64,000 nt of DNA, taken from Rhizobium skierniewicense. GTDB taxonomy: Bacteria > Pseudomonadota > Alphaproteobacteria > Rhizobiales > Rhizobiaceae. The position numbers and the translations under genes were made by a program. Where the stretch lies: positions 310,001-374,000 of the forward strand of contig NZ_JACIDV010000002.1 in assembly GCF_014196515.1 (NCBI RefSeq), given 5' to 3'. Below, one piece after another: positions 1-64,000 of this stretch. The notes under the pieces are model-generated. The model searched no databases. It was not told where the DNA came from and worked only from the letters and a program-made list of their open reading frames with translations. Position 1 is the first letter of the stretch. Every line of letters begins with the position of its first letter.

Positions 1-1
1 C

Positions 2-742
2 CTGTTGTTCTTCCAGTTTGCGCGTAGCCACTGGAAGTGGTCTCCGCTGGTTGCAGCCTTGGTCATTTTCCCCTTCATCTCACTCGAAATGATCTTCCTT
101 GGTGCAAACCTGCTGAAAATCCATGACGGTGGCTATGTGCCGGTATTGCTGGCCATCGCCTTCACCATCATCATGACGACCTGGCAGCGGGGATCGAAAA
201 TCCTGTTTGCCAAGACCCGCCGCACGGATGTGCCATTGAAGGCATTCGTTGCTTCCGTCGAGAAGGAAAGCTCTCACGCGCCCGTGCGCATTCCCGGTAC
301 GGCGATCTTCCTGACCGGCGACCCGGAAACAGCACCTGCGGCCTTGCTGCACAATCTGAAACACAATCACGTCCTGCACGACAAGAACGTCATCCTGACG
401 ATCCGCACCGAGGACACGCCGCGTATTCATCCGGACAAGCGCTATACGATCACCAAGATCAGCGAGCGCTTCGTCGTCGTCGAACTGCATTTCGGCTTCA
501 TGGAAACCCAGAACGTCACGCAGGCATTGGGTTATCTGCGCCGCACTGGCTACAAGTTCGATATCATGTCGACATCGTTCTATCTGGGCCGTCGCAAACT
601 CGTCCCCGATCCGAAGTCCGGCATGCCTGGATGGCAGAACCGGCTGTTCATCGGGCTGGCTGAAACGGCGGCAGACCCGTCCGACTACTTCCGCCTGCCA
701 GCAAACCGCGTGGTCGAACTCGGATCTCATGTCGTGATCTGA
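2..742 (+). CDS. kup: Potassium uptake protein Kup, C-terminal part (5' end outside window)
   Basis: This is the 3' part of a Kup/HAK/KT-type potassium transporter, which imports K+ across the inner membrane with protons. The reading frame is open at the left edge, so the N-terminal membrane domain is missing. Visible are the last hydrophobic segments (PLVAALVIFPFISLEMIF and VPVLLAIAFTIIMTTW) and then the long cytoplasmic tail typical of the family, with GTAIFLTGDPETAPAALLHN, HNHVLHDKNVILTI and the ending GLAETAADPSDYFRLPANRVVELGSHVVI in pieces. The stop is TGA at 740-742, followed at once by a strong terminator, so the gene ends its transcription unit. The family call is firm; which kup paralogue it is cannot be told from the tail. 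Confidence 0.93.
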   Translation: MLFFQFARSHWKWSPLVAALVIFPFISLEMIFLGANLLKIHDGGYVPVLLAIAFTIIMTTWQRGSKILFAKTRRTDVPLKAFVASVEKESSHAPVRIPGTAIFLTGDPETAPAALLHNLKHNHVLHDKNVILTIRTEDTPRIHPDKRYTITKISERFVVVELHFGFMETQNVTQALGYLRRTGYKFDIMSTSFYLGRRKLVPDPKSGMPGWQNRLFIGLAETAADPSDYFRLPANRVVELGSHVVI

Positions 743-772
743 TCCACCATGCTATTTTTGAGAGCTATCGAG

Positions 773-803
773 CGCCATTCTTCGGGAGAAGAATGGCGTT
801 TTT
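773..803 (+). terminator. Rho-independent terminator after kup
   Basis: A perfect 11-bp stem (CGCCATTCTTC with GAAGAATGGCG, loop of 4 nt) is followed by five T residues at 799-803. It lies 30 nt after the kup stop. Confidence 0.9.
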
Positions 804-922
804 CGCAGGGTCACACGTTAACGTGACACGTTTCGCCCGAGTACCGTTAACCAAGCATCAAGGTTAATGAGAGATTATCCGGTCATACCAACTGTTTGAG
901 TCTGTGTGCCGGAGTGCGGGTT

Positions 923-2092
923 TTGCGTTCGAAAAATGTATCGCGTCGCGGGTTCTTCTTTTCGTTTGAAAAATGGACATCGCCTGTCATCTTCGGTCTC
1001 GCCGCATGGCTGGCCTTTCCATCTCTCGCTGCGCGTGCCGATCTTGCCTCGCTGCTGGCGGGGCTCGATGCAGGCGGCGAACAATGGCGCATGGTCTTGA
1101 CCAACTCGCCGGCAGGTTCCGTTCACAATGCGTCACTTGCATTCAACAATGCTGATGCCGCACCGGCGCTGAGTGGGTCCGGAATGATTACAGCAGACGG
1201 TCGGAAGGTAGCCTTCGTCACCGGCAAGAACGGCAAGGAGACCAGCCCCGATAGCGATCGCGTCAATCGCGCTGCCAAAAAGGGCCGTATCGTCACCACC
1301 GAAATCATGCAGCCACCGAAAGCCTTTACCGCAGGCTCCGTTCTCAACCGCACCAGCATGCTGGACACCAAGCCCTTAAAGGGAACCGATCGTACGGCAT
1401 TCGTGAAGTGGAAGAAGAGCAAGGACATCGAGCTGGCATCCTTCTACTTCCGCCGTGACGACAAGAAGGTCGAAAAGAACGTCTCGCCCATGGTGGCTGA
1501 GTTGATCACGAACCGTAACGCTGATGTGCTGGCCACCGCCTATGCGCCCGCAGCGCCTGATTTCGCGCGCGAATCGCCCTTCGATGCTATTTTGAAGAAG
1601 CCTGAGGCAGGCCGTTTCATTCCCAAAATCGCGTCCGATGACCACGCCTGGGCGGCAACGCCGCTTCCGGCAGAGGTGTTTTCCGCTGCCGAACAACAGT
1701 GTCTCGCATCCGGCATCTACTTTGAAGCGCGCGGCGAATCGGTAAAGGGACAGGCTGCCGTGGCCCAGGTCATCCTCAACCGTGTCCGCAATCCCTCCTA
1801 TCCGAAAACCATCTGTGGTGTGGTCTATCAGAACAAGGATTGGCGCAATCGTTGCCAGTTTTCCTTTGCCTGCGACAATATCAAGGACCGCATCAACTCC
1901 GAACGTCACTGGAAGATGGCCCGTGAAGTGGCCATGGCGACCTCTGCAGGCAAGATCTGGCTGACAGAAGTTGGTTCCGCGACCCATTATCACGCCGTCT
2001 ACGTCCGTCCTGCATGGGGCAAATCCATGAAGAAGGTCGGCAGAATCGGTCTTCACGTCTTCTATCGTACCTATGGCGGTGGTTGGAGCTGA
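923..2092 (+). CDS. SleB-type cell wall hydrolase, secreted or membrane anchored
   Basis: The C-terminal third matches the hydrolase_2 (SleB/CwlJ) family, which cuts peptidoglycan glycan strands. Seen are YFEARGES with the Glu expected to be catalytic, then GQAAVAQVILNRVRNPSYP, and a run with NRCQFSFACD. A hydrophobic segment near residues 20-40 (SPVIFGLAAWLAFPSLAARA) is a signal peptide or anchor, so the enzyme should act in the periplasm. The middle region, about residues 40-230, has low similarity to anything I recognise. The start is uncertain: TTG at 923 is preceded by GGAG at 911-914 with good spacing; TTG 896 and GTG 914 are in-frame alternatives without a ribosome site. The gene stands alone between two terminator/promoter regions. 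Although named after a spore protein, this family is common in non-sporulating rhizobia. Confidence 0.82.
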   Translation: MRSKNVSRRGFFFSFEKWTSPVIFGLAAWLAFPSLAARADLASLLAGLDAGGEQWRMVLTNSPAGSVHNASLAFNNADAAPALSGSGMITADGRKVAFVTGKNGKETSPDSDRVNRAAKKGRIVTTEIMQPPKAFTAGSVLNRTSMLDTKPLKGTDRTAFVKWKKSKDIELASFYFRRDDKKVEKNVSPMVAELITNRNADVLATAYAPAAPDFARESPFDAILKKPEAGRFIPKIASDDHAWAATPLPAEVFSAAEQQCLASGIYFEARGESVKGQAAVAQVILNRVRNPSYPKTICGVVYQNKDWRNRCQFSFACDNIKDRINSERHWKMAREVAMATSAGKIWLTEVGSATHYHAVYVRPAWGKSMKKVGRIGLHVFYRTYGGGWS

Positions 2093-2229
2093 TATTACGG
2101 GGTTTTTACCGGGATAACGCCACGAAAATTGCCGATTCCGAACGCCATTGCGGCCACAAATTCCAAAATCTAAAGCAAGTCTTTGTTTTAAATGAATAAA
2201 TTTGTATTCCGCGAAGCGCCCCCGGTGCC

Positions 2230-2258
2230 TTGACTAGAGAAGTCCCTAAAACTATGTT
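2230..2258 (+). promoter_or_regulatory. Sigma70-type promoter of the atpIBEF'F operon
   Basis: TTGACT at 2230-2235 and TATGTT at 2253-2258 are separated by exactly 17 nt. This leaves a leader of about 100 nt before atpI. No other promoter-like pair is as good in the 270-bp gap 2093-2362. Confidence 0.65.
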
Positions 2259-2362
2259 GCGCGCGACTTCAGAGCGGGCTGGAACAGGCTTGAAGCCCTG
2301 CCGTTTACAACTCCAAAGAGTTCTGGCAATGCCAGTATGGAGACAAAGGGTGGGATTTGGCC

Positions 2363-2728
2363 ATGACCGGCAACCGTAACGATAGTCTGGATGAGCGCCG
2401 CAAGCGCCTTGCCGATGAGTTGGCAAAGGTGAAGGCGGAGGACGACGCGGAAGCGCGGACGGAGCAGAACGCAGCGGAGACCCGGAAGGGTTTTGCAATG
2501 GCGATTAAGCTCTCTTCCGAATTCATTTCCGCAGTCATCGTCGGCGCGATGCTGGGTTATCTTCTGGACCATTTTGCTGGCACGTCGCCGTGGGGGATGA
2601 TCGTTCTTCTTCTTCTCGGGTTTTGTGCGGGCGTGTTGAACGTTTTGCGTTCCGCCGGAGTGGTGGCCAAGCCGCCGCTTCTCGAAGGCGGACTGGGAAA
2701 AGACAAGGGTGGGAAGCAGGGCGACTGA
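2363..2728 (+). CDS. atpI: ATP synthase protein I (AtpI)
   Basis: AtpI is a small membrane protein encoded first in many atp operons; it helps assemble the c-ring and may assist Mg2+ supply. The protein is 121 residues. A charged N-terminal helix (NRNDSLDERRKRLADELAKV) is followed by two membrane segments, about residues 50-70 (SSEFISAVIVGAMLGYLLDH) and 78-98 (GMIVLLLLGFCAGVLNVL). The ATG at 2363 is preferred over TTG at 2357 because AGGG and GGGA lie just upstream at usual distance. It is first in a five-gene Fo operon, 62 nt before atpB. The layout and topology make the call secure despite weak sequence conservation. Confidence 0.88.
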   Translation: MTGNRNDSLDERRKRLADELAKVKAEDDAEARTEQNAAETRKGFAMAIKLSSEFISAVIVGAMLGYLLDHFAGTSPWGMIVLLLLGFCAGVLNVLRSAGVVAKPPLLEGGLGKDKGGKQGD

Positions 2729-2790
2729 TACGCTCCTTCCCATAGACAGTTAAGTGCCGTCACGAGCGGCAACAGGTAAGAGGGCAGCCG

Positions 2791-3540
2791 GTGGCAAACG
2801 ATCCGACGCATCAGTTCATTGTACAGCCGATCATCCCGATTGAAATCGGTGGCGTGGATTTCTCGTTCACCAACGCGTCTCTGTTCATGGTTGCCACTGT
2901 CGCTGCCGCATCCGGTTTTCTTTATTTCGCAACGTCCAACCGCGGTCTGATTCCCGGCCGTATGCAGTCCGTTGCCGAAATGTCCTACGAATTCATCGCC
3001 TCGATGCTGCGCGAAGGTGCGGGCAAAAAGGGAATGGTCTTCTTCCCATTCGTCTTCTCGCTGTTCATGTTCGTTCTGACGGCAAACCTTCTGGGCATGT
3101 TCCCATACTTCTTCACCGTCACCAGCCAGATCATCGTGACCTTTGCGCTCTCGTGCTTGGTCATTGGAACGGTGGTCGTTTACGGTTTCTATAAGCATGG
3201 CCTGCATTTCCTTGGCATCTTCGCGCCGCAGGGTGTTCCGGCAGTTCTTCTTCCGCTCGTGTCATCGATCGAAATCATATCCTTCCTGTCGCGTCCGATC
3301 AGCCTTTCCGTTCGTCTGTTTGCGAACATGCTGGCCGGTCACATCACGCTGAAGGTCTTCTCGGGCTTCGTCGCTTCCATGGGTGCCTTGGGCGCCCTTG
3401 GTATCGGTGGCGCAATCCTGCCACTCATCATGACGGTCGCAATGACCGGTCTGGAATTTCTCGTCGCCTTCCTGCAGGCATACGTCTTCGCGGTACTGAC
3501 TTGCATGTACCTGAACGATGCCGTGCATGGTGGTCACTGA
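2791..3540 (+). CDS. atpB: F0F1 ATP synthase subunit a
   Basis: Subunit a forms the proton half-channels beside the rotating c-ring. The 249-residue protein has five to six hydrophobic helices and the family signature [18 protein letters not shown]. Arg175 in SVRLFANM corresponds to the essential stator arginine (Arg210 of E. coli). The C-terminal helix carries the conserved Glu and Gln of [17 protein letters not shown]. Translation starts at GTG 2791 after AGAGGG. The gene follows atpI and precedes atpE by 71 nt in the same operon. Nothing is missing, and length is normal for alphaproteobacteria. Confidence 0.97.
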
Positions 3541-3611
3541 GAAGTAAAGTCGCTGGCCCCGGAAACCGGGTGTCAAAAATAGCCGCAACAACCCATTCTA
3601 AGGAGCTTAAC

Positions 3612-3839
3612 ATGGAAGCGGAAGCAGCAAAGTACATCGGCGCAGGTCTCGCATGCCTCGGCATGGCTGGTACGTCCCTCGCTCTCGGCCGTATCTTCGG
3701 CGATTTCTTGTCGGGCGCACTGCGCAATCCATCTGCCGCTGACAGCCAGTTCGGCCGTCTGGTATTCGGCTTTGCCGTCACGGAAGCTTTGGGCATCTTC
3801 TCGTTGCTCGTCGCTCTCCTTCTCCTGTTCGCTGTCTAA
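3612..3839 (+). CDS. atpE: F0F1 ATP synthase subunit c
   Basis: This is the 75-residue hairpin proteolipid that builds the rotor ring of Fo. Two membrane helices flank the polar loop Arg38-Asn39-Pro40, which contacts F1. Glu58 in AVTEALGIF is the carboxylate that carries the proton; alphaproteobacteria use Glu here instead of the Asp of E. coli. A strong ribosome site (AAGGAG at 3599-3605) precedes ATG 3612, fitting the need for about ten copies per complex. There are 77 nt before the next gene and no visible terminator in between. Confidence 0.97.
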   Translation: MEAEAAKYIGAGLACLGMAGTSLALGRIFGDFLSGALRNPSAADSQFGRLVFGFAVTEALGIFSLLVALLLLFAV

Positions 3840-3916
3840 TATCAGCATCAGGTTTGGATCACGGCTCGCACCGCGTGCCGTGATCTTTCGCATTTGCACG
3901 ACCCCTGGAGGTGAGC

Positions 3917-4555
3917 ATGTTCGTGACCGAGGCTTTGGCCCAGTCAGCACCGGCGACAAGTGAAACGAATACCGGAACTCCGGCTATCGGTCAGACTGCC
4001 CCGGAAGCAACACATACGGAAACCGGAGTGGCACACGATGCCGGTCACGGGTCCCCTGTGTTTCCACCGTTCGATCAGTCCACTTACGCATCCCAGCTTC
4101 TTTGGCTGGCCATCACGTTCGGCCTTTTCTACGTGCTCATGAAAAAGGTCATCGTGCCGCGCGTTGGCGGAATTCTCGAAGACCGTCATGGCCGTATCGC
4201 ACAGGACCTCGATGAAGCATCCCGGCTGAAGGCCGAGGCAGATGCTGCGATCGAAACCTATGAAAAAGAATTGAGCGCAGCGCGCGCCAAGGCCGGTTCC
4301 ATCGCCGCTGCCGCCCGCGAAGCAGCGAAAGTCAAGGCAGATGCAGATCGCGCCGCAATCGAGGCTGACCTTTCCCAAAAGGTCGCAGCGGCGGAAGCAC
4401 GCATTGAAACGATCAAGCAGCAGGCATTTGCCGATGTCGGTACCATTGCCGAGGAAACCGCGACCGCGATCGTCGATCAATTGATCGGCCTCAAGGTCAA
4501 GGATACGGATGTGAAAGCCGCAGTGGCCGCCGTGTCCGTTGTGAAGGGAGCTTGA
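3917..4555 (+). CDS. atpF2: F0F1 ATP synthase subunit b' (second b-type subunit)
   Basis: Alphaproteobacteria build the peripheral stalk from two different b-type chains. This 212-residue chain has a Thr/Pro/Ala-rich N-terminal extension of about 45 residues, one membrane helix (about 55-75, [19 protein letters not shown]), the family-typical [15 protein letters not shown], and a long Ala/Glu/Lys coiled coil. ATG 3917 is chosen because GGAGG lies just before it; an in-frame GTG at 3911 overlaps that site. The stop at 4555 is one base from the ATG of atpF at 4557, so the two stalk chains are likely translated in step. Some annotations name it atpG. Confidence 0.93.
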
Positions 4556-4556
4556 T

Positions 4557-5042
4557 ATGGCGTTTGATGCAACATTTTTCGCCCTCGTCGGTCTTATCCT
4601 TTTCTTCGTCCTGATTGCCTATCTCAAGGTGCCAGGCATGCTGGCAAACTCGCTTGATGAACGCGCTGGCAACATCAAGGAAGAACTCGCCGAGGCAAAG
4701 CGCCTGCGTGAAGAGGCTCAGCATCTGCTGGCCGAATATCAGCGCAAGCGCAAGGAAGCCGAAGCCGATGCAGCCAATATCATTGCGGCTGCCGAGCGTG
4801 AAGCGGCTGCCCTGACATCCGAAGCCAAGGTGAAGACGGAAGAATTTGTCGCCCGTCGCAACGCTTTGTCGGAACAGAAGATCAAGCAGGCGGAAACGGA
4901 CGCAATAGGCGCCGTACGTTCCGCCGCCGTCGACCTTGCGATCGCCGCGTCCGAGAAAATCCTCGCTGAAAAGACCACCGCTGCTGCAAAGGCCAAGCTT
5001 TTCAGCACAGCAGTGAGCGAAGTCAAGACCCGTCTGAATTAA
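4557..5042 (+). CDS. atpF: F0F1 ATP synthase subunit b
   Basis: This is the partner stalk subunit, 161 residues. A single N-terminal membrane helix (FFALVGLILFFVLIAYLKVP) is followed by a continuous amphipathic helix, with the family pattern LDERAGNIKEELAEAKRLRE and repeated Ala/Glu/Lys heptads to the end. It lies 1 nt after atpF2 and is the last gene of the operon, with a rho-independent terminator about 50 nt after its stop. The F1 genes (atpHAGDC) are not in this window, which is the usual split arrangement in Rhizobiales. Confidence 0.95.
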   Translation: MAFDATFFALVGLILFFVLIAYLKVPGMLANSLDERAGNIKEELAEAKRLREEAQHLLAEYQRKRKEAEADAANIIAAAEREAAALTSEAKVKTEEFVARRNALSEQKIKQAETDAIGAVRSAAVDLAIAASEKILAEKTTAAAKAKLFSTAVSEVKTRLN

Positions 5043-5090
5043 GAATAGACGGTCGGCCGCGTTAAAGCCCCACCCGTTTCCAAAATTTGT

Positions 5091-5121
5091 AGCCCCGCTG
5101 AGCAATCGGCGGGGCTTTTTG
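5091..5121 (+). terminator. Terminator of the atpIBEF'F operon
   Basis: AGCCCCGC at 5091-5098 pairs with GCGGGGCT at 5109-5116 over a 10-nt loop and is followed by a T run. Confidence 0.88.
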
Positions 5122-5444
5122 TTGGTGTATTGCGCGCTGATTGCTCCGAGAGTTTGGTGCAGATGCTCGACGCTATCTATTGCTCAAGAAATTGATGAGT
5201 GGCGTCGAGCTGGCCATTCGGTGTTGCTTCCTACGGAACCGCTCAGAAGGGGCTATGGATTGAGTGTATTACGCAAATGAAATTTAATGAAATATCAATA
5301 ACAAAAAAATAATATATCGACGTATTCAAGGCATGAATTGTATTCACGGCAATGTTCCGACAATCCGCGCTTTTGGCTACTACCAAGTCTTGAGTAAAGA
5401 CATACTGCCCTTGCATCGTCCAATATTCACTTTGAGGGACTATT
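5122..5444. other. Gene-free, AT-rich upstream region of MCP 1
   Basis: No coding frame is credible here. A 9-bp inverted repeat (GCTCGACGC at 5165-5173, GCGTCGAGC at 5202-5210) is present, and 5270-5335 is markedly AT-rich, unlike the flanks. The promoter of the downstream chemoreceptor should lie in the AT-rich part, but no clear -35/-10 pair stands out. Confidence 0.5.
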
Positions 5445-7277
5445 ATGAAGCTATCCATTGGTATTGTTCTTGCTGGTCTCTCAGGCGTCATGTTGTTGGT
5501 TGCAGGTGTGCAGGGAATGGCCTCGATTTCCTCCCTCAATCAGATCAGAGGCGGTATCGATACCATCGTGGATAGCCGCGTTCCGTCCTTTATCCTGTTG
5601 GGCAAGATCAATGGGCAACTTGGCGACGTTCGCAACGCCCAAAGTTCGATCGTAACGTCTAAAACCGATAGCTGGCTGCAATTCGAAGGACAAATGCAGG
5701 CCACCCGTGCGGCGCTGGATGCGGATATGCGTACGTATAAGAGTTATCTCGTCGATGAGGCGGACAAAAAGTATTTCGCTTCATTCGATGAAAAATGGAA
5801 ACTGGCAGAGGCACGCTGGAACGACGTGAAGGCGTTGCTGGCGGCTGGAAAGATCGAGGACGCGCGGGCAAGTTTCGTTGGCGAGGCCCTTGCGGCGTAC
5901 GGTGAAGCCAAGGCGGTTTTGCAGTCTGCAGTGGATGATATGGAAATGGATGTCCGGGGCGAGGGTGAAGTCACGGCACAGGCTGCCGCCTCTGCCTCTA
6001 CGCTCAACTATATCTCACTCGGCATTGCGCTTGTCATTGGTGTCGGCGCTGCTCTCTTCGGAAATTTCCATCTTGCCAGACCGTTGGTGCGGATGACCGG
6101 TGTGATGCGTCGTCTTTCGGATGGTGACACGGATATCACCATTCCTGGAAGCGGCAGGAAAGACGAGATCGGTGCGATGGCGGGAGCTGTCGAGGTCTTC
6201 CGTCAGAGTGCTATCGAAAACAAACGTCTGGAAGCGCAGGCGGAAACAAACCGTCAGCAAGCTGAGGTCGAGCGTCTTGCCACGCAGCAAAAAGCTGAGG
6301 CTGATGCAGAGGAAAGACTGCGGATCGCCACATCTGGATTGGCGGATGGCTTGCGCCGCCTGGCTTCCGGCGATCTCGCCTTCCAGATCAATGACGTCTT
6401 CGCGCCGGATTTTGAGCCTTTGCGTCAAGACTTCAACCGCTCGCTCAAGCAACTGGGCGCCACTATGTCGGAAATCGCCCATTCCATTGACGCCATGAAC
6501 AATGGGACTCGCGAAATTGCGGACGGATCGGCTGACCTGTCGAAACGGACGGAACAACAGGCCGCAACCCTTGAGGAAACTGCGGCCGCGCTCGATCAGA
6601 TCACCGTCAATGTCAGCAACTCCACCAAACGTGTGCATGAAGCACGAGGGGCAGCAACCGAGGCGAACCGCGCAGCCAAGGTGTCGGGTGACGTCGTCGC
6701 CACCGCTGTCGATGCGATGCACCGGATAGAGCAATCGTCAGGGCAAATCTCAAGTATCATCGTCGTCATCGATGAGATCGCGTTCCAGACCAACCTTCTT
6801 GCCCTCAACGCCGGTGTTGAGGCCGCTCGCGCGGGCGAAGCTGGCAAGGGCTTTGCGGTTGTGGCCCAGGAGGTGCGTGAACTCGCACAACGGTCTGCCA
6901 AGGCCGCCAAGGAAATTAAGGAATTGATCGGCAAGTCGTCGGTGGAAGTCGAGAACGGTGTCAATCTCGTGCGACAGACCGGCGATGCGTTGAAAACCAT
7001 CGAAAGCCACGTGACCGTCATGAACGAACACATGGGCGCAATTGCCTCGTCCGCTCAGGAACAGGCAACGGGTTTGGCAGAGCTCAACACAGCCGTCAAT
7101 CAGATGGACCAGACCACCCAGCAAAATGCTGCAATGGTGGAAGAGACGACCTCTGCGACATCGGCGCTGGCAGGCGAAAGCGAAAAGTTGCGGACGCTTC
7201 TGCAACAGTTCCAGCTTGCCCAATCGGGGTCGCAGGGTCGTGATCATGGTGTTTATCAGGTGAGGCGCGCTGGCTGA
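5445..7277 (+). CDS. Methyl-accepting chemotaxis protein 1
   Basis: This 610-residue receptor should sit in the inner membrane and signal to CheA/CheW. It has a membrane helix at the N-terminus (residues 3-25), a mostly helical periplasmic domain of about 160 residues resembling four-helix-bundle sensors, a second membrane helix near 188-208, one HAMP domain (about 209-262, RPLVRMTGVMRRLSDGDTD), a second HAMP-like segment (about 295-345) and the signalling domain. The signalling tip AFQTNLLALNAGVEAARAGE and the flanking AVVAQEVRELAQRSA are intact. It lacks the aromatic C-terminal pentapeptide of MCP 3. The ligand cannot be told. GAGGGA precedes ATG 5445. It lies between the atp operon and rnhB. 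Confidence 0.93.
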   Translation: MKLSIGIVLAGLSGVMLLVAGVQGMASISSLNQIRGGIDTIVDSRVPSFILLGKINGQLGDVRNAQSSIVTSKTDSWLQFEGQMQATRAALDADMRTYKSYLVDEADKKYFASFDEKWKLAEARWNDVKALLAAGKIEDARASFVGEALAAYGEAKAVLQSAVDDMEMDVRGEGEVTAQAAASASTLNYISLGIALVIGVGAALFGNFHLARPLVRMTGVMRRLSDGDTDITIPGSGRKDEIGAMAGAVEVFRQSAIENKRLEAQAETNRQQAEVERLATQQKAEADAEERLRIATSGLADGLRRLASGDLAFQINDVFAPDFEPLRQDFNRSLKQLGATMSEIAHSIDAMNNGTREIADGSADLSKRTEQQAATLEETAAALDQITVNVSNSTKRVHEARGAATEANRAAKVSGDVVATAVDAMHRIEQSSGQISSIIVVIDEIAFQTNLLALNAGVEAARAGEAGKGFAVVAQEVRELAQRSAKAAKEIKELIGKSSVEVENGVNLVRQTGDALKTIESHVTVMNEHMGAIASSAQEQATGLAELNTAVNQMDQTTQQNAAMVEETTSATSALAGESEKLRTLLQQFQLAQSGSQGRDHGVYQVRRAG

Positions 7278-7287
7278 TAGACAGCGC

Positions 7288-7941
7288 TCACTCCACGCGC
7301 ATTGGGCTGAAACTCATGCGGTGAAGCGGACAGGCGCCATTGGTCTCGATGGCGCGCAGATGTGCCGGCGTGCCGTATCCCACATGCGCTTCAAAACCAT
7401 AAGCCGGATAGATTGATCCGGCCTTTTCCATCATCCTGTCACGGGTCACCTTCGCGACGATGGAGGCGGCGGCAATCGAAACCGATCGCGCATCGCCCTT
7501 GATCACTGCTTTGCCGAGGCAGGGTATGCCGGGAGGAATATCACGTCCATCGGCGAGCACGAGAGCGGGCGCGGTCTGAAGTCCAAGCACAGCCCGGCGC
7601 ATGGCATCCAGGCTGGCCCTCAGAATGTTCATCCGGTCGATGAGCAGAGGTCCGGATGAGGCGATGGAAACGATGGATGTTTCCAGAATCTTCTCAAACA
7701 GAAACGCGCGACGCGCCTTGGACAGCTTTTTCGAATCGTTTAGCCCATCGGGTATGTTGTCGGGATCGAGAATAACGGCGGCGGCAACGACGGGTCCGGC
7801 CAGCGGGCCGCGCCCAGCTTCATCCGTCCCGGCCACTGGCCACTCACCACGCTGTTTCGCCTCAAGCTCCAGACTAAAATCCGGGCCGGAGTTTACAAAG
7901 TCAAAGAGGGCAGGAGAATCGGATGCTGTGCGTCGTTTCAT
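7288..7941 (-). CDS. rnhB: Ribonuclease HII
   Basis: RNase HII removes ribonucleotides from DNA and RNA in RNA-DNA hybrids. The signature [21 protein letters not shown] near residues 38-58 contains the Asp-Glu metal ligands, and LADGRDIPP and [14 protein letters not shown] give further family motifs. ATG 7941 gives 217 residues, near the usual family length; an in-frame TTG at 7977 would add 12 residues without better conservation. The gene is convergent with MCP 1, leaving 10 nt between stops. The 5' side is followed by the small disrupted gene and the radical SAM gene on the same strand. Confidence 0.95.
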
Positions 7942-8034
7942 TGGCGGAAACTGACACAGGCAACCGATCTCCTGCAAGCCCCCGGTCGCAGGGTGTGCAG
8001 CAACCCACGGGGCGGAGGGGTGCTGGCTGAGGTC

Positions 8035-8237
8035 TCATGACCTCAAGCTCTTCTCATCGGGGCGGAAGAGCGAACCCATGCGAGGCGGCAGATCACCGGG
8101 GGCGTATAACCCGTAGCGCAGGGCATAGACGCTACGGGTATTCTTGAACATCAGCCAGAACCGACCTTCGATTTCAGGCTTTTCCGATTGAGCGGCAAGC
8201 GCAATCTCCTAGCGCATGCCGTGATTTCGACCATCAT
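8035..8237 (-). pseudogene. Small gene with a frame disruption, downstream of the radical SAM gene
   Basis: On the minus strand an ATG at 8237 or 8234 opens MMVEITACA, after which that frame reads Arg-Arg and soon stops. A second frame, closed upstream by a TAG at 8209-8211, continues as EIALAAQSEKPEIEGRF, WLMFKNTRSVYALRYGLYAP and GDLPPRMGSLFRPDEKS to a TGA at 8035-8037. The second frame looks like real protein. The two frames join if the ribosome slips back one base, or if one base was lost, near the tandem AGG-AGA codons around 8207-8212. The full product would be about 67 residues. I do not recognise the family. An internal ATG at 8151 could make a 38-residue product. It begins 14 nt after the radical SAM stop. 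Sequencing error remains possible. Confidence 0.5.
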
Positions 8238-8251
8238 ATTGGCTTCGACTG

Positions 8252-9409
8252 TCACAGCAGCGACAATTGCACGCCTGCACCTCCAGGCGCGATAAACAGA
8301 TCGTCGCGAAGATGAAGGCCTCGGCGGATGAGCCCAAGCCTCTTTGTCGTCATTTCGAAACGGCGACCAATTTGCCAGGCATACGGACCGGCGCCCTTCA
8401 TCCGTTTGCCGAATTCCGCGTCATAATCCTTGCCGTCGCGCATGGAGCGCACCAGGGACATAACGTGCTGGTAGCGATGCGGATAGTTGCGCAGCAGCCA
8501 TTCGCGAAACAGGGGGCTGACCTCCAGCGGCAGCCGCAGCAATACGTACGACGCCTCCGTTGCTCCCGCCGCCTTTCCAGCTTCCAGCACCCGTTCGATT
8601 TCGTGATCGTTCAACGCTGGAATGACCGGCGCCATCATGACAGCGGTCGGTATTCCCGCATCCGTCAGCGTCTTGATCGCTTCCAGCCGCTTGGTGGGCG
8701 TAGAGGCACGAGGCTCCATACTGCGGGCAAGCTTGCGGTCCAGCGTCGTTACGGAAATGCCGACCTTCACCAGCCCTTTTGCAGCCATCGGGGCAAGGAT
8801 ATCGATATCGCGTGTAATAAGGCCGGATTTAGTGACAATGGCGACCGGATGATCAGCCTTTGCCAACACCTCGAGGATCTGCCGCATGATGCGCCATTCC
8901 CGCTCGATGGGCTGGTAAGGATCGGTGTTGGTGCCGATGGCAATGACACGCGCCTTGTATCCCGGTTTGGCAAGTTCCCGTTCCAGAAGCTTTGCGGCAT
9001 CCGGTTTGGCAAACAGCTTGGCCTCGAAATCCAGTCCAGCTGACAGGCCCATATAGCTGTGACTGGGTCTTGCAAAACAATAGATGCAGCCATGTTCGCA
9101 CCCTCGATAGGGATTGATAGACCGGTCGAAGGGAATGTCCGGCGAATCATTGCGGGTAATGATCGTGCGCGGTTTCTCCACCTGCACCTCAGTGCGAAAC
9201 TCGGGCAGATCCTCTATGATCTGCCAGCCATCATCGACGGCTTCATGCTGAAGGGTCTCGAAACGCCCACCGGGATTGATGCCCGCTCCACGCCCGCGCC
9301 GACGATCGATCTCGATCCGAAGACCGGATGCATCGGCCAGCGCATTGGCAATATCTGGCGTATGACCCGGCTGGAATGCAGCCTGCCCGGAAAGCACATG
9401 TTGTCTCAT
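8252..9409 (-). CDS. Radical SAM protein, SplB-like (PA0069 family)
   Basis: The 385-residue protein carries a CX3CX2C cluster in RGCEHGCIYCFARPSH, which binds the 4Fe-4S cluster that splits S-adenosylmethionine. Its overall pattern, including GTNTDPYQPIEREWRIMRQ and VGISVTTLDRKLARSMEPR, matches the COG1533 group related to spore photoproduct lyase, often labelled DNA repair photolyase; the true reaction is not known. ATG 9409 is preferred over ATG 9430 because AGGAG lies 7 nt before it. A perfect GAAC-N7-GAAC sequence lies 64 nt upstream, which suggests SOS control. The disrupted small gene and rnhB follow on the same strand. Confidence 0.88.
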   Translation of the reverse strand: MRQHVLSGQAAFQPGHTPDIANALADASGLRIEIDRRRGRGAGINPGGRFETLQHEAVDDGWQIIEDLPEFRTEVQVEKPRTIITRNDSPDIPFDRSINPYRGCEHGCIYCFARPSHSYMGLSAGLDFEAKLFAKPDAAKLLERELAKPGYKARVIAIGTNTDPYQPIEREWRIMRQILEVLAKADHPVAIVTKSGLITRDIDILAPMAAKGLVKVGISVTTLDRKLARSMEPRASTPTKRLEAIKTLTDAGIPTAVMMAPVIPALNDHEIERVLEAGKAAGATEASYVLLRLPLEVSPLFREWLLRNYPHRYQHVMSLVRSMRDGKDYDAEFGKRMKGAGPYAWQIGRRFEMTTKRLGLIRRGLHLRDDLFIAPGGAGVQLSLL

Positions 9410-9472
9410 CTGGATGCTCCTGACCGGCATGAACCGGCTGTGTGGATGTCTCGATTCTTAAATTAAAAATGA

Positions 9473-9487
9473 GAACAAGACAAGAAC
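9473..9487 (-). promoter_or_regulatory. LexA-type SOS box upstream of the radical SAM gene
   Basis: The + strand reads GAACAAGACAAGAAC, exactly GAAC-N7-GAAC; read on the minus strand it is GTTC-N7-GTTC, the box bound by alphaproteobacterial LexA. It overlaps a possible -35 (TTGTCT) of the minus-strand gene, with TAAGAA 17 nt further on. The divergent glycosyltransferase-like gene starts 112 nt away on the other side. Confidence 0.7.
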
Positions 9488-9599
9488 AAAATGCAAAAAC
9501 ACGCGATAGCTATTTCTTTTGCATTGCGGTAGGAATCCCATCGATGAAATATTGTAGCGGCGCGGGTTTTTGTGTTTATTGCCCCCTCGGGGATCACAT

Positions 9600-10118
9600 A
9601 TGTTGACAGTCATCATGGAATGCCGGGATCAGGAGCCTGAGCTTGCTCACACTCTCGCGACGCTCGTCTCGGGCGCGGTTGAGGGGCTGGTCAGTGACGT
9701 CATCATATTAGATCACGCCTCCAGCGACGGATCGTCGCGTGTGGCCGAGGCCGCAGGCTGCCGCTTTCATACGGAATGGGACATCAAGGATATCATTGCC
9801 TCGGCGCGGGGCGAGTGGATTTTGATGATGGAGCCGGGTAGCCGCCCGCAAAGCGGCTGGATCGCCGATGTCAGCGAATACATGGCGCTGAGCAAGCTGC
9901 CTGCGCGCTTTGCGCCTTCGCGTCATTACCGCCCATCCCTTTTGTCGCGCTTCATCCAGCGCAGACCGCCGCTGGAATATGGCCTGTTGTTGGGGAAGCC
10001 CGAAGCACTGTCGATTGCCAAGTCCGGCATGCGGCTCGACCATTTCCCCAAATCACAGAAAACCCGTCGCCTCAGCGCCGAACTGATTCCCTCATGGGTG
10101 CTGCGCTCCGCCCGGTAG
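9600..10118 (+). CDS. Glycosyltransferase family 2-like protein
   Basis: The 172-residue protein opens with LTVIMECRDQEPELAHTLATL and continues with VIILDHASSDGSSRVAEAAG and ARGEWILMMEPGSRP, the fold-start pattern of GT-A glycosyltransferases (nucleotide-binding strand, then an Asp-rich segment). It is shorter than a full GT2 enzyme and lacks an evident acceptor domain or membrane helix, so enzyme activity is unproven. ATG 9600 follows GGGGA in a clear ribosome site. It is convergent with moaB, with only 6 nt between the stops. No biosynthetic cluster surrounds it. Its target sugar or acceptor cannot be inferred. Confidence 0.65.
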   Translation: MLTVIMECRDQEPELAHTLATLVSGAVEGLVSDVIILDHASSDGSSRVAEAAGCRFHTEWDIKDIIASARGEWILMMEPGSRPQSGWIADVSEYMALSKLPARFAPSRHYRPSLLSRFIQRRPPLEYGLLLGKPEALSIAKSGMRLDHFPKSQKTRRLSAELIPSWVLRSAR

Positions 10119-10124
10119 TCGGTC

Positions 10125-10664
10125 TCAAGCCTTACCGCGCTTCAGATGTTCGTCCAGACGCGGCATGATTTCCACGAAATTGCAGGGCATGTGGCGGTAA
10201 TCCAGTTGCGCTTTCAAAATTCCATCCCACGCATCCTTGCATGCACCTGGAGAACCGGGCAGTACGAAAATGAAGGTGGAATTCGCCAATCCCGCTGTCG
10301 CGCGCGATTGGATGGTGGATGTGTTGATCTTGTCATAGGAAATGCGGTGAAACACGGCTGAAAAGCCATCCATCCGCTTTTCGAACATCGGCTCCAGCGC
10401 TTCTGGGGTGACGTCACGTCCGGTAAAGCCTGTACCGCCGGTGGTAATGACCACGTCGATCTCATCGGATAGCGTCCAGCGTCGTACCTGCGCCTCTATA
10501 GCGGCCTTGTCATCCGCGACGATGGCACGGTCCACAAGGACATGCCCGGCCTCTGCAATGCGGGCAACCAGTGTATCGCCTGATCGGTCGTCTGCTAGGG
10601 TACGGGTATCGGATACGGTCAGAACCGCGATGCCGATGGGAATAAACGCGCGTTCAACAGTCAT
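10125..10664 (-). CDS. moaB: Molybdenum cofactor biosynthesis protein B
   Basis: MoaB-type proteins belong to the MogA/MoeA domain family that handles molybdopterin. The 179-residue sequence has the nucleotide/pterin-binding pattern VLTVSDTRTLADDRSGDTL at the start, VVITTGGTGFTGRDVTPEAL in the middle and IFVLPGSPGACKDAWDGIL near the end. Its ATG (10662-10664) overlaps the TGA of ispE (10661-10663), so translation is likely coupled, though the two pathways are unrelated. Family MoaB and MogA are close; the length and ending favour MoaB. No other moa gene is in the window. Confidence 0.92.
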   Translation of the reverse strand: MTVERAFIPIGIAVLTVSDTRTLADDRSGDTLVARIAEAGHVLVDRAIVADDKAAIEAQVRRWTLSDEIDVVITTGGTGFTGRDVTPEALEPMFEKRMDGFSAVFHRISYDKINTSTIQSRATAGLANSTFIFVLPGSPGACKDAWDGILKAQLDYRHMPCNFVEIMPRLDEHLKRGKA

Positions 10665-11551
10665 CTCGCAGGTCCGCCTATGGTTTTCGTTGCCTGAACA
10701 TACCAGTCTGGACGCTGCCGGCGAAGCTGATCAGCGGCAGATTTGGCGTCTTCGATTGTTTTAAAAATCCCGAAACAGGTGGCGCCGGAACCGGACATAC
10801 GAACGAGCTGAGCGCCTGCTTTACGCAGCAAATCGCACACGTCATCAATGTCGGGAAGAATTTTGCGTGCAGGTATCTCAAGATCGTTGCGACTTTTGGT
10901 GAGGAAAGGCATCCACGTATTGTCATCTCTGTGTTCAAGCGGGGGATTTGTCTTGCTCTTCAGACGCTTGAACACCTCCGGCGTGGAGACCCCCTTCAGT
11001 GGATTGGCAAGAACCAGCGGTATGACCGGCATGTCATCGATAGTGCTGATGTCTTCACCAATTCCGCGAGCGATCAAGGGTTGGCGGGCCAGGCACATCG
11101 GCACGTCTGCCCCGAGTTTCAGCCCAATCTCCGCGAGCTCCGCGTCTGCAATGTCGATGTTCCAGTGACGGCGAAGCCCTCGTAAGGTCGCTGCCGCATC
11201 TGCGGAACCTCCACCAATGCCGGAGGACACTGGAAGGTTTTTTTCGAGGTGAATAGCAACCGGTCGGGCACGCGCTCCAGCGGCTTCGCGCAACAGGTCG
11301 CGTGCCTTCAAAACGAGATTTTCTTTGGTAGTCGCTTGTCGAAGCACATCGGCGAAAGAGCCTGAGATGGAAAACCCATCCCCTGGCGCGTCGTGAATAC
11401 GAATGACGTCGCCCGCTTCGGTAAAGGTCACCAGCGTATCCAGCAGATGATACCCATCGGTCCGCTGGCCCGTCACATGTAAGGCAAGATTGATCTTGGC
11501 AGGAGCGGCTTCCGTTGTTTCGACCGCTCCCACAGGCTTATGCGAAAACAT
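10661..11551 (-). CDS. ispE: 4-diphosphocytidyl-2-C-methyl-D-erythritol kinase
   Basis: IspE phosphorylates CDP-methylerythritol with ATP in the MEP route to isoprenoids. The 296-residue protein is a GHMP kinase: APAKINLALHVTGQRTDGYH at residues 17-36 with the Lys of the active site, and the ATP loop PVSSGIGGGSADAAATL near 110. The end has RMSGSGATCFGIF. It starts 6 nt after the TPR gene and overlaps moaB, making a three-gene minus-strand unit. dxs, another MEP gene, lies at 51-53 kb, so the pathway is not clustered. Confidence 0.96.
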   Translation of the reverse strand: MFSHKPVGAVETTEAAPAKINLALHVTGQRTDGYHLLDTLVTFTEAGDVIRIHDAPGDGFSISGSFADVLRQATTKENLVLKARDLLREAAGARARPVAIHLEKNLPVSSGIGGGSADAAATLRGLRRHWNIDIADAELAEIGLKLGADVPMCLARQPLIARGIGEDISTIDDMPVIPLVLANPLKGVSTPEVFKRLKSKTNPPLEHRDDNTWMPFLTKSRNDLEIPARKILPDIDDVCDLLRKAGAQLVRMSGSGATCFGIFKTIEDAKSAADQLRRQRPDWYVQATKTIGGPAR

Positions 11552-11557
11552 TATGCA

Positions 11558-13396
11558 TCAGGACTTCTTGTCCGGGGCAGGGGCTGGCGCGACAGGTGGC
11601 TGCGGCGTTGGTTGATCCTTCTTGGCAGTGTTCTGCGCATCCTTTTCCAGAGGCGGCAGGCCATTCGCGATCTTTTCCTTCACCTTGGCCTTATCGACAT
11701 CGTCGCTTTCACCAATCAGCGCGCGGTTCCACTGGTAGACGGCCTCGATCTTGCGGCCGACGCGCCAATAGGCGTCGCCCAGATGGTCGTTGATGGTCGG
11801 GTCGCCGGCGCGCAACTCGATGGCGCGTTCCAACTCCGTCACCGCCTCATCGAAAGCACCAAGGCGGAAGTGCGCCCAGCCAAGCGAATCGACGATGTAG
11901 CCGTCATTCGGGCGCAACTCTACCGCACGACGGATCATGTCGATGCCTTGATCGAGGTTCATATTCTTGTCCACCCAGGAATAGCCCAGATAGTTCAGAA
12001 CCTGCGGCTGGTCCGGGTTCAGCTCCAGCGCCCGCTTGAAGTCTGGCTCTGCCTTGTCCCACTGCTTCAGGCGCTCATAGGCAATGGCGCGCTGGAAAAA
12101 GATGGTCCAGTCAGTCTTCTTCGGCACCGCACCGATGACTTCAACAGCCTTGTCGTAATTGGCCGCCATCGCCGCGTAATCCTTCGCATCGGACAGGACA
12201 GAGCCATAGGCGAGATAGGAACGGATATCGGACGGATCGGATTCCAGAAGGGATTTGAGATGCTTGCGCGCCTCTTCCACCTTGTCCGTCTGTGCCAGCG
12301 TCAGACCCAACTGCAGTTCCGAGATACGGTGCATCGGCGAATCGGTTGGAACCTCGCGATAGAAAGCGATTGCACGGTCAGGCTGCTTCTGCGCTTCTGC
12401 GAGCCCGCCCAGAAGAATCAGCGTATCGGCGCTTTTCGGGTCTAGCGCACGGGATGTCTGGAGATAAAGCGTGACGATTTCTTCCGCACCCTCGCGGTTC
12501 AATGCACCGGCGATGGAGAACATGACGGCCGCCGCACCCTCGACGGGCGTCTGCACCTGCTGCTCGGGCTTCTCACCCTTCTCGATGCTCTGGCGCAAGG
12601 CCTTCAGCGGCGCATAGTTCGGCGCGAACGTGTCTCCCACAGAGATCGTGTCGAGAGCTTTCTGCTTATTGCCGGCATTGGCTTCCAGCCGCGCGAGCGC
12701 CATCACGGCGCGCATATAGGTGTCGGTCGCTGTGGCACCGCCTTCACGGTCGGTCACGGCGTCGTTCAGGCTCTTGCGGGCCGCGTCCGTGTTGCCATTT
12801 ACCAGCGCGATCGCACCGGCATGGTATTTCTGGAAGATCGAGATCCAGCCGGGCCCCTTCATGCCATTCACGAGAGCCAGGGCTTCCTTGCCCTTGCCCG
12901 CACCGGCGCGCGCCCAGGCGGTCAACAGCGTGTTGACCATACGGTCCAGATCGTTCGGGCCAGTGTATTTCAGGATTTTTTCCGCGCTGGAAAATTCCTT
13001 GTGCTTGATAGCGGCCAGCGCCCGAATGATGGTCGTCACACGCTCGACGGACGAATCCGACTTCAAGCTGTCGGCAATTTTCGCACCCGCCTCGAAATCA
13101 CCACTGAGCAACTGCGCAATCATCAGGCGCTGGCGGATTTCAACGTTGGCCGTGTCGAAATCCAGGGCTTTCTGATAAAGCGTGATGGCGGTCGCGTAAT
13201 CCTGATCCACATCAGCCGTGCGGGCTGCCAGAAACGCGCCAGAGAATGTGTTCACCTTTGCAGGGTCGAACGTAACTGTTTCAGCGGCCTTGTCTGCCGG
13301 CGTCGTCTCGGCAAAAGCGGTGGAGCCTGCACCAAGAGAAAGGACGGCAATAAACGCCGCGCCGCAGAGAAGACGAAATGCTGGTTTGCGCCGCAT
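11558..13396 (-). CDS. Secreted tetratricopeptide-repeat protein
   Basis: The protein has a clear signal peptide (MRRKPAFRLLCGAAFIAVLS, then GAGSTAFA), so it should be exported to the periplasm or outer membrane. Most of the 612 residues are TPR-type helical pairs; examples are AITLYQKALDFDTANVEIRQ near the start and PDFKRALELNPDQPQVLNYL and AVELRPNDGYIVDSLGWAHF in the last third. The tail is rich in Pro, Ala and Lys. TPR arrays bind other proteins, so a scaffold or assembly role is likely, but the partner is unknown. The start at 13396 is set by the signal peptide and AAGG upstream; longer in-frame starts exist up to 13621 but add non-conserved sequence. ispE follows after 6 nt. Confidence 0.85.
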   Translation of the reverse strand: MRRKPAFRLLCGAAFIAVLSLGAGSTAFAETTPADKAAETVTFDPAKVNTFSGAFLAARTADVDQDYATAITLYQKALDFDTANVEIRQRLMIAQLLSGDFEAGAKIADSLKSDSSVERVTTIIRALAAIKHKEFSSAEKILKYTGPNDLDRMVNTLLTAWARAGAGKGKEALALVNGMKGPGWISIFQKYHAGAIALVNGNTDAARKSLNDAVTDREGGATATDTYMRAVMALARLEANAGNKQKALDTISVGDTFAPNYAPLKALRQSIEKGEKPEQQVQTPVEGAAAVMFSIAGALNREGAEEIVTLYLQTSRALDPKSADTLILLGGLAEAQKQPDRAIAFYREVPTDSPMHRISELQLGLTLAQTDKVEEARKHLKSLLESDPSDIRSYLAYGSVLSDAKDYAAMAANYDKAVEVIGAVPKKTDWTIFFQRAIAYERLKQWDKAEPDFKRALELNPDQPQVLNYLGYSWVDKNMNLDQGIDMIRRAVELRPNDGYIVDSLGWAHFRLGAFDEAVTELERAIELRAGDPTINDHLGDAYWRVGRKIEAVYQWNRALIGESDDVDKAKVKEKIANGLPPLEKDAQNTAKKDQPTPQPPVAPAPAPDKKS

Positions 13397-13502
13397 GAAG
13401 GAACCTTTGCTTTTGTGCATATGCACCGAAAAATCAGTTTCCCGCCTTACAGTTCGGGGCAAATCCATTGCACCGGAACGCTGTAATGCTTGAATTGAGC
13501 TA

Positions 13503-13534
13503 GATTGCCTGGATCGAAAACGATTCAGGCAATC
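13503..13534. other. Strong intergenic hairpin between polyprenyl synthase and TPR gene
   Basis: GATTGCCTGGATCG and CGATTCAGGCAATC form a 14-bp stem with one mismatch around an AAAA loop. No T run follows on either strand, so it is not a standard terminator. The rest of the 270-bp gap 13397-13666 shows no gene. Confidence 0.6.
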
Positions 13535-13666
13535 ACATATCAGGTCACGATAGAATGGCTTTTTTGGAGCAAGCCTGCAAGAAATTCCACCCATGATTTC
13601 CGTATTGTGACATGTCGACATCGCAGAAACGCAGCGGATAGGGTCCGCGATGCGCCGAAAACCGTC

Positions 13667-14683
13667 TCAGTTTACGCGCTCGATGCAGAAGTCGATCACT
13701 TCCATCAGGGCTTTCTTCCACGGGCTTTGCGGCAGCGGCGCCAGTGCATCGCGGGCAATGGTGCCATAGTGGTTGGCGCGGCTGATGGTGTCGACCAGAC
13801 CGTTGTATTTCTTGATCAGGCCGAGCGCCTTTTCCAGATTTTCATCCGTGCTTTCGCCCTGCTCGATCGCGCGTTTCCAGAATTCGCGCTCCTCTTCCGT
13901 ACCGCGGCGATAGGACAGAATCACGGGCAGCGTAATCTTGCCTTCGCGGAAGTCGTCACCGGTGTTTTTGCCCAGATCAGCGGCTTTGCCACCGTAATCC
14001 AGGACGTCGTCCACCAGCTGGAAGGCAAGACCGAGGTTCATCCCGTAAGATTTCAGCGCACTGCGGGTCGCCTTGTCGGTCTTGGCAACGATTGGCCCCA
14101 CTTCGGCTGCTGCAGCGAAAAGAGCGGCGGTCTTGGCGCGGATGACCTGAAGGTAATCGTCCTCGGTCGTTTCCATGTTCTTGGCAACGGAAAGCTGAAG
14201 AACCTCGCCTTCTGCAATGACGGAAGCGGCGGTCGACAGCACGTCCAGCGCATCCAGCGAGCCGACATCCACCATCATGCGGAAGGCCTGGCCGAGAAGG
14301 AAATCACCGACCAGCACGCTGGCCTGATTGCCCCAGATGGTGCGGGCGGTGGATTTACCGCGGCGCAGATCGCTCTCGTCTACAACGTCGTCATGCAAAA
14401 GCGTGGCCGTATGCATGAACTCCACGCTGGTCGCCAGCTTGATATGGTGGTCGCCCTGATAGTTGAACATGGCGGCAGAGGCGAGCGTCAGCATCGGCCG
14501 AAGGCGCTTTCCACCCGACGAGATCAGGTGGTTGGCCACTTCGGGTATCATCTGGACATCGGAACCCGCTTTGGAGAGGATAAGCTGGTTGACCCTTTCC
14601 ATATCTGGACGGGTCAGGTCGACAAGCGGCTTGACGGATGCGAGTTTGTTTTTGCTTTCTTCAAGCGGTATGACGACGCCCAA
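13667..14683 (-). CDS. Long-chain polyprenyl diphosphate synthase (quinone side chain)
   Basis: This enzyme extends allylic diphosphates with isopentenyl diphosphate to make the side chain of ubiquinone. Both Asp-rich motifs are seen: LLHDDVVDESDLRRG (first, DDxxD) and LAFQLVDDVLDYGGKAAD (second). The residue pattern before the first motif, with small residues and Ala, fits long products; rhizobia use Q10, so decaprenyl is likely. The start is the unusual TTG at 14683, chosen because AGGAG lies 9 nt before it and it gives 338 residues; a longer TTG start at 14743 lacks a ribosome site. The product feeds UbiA, encoded at 33 kb. Confidence 0.9.
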   Translation of the reverse strand: MGVVIPLEESKNKLASVKPLVDLTRPDMERVNQLILSKAGSDVQMIPEVANHLISSGGKRLRPMLTLASAAMFNYQGDHHIKLATSVEFMHTATLLHDDVVDESDLRRGKSTARTIWGNQASVLVGDFLLGQAFRMMVDVGSLDALDVLSTAASVIAEGEVLQLSVAKNMETTEDDYLQVIRAKTAALFAAAAEVGPIVAKTDKATRSALKSYGMNLGLAFQLVDDVLDYGGKAADLGKNTGDDFREGKITLPVILSYRRGTEEEREFWKRAIEQGESTDENLEKALGLIKKYNGLVDTISRANHYGTIARDALAPLPQSPWKKALMEVIDFCIERVN

Positions 14684-14799
14684 CGGACCGGACTCCTGTT
14701 CGATATTGGCGCCGACAATAGAAAGCGGCGGTGCAAGCGGCAAGGGGCGAATTGTCTCACACCGTTCAAAAAGATGGTATTTGGGGTGGAAACTGACCT

Positions 14800-15030
14800 A
14801 TGCGTGAACTGATCCGTACAAACGACGCCGTTCTCTTGTCCTTTGCACAGAGCCTGATGAAGGATGCGGGCATTCATAGCCTCATTGCCGACCAGGGAAT
14901 GAGCATTCTTGAAGGTTCACTCGGGCTTCTGCCGCGTCGCTTCCTGGTGGAGGAGGATCGCGGAGACGAGGCGCGTCGTATCCTGATCGATGCCGGGCTG
15001 GCAGACGAGCTCCGCGAAGACACGGTCTGA
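14800..15030 (+). CDS. DUF2007-type small protein
   Basis: The 76-residue protein contains LIRTNDAVLLSFAQSLMKDA, then GIHSLIADQGMSILEGSLG and RRFLVEEDRGDEARRILIDA. This is the pattern of DUF2007 (putative signal-transducing or binding domains). Function is unknown. It starts 56 nt from the divergent polyprenyl synthase frame and ends 6 nt before the methyltransferase, so it is probably co-transcribed with that gene. GGTGGA precedes ATG 14800. Confidence 0.8.
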   Translation: MRELIRTNDAVLLSFAQSLMKDAGIHSLIADQGMSILEGSLGLLPRRFLVEEDRGDEARRILIDAGLADELREDTV

Positions 15031-15036
15031 AACCCA

Positions 15037-15852
15037 ATGGCACCCGACGTTTCCGAAACAGTCGATGCGTTTCATCGCGGTCGCTTTCAAATATTGCAGC
15101 CAAAGGGCAGGGGCCACAGGGCGGGGATGGATGCCATGCTGCTTGCTTCGCTGGTGGCGGACGATAGTGCCTGTCGCGTCGCCGATCTTGGTGCCGGTGC
15201 CGGCGCCGCGGGTATGGCGGTGGCATCGCGTCTGGAAAAGGTTGACGTGACACTCTTCGAGCTATCTCCGGAAATGGTGGATTTTGCGCAACGCAGCCTG
15301 CGACTTCCAGCGAACGCCGCCTTGGCCAAACGTATCTGCGTAAAACAGGCAGATGTCACCTTGCGTGCCGATGTCCGAAGAGACGCCGGTTTGCTCGACA
15401 ATCATTTCCATCACGTCATCATGAACCCGCCCTATAACGACGCTGGTGACCGAAAGACGCCAGACGCGCTGAAAGCCGCCGCCCATGCCATGACGGAGGA
15501 TCTCTTCGAACATTGGCTGAGAACCGCCGCCGCCATTATGATTCCCGGCGGCCAATTGTCTCTCATCGCCCGTCCTCAATCGATAGCCGACATCATCGCG
15601 GCCTGCGGTCGTCGCTTCGGCGGCCTGGAAATTACCCTGATCCATCCGCGTGCGGGCGAAGACGCGGTGCGGATGCTCGTCACCGCCATCAAAGGATCGC
15701 GAGCCCGCCTGACCTTCCGAGCGCCGCTGACGATGCACGAAAACGACAGCAACGCATTTTTGCCGCTGGTGGACGATTTGAGCAACGGGCGGGTTGGGTA
15801 TAAGCGCAAGGATGGAACCACAGCAGACAACAGGCCGCGACCCTCATCCTGA
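15037..15852 (+). CDS. TrmN6-like N6-adenine methyltransferase
   Basis: The 271-residue protein has a class I SAM fold: VADLGAGAGAAGMAVASRL near residue 50 binds SAM, and HHVIMNPPYNDAGD near 128 holds the NPPY motif of enzymes that methylate the exocyclic amine of adenine. The closest well-known family is TrmN6 (YfiC), which acts on A37 of tRNA-Val. The N-terminus keeps the PKGRGHRAGMDAMLLAS stretch of that family. It follows the DUF2007 gene by 6 nt. The rRNA or protein N-methyltransferase families with NPPY are less likely given the early segment. Confidence 0.82.
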   Translation: MAPDVSETVDAFHRGRFQILQPKGRGHRAGMDAMLLASLVADDSACRVADLGAGAGAAGMAVASRLEKVDVTLFELSPEMVDFAQRSLRLPANAALAKRICVKQADVTLRADVRRDAGLLDNHFHHVIMNPPYNDAGDRKTPDALKAAAHAMTEDLFEHWLRTAAAIMIPGGQLSLIARPQSIADIIAACGRRFGGLEITLIHPRAGEDAVRMLVTAIKGSRARLTFRAPLTMHENDSNAFLPLVDDLSNGRVGYKRKDGTTADNRPRPSS

Positions 15853-16008
15853 GAGCCAAGACGAAGCCGGAGCCTCGATAGAGGGGACAGACAAGAGGTC
15901 GTACAAGGGCAGACCCCAGCCGCGCTTCACCAAATTATCACCACCTCGCCATTGTCTTTGCCCCCGCCATACCCACATCGGTCCCACAGGAATGACGATG
16001 AGGATGAA

Positions 16009-16866
16009 ATGGCTGGATTTTTGAAGCGACTGGTGCCGAAGCGTTTCCGCAAGACGGAACTGGTGATTCCCGTGGTGCGCATGCACGGCGCCATCATGGC
16101 AGGCGGCAGTCAGTTTCGTCCGGCGCTCAATCTGGCGTCTTATGCACCGCTTCTAGACAAGGCGTTTGCGATGAAAGAGGCGCCCGCCGTTGCGATCACG
16201 CTGAATTCCCCTGGCGGCTCGCCAGTCCAGTCGCGGATGATCTACAACCGGATCCGCCAGTTGGCCGAGGAAAAGAACAAGAAAGTTCTGATCTTCGTAG
16301 AGGATGTCGCAGCATCCGGCGGCTACATGATCGCCTTGGCGGGCGATGAAATCATTGCCGACCCCACCTCTATCGTCGGCTCCATCGGTGTCGTTTCCGG
16401 CGGCTTCGGCTTTCCGGAAATGCTGAAAAAGATCGGCGTGGAACGGCGCGTCTATACGGCCGGTCAGAATAAGGCGATTCTTGATCCGTTCCAGCCCGAA
16501 AAAGAAGGCGATATCGAGTATCTGAAGTCGCTTCAGCTCGAAATCCATCAGGTTTTCATCGATATGGTGAAAATGCGTCGCGGTTCGAAGCTGAAGGAAG
16601 ATCCTGCTATTTTTTCCGGCCTGTTCTGGACAGGCATGCGTGGCCTCGACCTCGGTCTCATCGATGGTTTGGGCGATATGCGCGACGTCCTGCGCCGACG
16701 TTACGGGGACAAGGTCAAGCTACAGCTGGTCAGCGGTGCGCGCAACGTCTTCGGCAAGAAACTGCCGGGTGTCGATCTTCACGCTCAGTCAATCGCCGCA
16801 TCGGCCGCCTCGGGGCTTGCGGAGGTGGCGGAAGAAAAGGCAATGTGGGCGCGTTACGGATTCTGA
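16009..16866 (+). CDS. S49-family serine peptidase (SppA-like, short form)
   Basis: The protein of 285 residues resembles the half-size SppA/SohB peptidases that cut signal peptides left in membranes. Ser103 in VAASGGYMIAL and Lys155 in AGQNKAILDPF match the Ser-Lys dyad, and ITLNSPGGSPVQSRMIYNRI gives the family core. No membrane helix is visible; the start is a basic, amphipathic stretch (AGFLKRLVPKRFRKTELV). ATG 16009 is chosen over earlier in-frame starts because GAGG lies just upstream. A small membrane protein gene follows after 14 nt and may be co-expressed. Confidence 0.9.
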   Translation: MAGFLKRLVPKRFRKTELVIPVVRMHGAIMAGGSQFRPALNLASYAPLLDKAFAMKEAPAVAITLNSPGGSPVQSRMIYNRIRQLAEEKNKKVLIFVEDVAASGGYMIALAGDEIIADPTSIVGSIGVVSGGFGFPEMLKKIGVERRVYTAGQNKAILDPFQPEKEGDIEYLKSLQLEIHQVFIDMVKMRRGSKLKEDPAIFSGLFWTGMRGLDLGLIDGLGDMRDVLRRRYGDKVKLQLVSGARNVFGKKLPGVDLHAQSIAASAASGLAEVAEEKAMWARYGF

Positions 16867-16880
16867 TGGACAAACGATAA

Positions 16881-17075
16881 ATGGCCCAATTAATCACGCT
16901 CGCCCTGCTCATGTTCGGGGCGATCATTCTTTACAAACGTTTCGTTGGCGATGCAAAAAAACTGTCCGAGAAAACCAAACGGCAGGAAAAAGAGCGCGAG
17001 ACGGGCGCAACAGGTACGTTGATCAAAGACCCCGCCACGGGGGAATACCGAGTGAAAAAGGAAGACGAGGTTTAA
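16881..17075 (+). CDS. Small single-span membrane protein, unknown function
   Basis: The 64-residue product has one hydrophobic helix (residues 3-18, QLITLALLMFGAIILYKR) and then a highly charged, Lys/Glu-rich tail with DPATGEYRVKKEDEV at the end. I do not know its function. It starts 14 nt after the S49 peptidase stop on the same strand, so a helper or substrate-linked role with that peptidase is possible but only inferred. Its codon use matches its neighbours, and the stop is 18 nt from the convergent DUF2207 gene. Confidence 0.72.
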   Translation: MAQLITLALLMFGAIILYKRFVGDAKKLSEKTKRQEKERETGATGTLIKDPATGEYRVKKEDEV

Positions 17076-17093
17076 CCCCTGTCGCAGAGGCGG

Positions 17094-19013
17094 CTACCAG
17101 CCACCGCCGCCACCGCCGCCTCCGCCAGAGCCAGACGAACCGCCGCCGCTTGAGAAGCTCGAGGATGAAGACGAACTTGTCTGCTGCGGAATGGTGGACG
17201 CAATAGTCGAGGCCATGGTGGAGGAGAACCCGCCGATGCGGGTTCCGAAATTGCTGTAGTTACCGCTGTACCATCCCGGCGAATAGTCGCCCGCCTTCGC
17301 GTCCGCCAGCCATGTTTCGAACGCCTCGCTCCAGGGCTTCTCCACGCCCAGCGCCACGGCGTAAGGCAAGAGCGTTTCGAAATGCTGCGGCGACATCTGC
17401 GGCGCGCCCTGCATGTTCATCCGGTCTTTCTCCGCAACCGTCAGGTAAAGCCGCAGGCCATCAATGCCATCCATCAGCTTGCGCCCAAGGGGTGTCGGAG
17501 CACCCATCAGCATCAGGAACACAATGTTGGTGGCGATGATACCCGCGACGGACATGATGGCAGGCAATTGCAGGGCTTCGAGCTTTTCCAGCGAAAAGAC
17601 GGTCATCACGCCGGCAATACCGGAGATCAGCAAGGACGCCACCAGCGCCAGAACAACGATCATCCCGATGCGCTTGAGCAGAGAGCCACCCCGCGTCAAA
17701 GATTTCCCGAAGGCGAATGCAAAAATCGTTCCGACAAAGGACAGGATGCCGATGACAAAGGTCGCAACAAGGGCCTCCGGTTCGAAATTACCAAAGAACA
17801 AGACGGCGATGACGATGAAGAAGGATAGGAAAATGCCCAAGACCACAAAGCCGACATTCTCGCGGTAGTATTTGCCACTATGTTCCGTTTCGATCGCCTT
17901 GCGGAAAGCATTGCCGAGCGATACGACCCGCGATCCGTTTTTCTTGTTGATCTCGAACGCCATGCCCGGTTCATCAACGGTGTTGATGATCTTTGCCTCA
18001 CCCGCCTGTAATTTGCCCTCGATTGGCTTGTCGGTGCGGCGAATGATGAGCGAATTTTTCAAATCCTCCAGCACGACATAGCCCTTGACCGCAAGGTTGA
18101 GCGATGCGGCGGAAAACGCTGTCCAGCCATTATCGGAAAAGCCGTGATTATCGACATAGTTGACGAGCGCAGGCGACAATCCCTCCGGCGCATCCCAGCG
18201 CGGTACGATAATGCCCTTGGCGGGATCGCGGCCAACGGCTGACCAGGCCCGATAATAATAAAGCAGAATCAGAATAAAGCCGGAAACACCCAGCACCGAA
18301 CCCAGATGGTCCTGCCACCACCAACTCCGCGCCTGCGCAGCCGTCGGCGCATTGATCGCACCCTTGGGAAGTTTTACCGCAATCGTCATGCCTTCGCCCT
18401 GATAAAAGGGACGGGTGGAGGCGAAGAAAACCTCGTTGCCCTCGGTCATGACGCGGGCATCCTTGCCCTTCGAACCAAAAGGTCCGGTGAAGACGGCGGT
18501 GTCGGTCGGTATCACGCCCTGTGGCAGGGAGACGGTGGCCGAGATGTCGCGCATGGCAAACTGCCAGCCATTGCCGGTCACGTTCCAGGTCAACTCGTCA
18601 TAGCCATCGAAATATCGGATCTGCCGGTCAGTGGTATAGGTGATCTGGAACACATGGTCGCCGGTGGGCAGAAACCGGTCGGCATTGCCGGTGTAGATGC
18701 GGATACCGCCATCGATGTTTTCGGTGCGCCAGTCCTCCGGCGAGCCATCCCGCTCCACCGAGAGAACATGAAAGCCGACCTTGGTGCGGTTGCCGTTCCC
18801 GTCCAGCACATAGAGCGGAAAGTCCCGGAAAATACCGCGCTTGATCCGGTCACCCTCGGCGCGCGCCGTAATCGTCTCTGTCACCGTCAGCTCACCGCTT
18901 TTGGCGACATCCACGACGGAATGGTACGAGCTGATGAACTCCTCAGCCGCCGCGGGCAGGGCCGCTAGCATAAAGACGAAAAGCGCTAGATATCTCGCAG
19001 CAATGGTCTTCAC
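17094..19013 (-). CDS. DUF2207-type membrane protein with Ser/Gly-rich tail
   Basis: The 639-residue protein has a signal peptide, a DUF2207 extracytoplasmic domain (residues about 25-220, with RGIFRDFPLYVLDGNG), a membrane helix near 240, two further membrane pairs near 390-440 and 455-500, and a tail of Ser and Gly ending in a Gly run and Trp. This architecture is well known but its function is not. It usually goes with LemA proteins; here LemA lies two genes upstream with aroA between. Start is GTG 19013 after AAGGGA. The tail is coding despite its repeated appearance on the + strand. Confidence 0.85.
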   Translation of the reverse strand: MKTIAARYLALFVFMLAALPAAAEEFISSYHSVVDVAKSGELTVTETITARAEGDRIKRGIFRDFPLYVLDGNGNRTKVGFHVLSVERDGSPEDWRTENIDGGIRIYTGNADRFLPTGDHVFQITYTTDRQIRYFDGYDELTWNVTGNGWQFAMRDISATVSLPQGVIPTDTAVFTGPFGSKGKDARVMTEGNEVFFASTRPFYQGEGMTIAVKLPKGAINAPTAAQARSWWWQDHLGSVLGVSGFILILLYYYRAWSAVGRDPAKGIIVPRWDAPEGLSPALVNYVDNHGFSDNGWTAFSAASLNLAVKGYVVLEDLKNSLIIRRTDKPIEGKLQAGEAKIINTVDEPGMAFEINKKNGSRVVSLGNAFRKAIETEHSGKYYRENVGFVVLGIFLSFFIVIAVLFFGNFEPEALVATFVIGILSFVGTIFAFAFGKSLTRGGSLLKRIGMIVVLALVASLLISGIAGVMTVFSLEKLEALQLPAIMSVAGIIATNIVFLMLMGAPTPLGRKLMDGIDGLRLYLTVAEKDRMNMQGAPQMSPQHFETLLPYAVALGVEKPWSEAFETWLADAKAGDYSPGWYSGNYSNFGTRIGGFSSTMASTIASTIPQQTSSSSSSSFSSGGGSSGSGGGGGGGGGW

Positions 19014-19032
19014 GGGCGTCCCTTTCTGTGTG

Positions 19033-20295
19033 TCAGTCCTGTCCGGTTTCGCTGTAGCTCACACCCAGCGAAGCCAGCGCCTTCCAGTAGCCGGGGTAGG
19101 TCTTGCCGACGCAAACGGGATTCTGAATGGCGATACCGCCAGTTTTCAGGCCCGCCAGCGCAAAGCTCATGGCAATGCGATGATCATGGAACGTGTCGAT
19201 GGAGGCAGATACTGTCTGGCCTGCGAGCGTCGGGTCCGCATGCACGATCAGATCATCGCCATCCTCATGCGCCAGACCATCCCTGATCTGGTTGAGGCCG
19301 AGCGACAAAGCGCGGATACGGTCGCACTCCTTCACGCGCAGATTGGCAATGCCCACGAAACGGACCGGCGTGTTGTTGTAAGCGGCAAGCACCGCAATCG
19401 TCGGGACGGCGTCCTGCATCTGGCTGCCATCGATTTCGGCGGGTAGGTTCGGAAACTGCGCCATGACGGCATAGGCCTTGGCATCCGGCTGGGTGAAGGC
19501 ATCGGCAGGGGTGCCGATATCTATTCTGCCACCCGTCAGCAGTTCCGCGCCCCACAGATAGGTCGCAGCGGAGGCGTCGGGTTCGATGTGGAAATCAGTG
19601 GCGGTATAACCTGTAGGCTGCACGCGCCATACGGCGTTGGAAACGCGCTCGACTTTCGCGCCGAAGGCTTCCATCGCCGCCACGGTGAGGTCGATATAGC
19701 CTTTTGCGCCGATATCTTCACCGGCCAGCACGATATCCAGCGGCTTTGCGCCACAGGGTGCGGCCATCAAAAGTGCGGAGACATATTGGCTGGAAAGATT
19801 GGCGTCGATGGTGACGCTATCCTTCGCAAAGCCGAGGCCATTGCCCTTCACCGTTACCGGTGGGCAACCTGTCGGCGCCTCAGCTTCGATGCCGAGTGCG
19901 ATCAACGCTTCCACCAGCGGCTGGATGGGGCGTTTTCGCATATGCTCATCGCCATCCACCACAACGGTGCCGTTCACGGAAGCCACGGCTGCCGTCAGAA
20001 ACCGCGTGGCGGTGCCGGCATTGCCGAGAAAAAGGGGTTTGTCCGGTGCCCTCAGAAACCCTTCGCTCTCTACAACGAAACTCGTTGCATCCGGCTCCGT
20101 CACCGTCACGCCCATGGCGCGCAGGGCCTCTGCCATATAAAGCGTATCATCGCTTTTCAGCGCGCCGGTCAACAGGCTTTTGCCCTTGGCAAGACCGGCC
20201 AGAAGCAGCACACGGTTTGTGATGGATTTGGATCCGGGCGGCTCAACCTTGCCGGAAAGTGCGTGGTCGGGCGGGGTAATGGTCAGTTCGATCAT
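19033..20295 (-). CDS. aroA: 3-phosphoshikimate 1-carboxyvinyltransferase (EPSP synthase), non-CP4 type
   Basis: EPSP synthase joins shikimate 3-phosphate and phosphoenolpyruvate in the pathway to chorismate. The 420-residue protein has PGSKSITNRVLLLAGLAKG (substrate Lys, Ser), LFLGNAGTATRFLTAAVA, SSQYVSALLMAAP, the VKECDRIRALSLGL segment and DTFHDHRIAMSFALAG. The PEP loop is GTATRF, not the GTAMRP of enterobacteria or the AATGCR of the CP4 class, and resembles that of fungal AROM proteins. Glycine is kept at the inhibitor-contact position. ATG 20295 matches family starts. It sits between lemA and the DUF2207 gene, not beside cmk and rpsA where rhizobial aroA is usual, so it may be a second copy. 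aroC is at 60 kb. Confidence 0.92.
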   Translation of the reverse strand: MIELTITPPDHALSGKVEPPGSKSITNRVLLLAGLAKGKSLLTGALKSDDTLYMAEALRAMGVTVTEPDATSFVVESEGFLRAPDKPLFLGNAGTATRFLTAAVASVNGTVVVDGDEHMRKRPIQPLVEALIALGIEAEAPTGCPPVTVKGNGLGFAKDSVTIDANLSSQYVSALLMAAPCGAKPLDIVLAGEDIGAKGYIDLTVAAMEAFGAKVERVSNAVWRVQPTGYTATDFHIEPDASAATYLWGAELLTGGRIDIGTPADAFTQPDAKAYAVMAQFPNLPAEIDGSQMQDAVPTIAVLAAYNNTPVRFVGIANLRVKECDRIRALSLGLNQIRDGLAHEDGDDLIVHADPTLAGQTVSASIDTFHDHRIAMSFALAGLKTGGIAIQNPVCVGKTYPGYWKALASLGVSYSETGQD

Positions 20296-20337
20296 GGCTT
20301 TATCGTTTCTCAACCAGCCGCATGCCGGTTCTCAATA

Positions 20338-20889
20338 TCAGAATTTCACGGAAGGAACGGCGCGGTCCGCCTCGTTGGTGATTTCGAAATAGGGCGCTTT
20401 GGCAAAGCCGAAATTGCGGGCAACGAGGTTGGAGGGGAAGCTCTCCACCTTGACGTTCAGGTCCCGCGCCGAGCCGTTGTAATAGCGGCGAGACATCTGG
20501 ATTTCGCCTTCTATGGTCTCGAGCGATTTCTGCAGTTCCAGAAAGCCCTGATTGGCCTTGAGGTCGGGGTAGGCTTCTGCCAATGCAAACAGTTTGCCGA
20601 GCGCCTGGCTGAGCAGACCTTCCGCCTGCGCACGCCCCTCGACATCACCTGATGGAACGGCTTGAGCGCGGTTGCGCATGGCAACCACCTCTTCGAAGGT
20701 GCTTTTCTCGTGGGCTGCGTAGCCCTTCACGGTTTCGATGAGGTTGGGGATGAGATCAGCGCGGCGCTTCAACTGCACGTCGATACCGGACCACGCTTCT
20801 TCTTTCATCTGCCGCGCCGTGACGAGGCCGTTATAGATGAAGACGACATAGACCGCGATTGCCGCGATGACTGCCAGTGCGATATACAT
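20338..20889 (-). CDS. LemA family protein
   Basis: LemA proteins are membrane-anchored helical-bundle proteins of uncertain function. This one is 183 residues, with an N-terminal membrane helix (YIALAVIAAIAVYVVFIYNG) and the conserved cytoplasmic or periplasmic pattern RADLIPNLIETVKGYAAHE, EEVVAMRNRAQAV, and YYNGSARDLNVKVESFPSN. aroA follows after 42 nt and the DUF2207 gene after that. LemA and DUF2207 proteins are often neighbours, so aroA seems to have come between them. Confidence 0.93.
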   Translation of the reverse strand: MYIALAVIAAIAVYVVFIYNGLVTARQMKEEAWSGIDVQLKRRADLIPNLIETVKGYAAHEKSTFEEVVAMRNRAQAVPSGDVEGRAQAEGLLSQALGKLFALAEAYPDLKANQGFLELQKSLETIEGEIQMSRRYYNGSARDLNVKVESFPSNLVARNFGFAKAPYFEITNEADRAVPSVKF

Positions 20890-20974
20890 GTCCCAGTCCC
20901 CCTCATGAAACCTTATGGTCTGGCAGGACGATAGTGGTTCCGGCCTGCCATGTCATCGCCCGTTCGTCATGTCG

Positions 20975-21949
20975 TCAGGCTGCGTCTTTATTCCAGTTCG
21001 CCCCACCGGCGTCGGTCATCAGAAACGCCTCGCCGCACGCCTTGGAAAGCGTGCGCACGCGCAGGATATAGCTCTGCCGCTCGGTCACGGAAATCACGCC
21101 GCGTGCATCCAGAAGGTTGAAAACGTGAGACGCCTTGATGCACTGGTCATAGGCCGGAAACACGCATTTGTGCAGCATCTGGTTGGCATTCTCGCCCGGC
21201 GCTCCCGCCGCCAGAAGTGCCTGGCACTCCTTTTCCGCATCGATGAAATGGCGGTGCAGCATGGCGGTGTCGGCATATTCGAAGTTGTGGCGGGAATATT
21301 CCTGCTCTGCCTGTAGAAAGACATCGCCGTAGGAAATCTTCTCTTCGCCTTCGCGGCCATTGAAGTTCAGGTCGTAAACATTGTCCACGCCCTGCACATA
21401 CATGGCCAGTCGCTCAAGGCCATAGGTCAGTTCACCTGCAACCGGAGAACACTCGATACCGCAAACCTGCTGGAAGTAAGTGAACTGCGACACTTCCATG
21501 CCATCGCACCAGCATTCCCAGCCCAGACCCCAGGCACCCAGCGTCGGGCTTTCCCAGTCATCTTCCACAAAGCGCACATCATGCAGCAACGGATCAAGAC
21601 CAATGGCCTTCAGCGAGCCAAGATAAAGCTCCTGCAAATTGGAAGGGTTCGGCTTCAGAATGACCTGATATTGGTAATAATGCTGCAACCGGTTCGGGTT
21701 TTCACCGTAGCGGCCATCAGACGGGCGACGCGATGGCTGGACATAGGCAGCTTTCCACGGCTTGGGGCCGAGCGCGCGCAGCGTGGTCGCCGGGTGAAAC
21801 GTGCCCGCGCCCACTTCCATATCGTAAGGCTGCAACACCGCGCAGCCCTTGTCGGCCCAGTAATTGTGCAGCGTCAGGATCAGTGCCTGAAAGGAACGCT
21901 TCGGGTTCATATGGTCTGGAACGTCGGTCATTGCAGTCATCACGGCCAT
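20975..21949 (-). CDS. glyQ: Glycine--tRNA ligase alpha subunit
   Basis: GlyQ is the catalytic half of the alpha2-beta2 bacterial glycyl-tRNA synthetase. The sequence has [60 protein letters not shown] and [20 protein letters not shown], all family hallmarks. The start is open: ATG 21949, 21940 or 21931 are in frame, and ATG 21910 (MNPKRSFQ) aligns best with the E. coli start and gives 311 residues. The beta subunit gene glyS is divergent, starting 378 nt away, rather than downstream as in many bacteria. Confidence 0.96.
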
Positions 21950-22056
21950 CAAGTGTTGTCAGTAAGTGGCTACTTACTTTGGATGCGGACAGGTGCCACG
22001 GGGAAGGGCTGCGGGTCAAGAACTTCTGTGGGATCGTTGGCGTCGAGCGTGTGGCA

Positions 22057-22104
22057 TACCCCCCTCTGTCCTGCCGGACATCTCCCCCTCAAGTGGGGAG
22101 ATCG
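22057..22104 (-). repeat. Rhizobial palindromic repeat, copy A
   Basis: Read on the minus strand, it matches copy B and copy C: GATCTCCCCAC, then a G-run that can pair with the C-run, then a second dyad around CCGGCAGG and an end in AGAGGGGGGTA. The two dyads each form a short hairpin. Confidence 0.75.
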
Positions 22105-22167
22105 ACCCGTGGCTAGCTCTCGCCCATCTTGAACGCTGCGGATGCAGTGAAGGTCGTGCCGCTTGCC

Positions 22168-22214
22168 GATCTCCCCACGTGAGGGGGAGATGCCCGGCAG
22201 GGCAGAGGGGGGTA
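22168..22214 (+). repeat. Rhizobial palindromic repeat, copy B
   Basis: Begins GATCTCCCCACGTGAGGGGG and ends GCCCGGCAGGGCAGAGGGGG. It differs from copy C at about five positions of 47 and is in inverted orientation to copy A. Confidence 0.78.
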
Positions 22215-22327
22215 CGCCGCAAGCTCAAGCGCAACGGTAAAGCGCCCGCCCGATATTACCATTGTGCATCCACCTCAAATTTTGCTAGCAGAGGCCAACT
22301 GAAAATCCATGATACCGGAAACTCGAT

Positions 22328-24481
22328 ATGCCTGATCTTCTGCTTGAACTCCGCTCCGAGGAAATTCCTGCGCGTATGCAGCGGAAGGCGGCTGGCGATC
22401 TTAAGAAGCTCGTCACCGATGCGCTGGTGGAAAAAGGGCTGACCTATGATGGTGCGCGGGAATACTGGACGCCGCGCCGCCTGACGCTGGATATTCGCGG
22501 CCTCAACGCCCGCTCCGCCGATGTGCGCGAAGAGAAGAAAGGCCCGCGTACCGACGCAAACGAAAAGGCCATCGAAGGCTTTTTGCGCGGCGCTGGCCTC
22601 AGCGATGTTTCGCAGGCGCAGGTCGTATCCGACCCGAAGAAGGGTGATTTCTATGTCGCTATCGTCAACAAGCCCGGCCGTGCAGCAGAAGAGATCATCG
22701 CCGACGTCATGCCCGGCATTATCCGTAAATTTCCATGGCCGGTTTCCATGCGCTCCGGCCCGGCCTCCATGCCCAAGGGCTCCAGCTATGGCGGCATCGA
22801 AGGCAAGGGTTCGGAAAGCCTAACTTGGGTGCGCCCGCTGCAATCCATCGTCTGCATGTTCGGACCCGAACATGATGAAACGCAGGTCATTCCCTTCGAA
22901 ATAGATGGCATCGTGGCCGGAAACATCACCTATGGCCACCGCTTCCACGCGCCGGATGCCATCACCGTGCGCCGCTTCGAAGATTATTCCGCCAATCTGG
23001 AAAAGGCTAGGGTTATTCTGGATGCGGAGCGCCGCAAGGACATCATCCTGCACGATGCCAAGGATCTGGCATTCGCCAACGGTCTCGACCTCGTGGAAGA
23101 CGAAGGCCTGCTGGAAGAAGTCTCCGGCCTTGTCGAATGGCCGCAAGTGCTGATCGGCACATTCGAGGAAGATTACCTCGAAATCCCCGCCGAAATCATT
23201 CGCCTGACCATCAAGACCAACCAGAAGTGCTTCGTCACCCGCCCGCAAGGCGTTGCGGAAGGCCTCTCCAACCGCTTCATTCTGGTCTCCAACATCGAAG
23301 CGAAAGACGGCGGCAAGGAAATCATCCACGGCAACGGCAAGGTCGTGCGCGCCCGCCTGTCAGACGCCAAGCACTTCTGGACCCGCGACCAGGGCGACCT
23401 GCCGGACTTGGAAACGCTGACCGCATCAGCCGCCAAGTTCGATCTCGATCTCCATAAGCCGCTGGACCAGCGCATGGCAAAGCTCGATGCGCTTGATGTC
23501 ATCTTCCACGCCAAGCTCGGCACGCAGGGTGAACGCGTGTCCCGCATCCGCGAACTGGCCAAGCAGCTTGCGCCCGTTATCGGTGCCGATGCCGCATTGG
23601 TAGACCGCGCCGTGGTTCTCGCCAAGGCCGATCTGCGCACCGAAGCCGTGGGAGAATTCCCCGAGTTGCAGGGCCTGATGGGCCGCAAATATGCGACGCT
23701 CCAAGGCGAAAACGAAAGCGTCGCTGCTGCCATCGAAGACCACTACAAGCCCCAGGGCCCCTCCGACCGCGTGCCGACAGACAAGGTAGCCATCACCGTC
23801 GCGCTGGCCGATAAGCTGGATACGCTGGTCGGCTTCTGGGCCATCGATGAAAAGCCGACAGGCTCGAAAGACCCGTTCGCGCTGCGCCGTGCGGCATTGG
23901 GTGTGGTGCGTATGATTTTGGAGCGGAATGTGCGCTTGCCTCTCCTGAGTGTCGTCAAGGACGCCGACCTCCTCTCGTTCTTCCACGACCGCCTCAAAGT
24001 CTACCTCCGCGATCTCGGCGCCCGTTACGATCTCATCGAAGCCGTGCTCACGCCTGAGACCGACGACCTCCTCATGGTCGCCCGCCGCGTCGAGGCACTG
24101 ACCGCTTTCGTCACCGATCAGGATGGTATCAACCTTCTGGCCGGCACCAAGCGCGCCACCCAGCTTCTGGCCGCAGAAGAAAAGAAGGGCACTGTGGTGG
24201 CCGACAGCGTTTCGGAAGAACTCTTGAAGCTCGACGCCGAAAAAGCACTCTACGCTGCCATCAAGACGGCCTCTGCCGATGCCGCCAAGGCGGTCGAGAC
24301 GGAGGATTTCCGTTCGGCGATGCAGGCGCTTTCGACGTTGCGCGCTCCCGTGGATAAGTTCTTCGAAGACGTGCTCGTCAACGACGAAGACAACGCCATC
24401 CGCGCCAACCGTCTGGCGCTGTTGAAGGCCATTCGTGAGGCCACAGGAACGGTTGCTGATTTCTCCAAGATCAGTGGGTGA
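22328..24481 (+). CDS. glyS: Glycine--tRNA ligase beta subunit
   Basis: GlyS binds tRNA-Gly and is needed for charging by GlyQ. The 717-residue length is normal. The N-terminus [20 protein letters not shown] is the family signature, and [20 protein letters not shown] and [20 protein letters not shown] follow. The C-terminal region contains the HD-type fold and an anticodon-binding-like helical part. ATG 22328 is the only start that fits. Two palindromic repeats precede it and a third follows its stop, before the DUF523 gene. Confidence 0.97.
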
Positions 24482-24506
24482 GATTGCCGGGAGTTCGCGA
24501 CTAGTC

Positions 24507-24553
24507 GATCTCCCCACGTGTGGGGGAGATGCCCTGCAGGGCAGAGCGGGGTA
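24507..24553 (+). repeat. Rhizobial palindromic repeat, copy C
   Basis: Begins GATCTCCCCACGTGTGGGGG and contains GCCCTGCAGGGCAGAGCGGG. It fills most of the 80-nt gap between glyS and the DUF523 gene and ends 8 nt before that gene's ATG, so it may affect its translation. Confidence 0.78.
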
Positions 24554-24561
24554 GGCCACGC

Positions 24562-25050
24562 ATGAAAACCTCCAAAATCCTCATCAGCGCCTGTTTGCTC
24601 GGCCACGCCGTTCGCTATGACGGCATGGGCAAGGCGTTCTTGCATCCCGCCATAGAGCGCTGGAAAGATGAGGGCAGGCTGGTGACGATTTGTCCTGAAA
24701 TGGCGGGTGGTATGCCCGTTCCGCGTCCGCCTGCGGAAATTGAGAATGGGGCTTCTGGTCTCGATGTGCTGGAAGGCACTGCGCGGGTTCTCGAAATCAC
24801 TGGTGGCGATGTCACGGCGCAATTCATCGCCGGGGCGCAGAAGGCGCTGGCATTCGCGAAAGACAATGATTGCGGCTACGCGCTGCTGATCGATGGCAGC
24901 CCGTCCTGTGGTTCGGTCGCCATCTACGATGGCTCGTTTTCCGGCCGCAAGCAGGCGGGCCAAGGCGTTACCGCTGCGTTGCTCGGGCAAGCTGGCATTG
25001 CCGTCTTTTCGCCCGCCGAGATCGATGTGCTGGATCAGCTGACACGATAA
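24562..25050 (+). CDS. DUF523 family protein (YbbK-like)
   Basis: The 162-residue protein begins with ISACLLGHAVRYDGMGKAF and continues with VTICPEMAGGMPVPRPPAEI and ALLIDGSPSCGSVAIYDGSF, the three conserved blocks of DUF523. The conserved Cys residues suggest metal or cluster binding, but the role is unknown. ATG 24562 directly follows palindromic repeat C, and I see no standard ribosome site other than the repeat's G-rich end. A bidirectional terminator follows. Confidence 0.88.
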   Translation: MKTSKILISACLLGHAVRYDGMGKAFLHPAIERWKDEGRLVTICPEMAGGMPVPRPPAEIENGASGLDVLEGTARVLEITGGDVTAQFIAGAQKALAFAKDNDCGYALLIDGSPSCGSVAIYDGSFSGRKQAGQGVTAALLGQAGIAVFSPAEIDVLDQLTR

Positions 25051-25080
25051 AACGCCGGAGATTTCTCCCCGGCGTTTTAT
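25047..25080. terminator. Bidirectional terminator between DUF523 gene and MCP 2
   Basis: ATAAAACGCCGG and CCGGCGTTTTAT form a perfect 12-bp stem with a 10-nt loop. T runs occur on both strands, suiting the convergent genes. Confidence 0.88.
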
Positions 25081-25108
25081 GATCTGCAGTGCATCGCGTT
25101 AACGCGCG

Positions 25109-26938
25109 TCAGCCTGCCATCCGCATCTGCTGACCCATGCCATGCAGAGAGGATGCCGAGGACTGCGAGACGCGGAAGGTGCGAATGAGGTTGAGCAACT
25201 CTTCCGTGTCGGCGGCCAGGGCTTCGGCCGATGCGGTCGTTTCCTCGGCCATGGCGGCATTGTGCTGGGTTGCCGCATCCAGCTGGTTGAGCGAGGAGGA
25301 GATGGAGCGCAGCGTCGTGTCCTGCTCGGCTGCCGAATGGGCGATCTTGCTGACGATGTCACTCGAAGACTTGATCTGGTCGGAAATCCGCTTCAGCGCA
25401 TCGCCTGCCTCGCCAACAAGCCGCACGCCGTTTTCCACCTGCGTGGAGGAGCGGGCAATCTGCTCTTTGATTTCCTTGGCGGCTGCTGCGGATTTCTGCG
25501 CAAGCTCACGCACTTCCTGTGCGACTACGGCAAAGCCCTTGCCTGCCTCACCAGCGCGGGCGGCTTCGACGCCAGCGTTGAGTGCCAGAAGGTTGGTCTG
25601 GAAAGCGATACCATCGATAACACCGATAATCTTGGAGATTTCCTCCGACGATTGCTCGATGCCGCTCATCGCGCCAATGGCCTGCTCGACGATCTTGTCG
25701 CTGTGGTTGGCATCGCTGCTAATGGAGTTGACCCGCTTTGCCGCTTCCGTTGCACCATCCGCCGTCTGGCGAACCGCAACTGTCAGCTCGTCCAGAGCGG
25801 CTGAGGTTTCTTCCAGGCTTGCGGCCTGACGCTCGGTGCGTTGCGAAAGCTCGTTGGAGGCCTTGCGGATTTCGTCCTTGGAACCACCAATATCGATGCT
25901 CTTGATATTGACCTTTTCCATCGCTGCATCCAGCTGCGACAGTGCATCATTGAAGTTATCGCGCAGGCTTGCGTAGCGGGAGCCGAGATCGCGGCAGCGA
26001 ACGGTGAGATCACCCTGAGCCAGTTGCGCAAGCGCATCTCCGATGGTGGTGACGACACGTGCCTGAAGCTCGGCCTCGTCACGCTGCATGTTCAGATTGT
26101 TCTGGCGCTCCGTGTCCAGCTGGTCCTGCTGCTCTTCCTGATGGCGTTGCATGGTGTGGCGCTCGCGCACCTTGTGTTGCAGCGCTTCGGTGGCCTTGGC
26201 CATCAGGCCAATTTCGTTTTTCATGCCTGTGTGCGGAATGGCCAGATCGACATTCTCATTGGCGACTTCGCCCAGCGCCTTGTGAATATCGTCGAGAGGC
26301 TTGGAAATACCGCGGATGACGACATAGGCGGCCAGAAGGCCCAGCAGAAACACGCCGACGCCGAAAGAGATGGCATTGATGATGGTGGAACGAACCTGAG
26401 CCTGGAGGTCATCGACATAGACACCCGTCACGACCACGACTTGCCAGGGCTCGAACGCCATGGCGTAGGAGCTTTTCAGATAGGTGTCGCCTTCCACGCC
26501 CGGTTTGGGGCCGTAAAAACTGGTCTCGCCGCCACCGGCGCGCCCGAGGCGAACCAACTCGTCACGGTAGTTGAAGCCCTGGCTGTCTGGCTTGCCCTTG
26601 AAGCTTTGCCCGACGCGCTTGGGATCGGGATGAAACAGCATCTTCACATCATAGTCATAGCCGAACATATAGCCATCCGGCACATATTTCATGGATGTGA
26701 CGATTGCGAAGGCCTGAGCCATGGCCTGTTCACGCGTCAGCGTGCCGGCTTGTTCCTTGTCGTAAAACGACTGCAAAATCGAAATGGACGACTGCACCTG
26801 CGTGCGCAGCATGCCGTAGCGCTCTTCGTAAATGGCGTTGACGGACGATTTGATCTGGAAATAGGTCGTCAAGGCAAAGGCTGCCATCAGGGCGACCACA
26901 AGCAGGATCAATTGTCGGGAAATCGGCAGGTTTTTCAT
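25109..26938 (-). CDS. Methyl-accepting chemotaxis protein 2 (single Cache sensor)
   Basis: The 609-residue receptor has a membrane helix at residues 8-28, a periplasmic domain of about 155 residues, a second membrane helix near 185-210, HAMP (about 211-265) and a complete signalling domain. The sensor has the pattern YVPDGYMFGYDYDVKMLFHP and GETSFYGPKPGVEGDTYLKS, as in single-Cache (sCache_2) domains, which often bind small carboxylates; the ligand here is unknown. The tip AFQTNLLALNAGVEAARAGE is intact. The C-terminus ends in MRMAG, without a CheR/CheB tether. It is convergent with the DUF523 gene over a shared terminator. Confidence 0.93.
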   Translation of the reverse strand: MKNLPISRQLILLVVALMAAFALTTYFQIKSSVNAIYEERYGMLRTQVQSSISILQSFYDKEQAGTLTREQAMAQAFAIVTSMKYVPDGYMFGYDYDVKMLFHPDPKRVGQSFKGKPDSQGFNYRDELVRLGRAGGGETSFYGPKPGVEGDTYLKSSYAMAFEPWQVVVVTGVYVDDLQAQVRSTIINAISFGVGVFLLGLLAAYVVIRGISKPLDDIHKALGEVANENVDLAIPHTGMKNEIGLMAKATEALQHKVRERHTMQRHQEEQQDQLDTERQNNLNMQRDEAELQARVVTTIGDALAQLAQGDLTVRCRDLGSRYASLRDNFNDALSQLDAAMEKVNIKSIDIGGSKDEIRKASNELSQRTERQAASLEETSAALDELTVAVRQTADGATEAAKRVNSISSDANHSDKIVEQAIGAMSGIEQSSEEISKIIGVIDGIAFQTNLLALNAGVEAARAGEAGKGFAVVAQEVRELAQKSAAAAKEIKEQIARSSTQVENGVRLVGEAGDALKRISDQIKSSSDIVSKIAHSAAEQDTTLRSISSSLNQLDAATQHNAAMAEETTASAEALAADTEELLNLIRTFRVSQSSASSLHGMGQQMRMAG

Positions 26939-27187
26939 GAGCGCTCACGGGGCTACGACGCGTTCAACGACAACGCGACGATCTGGTGTATGTTTTGGAT
27001 AAGCGCCTGATGCGCGATACCGGTGCGCTCATCGCACCTTCTGACAGAATATGAAGCGCTATAACGCTGAATAAATATTTAAGTTTTAGTCAAGAACGAT
27101 AGTAAGGCGCAATTTATCTAAAGTCAGACACCGTATTTCGATCGGTGGTTGCCTTTGATACTCGAGACTGACTTGGGATGGCCGACG

Positions 27188-27655
27188 TCAGTGGGATGGC
27201 CGTAACATCAAATTATCAAAGGCGAGCGGTGTCGAAGCATCTGCGGCGACAGGAGCGACAACGTCCTTGCCGATGACGGTGTCCACCGCGGATGTCTTCA
27301 CCAGCGTATCGATCGTCGGAGCGGTTTCGCCGAGTGCCGTTGCCGTGTCGTCGGCCGGCAGCCAGGCGGGATTTTTGCTGACATAGGTCACGGGCGAGCC
27401 GCCAAGCCATGCTTCTCTTCGCACAATCTGCCTTTGGCCGTCCACATCGCGAATGGAGATATCCTGCATGCCGGGGGGAAGTGTGGGTGCTGCATCTGCC
27501 GGTTTGGTCTTGACCGCCGCAGTCGGGCAACCCTCGCAGGTTACCAAGATCACGCTGCCGTTGCCTGTGCGGTTGCCGTGAATGACGTCGATGGAAGACG
27601 CCATGGCAGAGCCGCTTGTCAGTACGATTGCGACCGTCAGCAAAGTCTTGCGCAT
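27188..27655 (-). CDS. Small secreted protein, HPE1-like
   Basis: The 155-residue product has a clear signal peptide (MRKTLLTVAIVLTSGSAMA, cut near residue 19). The mature part has SSIDVIHGNRTGNGSVILVT, a Cys pair in CEGCP that could form a disulfide or bind metal, and WLGGSPVTYVSKNPAWLP. I recall similar rhizobial proteins being named after a plant virulence effector (HPE1-like), but that name is not evidence for virulence. It lies downstream of purD on the same strand with 117 nt between, and 249 nt from MCP 2. No secretion system genes are near. Confidence 0.65.
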   Translation of the reverse strand: MRKTLLTVAIVLTSGSAMASSIDVIHGNRTGNGSVILVTCEGCPTAAVKTKPADAAPTLPPGMQDISIRDVDGQRQIVRREAWLGGSPVTYVSKNPAWLPADDTATALGETAPTIDTLVKTSAVDTVIGKDVVAPVAADASTPLAFDNLMLRPSH

Positions 27656-27772
27656 GGTTTCCCCCGTTTCTCGCAGCCGTTTTGCTGCTTCAACTGGGGC
27701 GGAAATTTACCGAAACTTCCTTTCCATAGGGTCAGGAATTTTGGTAAATATTGAACGAAATTCGGGTTCGTT

Positions 27773-29047
27773 TTACGTCGCGTTCTCGCGAGCCACGGCC
27801 TGCCAACCGATATCGCTGCGGCTGAACCCATTGTCCCATGTCACGTCTTTTGCCAGGGCATAGGCGCGTGCTTGTGCTTCCGTTACGGTTTTGCCGAGGG
27901 CCGTGACGTTCAGCACGCGTCCGCCGGTCGCGACCAGTTGCCCGTCTTTGAGCGCCGTCCCCGCGTGGAAGACTTTGGCATCTTCGCGTGCATCGGGAAC
28001 ATGCGCAATGGGCGTGTTTTTGTCGTAGGAAGCTGGATAGCCCTTGGAGGCCAGAACGACGGTGAGCGCCGCGTCGTCGCTCCACTCTACCGTCACTTGA
28101 TCCAGCGTGCCGGTGGCTGTGGCATAGAGAATGGGCAGCAGGTCGCTTTTCAGGCGCATCATCAGCACCTGGCATTCGGGATCACCGAAGCGGACATTGT
28201 ATTCGATGAGTTCAGGGCCTTTTTGGGTCATCATCAAGCCTGCGAAAAACACGCCAGAAAACGGGTTGCCATCCCTGGCCATGCCCTTGATCGTCGGCTC
28301 GATGATGTCCTTCATGGTCCGCTCGACTATCGCGGGCGTCATGACCGGCGCTGGCGAATAGGCGCCCATGCCACCCGTATTGGGGCCGGTGTCGCCATCG
28401 CCGACACGCTTGTGGTCCTGCGCGGTGGCCAGCGCCAGCGCCGTCTTGCCATCGGAAAGGCAAAAAAAGCTGGCTTCCTCGCCATCGAGGAATGCTTCCA
28501 CGACGACTTCAGCACCCGCTGCACCAAAGGCGCCATCAAAGCAATCATCGATGGCGGCAAGGGCGTCCGCCTCACTCATCGCGACGGTCACGCCCTTACC
28601 CGCGGCCAGACCATCGGCTTTGATGACGATGGGCGCTCCCTGTTCACGGACATAGGCCTTGGCCGGTTCTGCAGACTTGAAGCGCTGGTAGGCACCGGTT
28701 GGAATATCGTAACGGGCGCAGAGATCCTTGGTGAAACCTTTGGACCCCTCCAGCTGAGCCGCCGCCTTCGACGGGCCGAAGGTGGCGATACCAGCGGCGC
28801 AAAGATCATCGGCGAGACCAGCAACCAGCGGGGCTTCCGGGCCGATGACGACAAAGTCGATATTCTTGTCCTTGGTAAAGGAAATAACCGCAGCGTGATC
28901 TTCAATATCGAGCGAGACCAGCGTGGCGTGTTCGGCGATGCCGGGATTGCCGGGGGCGGCGTAAAGGTGCTCAAGACGGGGGGACTGGGCGATTTTCCAT
29001 GCCAGCGCATGTTCGCGTCCGCCGGAACCGATCAACAGAACTTTCAT
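27773..29047 (-). CDS. purD: Phosphoribosylamine--glycine ligase
   Basis: PurD joins phosphoribosylamine and glycine with ATP, the second step of purine synthesis. The start [20 protein letters not shown] is the family signature, and the ATP-grasp region shows [38 protein letters not shown] and [18 protein letters not shown]. At 424 residues it is normal length. ATG 29047 is chosen over ATG 29065 because it matches family starts. It is alone among purine genes here; tex starts on the opposite strand 172 nt upstream. Confidence 0.97.
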
Positions 29048-29159
29048 GGTCGACACCCCTGTCATCTCGCCTTTAATCGTGTTGTTGGGGCGTTAAGGGC
29101 CAAGGGCTGAAAGGTCAAGCTCAGCCCATGCTTTTCTGTGGAATCGCGCAAGCTTCTTG

Positions 29160-29187
29160 TTGTCATGCTACATTCAGTATCTATGTT
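29160..29187 (+). promoter_or_regulatory. Probable promoter of tex
   Basis: TTGTCA at 29160-29165 and TATGTT at 29182-29187 are 16 nt apart, 32 nt before the tex ATG. The -10 is the same hexamer as in the atp promoter. Confidence 0.45.
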
Positions 29188-29219
29188 CTGGCAAAATTTA
29201 AAACAGTTCAGAGAACCAT

Positions 29220-31532
29220 ATGTCCGCAGATAATGCCCGCCTTGCACCAACCATCGCTTCCGAGATCAACGCCCGCGCCGAACAGGTAAAGGCGGCGATT
29301 GCGTTGCTGGACGAGGGTGCGACCGTTCCCTTCATCGCCCGCTACCGCAAGGAAGTGACCGGCGGGCTCGATGATACCCAGCTCCGCACGTTGGCGGAAC
29401 GGTTGTCCTATCTGCGTGAACTCAACGCCCGGCGTGCTTCGATTGTCGATTCTATCAGCGGTCAGGGAAAGATGACCGATGAGCTGATGGTCAAGATCGT
29501 GTCTGCCGTGACCAAGGCCGAACTTGAAGATCTCTACCTTCCCTACAAACCCAAGCGCCGTACCCGAGCCGAGATTGCCCGTGAGCGTGGGCTGGGTCCG
29601 TTGGCGCAGGCTATCTGGGACAATCGTAGTGCGGACCCTTCCGTTTTGGCGCAGGCCTATGTGCAGGGAGAGGTCGCGGATGTGAAGGCGGCGCTTGAGG
29701 GTGCCCGCGACATCGTTGCCGAAACCATGACGGAGAATGCCGATCTGCTCGGCCGTTTGCGTGATTACATGCGCCGCAACGCCACCTTCCGCGCCAAGGT
29801 GGTGGACGGCAAGCAGGCGACGGGCGAAAAGTTCTCTGATTATTTCGACCATTCCGAAAAATGGGCGACTGTGCCAGGCCACCGGGCGCTGGCCATGCTG
29901 CGCGGCTGGAACGAGGAGGTTCTGACGCTGACAATCGATGTCGATGCCGATGATCCATCTCCCGTCAAACCGGCGCAGCGCACCGTCGCCAGCGCGTTCG
30001 ATATTCGCAGCGCCGGTCCCGCCGATGCTTGGCTGATGGAGGTTGCCGGTTGGACCTGGCGCGTGAAGCTATCCATGTCTCTATCGCTCGACCTGATGCG
30101 CGAATTGCGAGAGCGGGCCGAAGAAGAGGCTATCCACGTCTTTGCCCGTAACCTGAAAGATCTGCTGTTGGCGGCGCCTGCCGGTTCGCGTGCCACCATG
30201 GGTCTCGATCCGGGCATCCGCACCGGCGTCAAGGTGGCGATTATCGATGGCACCGGCAAGTTGCTGGATACGACCACGGTCTACCCGTTCCCGCCACGAA
30301 ACGATATTCGCGGCACGCAGGCGGAGCTTGCGAGCCTCATCAAGAAGCACAATGTCGAGCTGATTTCCATCGGCAACGGTACAGGAAGCCGTGAAACCGA
30401 ACGGCTGGTGGCCGATATGCTCGGGCAGTTGAGCGGCGCAAAGCCCACCAAGGTCATCGTGTCGGAAGCTGGCGCGTCGATCTATTCTGCCTCGGCCAGT
30501 GCTGCTGCCGAATTCCCCAATCTGGATGTTTCGTTGCGCGGTGCGGTTTCCATCGCTCGACGTCTGCAAGATCCGCTGGCGGAGCTGGTGAAGATCGAAC
30601 CGAAATCCATCGGGGTCGGCCAGTACCAGCATGACGTCGACCAAGGCAAGCTGTCTCGCTCTCTGGATGCGGTGGTGGAAGATGCGGTGAATGCGGTGGG
30701 TGTCGATCTCAATACGGCATCGGCACCACTCCTGTCTCGCGTTTCGGGCCTGGGTAGCTCGATTGCCGATGCGATTGTGTCGCACCGTGACCAGACCGGG
30801 CCGTTTGCCAGCCGCAAGGAACTGCTAAAGGTGCCACGTTTGGGACAGCGCACATTCGAGCAATGCGCGGGCTTTTTGCGCATCTCCAACGGCAAGGAGC
30901 CGCTGGACTCATCTTCCGTGCACCCGGAAGCTTATGGCGTCGCCAAAAAGATCGTCGCCGCCTGCGGTCGCGACCTGCGCTCTGTGATGGGCGACAGCGC
31001 GGCATTGAAGTCTCTGGACCCGAAACAGTTCATCGATGAGCAGTTCGGTCTCCCCACCGTTAAAGACATCATTGCCGAACTGGAAAAGCCCGGTCGCGAT
31101 CCGCGTCCGAGTTTCAAGAGCGCAACCTTTGCCGATGGCGTCGATGAAATCACCGATCTAAAACCTGGAATGCTGTTGGAGGGAACGGTCACGAACGTTG
31201 CCGCTTTCGGCGCTTTCGTGGATATCGGCGTGCATCAGGACGGTCTGGTTCACGTCTCCCAGCTTGCCGACCGCTTCGTCAAGGACCCGCATGAGGTCGT
31301 GAAAGCTGGCGATGTCGTAAAGGTGCGCGTGGTAGAGGTCGACGTGAAGCGCAAGCGCATTGCGCTGACCATGCGCAAGGACGCAGGTGAGGCGGCACCT
31401 CAGCCGATGCGCGAAAAAGGCACCGCAAATGCCATGCGCCATGCCAGTGCCAAGCCGCAACCGCGCACAGAGACGGCGCAACCCGGCGGTGCATTGGCTG
31501 CGGCGATGGCCGAAGCCATGAAGAAACGTTGA
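29220..31532 (+). CDS. tex: Tex-family RNA-binding transcription accessory protein
   Basis: Tex proteins are large cytoplasmic RNA-binding factors that affect transcription and RNA turnover, and are needed for stress survival in several bacteria. In 770 residues one sees the N-terminal helical block with [20 protein letters not shown], a YqgF-like RNase-H fold beginning near 326 ([20 protein letters not shown]), helix-hairpin-helix motifs near 500-560, and an S1 domain near 649-720 ([20 protein letters not shown] and [18 protein letters not shown]). The last 45 residues are a low-complexity tail. A terminator follows. Confidence 0.95.
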
Positions 31533-31542
31533 CCCAAGGTTG

Positions 31543-31576
31543 AAAAGAGCGGTTTCCATCAAAGGAAGCCGCTTTT
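31543..31576 (+). terminator. Terminator after tex
   Basis: AAAAGAGCGGTTTCC pairs with GGAAGCCGCTTTT (two unpaired bases), ending in a T run. It lies 10 nt after the tex stop. Confidence 0.75.
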
Positions 31577-31685
31577 ACAGCATGAAATCATTCAATTTAT
31601 TTGAAACTAGAGTCGCTTGAAACTTTGAACGAAAGCGATAGCTTTACCCCAATTGATAAGTGAGACTTAGCTTATGGGGGGTGAA

Positions 31686-32942
31686 ATGGCCTCGTCTCTG
31701 CATGCTCTGCTTGGAAAAATAGTCAAGACCGGCAATCTCGTCGTAACCGGCCCCGGCGGGCTGCACGTGTATGGTAACGGAACCGGGAAAAAAGTTGCTC
31801 TCAACTTCACCGATGATGCGGCGATGGATGAGATTGCCGGAGATCCTGCCCTCAAACTCGCTGAAATCTATATGGAAGGCCGCATGGCCGTCGTTGAAGG
31901 CGACATCTATGATTTTCTGGCACTGATCAAAGGCAACACGCTGAGCGAGGCGCTGACGTTCGGCATGGTCTGGCGCGGCATGGCGCGCATCATTGCGTCG
32001 CGCATCAAGATGCATCTGCCCATCAACCACAACAAGGACAATGTCGCCCACCACTACGACTTGAGCGCCAAGCTGTTCGATCTGTTTCTGGACGAGGACT
32101 GGCAATATTCCTGCGCCTACTTCAATCCGCCTGGCATTAGCCTCTACGAGGCGCAAGTTGCCAAGAAGCGGCATATCGCGGCAAAACTGCTGCTGGAGCC
32201 GGGGCAACGCGTGCTGGAAATAGGCTCCGGCTGGGGCGGCATGGCCATGTATCTGGCTGAGAGTTCAGGTGTGGATGTTACCGGCATCACGCTGAGCGAA
32301 GAGCAATTGCGGGTCTCGCGCGACCGTGCGCAAAAGCGAGGGCTGGCGGACAAGCTCCGGTTCGAATTGCAGGACTATCGTCATCTGCCCGCCTCCAGCA
32401 AATATGACCGTATCGTCTCGGTCGGCATGTTCGAGCATGTCGGGCCGACGCATTACCGCGAATATTTCACCAAAGCTGCAGAGTTGCTGGATGATAGGGG
32501 TGTGATGGTGATGCATTCCATCGGCCAGCCCTATCCTGCACTCGCAACAAATCCCTTCATCGAAAAATATATTTTCCCCGGCGGCTATATCCCCTCCTTA
32601 TCGGAGGTTTTGCCCGCCGTCGAAAAATCCGCATTGCTGGTGCGCGATATCGAAATACTGCCGATGCACTATGCCCACACCTTGCGCAAATGGCGCGAGC
32701 GTTTCGTAGCCAAGAAGGCCCAAGCCATTGCCATTTACGACGAGCGGTTTTTCCGAATGTGGGAATTTTATCTCGCAGGTTCCGAGATGGCGTTCACGCA
32801 CGAAAATTTCCATATTTTCCAGATTCAACTGGCAAAGCGCGGAGACGTCGTGCCGGACAATCGGGACTATATCGCTGCGACGGAAGAGAGATTGCGCGAA
32901 TTCGAAAAGACGCGACCACCGCTGGAAAAAGTTCTGTTTTGA
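31686..32942 (+). CDS. cfa: Cyclopropane-fatty-acyl-phospholipid synthase
   Basis: The enzyme adds a methylene from SAM to unsaturated acyl chains of membrane lipids. The 418-residue protein has an N-terminal lipid-binding domain, then DLSAKLFDLFLDEDWQYSCA, the SAM loop VLEIGSGWGGMAMYLAE near residue 176, GITLSEEQLRVSRDRAQKRG and SVGMFEHVGPTHYREYFTKA. ATG 31686 follows GGGGGG; ATG 31674 lies before that ribosome site and is less likely. ubiA follows after 68 nt. Rhizobia usually have more than one cfa gene; this one is the full-length type. Confidence 0.94.
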   Translation: MASSLHALLGKIVKTGNLVVTGPGGLHVYGNGTGKKVALNFTDDAAMDEIAGDPALKLAEIYMEGRMAVVEGDIYDFLALIKGNTLSEALTFGMVWRGMARIIASRIKMHLPINHNKDNVAHHYDLSAKLFDLFLDEDWQYSCAYFNPPGISLYEAQVAKKRHIAAKLLLEPGQRVLEIGSGWGGMAMYLAESSGVDVTGITLSEEQLRVSRDRAQKRGLADKLRFELQDYRHLPASSKYDRIVSVGMFEHVGPTHYREYFTKAAELLDDRGVMVMHSIGQPYPALATNPFIEKYIFPGGYIPSLSEVLPAVEKSALLVRDIEILPMHYAHTLRKWRERFVAKKAQAIAIYDERFFRMWEFYLAGSEMAFTHENFHIFQIQLAKRGDVVPDNRDYIAATEERLREFEKTRPPLEKVLF

Positions 32943-33010
32943 CGAGGCAGCGGGCGGTGCCGAGGTGTTTTGCTTGACGCTTCGTAAAAGCCAAGCGTAG
33001 AACGCTTGAT

Positions 33011-33964
33011 ATGGTTGACCAAGGCGATCTTTCCGGCCGCGTTTCTGATGCGCCATCCAACAATTGGGTCTATCGGATATTGCCGAGGACGCTATGGCCC
33101 TATGCGCAGCTGGCGCGTTGGGACCGTCCTATCGGCTGGGAACTGTTGATGTGGCCCTGTTTCTGGTCCGCAGCGATGGCGGCGAACACAGCGCAGCATC
33201 TCGGCATATTCTCCTGGGTCCTTCTGCTTTTTCATCTCTTTCTGTTTTTCGCCGGTTCCGTCGCCATGCGTGGCGCTGGATGCACCTATAACGATCTGGT
33301 CGACCACAAGATCGATATGGCGGTGGCGCGCACCCGCTCTCGGCCCTTGCCGTCGGGGCGGGTCAGTCGCAAACAGGCGAAAATCTTCATTGTCATCCAA
33401 GCGATGGCCGGACTTGCGGTTTTGTTGTCCTTTAATGGTTTTGCCATTGTCGTTGGCCTGTCATCGCTCATATTCGTGGCGATCTATCCTTTCGCCAAGC
33501 GCTTCACCAACTGGCCGCAGTTTTTTCTCGGGCTTGCCTTCTCATGGGGCGCCCTGATGGGCTGGGCGGGTCAATTCGGTTCACTATCGATCTCGCCAGT
33601 CCTGCTTTACGTCGGTGCTATCGCCTGGACAATTGGTTATGACACGATCTATGCCCACCAGGACCGGGAAGACGATACCGCTGCCGGTATCGGTTCGACC
33701 GCGCTTTTGTTCGGAGAGAAGACGCATAGTTGGCTGATTGGTCTCTACGGGGCAGCCTTGGTCTTCATCTTTCTGGCATTCTTGACGGCTGGTGTTCACT
33801 GGTCGGGTTATCTTGGCCTCGTCATCTCTGCCTTCCTGTTGTTTGGTCAGGTAAGGGTTCTCGATATCGACAATGTCGAACAATGCTTGGCTCTGTTCAA
33901 ATCCAACAACCGCGTTGGTCTTTTGATTTTCGCCGGGCTGCTGTTACCTTTGGTCGTTGGCTGA
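33011..33964 (+). CDS. ubiA: 4-hydroxybenzoate polyprenyltransferase
   Basis: UbiA attaches the polyprenyl chain to 4-hydroxybenzoate in ubiquinone synthesis, at the inner membrane. Both Asp-rich motifs are seen: YNDLVDHKIDMAVARTRSRP near residue 94 and DTIYAHQDREDDTAAGI near 210. Seven to nine hydrophobic helices fill the 317 residues. The substrate side chain would come from the synthase at 13.7-14.7 kb. The gene follows cfa on the same strand and ends in a terminator shared with the convergent DUF6101-like gene. Confidence 0.95.
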   Translation: MVDQGDLSGRVSDAPSNNWVYRILPRTLWPYAQLARWDRPIGWELLMWPCFWSAAMAANTAQHLGIFSWVLLLFHLFLFFAGSVAMRGAGCTYNDLVDHKIDMAVARTRSRPLPSGRVSRKQAKIFIVIQAMAGLAVLLSFNGFAIVVGLSSLIFVAIYPFAKRFTNWPQFFLGLAFSWGALMGWAGQFGSLSISPVLLYVGAIAWTIGYDTIYAHQDREDDTAAGIGSTALLFGEKTHSWLIGLYGAALVFIFLAFLTAGVHWSGYLGLVISAFLLFGQVRVLDIDNVEQCLALFKSNNRVGLLIFAGLLLPLVVG

Positions 33965-33969
33965 CACGC

Positions 33970-34005
33970 AAAAACCGGCGACGTCTTTCGACGCACCGGC
34001 TTTTT
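33970..34005. terminator. Bidirectional terminator between ubiA and DUF6101-like gene
   Basis: AAAAACCGG and CCGGCTTTTT form the outer stem, and CGTC with GACG an inner one. The A and T runs on both sides suit termination from both strands. Confidence 0.78.
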
Positions 34006-34029
34006 CGTTTTGTCCGCAGATGTGGAGGA

Positions 34030-34599
34030 TCAGCTGCGGGCGATGATTTCCTTACCCTGAATACGCAGGCTCATACCCAGCGAACCGGTGCTGCGGCGCA
34101 CGAGGAAGCGCGGGCGGCGGTCGGCGAAGTAGGAGTGGCGGCGACGCGGGCTGGTGGTCTTGGTCCGCACATGGCCGAGATGATCTTCCAGTGGGCGGGC
34201 AACGCCATCCGCTTCGACCATCAGCATGGGAATGCGGTAGGCCTCAGACCAGCTGCGCCAATCGGCAGCGATGTCGCACAGGTCGTGCGCCACCAGCAGC
34301 GGAATGCAGAGGTCCGGGTCGTCGTGGTGAAGTTCGAGCGTCACGGTGACCTGTCCGTCACCATGGTCGATGGCGCGTGCGGCAACACCCTTGAACGCCC
34401 TGGCCGGAAGCGCAAAGGACAATGGAAGGCCGCTGGACTGGAGAACCTTGCGAAGAACTGCGCCGCGCTCGTCGAGCGTGATAGCGATATCGGCTGAACC
34501 CTTGTCCTTGCCGTAGGTGATCTGCTGCGGGAACCGTGTAGGGTCGAGCCGGAGTGTCGCGCCTGCCCATTCGGGCTTCAGAACAGTGTTGGTCATCAT
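34030..34599 (-). CDS. DUF6101-like protein
   Basis: The 189-residue protein matches, from memory, a conserved rhizobial family (DUF6101) of unknown function; the family name is less certain than conservation. It has EWAGATLRLDPTRFPQQIT at the start, a run with HDDPDLCIPLLVAHDLCDIA in the middle, and an Arg-rich C-terminus (SPRRRHSYFADRRPRFLVRR). No signal peptide or membrane helix. Two ATG codons adjoin (34599, 34596); AAGGA lies before them, more suitably spaced for the second. This ribosome site lies in the basal helix of a structured leader at 34600-34675. Confidence 0.72.
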   Translation of the reverse strand: MMTNTVLKPEWAGATLRLDPTRFPQQITYGKDKGSADIAITLDERGAVLRKVLQSSGLPLSFALPARAFKGVAARAIDHGDGQVTVTLELHHDDPDLCIPLLVAHDLCDIAADWRSWSEAYRIPMLMVEADGVARPLEDHLGHVRTKTTSPRRRHSYFADRRPRFLVRRSTGSLGMSLRIQGKEIIARS

Positions 34600-34675
34600 G
34601 CTATCCTTGTTTTACCTGAGAGCCGTTTCATGGTCTCGTCCGGGACTTTTCGTCCTCTGATAGGGAGAAGATAGC
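34600..34675 (-). ncRNA. Structured mRNA leader with glycine-riboswitch-like 3' segment
   Basis: On the minus strand the leader runs 34675 to 34600. GCTATC at its 5' end pairs with GATAGC at its 3' end, which touches the start codon, so AAGGA of the ribosome site lies in or beside the basal helix. Inside are the hairpin GGACGAAAAGTCC and CTCTCAGGTAAAA (34622-34610), nearly the conserved 3' segment of glycine riboswitch aptamers. The other core segment is only weakly matched, and there is no second aptamer upstream. It could be a divergent glycine aptamer or another translation-control element. Confidence 0.45.
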
Positions 34676-35040
34676 GGCCGCTTGTTCGAGACAGCTTAAA
34701 AATCGAGGTTAAGAAAACTTTGCATTCCCAGATGGTTAGCAAAAGGCGGACCGATAGGGTTTCGAAATCCTGAATTGGCACGGCAGCCTGTGGGCAGGCG
34801 TCCGTGCCGAGATCGGATTTCCAGTTCATGTAGACAGGAGAAAACGCGTTGGCCGTCCCTGCGCGCATCGCCCTGAGAAACAGCTAGCGCAGGGCTCAGC
34901 GCTCCCGGCAATTGCCAAGGATGCGAAAGCCAAAAATGGGTGGGGATGACGAGCGTGACGCCCAAAAAAAGGCGCCACAACGGGAGCTCGGGCTGTGGGT
35001 AGAGTGCTCTATTCTTAAACGGAAGCGATAGAGATGACCG
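34676..35040. other. Gene-free region with one strong hairpin
   Basis: I see no credible gene in this stretch. GGCACGG (34777-34783) pairs with CCGTGCC (34802-34808), with an inner GCCTG/CAGGC stem. The promoter of the DUF6101-like gene should be in 34680-34760. A hydrophobic-looking frame at 34696-34980 on the minus strand lacks a normal start and ribosome site. Confidence 0.5.
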
Positions 35041-36471
35041 CTAAATGCGAACGACCTTGCCCGGGTTCATGACGCCCGCCGGATCGAAGGCTGTCTTGAT
35101 TCGGCGCATCAGTTCCATTTCGATACCTGGGCGGATATCGGCAAGCTCGTCACGTTTTAACTGGCCGATGCCGTGTTCCGCAGAAATCGATCCGCCATAT
35201 GACAGCACGATGCCGTGGACAATGTGATTGATCTCACGCCAGCGGGCAATGAACTCTGCCTTGTCGGCACCGACAGGCTGGGAAATATTGTAATGGATAT
35301 TGCCATCGCCGAGATGACCGAAGGCACAGATGCGCGCACCGGGAATGGCGTCAATCACACCAGCCGCCGCTTCCGCCATGAATTCGGGGATTTTCGAGAC
35401 CGGCACGGACACGTCGTGCTTGATGGAGCCGCCCTCCGGTTTTTGCGCATCTGACATACTTTCACGCATGTGCCACAGAGCCTGACGCTGCGCCTCCGAT
35501 GCGGCTATGACCGCATCCTGTACGATACCGGCCTCAAAACCCTGTTCCAGCAGAGTTTCCATCATGGTCTGTGCCGTCTCGGCCTTGTCAGAGGTCGAGA
35601 TGTCGATAAGCGCATACCATGGATGCGCTGTCTCCAAGGGGTCGCGTACGCCCGGAATATGTTTGGCCGTAAACTCGATGCCGATGCGTGGCATCAACTC
35701 GAAGCCGGTGAGCGCCGCTCCGCACAAGGTCGAGGCGCGCTCGAACAGTTTCAGCGCCTCTTCCGGCGAATTGAGCCCGGCAAAGCCGACCTGATGCCCT
35801 TTCGGCTTGGGGAAGAGTTTCAACACCGCACCGGTGATGATGCCAAGCGTGCCCTCGGAGCCAATGAACAGATCGCGCAGATCATAACCCGTATTGTCCT
35901 TCTTGAGGCGGCGAAGACCATTCCAGATCTCGCCTGTCGGCAGGACGACTTCGAGCCCCAGGCAAAGCTGCCGCATGTTGCCGTAAGCCAGAACGGCCGT
36001 GCCGCCCGCATTTGTGGCAAGATTTCCGCCGATGCGGCAGGACCCTTGCGAACCCAGCGACAGTGGAAACATGCGTTCCACCTTCTCGGCCTCCTGATGA
36101 ACGTGATCCAGAATGCAGCCACCATCCACAATGATGACGTTGGCAATGGGATCGATGTCGCGAACGCGGTTCATGCGTTCCAGCGACAGAATGACGTCGT
36201 TGCCATCGCTGCGCGGCGTCTGCCCGCCCACCAGACCGGTGTTGCCCGTTTGCGGGACGATGGCCGTGCCGGTTTCGCTGGCGAGCTTCAGGATGGCGGC
36301 GACCTCTTCCGTAGAGGCCGGTTTTAGCAGCAGCGGCGAGGCGCCCTTATACAGTCCGCGATTTTCGACGAGATGAGGTGCAAGATCAGCCTGATCGCGC
36401 ACGGCGTTCTTCTCACCAACGATGGTCACGAAACGCTGGAGTAGATCGTCGGGCAGGGCGGTGGTGGTCAT
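35041..36471 (-). CDS. FAD-binding D-2-hydroxyacid dehydrogenase (GlcD/D2HGDH-like)
   Basis: The 476-residue protein has a PCMH-type FAD domain with VPQTGNTGLVGGQTPRSDG near residue 71, SLGSQGSCRIGGNLATNAGG near 138 and GSEGTLGIITGAVLKLF near 205, and a C-terminal FAD-oxidase domain with CAFGHLGDGNIHYNIS and SAEHGIGQLKRDEL. These match D-2-hydroxyglutarate and D-lactate dehydrogenases; the former is a good guess from length and pattern. No partner electron-transfer gene is near. Its ATG overlaps the TGA of the Sua5-type gene upstream (ATGA), so the two are translationally coupled. Confidence 0.88.
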   Translation of the reverse strand: MTTTALPDDLLQRFVTIVGEKNAVRDQADLAPHLVENRGLYKGASPLLLKPASTEEVAAILKLASETGTAIVPQTGNTGLVGGQTPRSDGNDVILSLERMNRVRDIDPIANVIIVDGGCILDHVHQEAEKVERMFPLSLGSQGSCRIGGNLATNAGGTAVLAYGNMRQLCLGLEVVLPTGEIWNGLRRLKKDNTGYDLRDLFIGSEGTLGIITGAVLKLFPKPKGHQVGFAGLNSPEEALKLFERASTLCGAALTGFELMPRIGIEFTAKHIPGVRDPLETAHPWYALIDISTSDKAETAQTMMETLLEQGFEAGIVQDAVIAASEAQRQALWHMRESMSDAQKPEGGSIKHDVSVPVSKIPEFMAEAAAGVIDAIPGARICAFGHLGDGNIHYNISQPVGADKAEFIARWREINHIVHGIVLSYGGSISAEHGIGQLKRDELADIRPGIEMELMRRIKTAFDPAGVMNPGKVVRI

Positions 36472-37460
36472 GATGCCCTCGTTGAGGGTCGTGGTGCAGC
36501 GGCACGCGCCAGCCGGTCGTTGATGGCTTCGCCAAGGCCTGTTTCGGGAATGGAGGTAATGGCGATGCTGCGCGCGCCGCTGGCATCGGCGGTTTTGAGG
36601 TGGTCGAACAGGTTCGTCGCAGCTTCCGCCAGATTGCCGGTAGGGCTGAGATCAAGCACCGTCAAGGCATGTGCCTCACCGGCTATCGCTGCGCCACCAA
36701 AGCGGATCAGGGCCTCGTCCTTCTCGACGGAAACGGCATTCAATCGCACTGATGCACCGGGCGCGTAATGAGAGGCCAGCATTCCGGGCGCTTCAATGGT
36801 AGCGGATGCTTTTTCCGACCGGGCAAGCGTCAGACCCAGGATACGCTCGATCTCTTCTGCAACCAGCCCGCCGGGACGCAGGAGGCGAACCGAGCCATCC
36901 GTTTCGACTTTGAGGATTGTGGATTCCACGCCCACCGGTGCTGCGCCGCCATCCAGAATAAGGCTGACCTTATCACCCAGATCCACCTCCACATGGGCAG
37001 CGCTGGTAGAGCTGATCTTGCCGGAGCTGTTGGCGCTGGGGGCTGCGAGCGGCTTTCCGAAAGCCGCGATCAAATCACTGGCAAAGCCCTGGGGAATACG
37101 GATGCCAACGGTATCGAGACCCGCCGTCGCCAGCGCGTGGATCTGGCTGTCGGGCTTTAAAGGCAGGATGAGGGTCAGCGGTCCCGGCCAGAATGCATTC
37201 GCCAGTTTGCGCGAGATGGGATCGAAAACCGCATGATCTTCCGCCATCTGGATATTTGCCATATGGCAGATCAGCGGGTTGAACTGAGGGCGTCCCTTGG
37301 TTTCATAAATGCGGGCAATGGCGGCAGGGTTCGTGGCATCCGCTGCAAGGCCATAGACCGTCTCGGTGGGAATGGCGACGGGATGGCCGGACGACAGGAC
37401 ATGGACGGCGTCGCGAAGCGCCGTTTCCCTGTTATGATCGATGTGAATATGACGCGCCAT
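36468..37460 (-). CDS. L-threonylcarbamoyladenylate synthase (Sua5 type)
   Basis: The enzyme makes threonylcarbamoyl-AMP for the t6A37 modification of ANN-decoding tRNAs. The 330-residue protein has the YrdC/TsaC domain with PVAIPTETVYGLAADATNPA near residue 28, KGRPQFNPLICHMAN and APSANSSGKISSTSAAHVEV, and then a C-terminal Sua5 domain (about residues 220-325) with GMLASHYAPGASVRLN. This is the long Sua5 form rather than the short TsaC. It is followed with overlap by the FAD dehydrogenase gene. TsaB, TsaD and TsaE are not in the window. Confidence 0.93.
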   Translation of the reverse strand: MARHIHIDHNRETALRDAVHVLSSGHPVAIPTETVYGLAADATNPAAIARIYETKGRPQFNPLICHMANIQMAEDHAVFDPISRKLANAFWPGPLTLILPLKPDSQIHALATAGLDTVGIRIPQGFASDLIAAFGKPLAAPSANSSGKISSTSAAHVEVDLGDKVSLILDGGAAPVGVESTILKVETDGSVRLLRPGGLVAEEIERILGLTLARSEKASATIEAPGMLASHYAPGASVRLNAVSVEKDEALIRFGGAAIAGEAHALTVLDLSPTGNLAEAATNLFDHLKTADASGARSIAITSIPETGLGEAINDRLARAAAPRPSTRAS

Positions 37461-37562
37461 GGATGCTTGAGCCTTTCAGGCGTGCCGCCTTTGGCGCCAC
37501 ACTTTCGCGCGGCATCCTTTAGAGGTTTTCAGCCCAGTTGAAAAGCCATCTGCGCAACGGTG

Positions 37563-38171
37563 TCAGAGCGTGCGGATGAACTTGCGCATCTCGCTGGAGC
37601 GGGTACCCAGCATCAGCACGTTCTTGAGCGCGATTTTCGGGTCGCTCGTGCGAAACAACAGACCATCACGATGAATCGCCTTGTTGATCTTCACTGTCTT
37701 GTCACCGGCCATATCCATGGCGATGGCGAAATACATGCGCGACTGGCGTGGGTCGATATTTTCGAAGAACTGCTCGTCGCCGCACAGTTCGGAAAAGAAA
37801 TTGGCGAAGTAAAACGAAAACAGCACCGGCGTATGCGCATCGAAGCTGGTGCGGGATGCCGTCACGTGGCAGTAGCCGAGGTGCGGACTTTCCTCGATGG
37901 TGCGATGAAACACCATTTGCGGAAAACGGATCGACTGATGAAAAGAGTTCAGCCGGGAATGGGTCATTTCACCAGCGGTCTGGAGTTTGCGCCCGGTAAT
38001 TTCGGCGACTTCATCATGAGTCAGATAACGCGGTTCGCGTGGTATCCATTTTTGCTCGTAACGGGCGATTTTACCGGTTCGAAGAAAGTCCGAATGCGCT
38101 GTTTTCGAGCGTGTGGGAGCCATATTGCGAGCGCTCACATCGAAGTAGCGGATTTGCGTTCCCTTCTCCAT
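37563..38171 (-). CDS. Conserved rhizobial protein of unknown function
   Basis: The 202-residue protein starts after a good AGGAG site (spacing 7). It has IRYFDVSARNMAPTRSKTAH near the start, HLGYCHVTASRTSFDAHTPV in the middle and FFENIDPRQSRMYFAIAMD later. It has no signal peptide, membrane helix or known catalytic motif. I recall related uncharacterised proteins in Rhizobium (possibly DUF6656), but give no function. It lies 102 nt upstream of the Sua5 gene on the same strand and is divergent from the oxygenase operon. Confidence 0.7.
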   Translation of the reverse strand: MEKGTQIRYFDVSARNMAPTRSKTAHSDFLRTGKIARYEQKWIPREPRYLTHDEVAEITGRKLQTAGEMTHSRLNSFHQSIRFPQMVFHRTIEESPHLGYCHVTASRTSFDAHTPVLFSFYFANFFSELCGDEQFFENIDPRQSRMYFAIAMDMAGDKTVKINKAIHRDGLLFRTSDPKIALKNVLMLGTRSSEMRKFIRTL

Positions 38172-38490
38172 CGAGAGAGCTCCTGTTGCCTACCCCCTTG
38201 TTTTTACGGGGAGTAGGTTAAGATTCTCTTGTTGCGAGGGAATCGATGTTAAGGAACGTCTACTCGCCGTTTTTGGCATACTGCGACGAAATGTTTCGGA
38301 AGCCGCGTATTAACGCCCTGTTTTAAATGTATAATCTGGTGATGTCGCATTTATGAGGCATGTCGCAATTTGTCGCCAATGCGGAAGCCGATGTCGCTGT
38401 ATGTGGTGCTGAAGATCGACGCGAATGGTTAGATCATCCCAGCTGAACGCGGGGGGATGCTTTGGAAGCGAGCCGCGACTTTTCGAGGAC
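38172..38490. other. Divergent intergenic region upstream of the gbcAB-like operon
   Basis: Contents: a hairpin at 38189-38217 (CCTACCCCC with GGGGAGTAGG) in the leader of the minus-strand gene; a TATAAT at 38330-38335; and four TGTCGC copies at 38343, 38361, 38371 and 38392. No coding sequence is seen. Confidence 0.55.
38343..38397 (+). promoter_or_regulatory. Cluster of four TGTCGC direct repeats
   Basis: The hexamer occurs at 38343, 38361, 38371 and 38392 in the same orientation, with steps of 18, 10 and 21 nt. Direct half-sites near one or two helix turns apart suit an AraC-type activator; in Pseudomonas the related gbc genes are under such a regulator (GbdR). The binding protein here is inferred. 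Confidence 0.4.
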
Positions 38491-39741
38491 ATGGCCATGG
38501 ATTTGCGTGAAACCGTATTGCGCCAACTGAAAAACCGTCGTGAAGGCTTCACGCTGGAGCAACCTTTCTACGTGGATCAGGACTATTTCCAGCTGGATAT
38601 GGAAAATATCTGGTATCGCGATTGGCTTTTTGTGGCGCATGATTGCGAAGTGCCAAAGGCCGGGACCTACCTCACGGTTCAAATCGGTGACTACTCTGTC
38701 ATCATCGTGCGTGGCAAGGATGGCACCATACGTGCCTTCCACAATTCCTGTCGGCACCGTGGTTCACGCGTCTGCACCAGCCAGAAGGGTCAATCCGCTC
38801 GCCTCGTCTGTCCCTATCACCAATGGACCTACGACCTGGATGGCAAGCTTTTGTTTGCCCGCCACATGGGCGACGATTTCAACAAGGAAGATTTCGGTCT
38901 GAAGCCGATCGCCTGTGAAGCCGTTGCTGGCTACGTCTTCATCTGTCTGGCAGAGCAGCCGATGGATTTCGCTCCGGTGCGTGCCGAAGTCGAAGCCTAC
39001 ATGGCGCCGCACCGCATCTGGGAGGCGAAAGTCGCCCATGAAAGCACCATCATCGAAAAGGGTAACTGGAAGCTCGTCTGGGAAAACAATCGCGAGTGCT
39101 ATCACTGCGCCGCCAACCACCCCGAGCTGTGCCGCACCTACCCGGAAAACCCGAGCGTGACAGGCACGGATGGCGGTGCCAGCGATCCTGAAATCGGCGG
39201 TCATTGGGCGCGCTGCGAGGCCGCCGGCCTCCCCAGCCGCTTTAAGATGGATCCCAAGGGACAATTCCGCGTGGCGCGCATGCCGCTGATCGGAGAAGCG
39301 GAAAGCTATACGATGTCCGGCAAGCGTGCCGTGCGCCGCCCGTTGTCCGACGATGTGACCATCGACCATATCGGTACACTGCTGCTGTTCCACTACCCGA
39401 CGACGTGGAACCACTTCCTCGGTGACCACCTGATTTCCTTCCGTGTGGTGCCGCTTGGGCCGCAGGAGACACAGGTCACGACCAAATGGCTGGTCCACAA
39501 GGACGCCGTTGAAGGTGTCGATTACAATCTGGAAGACCTGACGCATGTCTGGAACGAGACCAATGATCAGGACCGCCGCATCGTCGAGGAAAATGCGTTC
39601 GGCATCCGTTCGCCTGCCTATGAGCCGGGGCCCTATTCACCGGAAGACGAAGGCGGTGTCATGCAATTCGTAAACTGGTACTCCGATTTCATGATCGACC
39701 GTCTGTCGGGAGACAAGCAAAAACTCTCGGCTGTCGCATGA
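38491..39741 (+). CDS. Rieske oxygenase, glycine betaine demethylase-like (GbcA)
   Basis: The oxygenase component likely removes a methyl group from glycine betaine, giving dimethylglycine and formaldehyde. The 416-residue protein has a Rieske 2Fe-2S site (NSCRHRGSRVC and VCPYHQWTYD, about residues 86-110) and a mononuclear iron site in ENNRECYHCAANHPELC near 205. The pattern and length match GbcA; other quaternary ammonium oxygenases (stachydrine, carnitine) are possible. ATG 38491 follows GAGGA. Its TGA overlaps the next ATG, so it is coupled with its reductase. Confidence 0.85.
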   Translation: MAMDLRETVLRQLKNRREGFTLEQPFYVDQDYFQLDMENIWYRDWLFVAHDCEVPKAGTYLTVQIGDYSVIIVRGKDGTIRAFHNSCRHRGSRVCTSQKGQSARLVCPYHQWTYDLDGKLLFARHMGDDFNKEDFGLKPIACEAVAGYVFICLAEQPMDFAPVRAEVEAYMAPHRIWEAKVAHESTIIEKGNWKLVWENNRECYHCAANHPELCRTYPENPSVTGTDGGASDPEIGGHWARCEAAGLPSRFKMDPKGQFRVARMPLIGEAESYTMSGKRAVRRPLSDDVTIDHIGTLLLFHYPTTWNHFLGDHLISFRVVPLGPQETQVTTKWLVHKDAVEGVDYNLEDLTHVWNETNDQDRRIVEENAFGIRSPAYEPGPYSPEDEGGVMQFVNWYSDFMIDRLSGDKQKLSAVA

Positions 39742-40826
39742 CCTTGGTGAACATGGCGACCACCTACAGGCATATCGACGAAATGAAGCCGTGGAGCGAC
39801 AAGCTTCACATGCTGGAATGCATTTCGGTCACGCCCGAAACGCCTGACGTGATGACATTCCTGTTTCGCTCCGAAGGTCCCAACTGGTTTCGTTATCTGC
39901 CGGGTCAGTTCGTGACTCTGGAACTTCCGGTCGGGCCGGAGCCTCTGTTTCGCACCTACACGCTGTCGTCCAGTCCATCGCGCCCCTATGCGCTGGCCGT
40001 CACAGTCAAGGCGCAAGCCGCCAGCATCGGAACACGCTGGATGTTCAACAACCTCAAGCCGGGCATGCGCATTCGCGCGCTGGGACCGCTGGGGGATTTT
40101 TCCTATGTGCGCCATCCCGGCGACAAGTATCTTTTCATCTCGGCAGGTTCCGGCGTAACGCCGATGATGTCGATGGTGCGGGACATGAGCGACCGCGCAC
40201 CGCTAAGCGACATTCATTTCATCAACTGCTCGCGCTCTCCCTCCGATATCGTCTTCCGGCACGAACTCGAATATCTTGCCCGCTTCATGCCCAATCTTTC
40301 GCTTGGTTTCATCGTTGAAAATTGCGGGCGTACCGATCTGTGGTCTGGGCTGAAGGGTATGGTCGACAAGGCCAAGATCGCTTTGCTCTCGCATGATTTC
40401 ATGGACCGCACAGTATTTTGCTGTGGTCCTGAACCGTTTATGGCGGCCATCCATTCCATGCTGGAAGCGTCGGGCTTCGACATGGCGCGCTATCATCAGG
40501 AAAGCTTTGCTCCCGCAACGCCCGTTGCGGTCGGCCCGAGTGCGGCCCTTGAAGATGGCGAGGTCCTGGCGAAGATCGGCTTTACGCTTTCCGGCAAGGA
40601 CGTCCCCTGCCAGCCGGGCCAGACGATCCTGATGACCGCACGTGCGGCGGGTGTGCGCATTGGCGCGGCCTGCGAATCCGGCATATGCGGAACATGCCGC
40701 GTTCTGAAGCTTTCGGGCGAGGTTGAAATGAACCACAATGGCGGCATTCTCGACGAGGATATCGAGGAGGGATATATCCTTGCCTGCTGCTCGCGTCCGT
40801 TGACGGATGTTCAAGTAGAGGCGTGA
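39738..40826 (+). CDS. Oxygenase reductase component, GbcB-like
   Basis: The 362-residue protein passes electrons from NAD(P)H to the Rieske oxygenase. It contains a FAD domain (FRTYTLSSSPSRPYAL near residue 74), an NAD domain (FISAGSGVTPMMSMVRDM near 132, and FCCGPEPFMAAIHSMLE) and a C-terminal plant-type 2Fe-2S domain with CESGICGTCR and a further Cys in ILACCSRP. ATG 39738 overlaps the oxygenase stop (ATGA). The domain order FAD-NAD-ferredoxin is that of GbcB-type reductases. A hairpin follows at 40834-40862. Confidence 0.88.
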   Translation: MTLVNMATTYRHIDEMKPWSDKLHMLECISVTPETPDVMTFLFRSEGPNWFRYLPGQFVTLELPVGPEPLFRTYTLSSSPSRPYALAVTVKAQAASIGTRWMFNNLKPGMRIRALGPLGDFSYVRHPGDKYLFISAGSGVTPMMSMVRDMSDRAPLSDIHFINCSRSPSDIVFRHELEYLARFMPNLSLGFIVENCGRTDLWSGLKGMVDKAKIALLSHDFMDRTVFCCGPEPFMAAIHSMLEASGFDMARYHQESFAPATPVAVGPSAALEDGEVLAKIGFTLSGKDVPCQPGQTILMTARAAGVRIGAACESGICGTCRVLKLSGEVEMNHNGGILDEDIEEGYILACCSRPLTDVQVEA

Positions 40827-40833
40827 TGATACT

Positions 40834-40862
40834 TGGGTTCCATTTTGCGCAATGGAACCAAT
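40834..40862. other. Hairpin after gbcB-like gene, overlapping the next promoter
   Basis: TTGG(G)TTCCATT and AATGGAACCAA form an 11-bp stem with one bulge and a TTGCGC loop. No T run follows. The right arm contains the GGAAC of the EcfG-type promoter. Confidence 0.6.
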
Positions 40863-40879
40863 ATCCGATCTTTCCGTTA
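40855..40879 (+). promoter_or_regulatory. EcfG-type (general stress sigma) promoter of BA14K gene 1
   Basis: GGAAC at 40855-40859 and CGTT at 40876-40879 are separated by 16 nt, an exact match to the sigma-EcfG consensus of alphaproteobacteria. It leaves 52 nt before the ATG. Confidence 0.7.
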
Positions 40880-40931
40880 GGTGCTCATCGAAACGCGGTT
40901 CAACGCGTCGTGTCCACAATGGAGGAAACTC

Positions 40932-41387
40932 ATGCTGAATTTGCGCAAGACGAGCGTCGCTACCGCAGTCGTCATGCTTCTGACTAGCTTCGCACCGTCG
41001 CAGGCTTTTCAGGCCCCGATCCCAATGGTAAAGCCTGTTCAGGCAACAACACAGGACGTTGTTCCTGTGCAGTTCAGTTACGGTGAACGTCGCTATTATC
41101 GCCATCGTGATCGCGATTTCCGTCGCTCCGAGGCACGACGCGGATATTACAACGGTCACCGAGGTTACCGCGAATACCGCCGTGGCTATCGCCAGCACAA
41201 TGGTTACTGGTTCCCTCTGGCTGCTTTCGCGACCGGTGCGATCATCGGTGGTGCGGTGTCTCAGTCGCGTCCGTCATACGGCAGCAGCCATCAGCAATGG
41301 TGCGCGAACCGCTACCGCTCGTATCGCGCCTATGACAACACGTTCCAGCCTAACAATGGCCCCCGCCGTCAGTGCGTTTCGCCGTGA
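40932..41387 (+). CDS. BA14K-family exported protein 1
   Basis: The 151-residue protein has a signal peptide ([19 protein letters not shown], cut after SQA near 27), an Arg/Tyr/Gly-rich middle, a hydrophobic segment ([18 protein letters not shown]) and a Cys-containing end with [20 protein letters not shown]. This is the layout of BA14K (lectin-like) proteins of Rhizobiales, which sit in the envelope. GGAGG precedes ATG 40932. A strong terminator follows and then a second gene of the same family, so this is a tandem pair with separate transcription. Confidence 0.88.
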
Positions 41388-41403
41388 TATGCAGATTTAA
41401 ATC

Positions 41404-41429
41404 AAGCCCGGCATCATGCCGGGCTTTTT
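41404..41429 (+). terminator. Terminator after BA14K gene 1
   Basis: AAGCCCGGCA and TGCCGGGCTT pair perfectly, followed by T residues. Confidence 0.9.
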
Positions 41430-41541
41430 CTATTGTTTCAATTCAGAGCCGATCAAGTGACTGTGAACGAACTGTTAATGCTGGGTTCAGCTAGCCATTT
41501 ATATTCTGAACAATATATAAATTGAACCGCATTTCGTAAAC

Positions 41542-41566
41542 GGAATATCAAAAGAAGAACATCGTT
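41542..41566 (+). promoter_or_regulatory. EcfG-like promoter of BA14K gene 2
   Basis: GGAAT at 41542-41546 and CGTT at 41563-41566 are 16 nt apart: one mismatch from GGAAC-N16-CGTT. It leaves 48 nt before the ATG, nearly the same geometry as for gene 1. Confidence 0.55.
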
Positions 41567-41614
41567 ATTCACAATGCGCCGGCAGTGTATCCGGCCGTGG
41601 ATGGAGGAAATCAG

Positions 41615-42109
41615 ATGCAAAACTATATGAAAATCCTTTGGGCCGCCGGTTTCTCGGCGTTGATCGCCGCAGGCTCCATCGTCCCTGCGCAGGCCATGCC
41701 ACTGACCGTTGCTCCACCAGCCGTCGAGAAGGCCGATAGTGGTGTGGTGAACGTCCAGTACTGGCGTGACCGTGGTTACAGACGTGACTATGGTGGCGGT
41801 TATTATCGCGGCCATCGTGGCTATCGTGATTACCGTCCGGGATATCGCCACCACAATGGCTACTGGTTCCCGCTGGCCGCATTTGGCGCTGGTGCTATCA
41901 TTGGCGGCGCCCTAGCTCAGCCTCGCGAAGTTTACCGCCCTGTGCCGGAATACCGTCCGCGTCCGGTCTACCGCGCTGCTCCGCGTGTCGGCTTGAGCCA
42001 AAGCCACGTGAACTGGTGCTCGGGTCGCTACCGTTCGTATGATGCCTATAGCAACACGTTCCAGCCTTATAACGGCCCACGCCAGCCATGCTATTCGCCT
42101 TACGGCTGA
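41615..42109 (+). CDS. BA14K-family exported protein 2
   Basis: The 164-residue paralogue of the preceding gene has a signal peptide (KILWAAGFSALIAAGSIVP, cut after AQA), an Arg/Tyr/Gly-rich segment, [20 protein letters not shown], a short Pro/Arg/Tyr repeat and the ending VNWCSGRYRSYDAYSNTFQP. The two products share the hydrophobic block and the Cys-containing end almost unchanged and differ in the linker. GGAGG precedes ATG 41615. A terminator follows, shared with the convergent transporter gene. Confidence 0.88.
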   Translation: MQNYMKILWAAGFSALIAAGSIVPAQAMPLTVAPPAVEKADSGVVNVQYWRDRGYRRDYGGGYYRGHRGYRDYRPGYRHHNGYWFPLAAFGAGAIIGGALAQPREVYRPVPEYRPRPVYRAAPRVGLSQSHVNWCSGRYRSYDAYSNTFQPYNGPRQPCYSPYG

Positions 42110-42133
42110 TCGACATAAGTTTCAAAGTGAGAA

Positions 42134-42164
42134 ATGCCGTCCGGCTCCATCCGGGCGGCGTTTT
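42134..42164 (+). terminator. Terminator after BA14K gene 2
   Basis: GCCGTCCGG and CCGGGCGGC pair with one G-T wobble around CTCCATC or similar loop, followed by TTTT. Confidence 0.8.
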
Positions 42165-42168
42165 GCAT

Positions 42169-43164
42169 TTAGAGAATGCCGACACGGCGCAGGATGATCC
42201 AGGCAAAGAGAATGGATGCAACGATGAAGCTGGCGGCATAGATCGTGCCGCTGGCTCCTTCCGTAAAGGGGAGGGCACCGGTGTTCATGCCGAAAAAACC
42301 AGTGACGAGCGTCGGAGGCAAAAGAAACGCTGTCATCAGCGACAGGATGTAGAGATGCCGGTTGGTTTCCGAGGAAAGCTTCGAATCGACCTCTTCGTGT
42401 AGCAGCCTTGCCCGCTCCTGAAGCGCGTAGACATCGTGATCGATGGACTCAAGTCGTCCGGTCAGACGGGCCGCGATCTCTTCGAAGCCGAATGGCATTT
42501 CCTCGTCATCGGCCGCGGACGCCCTGCGCATCAGTGTCAGCACCGTGCGCAGATGCCGGTGGAGGCGCACCACGGTACGGCGTACCGGCGCCAGCCTGCG
42601 ACGTTCGTCGCAGGGCGTGGCGTCATAAACGAAATCCTCTATGGCATTCAACTCCTCCGTCGTTTCCATCACCAGCGCGATCAGGCTGCGTTGGAATTCC
42701 GCGACGAGGCCCTCGAAAACATGCGAGGGCGTGGAAAAGCGCTTCGGGTTTTTGTCGATAGCGGCGCGCAGACGGTCGATGGACCGAAGTGGCTGCAAGC
42801 GGGTCGTGATGATGTAGCGTTCGCCCAGCGCAAAATGCAGCCAACCGATATCGCGGGTTTCCTGATCGAACTCCCTTTGGAAATCGATCAGCGTTCCATA
42901 GAGCGCGCCGTCATCGACGACGATGGAAGGGTGCGTTTCATGCGTTGTCAGGTTCGCCTTGATACTGTCATCGAGTGCATGAACGCTCTCCAGAAAGCCC
43001 GCGACGCGTGAATCTGCGAGGTTCAAGTGTAGCCAGAAAAAACCGTCTTCGGTCTGGAGATCGGCAAGTGTTACGTCAGCGCCCAATCGGACGCAGGGCT
43101 CGACCCCGGGGCGAAAACGGTAGGCCCAGACGAGACCGGGAATGGCGGGGTGAGGAATGTCCAT
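42169..43164 (-). CDS. zntB: CorA/ZntB-family divalent metal transporter
   Basis: The 331-residue protein is a CorA-superfamily channel or carrier. It has a long N-terminal cytoplasmic domain, a helical funnel, and two C-terminal membrane helices separated by the loop with the GMN motif (FFGMNTGALPF) near residue 295. The N-terminal pattern (GLVWAYRFRPG and DGFFWLHLNLAD) suits ZntB, which moves zinc, rather than CorA, which moves magnesium. The substrate remains inferred. It is convergent with the BA14K pair; 252 nt separate its start from the acyl-CoA dehydrogenase. Confidence 0.85.
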   Translation of the reverse strand: MDIPHPAIPGLVWAYRFRPGVEPCVRLGADVTLADLQTEDGFFWLHLNLADSRVAGFLESVHALDDSIKANLTTHETHPSIVVDDGALYGTLIDFQREFDQETRDIGWLHFALGERYIITTRLQPLRSIDRLRAAIDKNPKRFSTPSHVFEGLVAEFQRSLIALVMETTEELNAIEDFVYDATPCDERRRLAPVRRTVVRLHRHLRTVLTLMRRASAADDEEMPFGFEEIAARLTGRLESIDHDVYALQERARLLHEEVDSKLSSETNRHLYILSLMTAFLLPPTLVTGFFGMNTGALPFTEGASGTIYAASFIVASILFAWIILRRVGIL

Positions 43165-43342
43165 GCGCTTGATCCTGAAACACGGTCGCGGCGAGGAGCG
43201 GAAGACAATCCCGCTTATGCGACGAACTCATGCTGACCAGAGTTTTGTGACAGTTTGATTACGGTCATGCCGATTGGCGCAGGCCGGTTACGAAAGCAGA
43301 CCGCACCACGCTTTAAGTTGAACACATCGGGGATATTTCAAA

Positions 43343-43358
43343 TTGACGTTTACGTAAA
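43343..43358 (+). promoter_or_regulatory. LiuR/MerR-like operator upstream of the acyl-CoA dehydrogenase
   Basis: TTGACGTTTACGTAAA is a dyad of TT.ACGT and ACGT.AA around two bases. It lies 58 nt before the ATG. Palindromes of this type are bound by LiuR-type MerR regulators of branched-chain and fatty acyl-CoA catabolism. Confidence 0.5.
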
Positions 43359-43416
43359 AATCAATTAGCCCCGAAGGCTATCGCTTTGCAATTTTGACGC
43401 TTCGGGAGGAGGCAGA

Positions 43417-45201
43417 ATGTATCTCGCACCGGTAGACGATATCGCTTTTACGCTGAAACACGTGGCAGGCCTGAAGGTCGCGCTGGAACAGGGCGCGTTC
43501 GGTGATCTCGATGAAGATACCGTCGATGCCATTCTCCATGAGGCCGGTCGTTTCGCCACCGAAGAGGTTGCGCCTCTGGCGGAGATCGGTGATCGCCAAG
43601 GCTCCACCATCGTGGATGGTGTCGTGCGCACGCCAGATGGCTGGGCCGATCTCTACCGCCGTTGGGCAGACGGCGGCTGGAACGGCCTGACCGCGCCGGA
43701 AGAATTCGGCGGACAGGCTCTTCCGCATCTGTTGAATGTCGCAGCTCTTGAGATGTGGAACTCCGGCTCCATGGCGTTTGCCCTTTGCCCGACGCTGACA
43801 ATGGGTGCGGTGGAAGCCATCGCCACCCATGGAAGCGACGATCTCAAAGCGATCTATCTGGAAAAACTGGTATCCGGTGTCTGGACCGGCACCATGAACC
43901 TGACGGAGCCGCAGGCCGGATCGGATCTCGCTGCCTTGAAAAGCCGGGCAGAGCGCGTCGGTGATGGCAGCTATCGGATCTTCGGCCAGAAAATCTACAT
44001 CACCTGGGGTGAGCACGACGCAGCCGACAACATCATCCATCTGGTGTTGGCGCGCCTTCCGGATGCGCCTGCGGGTACACGCGGCATCTCACTGTTTCTC
44101 GTCCCGAAATTCCTGCCCGATGAGGCAGGCAATCCCGGTGAACGCAACGATCTCTTCTGCCACGCGCTGGAGCACAAGCTGGGTATTCACGGCTCCCCCA
44201 CCTGCACGATGATTTTCGGTGACGGTCGCTATGGTTCCGAGAAGGGTGCTATCGGATGGATCGTGGGTGAAGAGAACAAGGGTCTTGCTTGCATGTTCAC
44301 CATGATGAACAATGCACGTCTGGCCGTGGGCATGCAGGGTGTGGCCATCTGCGAAGCGGCGACGCAGAAGGCGATTGCCTATGCCAAGGAGCGCGCCCAG
44401 GGCAAAGCACCCGGTACCAAAGCGACGGGCATGAGCCCGATCATCGAGCATCCTGACACCGCCAGAACGCTTCTGACCATGAAGGCGCTGACCCAAGGCT
44501 CCCGCGCCATTTCCTTCTCCTGCGCCCATGCCATCGATATGAGCCATGTGAAAACCGATGCAGCGGAGCGCACGTTCTGGCAGGAACGGGCGGCCCTTTT
44601 GACACCGATTGCCAAATCTTTCTCAACCGATGCCGGCGTGGACGTGGCCTCGCTCGGCATTCAGGTGCATGGCGGTATGGGCTTCATAGAGGAAACGGGT
44701 GCGGCCCGTTACCTGCGCGATGCGCGTATCGCACCGATCTATGAAGGCACCAACGGTATTCAGGCCATCGATCTTGTCACGCGCAAATTGCTGCTCTCCG
44801 AGGGCGCGCAGGTGCGTGGGTTTATCGCCGAATTGAAAGAACAGGCACAAGCGGTGCATGCTTCTAACACACCGGAGCTTGGCGAGACGGCCCGCTATCT
44901 CGACCGGAGCATTGCCGATCTGGAAGAGTCGACCGATTGGTTGCTGGGTGCCTTGGCAAAGGGCGAAACTGCCGCAGCACTTGCCGGTGCCACACCGTAC
45001 CAGCGTTTGTTCGGATTGGCTCTGACCGGGGTCTATCTGGCCAAGGGTGCTTTGGCTTCGGTCGACGACGGGCAGGGGACAAACCGCACCGCGCTTTGCC
45101 GTTTCACTGCGGAGAACCTTCTTGCTGAAACGTCCGCCTTGAAGGATCGTGTGATATCTGGAGCCGCGAGCCTTGAAGCCGCCCGCGCCGTTCTGGCCTA
45201 A
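43417..45201 (+). CDS. Acyl-CoA dehydrogenase (long form, DmdC-like)
   Basis: The enzyme oxidises an acyl-CoA with FAD. The 594 residues include an N-terminal helical domain with MYLAPVDDIAFTLKHVAG, the FAD/substrate segment MNLTEPQAGSDLAALKSRA near 157, VHGGMGFIEETGAARYLRD and the catalytic Glu in APIYEGTNGIQ near 442, and an extra C-terminal domain of about 110 residues. The long form is shared by DmdC (methylmercaptopropionyl-CoA dehydrogenase) and related fatty acyl-CoA dehydrogenases; substrate is open. GGGAGGAGG precedes the start. A crotonase gene follows after 9 nt. Confidence 0.93.
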   Translation: MYLAPVDDIAFTLKHVAGLKVALEQGAFGDLDEDTVDAILHEAGRFATEEVAPLAEIGDRQGSTIVDGVVRTPDGWADLYRRWADGGWNGLTAPEEFGGQALPHLLNVAALEMWNSGSMAFALCPTLTMGAVEAIATHGSDDLKAIYLEKLVSGVWTGTMNLTEPQAGSDLAALKSRAERVGDGSYRIFGQKIYITWGEHDAADNIIHLVLARLPDAPAGTRGISLFLVPKFLPDEAGNPGERNDLFCHALEHKLGIHGSPTCTMIFGDGRYGSEKGAIGWIVGEENKGLACMFTMMNNARLAVGMQGVAICEAATQKAIAYAKERAQGKAPGTKATGMSPIIEHPDTARTLLTMKALTQGSRAISFSCAHAIDMSHVKTDAAERTFWQERAALLTPIAKSFSTDAGVDVASLGIQVHGGMGFIEETGAARYLRDARIAPIYEGTNGIQAIDLVTRKLLLSEGAQVRGFIAELKEQAQAVHASNTPELGETARYLDRSIADLEESTDWLLGALAKGETAAALAGATPYQRLFGLALTGVYLAKGALASVDDGQGTNRTALCRFTAENLLAETSALKDRVISGAASLEAARAVLA

Positions 45202-45210
45202 GGAGTTCTC

Positions 45211-45969
45211 ATGTCTGCCGATCATATCCTTGTTGAACGTCCGCAAGCGGCACCCGGCGTGCTGGTCATTCGTTTCAACCGACCGGACAAGAAAAACGCC
45301 ATTACGGATGCCATGTATCGCACCATGATCGAGGCCTTGCAGACGGCAGATGCGGATGCTGAAATTCGCGTCATCGCCTTTCTCGGCTCAAACGGCTGCT
45401 TTTCGGCGGGTAATGACATGGCTGACTTCATGGCCTTTGCCATGTCCGGCGGCAAGGGCCGGCTGGCGGCGGGGGATTTCCTGCATGCGCTGGTCGGCGT
45501 TCAAAAACCCATCGTATCCGGTGTGGATGGTCTCGCCATCGGCATCGGTACCACGCTCAACCTGCATTGCGACATGACGGTTGCTTCTGCCCGCAGTCTG
45601 TTCAAGACGCCTTTCGTGGATTTGGCTTTGGTGCCGGAAGCGGCTTCCAGCCTGCTCGTGCCGCGCATCATGGGCCACCAGCGTGCCTTCGCGCTGCTGG
45701 CCGCAGGCGAAGGCTTTTCGGCAGAACAGGCGCTTCAGGCTGGGTTGATATGGAAAGTCGTGCCCGAAGCCGACGTCGAGAGCGAAACGCTGAAAATTGC
45801 GTCATCGCTTGCAGCAAAGCCACCGCAGGCGCTCAAGATCGCCCGTGATCTTCTCCGTGGAGACAGCGCTGACATTCGGGCGCGGATCGACGCTGAAATC
45901 GTGCATTTTGCTGCCCAGCTACAGAGTGAGGAAGCCAGAGCGGCGTTCGAGGCATTCATGCGTCGTTAA
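45211..45969 (+). CDS. Enoyl-CoA hydratase/isomerase family protein
   Basis: The 252-residue crotonase-fold protein should act on the product of the preceding dehydrogenase. It has IRFNRPDKKNAITDAMYRTM near residue 17, LGSNGCFSAGNDMADFMAF near 62 and GVDGLAIGIGTTLNLHCDM near 100 (oxyanion-hole segments). One Glu is kept in LVPEAASSLLVPRIMG while the other hydratase Glu position is not obvious, an arrangement more like isomerases, so the reaction may be isomerisation. AAGGAG precedes ATG 45211. The dehydrogenase lies 9 nt upstream. Confidence 0.88.
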   Translation: MSADHILVERPQAAPGVLVIRFNRPDKKNAITDAMYRTMIEALQTADADAEIRVIAFLGSNGCFSAGNDMADFMAFAMSGGKGRLAAGDFLHALVGVQKPIVSGVDGLAIGIGTTLNLHCDMTVASARSLFKTPFVDLALVPEAASSLLVPRIMGHQRAFALLAAGEGFSAEQALQAGLIWKVVPEADVESETLKIASSLAAKPPQALKIARDLLRGDSADIRARIDAEIVHFAAQLQSEEARAAFEAFMRR

Positions 45970-46064
45970 GCGTGGCTGGTGAAAATGGGCGGGTCTTGTG
46001 GAATTGCCAAAGAAGGCTGTTTAGTCTTTGGGGAAGGAAACTCCGTTTTCAAGAAAGCCCATCC

Positions 46065-46388
46065 ATGCGCCCGCTCATTTTCGCAATGCTTGCCATCATC
46101 ATGTCGCTGTCCACTGTCGCCGGTGCGGCCAGCCTTCAGCCGCCCTCAATGTCGCAGCTGGCGCACAGCGATATCATTGACGTGCAAAATTTCAACAGTC
46201 AGGCGGGTTCGTCCAACCAAAACAACGGTTATGAGCGCCGCCATCAGCGCTTCGTCTGCGTTGTCACGCCACCTGATAGCGCCAACCGCTCGCGACCCTA
46301 TGTCTGCCCTGTTCAGCAAGGACGGGTTGGTGGACGCTGTCGTTGCAGCGGCGTGGTCGGCAACGGCAATATCGATACCGCCTGGTAA
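46065..46388 (+). CDS. Small exported protein of unknown function
   Basis: The 107-residue product has a signal peptide (MRPLIFAMLAIIMSLSTVAG, cut near AA-SLQPP) and a mature part with NFNSQAGSSNQNNGYERRHQ and four Cys residues (VCVVTPP-type, YVCPVQQG, RCRCSG), enough for two disulfide bonds. No family is recognised. The start is set by the signal peptide; the ribosome site is weak. It follows the crotonase by 95 nt and ends 3 nt before the convergent methyltransferase gene. Confidence 0.65.
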   Translation: MRPLIFAMLAIIMSLSTVAGAASLQPPSMSQLAHSDIIDVQNFNSQAGSSNQNNGYERRHQRFVCVVTPPDSANRSRPYVCPVQQGRVGGRCRCSGVVGNGNIDTAW

Positions 46389-46391
46389 GCG

Positions 46392-47642
46392 TTACTTTTC
46401 GAGCGTTGCGACCGCTTCCACGTGCGGCGACCATAAAAATTGGTCGATAGGCGTGACTTTGGTCAGGCGATAACCACCCTCAACCAGAATAGCGAGGTCT
46501 CGTGCCAGCGACAGCGGGTTGCAACTGACAGCGACGATCTTCTTCACGCCGCTGCGGGCCAGTTCCTTGCACTGGGCCTCTGCCCCTGCGCGTGGCGGAT
46601 CGAAGACCACGGCATCGTAGTTCTTCAGTTCCTTGACGGTCAGTGCATGGCGAAAAAGGTCACGCTTTTCAATGGTTACGGGTTTCAGGCCTTGCGTGTT
46701 GCGGGCCGCAAGATCAAGCGCCTTGAGCGCCTTGTCCTCGGCCTCCACCGCGTGAACCTTACCCAGACGGGCCAGCCGCAGGGCAAAGGTGCCGGAGCCG
46801 CTGAACAGGTCGGCGATGCGCTTGGATTTGCCGACATGCGCGACAACCAGTTCGGCCATGGCGTCTTCGGCTTGCTTCGTGGCCTGTGCAAAACTACCCG
46901 CGGGGGGCGTGATGTTGACGCCGTCGAATTGAATAACAGGCCTCAGTGGTTCGATCAGGATTTCACCCGAGAGCGAAACACGGGCAATACCGGGCATCGA
47001 CAGCACGATTTCAGTGACAGTACGGCGCTGCTTGTCGCTGGCCGTTTTGATACCTTCGAAGCAAATATCAAGCCCTGAAAGCGTTTCCATCACGGTGATG
47101 CGGAACGGTTCGGCGGTCGTTGCAAGCGGTGCACCGATGGCTCGGATCGCATCGAGACGCGAGACGATACCATCGGTCGTGACGGGACATTCTTCGATGG
47201 CGACGATATGGTGGCTGTTGGCCTGACTGAAGCCCAGCAGGAGGCCTTTTTCGGTTTTGCGGGCGGTGAAGACGACACGGCGTCTTTCACCGGGGCGACA
47301 GTGCACCAATGCTCCTACTTCGGCGTCGAGACCTTTGGATTTCAATGCGGCGACGACGAGGCTGCGCTTGAAGACGTGATAGGGTTCATCGGCCAGATGC
47401 TGCAGGGAACAGCTTCCGCAGGTGCCGTTCTTGCCATCGGGACCGAAGTGGCGACAGGCAGGCTCGCGCCGCTCGGGTGCCGCTTCGGTGATCGACATGA
47501 TGGTGCCCTGATCCTTGATCCGGGCAATCGCAACGGTCTCTCCGGGCAGCGCGAATGGGACGAAGATCGGCCCATCCGCGTCGTGCACGATGCCATCGCC
47601 CTGCGCGCCGAGGCCTTGTATTTTCACGGTCTGGGCTGTCAT
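46392..47642 (-). CDS. RNA m5U-type methyltransferase (RlmD/TrmA-like) with iron-sulfur site
   Basis: The 416-residue SAM-dependent enzyme resembles the RumA/RlmD group that methylates uridine C5 in rRNA or tRNA. Cys residues in CRHFGPDGKNGTCGSCSLQH (near residues 62-81) fit a 4Fe-4S cluster. The SAM loop is IADLFSGSGTFALRLARLG near 275, DPPRAGAEAQCKELA follows, and VSCNPLSLARDLAIL contains the catalytic Cys. The N-terminal TRAM domain seems short. Its ATG overlaps the tlyA stop (ATGA), linking two RNA-modifying genes. Confidence 0.88.
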   Translation of the reverse strand: MTAQTVKIQGLGAQGDGIVHDADGPIFVPFALPGETVAIARIKDQGTIMSITEAAPERREPACRHFGPDGKNGTCGSCSLQHLADEPYHVFKRSLVVAALKSKGLDAEVGALVHCRPGERRRVVFTARKTEKGLLLGFSQANSHHIVAIEECPVTTDGIVSRLDAIRAIGAPLATTAEPFRITVMETLSGLDICFEGIKTASDKQRRTVTEIVLSMPGIARVSLSGEILIEPLRPVIQFDGVNITPPAGSFAQATKQAEDAMAELVVAHVGKSKRIADLFSGSGTFALRLARLGKVHAVEAEDKALKALDLAARNTQGLKPVTIEKRDLFRHALTVKELKNYDAVVFDPPRAGAEAQCKELARSGVKKIVAVSCNPLSLARDLAILVEGGYRLTKVTPIDQFLWSPHVEAVATLEK

Positions 47643-48391
47643 GGCTTGCGACCTCCGAGAAGAAACTCCTCGGTCCCATCGCCACCAGCTATGGGGGAGG
47701 GGATGAGGCCAAGGCTGATCCAGCCCATGTCTTCCACCAGCCAGCGCTCAAGTTCTGCGGCAACAGCCGGTGCTGTCTCAGGCTCTTTCAGCAGGCCGGC
47801 CTTGCTGATCGCATCGCGTCCTGCTTCGAATTGCGGCTTGACGAGCAGAATGGCCAGCGCACCGGACTCGACCAATTCGAGGGCAGGCGCGAGCGCCAGC
47901 TTCAACGATATGAACGACACATCCGACACGATAAACCGTATCGGCCGGTTATCGATATCGTCGCTTGTCAGGAAACGTGCGTTGAAACCTTCGATGCTGG
48001 TAACACGACGGTCGTTTTCGATGCGGGGATGGATTTGGCCGTGGCCGACATCGATAGAGGTGACGTGGGAGGCGCCGCGTTTCAGCAACACCTCGGTAAA
48101 GCCACCCGTGGAGGCGCCAACGTCAAGACATTCCAGATTGCGTGGGTCCAGTTCGAAATAGTCGAGTGCTGCAACCAGTTTCAATGCCGCGCGCGATACG
48201 TAATCCTGCGCGGGATCGCTGATCTCAAAGACGACATTTCCCGGGAATGTCAGGCTGGGTTTTGTGACGACCTTGCCATTGACGCGAACGGTGCCGCGCG
48301 CCACGGCATCGCGTGCACGGGAGCGGCTGGCAAACAGGCCGCGCGATACCAGAAGCTGGTCCAGCCGGTGATTTTCAGATGAATGAGACAT
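47639..48391 (-). CDS. tlyA: TlyA-family rRNA methyltransferase
   Basis: TlyA proteins 2'-O-methylate rRNA. The 250-residue protein has an S4 RNA-binding domain (RLDQLLVSRGLFASRSRARD at residues 9-28) and an FtsJ-like domain (CLDVGASTGGFTEVLLKRGA near 89, then DVSFISLKLALAPALEL and LVKPQFEAGRDAI). In many rhizobia this gene follows dxs directly; here MCP 3 and a large palindromic element intervene. The RNA methyltransferase gene downstream overlaps by ATGA. Confidence 0.93.
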   Translation of the reverse strand: MSHSSENHRLDQLLVSRGLFASRSRARDAVARGTVRVNGKVVTKPSLTFPGNVVFEISDPAQDYVSRAALKLVAALDYFELDPRNLECLDVGASTGGFTEVLLKRGASHVTSIDVGHGQIHPRIENDRRVTSIEGFNARFLTSDDIDNRPIRFIVSDVSFISLKLALAPALELVESGALAILLVKPQFEAGRDAISKAGLLKEPETAPAVAAELERWLVEDMGWISLGLIPSPIAGGDGTEEFLLGGRKP

Positions 48392-48662
48392 GTTGTGTCA
48401 ATGACTGCCAAAAGCCCGGAAAGCAAGCATTTTGTAACGGCCAAGCACTGAGCGGAGCGCAAAACATAGTTTCCACACTGGTCCAGCACCTGTGGTCCTC
48501 CCCAGCGCTTAAGCGAAAATAAACGGCTTTATGGCATTGTCTCGTATAACTGATTTTAGACGTAACATTTCCGCCATGAAGGCGGGCCTCCCCGAAAGAG
48601 ATTGCGTGGTGTCCAGGCTGCTTGCCTGTTGTCACACCGAAAGCGTGTCGAAAGAGTTCTCG

Positions 48663-50687
48663 ATGTCTTTGAAAAATCTACCTATCAACCTGAAGCTGGT
48701 CGTCACATTCGTTGCCCTGATGGCTGTTTGCCTGGTGGCGTCAGCGATTGTATTCATGCAGACGATTGAAGCCAAGCGTGTTTCTGAACGTCAGACGAAC
48801 ACCGCCAAAATCGTGTCGAATATCGATGATGCAAAAGCGGCGATGCTGGAGCAGGCGGTCAACCAGCGCGGCTTCCTGCTGTTTCGCAGCGACAGCACGT
48901 ATAATGATGTGTTTGCCCAGCGCGACCTGATGTTGAAGAAACTGGACGAAGCCCGTATCTTGGCCGCCGGCCAGCCCGACATTCTGAAATCCATCGATGA
49001 CATGCAGGCAACGGCCACCGTGTTCTATACGCAGTTGGCTCAGCCTCAGATGGCAGCCCGCAAGAACACCGAGGCGCCGATTTCCGAGGTCATCGAGATT
49101 GGACGCAATCAGGCCAAGGGCCAGCTGGATAGTTTCCGTGCCGCTGCGGCCAAGATCAAGGCGGAGTTGACCACCGCGTCCGAAGCGCAGGTTGCTGCAC
49201 AGGCCGCCGCCCATACCAACCTTGAGCTTGCGCTTCTCGGTGGCGGTGCTGCCGCTGGTCTCGTTGCCGTTGTGCTGATCTGGTCGTTATCGCGTGCCAT
49301 CGTTTCGCCGATTGTCGGTATGACGGATGCGATGAGCCGCCTTGCCGGTGGTGACACCACCGTCGAGGTTCCAGCACTGGACCGTGGCGACGAAGTGGGC
49401 AAGATGGCGCAAGCCGTTCTGGTCTTCAAGGAAGCCGGTATCGAAAAGTCCCGCCTTTCGGACGAAAGCGACCGTATGCGCTCCTCGACAGAGGCAGATC
49501 GTCGTCGCCATGAAGCCGACAAAGCCCGCGCCGAAGCTGAACAGACGTTTGCGCGCGATGAATTGGCCAAGGGTCTGCAAGCGCTGGCCGACGGCAATCT
49601 GGTTTACCGGATCGACACGCCGTTTGCCGAGTTCATCGAGCCCTTGCGCGTCAACTTCAACAACTCTCTGGACAAGCTTCAGGAAGCCATGCGCACGGTC
49701 GGTCAAAATGCGTCCGCCATCAATGCCGGTGCGTCCGAGATGCTGTCGTCTGCCGATGATCTGTCGCGTCGCACCGAGCAGCAGGCGGCTTCTATCGAAG
49801 AGACGGCCGCAGCGCTCGAAGAAGTCACGACCACCGTGCGTGACAGCGCCAAGGGCGCAGAAGAGGCAAGCGCTCTGGTTCAGCGTGCACGCTCCGGAGC
49901 TGAAAAATCAGGCACCGTCGTCCGCAGCGCCGTCTCTGCCATGCAGGCCATTGAAAAGTCTTCGGGCGAAATCACCAATATTATCGGTGTCATCGACGAC
50001 ATCGCGTTCCAGACCAATCTTCTGGCTTTGAACGCCGGTGTCGAAGCGGCGCGTGCCGGTGAAGCGGGCAAAGGCTTTGCGGTTGTTGCGCAGGAAGTGC
50101 GTGAACTGGCGCAGCGTTCTGCCAACGCGGCAAAGGAGATCAAGACACTGATCAGCGCCTCTACCCAGCAGGTCGAAAACGGCGTGAACCTCGTCGGAGA
50201 AACCGGCAAGGCGCTGGAACTGATCATCGCTGAAGTCGAGGAAATCAACACCCACGTCAGCACCATCGTCACGGCTGCCCGCGAACAGGCAACCGGTCTT
50301 CAGGAAATCAACACGGCCGTCAACACGATGGATCAAGGCACGCAGCAGAACGCCGCGATGGTGGAGCAGCAGACAGCCGCGAGCCACGCCCTTGCCCGCG
50401 AAGCAGAAGCACTGAACGACCTCATCGGCCAGTTCAACCTGGGCAATGGCGCCCGTGCCGCCCCAGCCTTTGCACCAGCACAGCACACTGCACCGCGCTC
50501 CTTCTCTGCGTCGGCGCCGAAGCCGGTCTATTCGCAGGCTCCACGCCCTGCAGCAAAGATTGCTCAGCCAACGGCGCGTCCTGTTTCGTCTCCGGCGCGC
50601 GCGCTCGGCCAGAGCCTGGCAAAAGCCTTCTCGCCCAAGGCCGAAACATCCGCCAAGCCGGTGGCACAGGACTGGGAAGAATTCTGA
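48663..50687 (+). CDS. Methyl-accepting chemotaxis protein 3 with C-terminal CheR/CheB tether
   Basis: The 674-residue receptor has a membrane helix at residues 10-30, a helical periplasmic domain of about 155 residues, a second helix near 190-212, HAMP (about 213-266), a second HAMP-like segment (about 300-345) and the signalling domain with AFQTNLLALNAGVEAARAGE. After the domain comes a Pro/Ala-rich linker of about 65 residues and the ending DWEEF, like the NWETF-type pentapeptide that binds CheR and CheB. MCP 1 and MCP 2 lack it, so this one may be a major receptor that helps adapt others. ATG 48663 is set by family alignment. A terminator follows. Confidence 0.93.
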   Translation: MSLKNLPINLKLVVTFVALMAVCLVASAIVFMQTIEAKRVSERQTNTAKIVSNIDDAKAAMLEQAVNQRGFLLFRSDSTYNDVFAQRDLMLKKLDEARILAAGQPDILKSIDDMQATATVFYTQLAQPQMAARKNTEAPISEVIEIGRNQAKGQLDSFRAAAAKIKAELTTASEAQVAAQAAAHTNLELALLGGGAAAGLVAVVLIWSLSRAIVSPIVGMTDAMSRLAGGDTTVEVPALDRGDEVGKMAQAVLVFKEAGIEKSRLSDESDRMRSSTEADRRRHEADKARAEAEQTFARDELAKGLQALADGNLVYRIDTPFAEFIEPLRVNFNNSLDKLQEAMRTVGQNASAINAGASEMLSSADDLSRRTEQQAASIEETAAALEEVTTTVRDSAKGAEEASALVQRARSGAEKSGTVVRSAVSAMQAIEKSSGEITNIIGVIDDIAFQTNLLALNAGVEAARAGEAGKGFAVVAQEVRELAQRSANAAKEIKTLISASTQQVENGVNLVGETGKALELIIAEVEEINTHVSTIVTAAREQATGLQEINTAVNTMDQGTQQNAAMVEQQTAASHALAREAEALNDLIGQFNLGNGARAAPAFAPAQHTAPRSFSASAPKPVYSQAPRPAAKIAQPTARPVSSPARALGQSLAKAFSPKAETSAKPVAQDWEEF

Positions 50688-50709
50688 GATAAGCCATGAC
50701 TTGAAACGC

Positions 50710-50741
50710 AAAACCCGCCGGAGCGATCTGGCGGGTTTTTT
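50710..50741 (+). terminator. Terminator after MCP 3
   Basis: AAAACCCGCC and GGCGGGTTTT pair perfectly over an 11-nt loop, followed by T residues. The palindromic element starts in the next base. Confidence 0.9.
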
Positions 50742-51013
50742 AGAGCGTTTCCTTGTTAAATGGAAACGTTCTGCCGGAGCAGATTTTCGTCAGGACAACG
50801 GCGATTGACGAAGGGCATACCCTAAGGTACGGCCGAGCCGATCGCCGTTGTCCTGGCGGAAATATGCTCCGGCCCTCTGGGTTGGTTGAAACGGGCCATC
50901 TGCCTGCCCGGACGGCTTGGCCGCATGCTAAGGCTACGCCACGCGCCATCCGGACAAGCAGTCGATCCCGTTTGAACCAACAGAACTGTTTCCATTTAAC
51001 AAGGAAACGCTCT
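50742..51013. repeat. 272-bp two-arm palindromic (cruciform-capable) intergenic element
   Basis: The ends 50742-50773 and 50981-51013 are inverted copies (32 of 33 nt, one 1-nt insertion) containing GTTTCCTTGTTAAATGGAAAC. Inside are two further inverted pairs: arm A 50774-50805 with 50841-50872 (about 28 of 32 match, core CAGGACAACGGCGAT) and arm B about 50882-50917 with 50943-50980 (core TTGGTTGAAACGGG). The whole folds as a three-way junction. No coding frame fits it. It resembles the mosaic intergenic elements or small non-autonomous mobile elements known in rhizobia, but I cannot name the family. Confidence 0.8.
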
Positions 51014-51040
51014 AATGGCTTATCGAGTCGGGAAACGGGA

Positions 51041-52951
51041 TTATCCGGCGACACCAAGCCCGGCCTGCTTTTGGCCCAGCGCTTTGAAGACCGTGGAAAC
51101 GATACCTGCACGATCAAGCCCCGCATTGGCATACATGATTTCCGGCTTGGCCTGTTCGACCCACTGGTCGGGAAGTGTCAGCGTACGGACCTTCAGGCCG
51201 GTGTCGAGGAGACCGGCACTTGCCATGAAGTGCAGGACATGCGCGCCGAAGCCGCCCGCCGAACCTTCTTCGATGGTAATGAGAACTTCGTGATGGCTGG
51301 CGAGCTGACGAATGAGATCGAGGTCCAGCGGCTTAGCAAACCGTGCATCGGCAACGGTGGTGGAAAGGCCCGCCGCGTCCAGATCCTCCGCAGCAGACAT
51401 GCACTCGGTAAGACGGGTGCCGAAGGAAAGCAGGGCGACCTTGGAGCCTTCCTTGACGATGCGACCCTTGCCGATCGTTAGAATTTCACCACGCGCAGGC
51501 ATTTCGATGCCGACGCCTTCGCCGCGCGGATAGCGGAAGGAAATTGGACCCTCGTCATAGGCGGCCGCCGTGCGCACCATATGTTTCAGCTCTGCTTCGT
51601 CAGACGCCGCCATGACCACCATGCCGGGCAGGGTAGCGAGGAAAGTGGTGTCGAAAGAGCCCGAGTGCGTGGGGCCATCAGCACCAACAAACCCGGCGCG
51701 ATCTATCGGGAAGCGCACCGGCAGGCTCTGGATCGCCACATCATGCACCAGCTGGTCGTAACCGCGTTGCAGAAAGGTGGAGTACAGCGCACAGAACGGT
51801 TTGTAGCCATCGGCAGCAAGGCCCGCCGCGAAGGTCACGGCATGCTGTTCGGCAATGCCCACATCGAAACTGCGTTTCGGGAACAGTTCGGCCAGTTTAT
51901 CCAGACCGGTTCCGTTTGGCATCGCGGCGCTGACGCCGACAATCTTGTCATCCAGCGTGGCTTCGTGGATCAGCGCTTCTGCAAACACGCTGGTATAGCT
52001 GGGTGCATTAGGCTTGGCTTTTGCCTGCGCCCCGGTGATGACGTCGAACTTATTGACGCCGTGATATTTGTCCGCGGCCGCTTCGGCAGGGGCGTAGCCC
52101 TTACCCTTCTGCGTCACGACATGGATCAGCACGGGGCCTTTCTGGTTGTCGCGCACATTGCGCAGAACGGGCAAAAGATGCTCGAAGGAGTGACCGTCGA
52201 TAGGGCCGATGTGGTAGAAGCCGAGTTCTTCGAACAGGGTGCCACCTGTGACGTAGCCCCGTGCATGGGTCACAGCGCGCGTAATCGCCCGGTCGATGGT
52301 CTTGCCGAGATAGGCCGTCAGCTTCTTGCCGAAATCGCGAAAGCCCATATAGGTGCGCCCGGAGGCGAGACGCGCCAGATACGCGCTCATCGCCCCCGTT
52401 GGCGGTGCAATCGACATGTCGTTATCGTTGAGGATGACGATCAGCCTGGCATCCAGCGCACCGGCATTGTTGAGCGCCTCGAACGCCATCCCAGCGGACA
52501 TGGAGCCATCGCCGATTACGGAAATCACCTTGCGGTCGCTGCCATCAAGCTCAGCCGCTACAGCCATGCCGAGACCTGCGGAAATGGAGGTGGACGAGTG
52601 GCCGGCGCCGAAATCATCATATTCGCTTTCGGCGCGGCGGGTGAAGCCGGACAGACCGCCCTCCTGGCGCAAGGTGCGAATGCGATCACGGCGGCCCGTC
52701 AGAATCTTGTGCGGATAACATTGATGGCCGACATCGAAAATGAGCCGGTCGTCCGGTGTGTTGAACACCTTGTGGATGGCAATGGTCAGTTCGACCACGC
52801 CCAGACCTGCACCCAGATGGCCGCCGGTCGTTGAGACAGCATCGATCATCTCGTCGCGCAATTCTCTGGCCAATTGCGGCAGATCGCGATCCTCGATCAA
52901 CTTGAGATCGGATGGGAATTTCACCCGGTCAAGCAATGGTGTCTCTGGCAT
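51041..52951 (-). CDS. dxs: 1-deoxy-D-xylulose-5-phosphate synthase
   Basis: DXS condenses pyruvate and glyceraldehyde 3-phosphate with thiamine diphosphate, the first step of the MEP isoprenoid route. The 636-residue protein has [59 protein letters not shown], the ThDP motif [20 protein letters not shown] and the transketolase-like [20 protein letters not shown], all intact. ATG 52951 is preferred over TTG 52960. xseB and pirin lie upstream on the same strand; the palindromic element begins 28 nt past its stop. ispE is at 11 kb. Confidence 0.96.
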
Positions 52952-53052
52952 TCCGGTCAATCGTTCGGCCTTCGTATTTATCGGTTCAACCTGCTGCTAC
53001 CAGATGGTGTGCAATGCAGACTTCGGCAAGATTTAATTCGTTTTAACGAATT

Positions 53053-53976
53053 TCAACTCTGCGGCAAAGGGACAAACTCTTCTTCGTCCCCCGGTACGAT
53101 GTCGAAGCGCCCGGTTCTCCACTCTTCCTTGGCTTTTTCTATGCGTTCTTTTGATGACGATACGAAATTCCACCAGATATAACGCTTGGAATTCATGGCC
53201 GCGCCGCCGAAAAGCATGATGTGACAACCGCTGATGCCGCCTTTCAACGTAATATCATCGCCCGCGCGGAAGACGATGAGCTGATCGGCTGCAAAAACGT
53301 CACCCGCGACATCAAGTGAACCGGAGAGAATATAGACCGCCCGCTCTTCGTGATCAGCTGGAAAGGGAAACTTGACCCCGGCATCAAGCGTCAGATCAAC
53401 GTAAAGCGTATCGGTCAACGTCTTGACCGGGGATGCAGCGCCTGCAAATCCTCCGATGACGATCCGGCCGGTCGCGCCCTTGACTTCAATCACAGGCATG
53501 GCCTCGCGTCCGGTGTGGGAAAAATCTGGTGCGATTTCTTCGCTGCCATCGGGCAGGGCGAGCCATGTTTGCAGACCGGACATGGAAAGGGGGTGGCCGC
53601 GCAGGTTTTCCGGTGTCCGCTCGGAATGCACAATGCCGCGTCCTGCGGTCATCAGGTTGAGATCGCCGGGGCGGACCACCAGTTCGGTACCGAGGCTATC
53701 GCGATGCTTGATTTCGCCATCAAACAGATAGGTAACCGTCGAAAGGCCGATATGGGGATGCGGTTTCACATCCAGCGCTTGATCGGCTCTGAGAATGGCC
53801 GGGCCCATCCGGTCAAAGAAGATGAAGGGGCCCACCAACCGCCGGTCCCGCGTTGGCAGGGCCCGGCGCACGGCAAACCCGCCAATATCACTGGAGCGCG
53901 GAATAATCAGGTTTTCGATGGCGTCACAGGCAAAAGCATCGCCTGCTGCCGGGTCTCTTCCCGGAAAAAATGACAT
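53053..53976 (-). CDS. Pirin family protein
   Basis: Pirins are bicupin iron-binding proteins, some with quercetinase activity and some with regulatory roles. The 307-residue sequence has FDRMGPAILRADQALDVKPH, then PHIGLSTVTYLFDGEIKHRD, whose His residues match metal ligands, and LMTAGRGIVHSERTPENLRG with the Glu and His partner positions. The C-terminal cupin is also present. AGGAG precedes ATG 53976. It lies between dxs and xseB on the same strand, 117 nt after xseB, with a possible operator at 54038-54053. Its substrate is unknown. Confidence 0.9.
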   Translation of the reverse strand: MSFFPGRDPAAGDAFACDAIENLIIPRSSDIGGFAVRRALPTRDRRLVGPFIFFDRMGPAILRADQALDVKPHPHIGLSTVTYLFDGEIKHRDSLGTELVVRPGDLNLMTAGRGIVHSERTPENLRGHPLSMSGLQTWLALPDGSEEIAPDFSHTGREAMPVIEVKGATGRIVIGGFAGAASPVKTLTDTLYVDLTLDAGVKFPFPADHEERAVYILSGSLDVAGDVFAADQLIVFRAGDDITLKGGISGCHIMLFGGAAMNSKRYIWWNFVSSSKERIEKAKEEWRTGRFDIVPGDEEEFVPLPQS

Positions 53977-54093
53977 GGCAATCTCCTGAGATCAGGTCGT
54001 AGCTTACCATGATTCAAGGCGTTCGTTAGCAATCAATACTAAACGGTCTGTTTTCGTGCGGTCCGTCGAAGCCCAAGAACCGGGGAAGGGAGC

Positions 54094-54348
54094 CTATTCG
54101 CCGTCCAATGGCTCCACGCCAACCGGCTTGCCTGCGCGATCCAGCCGGATTTTCTCGATCCGCTTTTCTGCGGCCGTCAGCAGGACTTCACAATGTTTCT
54201 TCAGGGCTTCGCCGCGCTCGTAAATGGCGATAGATTCGTCCAGCGCCACATCGCCGCGTTCCAGACGGGCGACAATGCTTTCCAGCTCGGCGACAGCCTT
54301 TTCGAAAGAATAACCGCTGACATCGGCTGTGTTGGCATTTTCCGTCAT
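54094..54348 (-). CDS. xseB: Exodeoxyribonuclease VII small subunit
   Basis: XseB forms the multi-chain nuclease with XseA that degrades single-stranded DNA. The 84-residue sequence contains [20 protein letters not shown] and [20 protein letters not shown], the helical pair typical of XseB. AAGG lies before ATG 54348, which is 2 nt after the stop of the deacetylase-family gene, so the two are coupled. A TTG start at 54354 is possible. xseA is not in the window. The xseB-dxs neighbourhood is common in proteobacteria. Confidence 0.93.
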
Positions 54349-54350
54349 GT

Positions 54351-55286
54351 TCAACCCTTCATCATTCTCAAAATATGCATGGCTGCCGATTCCGCCAGCC
54401 CTTCCAGATCATAACCACCTTCAAGCAGGCTGACGACCCGGTTGGCGGCAAATTTGTCGGCCATCTCCAGAATTCGCCCCGTTGCCCAGTCGAAATCCTC
54501 ACCCACCAGATTGATCTGCGCCAGCGGATCGCGGTGATGCGCATCGAAACCCGCCGAGATGATGATAAGATCGGGGGAGAAATCGGCAAGCGCTGGAAGA
54601 ACGCGGGATTTGAATGCTTCGCGAAAGTGGTCGCTGCCGGTGTTGGGCGAAAGTGGGGCGTTGACGACGTTGTTCTTGATGCCTGTCTCGCGTTTGTCAC
54701 CACTCCAGGGATAGAGCGGCATCTGGTGTGTGGAGCAGAAGAGAACGGATGTATCGTTCCAGAAAATATCCTGTGTCCCGTTGCCGTGGTGGACATCCCA
54801 ATCCACGATAGCGACGCGTTCCGCGCCATAGGTCTTCTGCGCATGGCGCGCTGCAATGGCGGCATTGTTGAACAGACAAAAGCCCATGGCTTTTTCCGTC
54901 TCGGCATGGTGGCCGGGTGGCCGGCTGGCGACGAAGACGTTATCGGCTGCGCCGCTGAACACATCGTCCACCGCCGCCATCGCAGCACCGATGCCGGTCA
55001 GCGCCGCCTGAAGGCTTTTGGGTGAAGCATAGGTATCGGCCTCGATGCGATTGATCTCGCCGTCCTCTTCCGGGATTTGTCGCATGACGGAGATGAGATG
55101 GCTTTCCGGGTGCGCCAGAAGCACGGCATCCTCATTTGCCTGCGGCGCCTCCTTCCGGTCCAACCGTTCGAAATTCGGATGCTCCAGTGCGATGTTGAGC
55201 GAACGCAGCCGGTCAGGGCGCTCAGGGTGCCCTTCCGGTGTTATGTGTTCCAGGAATATCGGGTGCTCGTAAAGCCGTGTGGCCAT
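54351..55286 (-). CDS. Histone deacetylase family protein (acetoin utilisation-like)
   Basis: The 311-residue zinc hydrolase has [19 protein letters not shown] near the start, [20 protein letters not shown] near 135, [18 protein letters not shown] near 175 and [20 protein letters not shown] near 260, with the His and Asp residues that bind zinc and act in catalysis. Bacterial members act on acetylated polyamines, proteins or acetoin-related substrates; which is not clear. AGGAG precedes ATG 55286, 31 nt after bioY. xseB follows with 2 nt between. Confidence 0.92.
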
Positions 55287-55317
55287 GGCGGTGACTCCTG
55301 AACGGTTGTGTAGGGAA

Positions 55318-55881
55318 TTAAGCGCGCTGCGGCAGCAGGGGGTACCCGGCCATGACAGCACGACCAGCCAACGCAGCGAGGACCGCCTTGACGACATCAC
55401 CCGGAATGAACGCCATGGAGCCGATGAACGCCTTGGTGAAGCCGATGCCTGCTGCAAAACCGAGATAGGTGATGCCGAAAGCGTAAAGCACGATCACGCC
55501 ACCGGCGACACTGGCCAGAAAGAAGCCGACGCCCTGCGCGAGACCCGATTGATCGCGCTTCACCAAACGCTCCGAGAGATATCCGGTCGTGAAGGCTGCA
55601 GCGATCCAGCCGATCAGGAAGCCCGTCGTCGGCGTGTAGAAGATGGAAAGACCGCCACGACCGCCCGATAGCACCGGCAGGCCGATGGCGGCGATAAGAA
55701 TGGTGAGCAGTACGGCAAATGCCCCCCGTTTCGCGCCCAGCACCACACCGGCCAGCATGACGCCGAGCGATTGCGCGGTGATGGGAACGGGAATGAAACC
55801 AAGCGGGATGGGCGGCAGCAGGCCAAGCGCAATGATGATGGCCGAAAACAGCGAAATCAGAACGAGGTCACGCGTCTTCAT
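55318..55881 (-). CDS. bioY: Biotin transporter substrate-binding subunit BioY
   Basis: BioY is the membrane S-component that binds biotin in ECF-type transport. The 187-residue protein has about six hydrophobic helices, with the family patterns PVPITAQSLGVMLAGVVLGA and GLPVLSGGRGGLSIFYTPTT, then GFLIGWIAAAF. Its ATG overlaps the bioN stop (ATGA). Together with bioN and bioM this is the complete BioMNY system. The deacetylase-family gene starts 31 nt downstream on the same strand and may be read through. Confidence 0.95.
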   Translation of the reverse strand: MKTRDLVLISLFSAIIIALGLLPPIPLGFIPVPITAQSLGVMLAGVVLGAKRGAFAVLLTILIAAIGLPVLSGGRGGLSIFYTPTTGFLIGWIAAAFTTGYLSERLVKRDQSGLAQGVGFFLASVAGGVIVLYAFGITYLGFAAGIGFTKAFIGSMAFIPGDVVKAVLAALAGRAVMAGYPLLPQRA

Positions 55882-56510
55882 GGAACTCTCCCTTTTATGT
55901 CTTTTGAGGTTTGGCCTCTGAAACCGCGCGCGTCAATGGCATCCGCGATGGCATCGGCGTCCTTCAACGTCATAATGATGAGCGGGACCAGAATCGTATG
56001 CAGCCTGACCTTCATTCCGCGCGCGCGATGGGCATCGCGCAGCGTCTCGTATCGATTGATGACGTCCGGCACAAAACGCACGACGAGCCCAACGGCCAAG
56101 CCCACATCGGCGGCATTGGCAACGCCGATTTTTTCCAGTGGACGAAGCGCGAAGGTGATTTCATCCATGAACTGCGAGATGCTGACGCTCGCGGTTATAG
56201 CCGTTGCCAGCACCGTCAACGCCGTCAACCGCAGGAGGGCAATCGCTGCATCCAGCGCCGACATGAACAGGAAACTGAACAGCGCGATCACGGCAATCGT
56301 CAGCAAAACGGGCCGCAACCGTGCTACGGTTTCCTGAAACCCCAAATGCGCCTGCCATAGCACCACCGCCGCCATGAGAACCGCTGAGGAGAGGATGACT
56401 GGATCACGCGTCAGAAACAGGCCGATGCTGAAGAGCGCAAGGCCGAGTAGCTTGATGCGTGGCGAGATCCGGTAGAGCCAGCCGGTTCCTTCGACGTGGA
56501 GGCTTTTCAT
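55878..56510 (-). CDS. bioN: Energy-coupling factor transmembrane protein BioN
   Basis: BioN is the T-component that links BioY to the ATPase BioM. The 210-residue protein has four to five membrane helices and the two Ala-Arg-Gly coupling motifs of EcfT proteins, in AHRARGMKVRLHTI near residue 164 and DAIDARGFRG near 197. Its ATG overlaps the bioM stop and its TGA overlaps the bioY start, both as ATGA. Length and helices are normal for BioN. Confidence 0.93.
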   Translation of the reverse strand: MKSLHVEGTGWLYRISPRIKLLGLALFSIGLFLTRDPVILSSAVLMAAVVLWQAHLGFQETVARLRPVLLTIAVIALFSFLFMSALDAAIALLRLTALTVLATAITASVSISQFMDEITFALRPLEKIGVANAADVGLAVGLVVRFVPDVINRYETLRDAHRARGMKVRLHTILVPLIIMTLKDADAIADAIDARGFRGQTSKDIKGRVP

Positions 56511-57187
56511 GTGAGCGCAAGCTTCCGGTAAAGCTGAATGGCGTCGGTGGGAGAGGTATCGGCGTGCAGTCTGTTTCGATGAAACACAAGCACGCGGTCG
56601 AAAGTCTCCAAGAGCGGCAGGTCGTGGGTAATGACGATCAGATCCTGTTCCAGCGCCACCATCGTCCGCTCAACCAGCGCGCGGTTCTTTAGGTCCAGTT
56701 GGTTCGTCGGCTCGTCCATGATGAGGATTTTCGGACGTGTGATGGTCAGCGCCGCCAAAGCGGAGAGCTGCAATTCCCCACCAGATAGTTCGTGTGCGCG
56801 ACGCTGGCTTAGATGCGGGATATCAAAACGCTGCAAAATGGCATCCACCGCCTCATCGATGGTCGAGCTCTTCAGTCCCTTGTTTTTCAATCCAAAAGCG
56901 ATGTCGTCACGAATAATCGGCAGGATGATCTGGTTTTGCGGGTTCTGGAAAATGAAGCCAACGTCCTTCAAGACCTCGGATGCGTCTTTGACCGTATCCA
57001 GCCCGTTGACGATGACACGGCCGCTGGTCGGCTTCGTCAGTCCGTTGATCATCCGCGCAAAGGTCGTCTTGCCGGACCCGTTGAGGCCGATCACGCCGAT
57101 GCGTCGTTCGGTCAGCGCAAGCGTCAGCGGCTCTACTGCCGCTCTGCCCTCGAAGGCTACGCCTGCTTCGTCAAAACGAATATCCAA
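56507..57187 (-). CDS. bioM: Biotin transport ATPase BioM
   Basis: BioM is the ATP-binding subunit of the biotin ECF transporter. Walker A is IGVIGLNGSGKTTFARMING, the signature is HELSGGELQLSALAAL and Walker B is KILIMDEPTNQLDLK, followed by the switch His in VITHDLPLLE. TTG 57187 is taken as the start because GGGGA lies 8 nt before it and it gives 226 residues; ATG 57265 has no ribosome site and would put a LexA-type box inside the gene. A BioR-like sequence lies at 57213-57222. Confidence 0.92.
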   Translation of the reverse strand: MDIRFDEAGVAFEGRAAVEPLTLALTERRIGVIGLNGSGKTTFARMINGLTKPTSGRVIVNGLDTVKDASEVLKDVGFIFQNPQNQIILPIIRDDIAFGLKNKGLKSSTIDEAVDAILQRFDIPHLSQRRAHELSGGELQLSALAALTITRPKILIMDEPTNQLDLKNRALVERTMVALEQDLIVITHDLPLLETFDRVLVFHRNRLHADTSPTDAIQLYRKLALT

Positions 57188-57212
57188 CTGCTGGTCCCCG
57201 AAATATGTCCCG

Positions 57213-57222
57213 GTTTCTATAA
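57213..57222. promoter_or_regulatory. Possible BioR operator upstream of bioMNY
   Basis: GTTTCTATAA differs at two positions from the TTATCTATAA-type palindrome bound by BioR, the biotin repressor of many alphaproteobacteria. It lies 26 nt before the chosen bioM start. Confidence 0.35.
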
Positions 57223-57248
57223 ACGGATGGGAGGGCAAACGAAACAAG

Positions 57249-57263
57249 GAACAAAAAAAGAAC
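57249..57263 (+). promoter_or_regulatory. LexA-type SOS box upstream of the YcaQ-like gene
   Basis: The sequence GAACAAAAAAAGAAC is exactly GAAC-N7-GAAC. It ends 36 nt before the ATG of the DNA glycosylase gene; TTGATT starts 2 nt after it and could be a -35. Confidence 0.65.
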
Positions 57264-57299
57264 ATTGATTTTTAAGGGATGTGACCATACGCTTTTGCC

Positions 57300-58490
57300 A
57301 TGGTGATCAGGATTTCGAACGAAGCAGCAAGACGTATTTTTCTGGCGCGACAGGGGCTATCCGCATCGCCCAGCCGCGCCATGGGCAAGGACGACTTGCT
57401 GAAACTCATCACCGATCTCGGCTTTGTGCAACTCGACAGCATCGCCACCGTGGAGCGGGCGCATCACCAGATCATTTTTTCCCGCAATCAGACCTACAAG
57501 CGTCACCATCTGACAGAACTGCTGGAGAAAGACCGGGCGCTGTTCGAACACTGGACGCATGACGCCTCGATCCTGCCGGCGACCTTCTACCCCTATTGGA
57601 AACACCGCTTCCGCCGCCGTGAGCCGATCATTCAGGAACGCTGGCGTAACTGGCACGGGGAGGGGTTCGATTCGGCCTTCGAGGAAACCTATCGTCGCAT
57701 CGCCGAAAACGGCCCCACCATGTCACGCGACATGAAAGCGCAGGGGCATCAATCCGGCGGCTGGTGGAACTGGCATCCATCGAAAACGGCACTGGAATAT
57801 CTGTGGCACACCGGCAAGCTGGCCGTGGCTGGCCGCGTCAATTTCCAGAAGGTCTATGATCTCGCGGAACGGGTCATTCCACCTGTGCATCACGACCTTG
57901 AAGTGCCTCACCACGAATTCCTGGACTGGGCCTGCCGGGAAGCGCTGACGCGGCTCGGTTTTGCCACCTCGGGCGAGCTTGCCGCCTTTTTCGATATCGT
58001 CACGCCGCAGGAAGCGCGGGCATGGGTGACAGATCATCGCGACGAACTCTGCGAGGTCTCGCTCGCTTCCTGCGACGGGGAAAAGGCGCGCGTTTCCTAT
58101 GCCTTCGAAGGGTTTGCCGGGGAGACGGACGCCAATATCGAGGCTCCCAACCGCATCCGTGTCCTCAGCCCGTTTGATCCGCTTCTGCGCAACCGCGCCC
58201 GCACGGAACGCTTGTTTGGCTTTTACTACCGTATCGAGGTTTTCGTGCCGGAGCCGAAACGGCAATACGGCTACTACGTCTTCCCGCTTCTGGAAGCGGA
58301 TCGCCTCATCGGCCGCATCGACATGAAGGCGGAGCGTAAGGGCGGTAGGCTGGATGTGAAGCGCCTTTGGCTTGAAAAGGGCGTGCTCGCGACGTCGGGA
58401 CGTCTGGCAAAGCTGGATGCCGAGTTGAACCGCCTTGCTAAGTTCACGGGTGTGGAAACCGTTCGGTATCTGGATGGCTGGCTGGGGTAG
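57300..58490 (+). CDS. YcaQ-like DNA glycosylase (HTH_42 family)
   Basis: The 396-residue protein belongs to the winged-helix family of AlkZ and YcaQ (AlkX), which remove alkylated bases and open some interstrand crosslinks. The catalytic QxD motif of the YcaQ branch is seen in GFVQLDSIATVERAHHQIIF near residue 42. Further blocks are LFEHWTHDASILPATFYPYW, LLRNRARTERLFGFYYRIEV and YGYYVFPLLEADRLIGRIDM. ATG 57300 has no ribosome site, so the mRNA may be leaderless. A perfect LexA-type box lies just upstream, which fits a repair role. Confidence 0.9.
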   Translation: MVIRISNEAARRIFLARQGLSASPSRAMGKDDLLKLITDLGFVQLDSIATVERAHHQIIFSRNQTYKRHHLTELLEKDRALFEHWTHDASILPATFYPYWKHRFRRREPIIQERWRNWHGEGFDSAFEETYRRIAENGPTMSRDMKAQGHQSGGWWNWHPSKTALEYLWHTGKLAVAGRVNFQKVYDLAERVIPPVHHDLEVPHHEFLDWACREALTRLGFATSGELAAFFDIVTPQEARAWVTDHRDELCEVSLASCDGEKARVSYAFEGFAGETDANIEAPNRIRVLSPFDPLLRNRARTERLFGFYYRIEVFVPEPKRQYGYYVFPLLEADRLIGRIDMKAERKGGRLDVKRLWLEKGVLATSGRLAKLDAELNRLAKFTGVETVRYLDGWLG

Positions 58491-58518
58491 AGCGATCAGC
58501 GGTGAATGACACAACCCC

Positions 58519-58544
58519 GTCGCCCCGGCTCAAGGCCGGGTGAC
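58519..58544. repeat. Short GC-rich palindrome between ycaQ-like gene and ribB
   Basis: GTCGCCCCGGC and GCCGGGTGAC form an imperfect stem around TCAAG. Palindromes of this kind recur between genes in rhizobia; here, between convergent genes, it may serve as a terminator. Confidence 0.5.
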
Positions 58545-58559
58545 AAGATGCGCGGCAAA

Positions 58560-59660
58560 TCATCCGATATCTGTCGAGCTGATCTCGATGCCAAAACCTT
58601 CGAGGCCGACATAGTGGCGCTCGCGGGAGGTTAGAAGCTTGATCGACGTGATGCCGAGTTCTTTCAGGATTTGCGCACCGAGGCCGATTTCCAGCCATTC
58701 GTCGTCGCGTGACCGGGCCTGCACGTGGGCTTCATCAGGATCGCGGGATTTGCGTCGTCCTGCGACCTGTCCGACCCCGACCGATCCTTCACGCAAGTAG
58801 ATGATGACGCCGCGCCCTTCGGCTGCGATCTTTTCCATGTAGTGGTGAACCGGCTTCTTCTTGCCAAAGATGTCGTCGGCCACGTTTTCGGGATGCAGGC
58901 GCACAGGAATATCGACGCCATCGCGAATATCGCCAAAAATGACAGCCATATGCTCCATCGGATCCCAGGGCAGGGAGTAGGTCTGCGCCTTTGCAGGGCC
59001 AAATGGCGTTTCGAGCGTAAACTCGCTTTCCTTTTCGACCAGTGTTTCCTTGCGCTGGCGATAGGCGATGAGATCGGCAACCGAAACCTGCTTCATCCCA
59101 TGTGTGTCGGCAAAGGCGGAAACTTGAGGGCCGCGCATGACGGTGCCGTCATCATTGACGAGTTCGCTGATGACGCCGATCAATGGAAGGCCGGCCAGCT
59201 TGCACAGATCGACGGCAGCTTCCGTATGCCCGGAGCGCATCAAAACCCCGCCTTCTCGCGAAATCAGCGGGAAGATGTGGCCAGGGCGGGTAAAATCGGC
59301 CGCGCCCGCATTGGGATTTGCCAGGTTGCGAACCGTCACATTGCGGTCGCTGGCGGAAATACCGGTCGTGGTGCCGTGCTTGAAGTCCACCGAAACCGTA
59401 AAGGCAGTCGTATGCGCGCTATCATTTTCCGCGACCATGGCGTTGAGGTTGAGGCGTTTTGCCTCGTCCCGTGGCATGGGCGCGCAGACAATTCCGGATG
59501 TGTGGCGCACGATGAAGGCCATCTTTTCCGGCGTGCAATGCACGGCGGCAACAATCAGATCGCCTTCGTTTTCGCGGTCGTCATCATCCATGACCACAAC
59601 GATTTCGCCAGCCTCAAAGGCTCGGATAGCTTCAACAACACGCTTCTGATCATATGCCAT
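58560..59660 (-). CDS. ribB: 3,4-dihydroxy-2-butanone 4-phosphate synthase with degenerate GTP cyclohydrolase II domain
   Basis: The N-terminal half (residues 1-205) makes the four-carbon riboflavin precursor from ribulose 5-phosphate: VVVMDDDDRENEGDLIVAA, FIVRHTSGIVCAPMPRDEA and SREGGVLMRSGHTEAAVDL are intact. The C-terminal half (206-366) has the RibA fold but lacks its zinc Cys residues (the segment is VRLHPENVADDIFGKKKP) and the catalytic Arg region reads REGSVGVGQ. It is thus expected to be inactive as GTP cyclohydrolase II, the arrangement called RibBX. It starts 9 nt after aroC. No FMN riboswitch is visible. Confidence 0.93.
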   Translation of the reverse strand: MAYDQKRVVEAIRAFEAGEIVVVMDDDDRENEGDLIVAAVHCTPEKMAFIVRHTSGIVCAPMPRDEAKRLNLNAMVAENDSAHTTAFTVSVDFKHGTTTGISASDRNVTVRNLANPNAGAADFTRPGHIFPLISREGGVLMRSGHTEAAVDLCKLAGLPLIGVISELVNDDGTVMRGPQVSAFADTHGMKQVSVADLIAYRQRKETLVEKESEFTLETPFGPAKAQTYSLPWDPMEHMAVIFGDIRDGVDIPVRLHPENVADDIFGKKKPVHHYMEKIAAEGRGVIIYLREGSVGVGQVAGRRKSRDPDEAHVQARSRDDEWLEIGLGAQILKELGITSIKLLTSRERHYVGLEGFGIEISSTDIG

Positions 59661-59669
59661 GCTAAGTTC

Positions 59670-60767
59670 CTACTTCAAACGCCCGGTCTGGCCGCGGTCT
59701 CTGAGATAATGATCGGCAACCGTGCAGGCTACCATAGCTTCACCGATCGGCACGGCGCGGATGCCCACGCATGGGTCATGACGACCCTTGGTGCGCACGT
59801 CGACATTGTTGCCATCAGCATCGATGGATTGGCGCTCGGTCAAAATGGAAGAGGTCGGCTTGATCGCAAAGCGTGCGACAATGGGCTGGCCCGTCGCGAT
59901 GCCGCCGAGAATGCCGCCGGCATGGTTGGACAGGAAAAGCGGCTTGCCGTCATCGCCCATCCGCATTTCATCGGCGTTTTCCTCGCCTGTCAGTTCGGCA
60001 GAGGCAAACCCTTCGCCAATCTCCACGCCTTTAACGGCGTTGATGGACATCAGATTGGAGGCAATATCCTGATCGAGTTTGGCGTAGATCGGTGCGCCGA
60101 TACCGGCAGGCACGCCTTCCGCCACCACTTCGATGACGGCGCCGATGGAGGAGCCTGCCTTGCGAATGCCATCCAGATACGCTTCCCACACCGGAACCAT
60201 CTCCGCATCCGGGCAGAAAAACGGGTTTTGATCGACCTGTGCCCAATCCCAGTTGGCGCGGTTGATCTTGTGTTTGCCGATCTGCACCATCGCGCCGCGA
60301 ACGTTAAGGCTCGGTACGACCTTGCGGGCCAGTGCGCCAGCGGCAACACGGGCGGCTGTTTCGCGGGCAGAAGAGCGTCCGCCGCCGCGATAATCGCGAA
60401 TGCCGTATTTCAGATCATAGGTAAAATCGGCGTGGCCGGGACGGAAACTGCGGGCGATCTCGCCGTAATCCTTGGAGCGCTGGTCAGTGTTCTCGATCAT
60501 CATGGACACAGGCGTGCCTGTGGTGATCATCGTCTCACCGTCCGCATCCATCATGACGCCGGAGAGCACCTTGACGATATCGTCTTCACGCCGCTGGGTG
60601 ACAAAACGGTTCTGGCCCGGCTTGCGCTTGTCCATCCAGGACTGGACTTCCGAGAGCGTAAAGCGAATGCCCGGAGGGCAGCCATCGATCACGCAGCCAA
60701 GGGCCGGGCCGTGGCTCTCGCCCCAGGTGGACACACGAAAGAGATAACCAAATGTATTATGCGACAT
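59670..60767 (-). CDS. aroC: Chorismate synthase
   Basis: AroC makes chorismate from EPSP with reduced FMN, the last step of the shikimate pathway. The start [20 protein letters not shown] is a family signature, and [40 protein letters not shown] and [20 protein letters not shown] follow. ATG 60767 gives 365 residues; the longer start at 60800 is not conserved. ribB follows after 9 nt. The EPSP synthase gene is at 19-20 kb, so the pathway genes are dispersed. Confidence 0.96.
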
Positions 60768-60908
60768 AGAACCAGACCGAACCAGCAGCATTCCAGACAC
60801 GGAATACGTTTTTAAAAAGAAGCGGGTTTGTCATAGTGTAAAAGATGGCAGGGACGAAAGCCTTATTTCACCAATTCGGTTCGCATTGATGGGTGACGAG
60901 TGTGTTCC

Positions 60909-63900
60909 TCAGGAAACCTGGCGCCACTCCTGTGCGCTGGCGAATGCCGAGAAATCCTGTGGCGCAAGCGGTCGGGCAAAGGCATAGCCTTGCAAAATGT
61001 CGCAGCCCAATTGTTTCAGCAACACCGCATGCTCCTGTGTTTCCACACCTTCGGCCACGGTCTCGACGCCCAGCGAATGGGCAATGTCGATAATGGAGCT
61101 GACCAGTGACCGCTCCTGTGGCGAGGTGAGAATGGGCATGACAAGTTGTCTGTCGATCTTCAGACGCTTCGGCTTCAGGCGCAAAAGGCTGATGATGGAC
61201 GTGTGGCCGGTGCCGAAATCGTCGATTTCGATCTCAATGCCCAAAGCCTTGATGCGGTCGATATTGCCGGTGGCCACATCCTCGTGCTCGTCGAGGAAGA
61301 TCGCCTCCACCAGTTCGAAGGTGATTTCGCCAGGCCCGATCGGGAGAGTGCTGAGACTTTCAATGAGGTGATCGTCATGCAGGCGGCGAACCGAGACGTT
61401 GACCGAGACGCGCGGCACGTCGATGCCCTTCATGCGCCAGATGTCCTTGTCATGAAGAGCCTGCTGCAAGACGAGATGGTCGATCTTCGATACGACATTG
61501 AGTTCTTCAGCGATCTTCAGGAACTTGTCCGGCGTCAGAATGCCTCTGACGGGATGGCGCCATCGAACCAGAGCCTCCACACCCGTCATTTCAAGCGAGT
61601 TGGCGCAAAATTGCGGCTGGTACCAGGTTTCGAACTCGCCGTTCTCCAGGCCGACCAGAATTTCGTCGGCGATTTTCCTATGGTTGATGATTTCGGCCTG
61701 AAGGTTCTGGGTGAAGAACTCGTATCGGTTTCGGCCCGTCGCCTTGGCGCGGTAAAGTGCAAGATCGGCATTGATGAGGGTTGCTCGCGCATCCACCGTG
61801 GTCCCATCTCCAAACGCGATGCCAATGGACACCCCGTAACGACAGGTGAAGCCGGCAAATTCGAAAGGTTGGCTGAAGGCTTCAATGATCTTCGTTGCGA
61901 TAGACTTGATGTGATCCTTGTCGCCGAGGTTTCGGATGAGAATGACGAACTCGTCGCCGCCGATGCGCGCTACCGTATCGTTTTCCGGTACGATGCTCCT
62001 CAAGATGCCGGCGGCATGGGCCAGCACGGCATCGCCTGCAGCATGACCCAGCGTATCGTTGATCTGCTTGAAGCGATCGAGATCGAGATGCAGGATCGCG
62101 TATGGCTTGGTTTCGTCGTTTGTCTGCAAAGACAAGGCATCCAGATCCTGATCGAACTTGCGACGGTTTGCGAGGCCGGTGAGCGGATCGTGAAGCGCAT
62201 TATGCTCGATGCGTGTCTTTGTCTGCTCCAACTCGGCATTTTTCGCTTCCGCATCGTTTTTCGCCGACTGAAGCTGGTCGGAAATCAGCACATCCGCTGT
62301 CACGTCGAAAGCGATACCGACGATTTTCTTTCGACCATCGCGGTGAACGTGGAGGCGACCGACGGCCTTCACATAGCGCAGGCTTCCATCCGGCAGGACG
62401 ACTCGATGAACGACAGCGCGGTAAGGGTCGGCTTCACTGATCAGGTTGTCGTCGAAAAGGCCGGCACGCTCCTCCAGCGCTAGGCAATTGAGGAAATCCT
62501 GCTGTGTCACGCGACGTTCCGGCTGCGGAGCTAACCCATACAGCTCGCACATGCGCTCGTTCCAGATCGCCAGAGAATAGTCGTGCGTAGCCTCCCATAT
62601 CCCGCAATTGTAGGATTCAAGCGCAAGGGTCAAACGCCCCGACAATTCTTCCAGCTCGTGCTCGCGGTTGGATAGTTCCTGTAAGGCAAGCTCCAGTTCA
62701 GCATTCTTGATGTCGCTGGTATCGCGCGATTCGCGCAGTTTCTGCGCCATCAACATGTCTGCGGTCACGTCCCAGATGATACCGGTGGTCTGGTGCGATC
62801 CGTCGGGTTTGATGTAGCTGGAACCAGCCGATCGCAGATATCGCACGGTACCGTCAACCACGGGAATTCTGTAGACCTCGGAAGAGGTTTGCTGTCCTCT
62901 GGAACATGTGAAGAAGAACCGCGCAGCCTTGGACCGGTCCCCCACCACAAGCGCAGTCAGCCACTCCGTTAGTAAAACACGTTTTTCCACCATGTGAAAA
63001 CCGTGCAGGCTCGCGGCTCGCTCATCGAGATAGCAACAGGACGTGTCGTTCTCGATTTCCCAGATCCCGATATTGGACGAATCCATCGCGAGTTTGAAAC
63101 GTTGGGAAAGCTCCACCAGTTTTGCCTCGCGAAGACGCAACGTCTTGATGTTGCGGTTGCGTTCCGACAGCAGCAATGCGGCGACGATGATGGGCAGCAG
63201 CATGGAGGCGACGGCGATCACGAGGGTGGCTTGCAAGGACTGACTGGTCTTCGGTGCCGCTCCCCATCCCAACGCAGGTGTTGCACGGATCTCCCAATCG
63301 GTCCCATCCAGATCAATAGCCTTGACGAACGGGTCTTCGCCCGCTGGACCAACGTCGCCTGCCACCGTGGTATTTGTCAGCTTGTCTCGAATCTCGAATC
63401 GCATGTCGCCGGATGTCCCGGATGCGTATCCGATGCCGTCCAGCATTCTGCGCCAATCGATGAGGCCGGGTATTGCGCCCGATACCTCCCCGCCCGACTT
63501 GACGGGAACGATCAACAACAACGTGCCGTTCGGTCCCGTCTCGATGATCGGTTGCCAATCGTTCTTCGTCTCGGATACAGCCTCAAGTCGGACCAGTCGG
63601 TCGCTCAAGATGGCATCCAGGGTCTCGTGTGGGAGGCTTGCCGGTGATGGGGCGGGATAAAACTGTTGAAGCTTGAGATGGGGTGCAAAGCCGATACCCA
63701 CGAAATGCGGGTTCTGCGCAAGATGGTGATCAGCCATTGCACTGAAATCCTGCGGAGTGGCTGCCGGGTTTATGGTGGTGAAATGGGCCAGCGCCTTCAG
63801 CGTGGTAACATCCTGACGGATGCGCGTGACCAGCCTGTCATGCAAAAGGGTAACGGCACGCTCGAGATCGTCCGTCGTCCCATCGCGATGGGCAGTCTCT

Positions 63901-64000
63901 TCGCGGGTTTCGATGATGTGAAAGGCGCTGAGCGTCACGCCTGCGATGGCGACCGCCAGAAGGGCCGCAATTGCTCGCTTTTTGATAATTTGGTTGAGGC
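60909..64000 (-). CDS. Membrane CHASE-PAS-GGDEF-EAL cyclic-di-GMP protein (5' end outside window)
   Basis: The frame is open to the right edge: before the GTG at 63938 it continues as LNQIIKKRAIAALLAVAIAG, a membrane helix, so the true start lies outside. Over about 1030 residues come a CHASE-type periplasmic sensor, a second membrane helix (ATLVIAVASMLLPIIVAALL), two PAS domains, a GGDEF domain (VARIGGDEFVILIRNLGDKD) and an EAL domain. The EAL residues are kept: GVEALVRWRHP, VSVNVSVRRL, FELVEAIF, IDDFGTGHTS, LKIDRQLV and TVAEGVET. Both synthesis and breakdown of c-di-GMP are thus possible; net direction is not predictable. Confidence 0.93.
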   Translation of the reverse strand, partial: LNQIIKKRAIAALLAVAIAGVTLSAFHIIETREETAHRDGTTDDLERAVTLLHDRLVTRIRQDVTTLKALAHFTTINPAATPQDFSAMADHHLAQNPHFVGIGFAPHLKLQQFYPAPSPASLPHETLDAILSDRLVRLEAVSETKNDWQPIIETGPNGTLLLIVPVKSGGEVSGAIPGLIDWRRMLDGIGYASGTSGDMRFEIRDKLTNTTVAGDVGPAGEDPFVKAIDLDGTDWEIRATPALGWGAAPKTSQSLQATLVIAVASMLLPIIVAALLLSERNRNIKTLRLREAKLVELSQRFKLAMDSSNIGIWEIENDTSCCYLDERAASLHGFHMVEKRVLLTEWLTALVVGDRSKAARFFFTCSRGQQTSSEVYRIPVVDGTVRYLRSAGSSYIKPDGSHQTTGIIWDVTADMLMAQKLRESRDTSDIKNAELELALQELSNREHELEELSGRLTLALESYNCGIWEATHDYSLAIWNERMCELYGLAPQPERRVTQQDFLNCLALEERAGLFDDNLISEADPYRAVVHRVVLPDGSLRYVKAVGRLHVHRDGRKKIVGIAFDVTADVLISDQLQSAKNDAEAKNAELEQTKTRIEHNALHDPLTGLANRRKFDQDLDALSLQTNDETKPYAILHLDLDRFKQINDTLGHAAGDAVLAHAAGILRSIVPENDTVARIGGDEFVILIRNLGDKDHIKSIATKIIEAFSQPFEFAGFTCRYGVSIGIAFGDGTTVDARATLINADLALYRAKATGRNRYEFFTQNLQAEIINHRKIADEILVGLENGEFETWYQPQFCANSLEMTGVEALVRWRHPVRGILTPDKFLKIAEELNVVSKIDHLVLQQALHDKDIWRMKGIDVPRVSVNVSVRRLHDDHLIESLSTLPIGPGEITFELVEAIFLDEHEDVATGNIDRIKALGIEIEIDDFGTGHTSIISLLRLKPKRLKIDRQLVMPILTSPQERSLVSSIIDIAHSLGVETVAEGVETQEHAVLLKQLGCDILQGYAFARPLAPQDFSAFASAQEWRQVS

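Follow-up and report, generated by a model that had tools for sequence, protein, structure and literature searches.

A gene named splB was predicted to be under SOS control in alpha- and beta-proteobacteria by Sanchez-Alberola et al. (2012; PMC3323433). The passages of that paper available to us state that the trait was not observed in the Gammaproteobacteria, read it as photoreactivation and treat the protein as a photolyase. Excerpts of other work describe COG1533 as SOS controlled in Bacteroidetes (PMC8565304), place "a radical SAM protein" in the Gram-positive core SOS regulon and also in Balneolaeota (PMC7739468), and use gene context to tie SplB-like proteins to further parts of the SOS response (PMC3765255). 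In Streptomyces venezuelae, a radical-SAM gene whose subfamily is not stated in the excerpted text rose 19.97-fold with mitomycin C and carried a LexA ChIP-seq peak (PMC9380542). The available main text of a 2025 paper on the Caulobacter SOS response has no mention of splB, radical SAM, photolyase or photoproduct (PMC12700426). Our literature search found nothing on the PA0069 family of radical SAM proteins, and nothing joining PA0069 or Rv2578c to LexA. The two genes PA0069 and Rv2578c are listed among the SOS genes of Pseudomonas aeruginosa and Mycobacterium tuberculosis.

Here we describe a radical-SAM gene that is preceded by an exact LexA box in a 64,000-nucleotide stretch of Rhizobium skierniewicense DNA, the whole of which we call the window. 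The gene is presumably the same as the splB of PMC3323433 and, given the SOS control predicted there, our finding is true but largely known. Set against the literature as it was available to us, what is new is the class-wide extent of the box, its geometry relative to the -35 element and the failure of the protein to qualify as a spore photoproduct lyase (SPL); LexA control of such genes was known.

Results

The box, GAACAAGACAAGAAC, lies at positions 9473-9487 (+) of the window. A first-pass annotation had described it as fitting GAAC-N7-GAAC without a mismatch, and a pattern scan of the window bore this out; read on the (-) strand, toward the radical-SAM gene, it is GTTC-TTGTCTT-GTTC. It had also been placed in an intergenic gap facing that gene, and this position holds, between the radical-SAM gene (8252-9430 on the (-) strand, with a likely start at 9409 taken from the annotated S. 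meliloti CDS) and a divergent gene that starts at about 9570-9600 (+).

Conservation before orthologues elsewhere had been proposed as a check, and the box proved to be kept there. Our first set consisted of the best 80 of at least 587 confirmed loci found with the radical-SAM protein, from Agrobacterium, Rhizobium, Neorhizobium, Ensifer, Shinella, Brucella, Mesorhizobium, Aurantimonas and other genera; the box was sought from 400 bases before to 60 bases after the start of the protein match. All 80 loci have the exact box and none has the reversed pattern. Across this set, boxes cluster at the gene start: 82 fall in the surrounding 36.8 kb, and the other 606.5 kb have 7. A second set took one locus from each of 60 families (all 19 genomes outside the genus that one search had matched, one of the same genus and one from each of 40 families), and the exact box was present in 56 of them; the reversed control matched three, all overlapping a true box. 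Finally, 29 plus 29 further alphaproteobacterial loci from two genome searches gave the exact box in 57 of 58 cases and the E. coli-type box in none. In one search, 69 of 167 matched genomes (the window's own excluded) were looked at. Together, the second and third sets hold the exact box in 113 of 118 further alphaproteobacterial loci, some of whose genomes may share species with the 80-locus set; all these loci are kin by descent, so the counts are not independent trials.

The five loci without an exact box (L181, L189, L207, L146 and L208) all come from genomes that have lexA. L181, L189 and L207 have a one-mismatch box that keeps the internal TTG; in L146 and L208 the one-mismatch words are all of a different form. 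One genome, G166, has the box but yields no lexA to the lexA model, in an assembly that is 93% complete. This conservation strongly supports the earlier prediction that LexA controls the radical-SAM gene, and we conclude that 9473-9487 is a real, strongly conserved predicted LexA site on the radical-SAM promoter.

The genome's own lexA (G000:C12) scores 177.6 bits against a cut-off of 110.95 and has an exact box upstream, GTTCCATATGTGTTC. The stretch examined at recA contains no exact box; by eye, it shows a one-mismatch word, GTACTTTATTTGTTC. Elsewhere in the same genome (L239, C18:44291-44632) is a gene weakly like the C-terminal part of LexA, at 62.3 bits and thus below the cut-off; an exact box, GTTCACTATTTGTTC, precedes the match by 86-100 bases. 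The gene is possibly a second SOS-linked repressor or a UmuD-like gene.

The box also coincides with a predicted promoter. On the (-) strand, a -35 element, TTGTCT (9478-9483), lies inside the box and is followed after 17 bases by a -10 element, TAAGAA (9455-9460). The -10 is weak, its sixth base being A rather than T, and a generic promoter scan of the window did not call a radical-SAM promoter at the box. The predicted transcription start is near 9448, with the likely ATG at 9409. The class-wide alignment points to the same arrangement: in a box-aligned profile of 112 loci, conservation is confined to the box and its edges (offsets -3 to -1 and 15-19), with a weak signal at offsets 27, 28 and 32, all other columns being near zero bits. 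Geometry was counted in the 55 one-per-family loci with a forward box; in the 56th, L177, the box is reversed. TTG occupies box offsets 4-6 in 42 of the 55, and TANNNT begins at offset 27 in 24, with 36 matches at 26-28; in 2000 composition shuffles, the count of TANNNT never exceeded 7 at any offset. The predicted -35 (TTGNNN, offsets 4-9), a 17-base spacer and the predicted -10 (27-32) thus tend to keep constant positions with respect to the box. Overlap of box and promoter, a feature expected of an alphaproteobacterial LexA operator, is found here both in the sequence and in the class-wide profile, for a promoter that is itself predicted.

In 21 of the same 55 loci an ATG begins at offset 39, and 33 ATG matches fall at offsets 38-40 (L149-L208), about six bases past the -10. 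With the ATG so placed, the transcript should start near it and the mRNA would be leaderless, so that the class-wide pattern hints at a leaderless mRNA for the radical-SAM gene. In the window and in S. meliloti, the gene starts further downstream than offsets 38-40.

Outside the Alphaproteobacteria the site takes another form. We read the upstream DNA of 40 of the 54 matched non-alphaproteobacterial genomes: 27 have an exact E. coli-type box, CTGT-N8-ACAG, whereas neither its reversal nor the alphaproteobacterial box occurs in any of the 40. With one mismatch allowed, CTGT-N8-ACAG is found in 30 and its reversal in four. Many of these boxes come close to a perfect palindrome, for example TACTGTATATATGTACAGTA, and are followed shortly by an ATG. 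Among the 13 loci without an exact E. coli-type box, 11 come from genomes with no lexA or with a best lexA piece below 200 bits (in one, G389, lexA is split into two pieces), as against none of nine box-holders checked; this contrast is valid among the non-alphaproteobacteria only, because alphaproteobacterial lexA genes also score below 200 bits. One of the 13, L242, has TTAG-N6-TACTAA upstream, which matches the Xanthomonas LexA motif. The site switches with LexA specificity and behaves as a LexA target should. Four non-alphaproteobacterial loci with no LexA box (L245, L249, L254 and L255) have in common, by eye, a TGAGAC about 25 bases before the start region; this may mark another promoter, used where lexA is divergent.

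What does the gene encode? Its product, P0001, matches the PA0069-family model NF033668 over the whole profile (positions 1-348 of 348) at 570.8 bits, against a cut-off of 360, and also matches PF04055. The next model is NF038135, the Rv2578c family (236 bits, residues 87-328), and TIGR04470, radical SAM mobile pair protein B, reaches 100 bits over residues 102-283. The first-pass annotation had called the protein SplB-like. This stands at the level of the superfamily and fails for SPL itself: P0001 scores 13.7 bits with the SPL model TIGR04070 (cut-off 400) and 11.4 bits with the other, TIGR03886 (cut-off 437.55), both under the 20.9 bits of MoaA. The cysteines agree with this. We compared 137 sequences, namely P0001, the proteins of 58 of 58 further loci and 78 of the first 80, two having been dropped as pieces of at most 350 residues. 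The CxxxCxxC cluster motif (C111, C115 and C118) is present in 137 of 137, of which the 58 had been selected with a pattern that itself includes the motif, and no other column among the 137 reaches 30% cysteine. SPL requires a further cysteine as hydrogen donor. Because the SPL models fail and this cysteine has no counterpart, the name SplB is a superfamily label rather than an identity.

Structural comparison gave little more. A search of PDB sequences with the single protein returned none at E <= 0.1, and a profile search (E <= 1) returned five weak matches, at E 0.12-0.44, none of them named as an SPL. A predicted structure model is poor (mean pLDDT 56.7, pTM 0.59) and was given no weight. 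Alignment A1 consists of 42 sequences, P0001 and 41 from the 80-locus set. PADLOC matched no family at E <= 0.001. A phage collection gave 11 records with distant partial matches, none covering 80% of the query, and a plasmid collection gave 76, of which 26 cover 80%; among the best 12 of the 76, most are large secondary replicons or chromosomes, from Shinella, Sinorhizobium, Methylobacterium, Azospirillum and Paracoccus.

The proposal that P0001 is nevertheless a true SPL, so that the SOS response would induce direct reversal of a UV lesion, draws on the common superfamily, on COG1533-type naming, on SOS control and on the published reading in the available text of PMC3323433. The model scores, the conservation of the three cluster cysteines alone and the lack of an SPL among the five PDB profile matches all tell against it, and we consider it unlikely. 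P0001 is better described as a PA0069-family radical SAM protein.

A second question is which gene the box serves. The divergent gene (9600-10118 (+), start at about 9570-9600) is glycosyltransferase-like: it weakly matches NF010496, at 19.4 bits, and the S. meliloti gene at the same place is annotated as a glycosyltransferase. It could in principle be the target in place of the radical-SAM gene, for it is divergent in 77 of the 80 loci and its possible starts are some 80-115 bases from the box. Yet the -35/-10 geometry aims at the radical-SAM gene; the divergent gene is found in only 35 of 58 alphaproteobacterial loci, while 57 of 58 have the box; and outside the class, where a LexA box accompanies the radical-SAM gene, tblastn (E <= 0.01, about 2.5 kb) found the radical-SAM gene in all of 10 loci and the divergent gene in none. 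It is thus not likely to be the target of the box, and we regard this explanation as very improbable.

On the other side lies rnhB, encoding RNase HII (7288-7977 (-); PF01351, 132 bits), downstream of the radical-SAM gene on the same strand. The two genes keep this arrangement in 80 of 80 loci, with gaps of about 100 bases to more than 1 kb, and 46 of 58 alphaproteobacterial loci have rnhB no more than 1.5 kb away. One might therefore suppose that rnhB is the SOS-relevant gene and the radical-SAM gene its passenger. In the same 10 non-alphaproteobacterial loci, however, rnhB was matched in none, and no neighbour was common to more than two of them; since 27 of 40 loci outside the class still have an exact LexA box before the radical-SAM gene, rnhB is not needed for the box. 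Nor does GAAC-N7-GAAC occur in the gap before rnhB in any of the 80 loci. We hold a primary role for rnhB to be as improbable as one for the divergent gene. The radical-SAM gene is, on the sequences compared, the constant partner of the LexA box, and each of these three alternatives (SPL, the divergent gene and rnhB) was set aside after testing.

The first-pass annotation had further suggested a single unit with rnhB and a small gene. For rnhB this is plausible within the Alphaproteobacteria, given the counts above, and it is possibly cotranscribed with the radical-SAM gene. The small gene, in contrast, did not survive: the open reading frame between the radical-SAM gene and rnhB has no ATG, GTG or TTG near the start of its frame, its peptide has matches in only 3 of 80 relatives, and we dropped it as a conserved gene.

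Sinorhizobium meliloti Ak57 offers an annotated counterpart of the locus (L332), in which the box, at 3898-3912, lies upstream of LZK74_20405, annotated as a PA0069 family radical SAM protein. In the same record, no rnhB is listed between the radical-SAM and ATP synthase genes (5134-7276), where there is an ISAs1 transposase; the gene table is incomplete, and rnhB may be unlisted or broken in this strain.

The number of boxes is uninformative in itself. The annotation had expected about two exact words by chance in 64 kb, in agreement with the 2.15 +/- 1.42 given by shuffles. The window has five, a number reached in 8 of 100 shuffles, and the whole genome has 153 GAAC-N7-GAAC words against 113 of the reversed pattern, so that the count alone is no evidence for the box. 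That the box is simply one of these many words, intergenic by accident, has only such counts in its favor and can be dismissed as next to impossible, since on our reading it is refuted by the exact box upstream of orthologues in both the first and the further sets, by flanks that carry little information class-wide and by the change of LexA motif type outside the Alphaproteobacteria.

Three of the window's five words (39597, 41061 and 48786) fall within long open reading frames. The remaining one besides our box, GAACAAAAAAAGAAC, at 57249-57263, is again an exact GAAC-N7-GAAC and stands 36 bases before a gene for an AlkZ-like (YcaQ-type) DNA glycosylase (57300-58490 (+); PF06224, 231 bits). 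The annotation's observation that both intergenic boxes face genes of DNA-repair type is therefore correct, with one qualification: the longest open reading frame of a divergent ABC-transporter gene, 56507-57265, would span this box, which counts as intergenic only when a later start is assumed for the transporter gene. All 30 same-genus loci compared, the window's own included, have the second box in exact form (L290 with an N in the spacer), and so does L321, the only one counted of 7-8 further same-genus matches outside the 30, for a total of 31 of 31 examined. GAAC-N7-GAAC is absent upstream of all nine more distant AlkZ-like homologues. This looks like a genus-level recruitment of the AlkZ-like gene into predicted SOS control. 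The one paper that our search found on AlkZ glycosylase with LexA reports, in its available text, that E. coli ycaQ expression is unchanged by mechlorethamine, a crosslinker (PMC7367128).

Discussion

These comparisons lead us to propose that the box is very probably the operator of an SOS promoter for the PA0069-family radical-SAM gene, repressed by LexA until damage occurs. LexA dimers would bind GTTC-N7-GTTC and keep RNA polymerase off the radical-SAM promoter; with the -35 inside the box and the -10 only 17 bases on, bound LexA would exclude the polymerase. DNA damage would then cause RecA-stimulated self-cleavage of LexA and free the promoter. The PA0069-family enzyme would be made, and RNase HII might be carried along as a downstream passenger. 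More speculatively, the enzyme may act on damaged nucleic acid or nucleotides by means of a 5'-deoxyadenosyl radical, in a reaction other than that of SPL. A repair function of the radical-SAM protein is putative.

What began as a single motif match has become a predicted LexA promoter that is strikingly consistent in the Alphaproteobacteria and is replaced by another LexA motif elsewhere in the phylum. The ground for the photolyase name is correspondingly weakened: the statement that "photoreactivation is under SOS regulation" depends on a name that the sequence tests made here do not bear out. What remains is a conserved, putative SOS enzyme, for whose family, PA0069, we found no reaction. 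A broader reading, which we advance tentatively and hold to be plausible rather than probable, is that the PA0069 family could be an unrecognized, widespread SOS enzyme of Pseudomonadota with a radical-SAM DNA-repair (or nucleotide-cleaning) reaction unlike that of SPL. LexA control would have persisted, or been restored, as the specificity of LexA changed, and the damage concerned would thus be of a kind general to the SOS response and not an adaptation to soil UV. The second box, before the AlkZ-like gene, may be a fresher lead than the radical-SAM box.

How, then, does P0001 relate to described systems? With SPL it has in common the radical-SAM superfamily and the CxxxCxxC motif, but it is without a conserved fourth cysteine. 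The Rv2578c family provides the nearest sister model, but P0001 remains below its cut-off of 430 bits; the Gram-positive SOS gene of PMC7739468 is described in the available text just as a radical SAM protein. From mobile pair protein B it differs in scoring far under the cut-off of 410 and, unlike a mobile pair, its gene has a conserved neighborhood in the 80-locus set. The closest parallel is the LexA-regulated splB of PMC3323433, which, as described in the available passages, is alike in having a LexA box before a gene of that name in Alphaproteobacteria; at the present locus, the family fails the SPL tests, and the box, which overlaps the predicted -35, is present in nearly every alphaproteobacterial locus examined.
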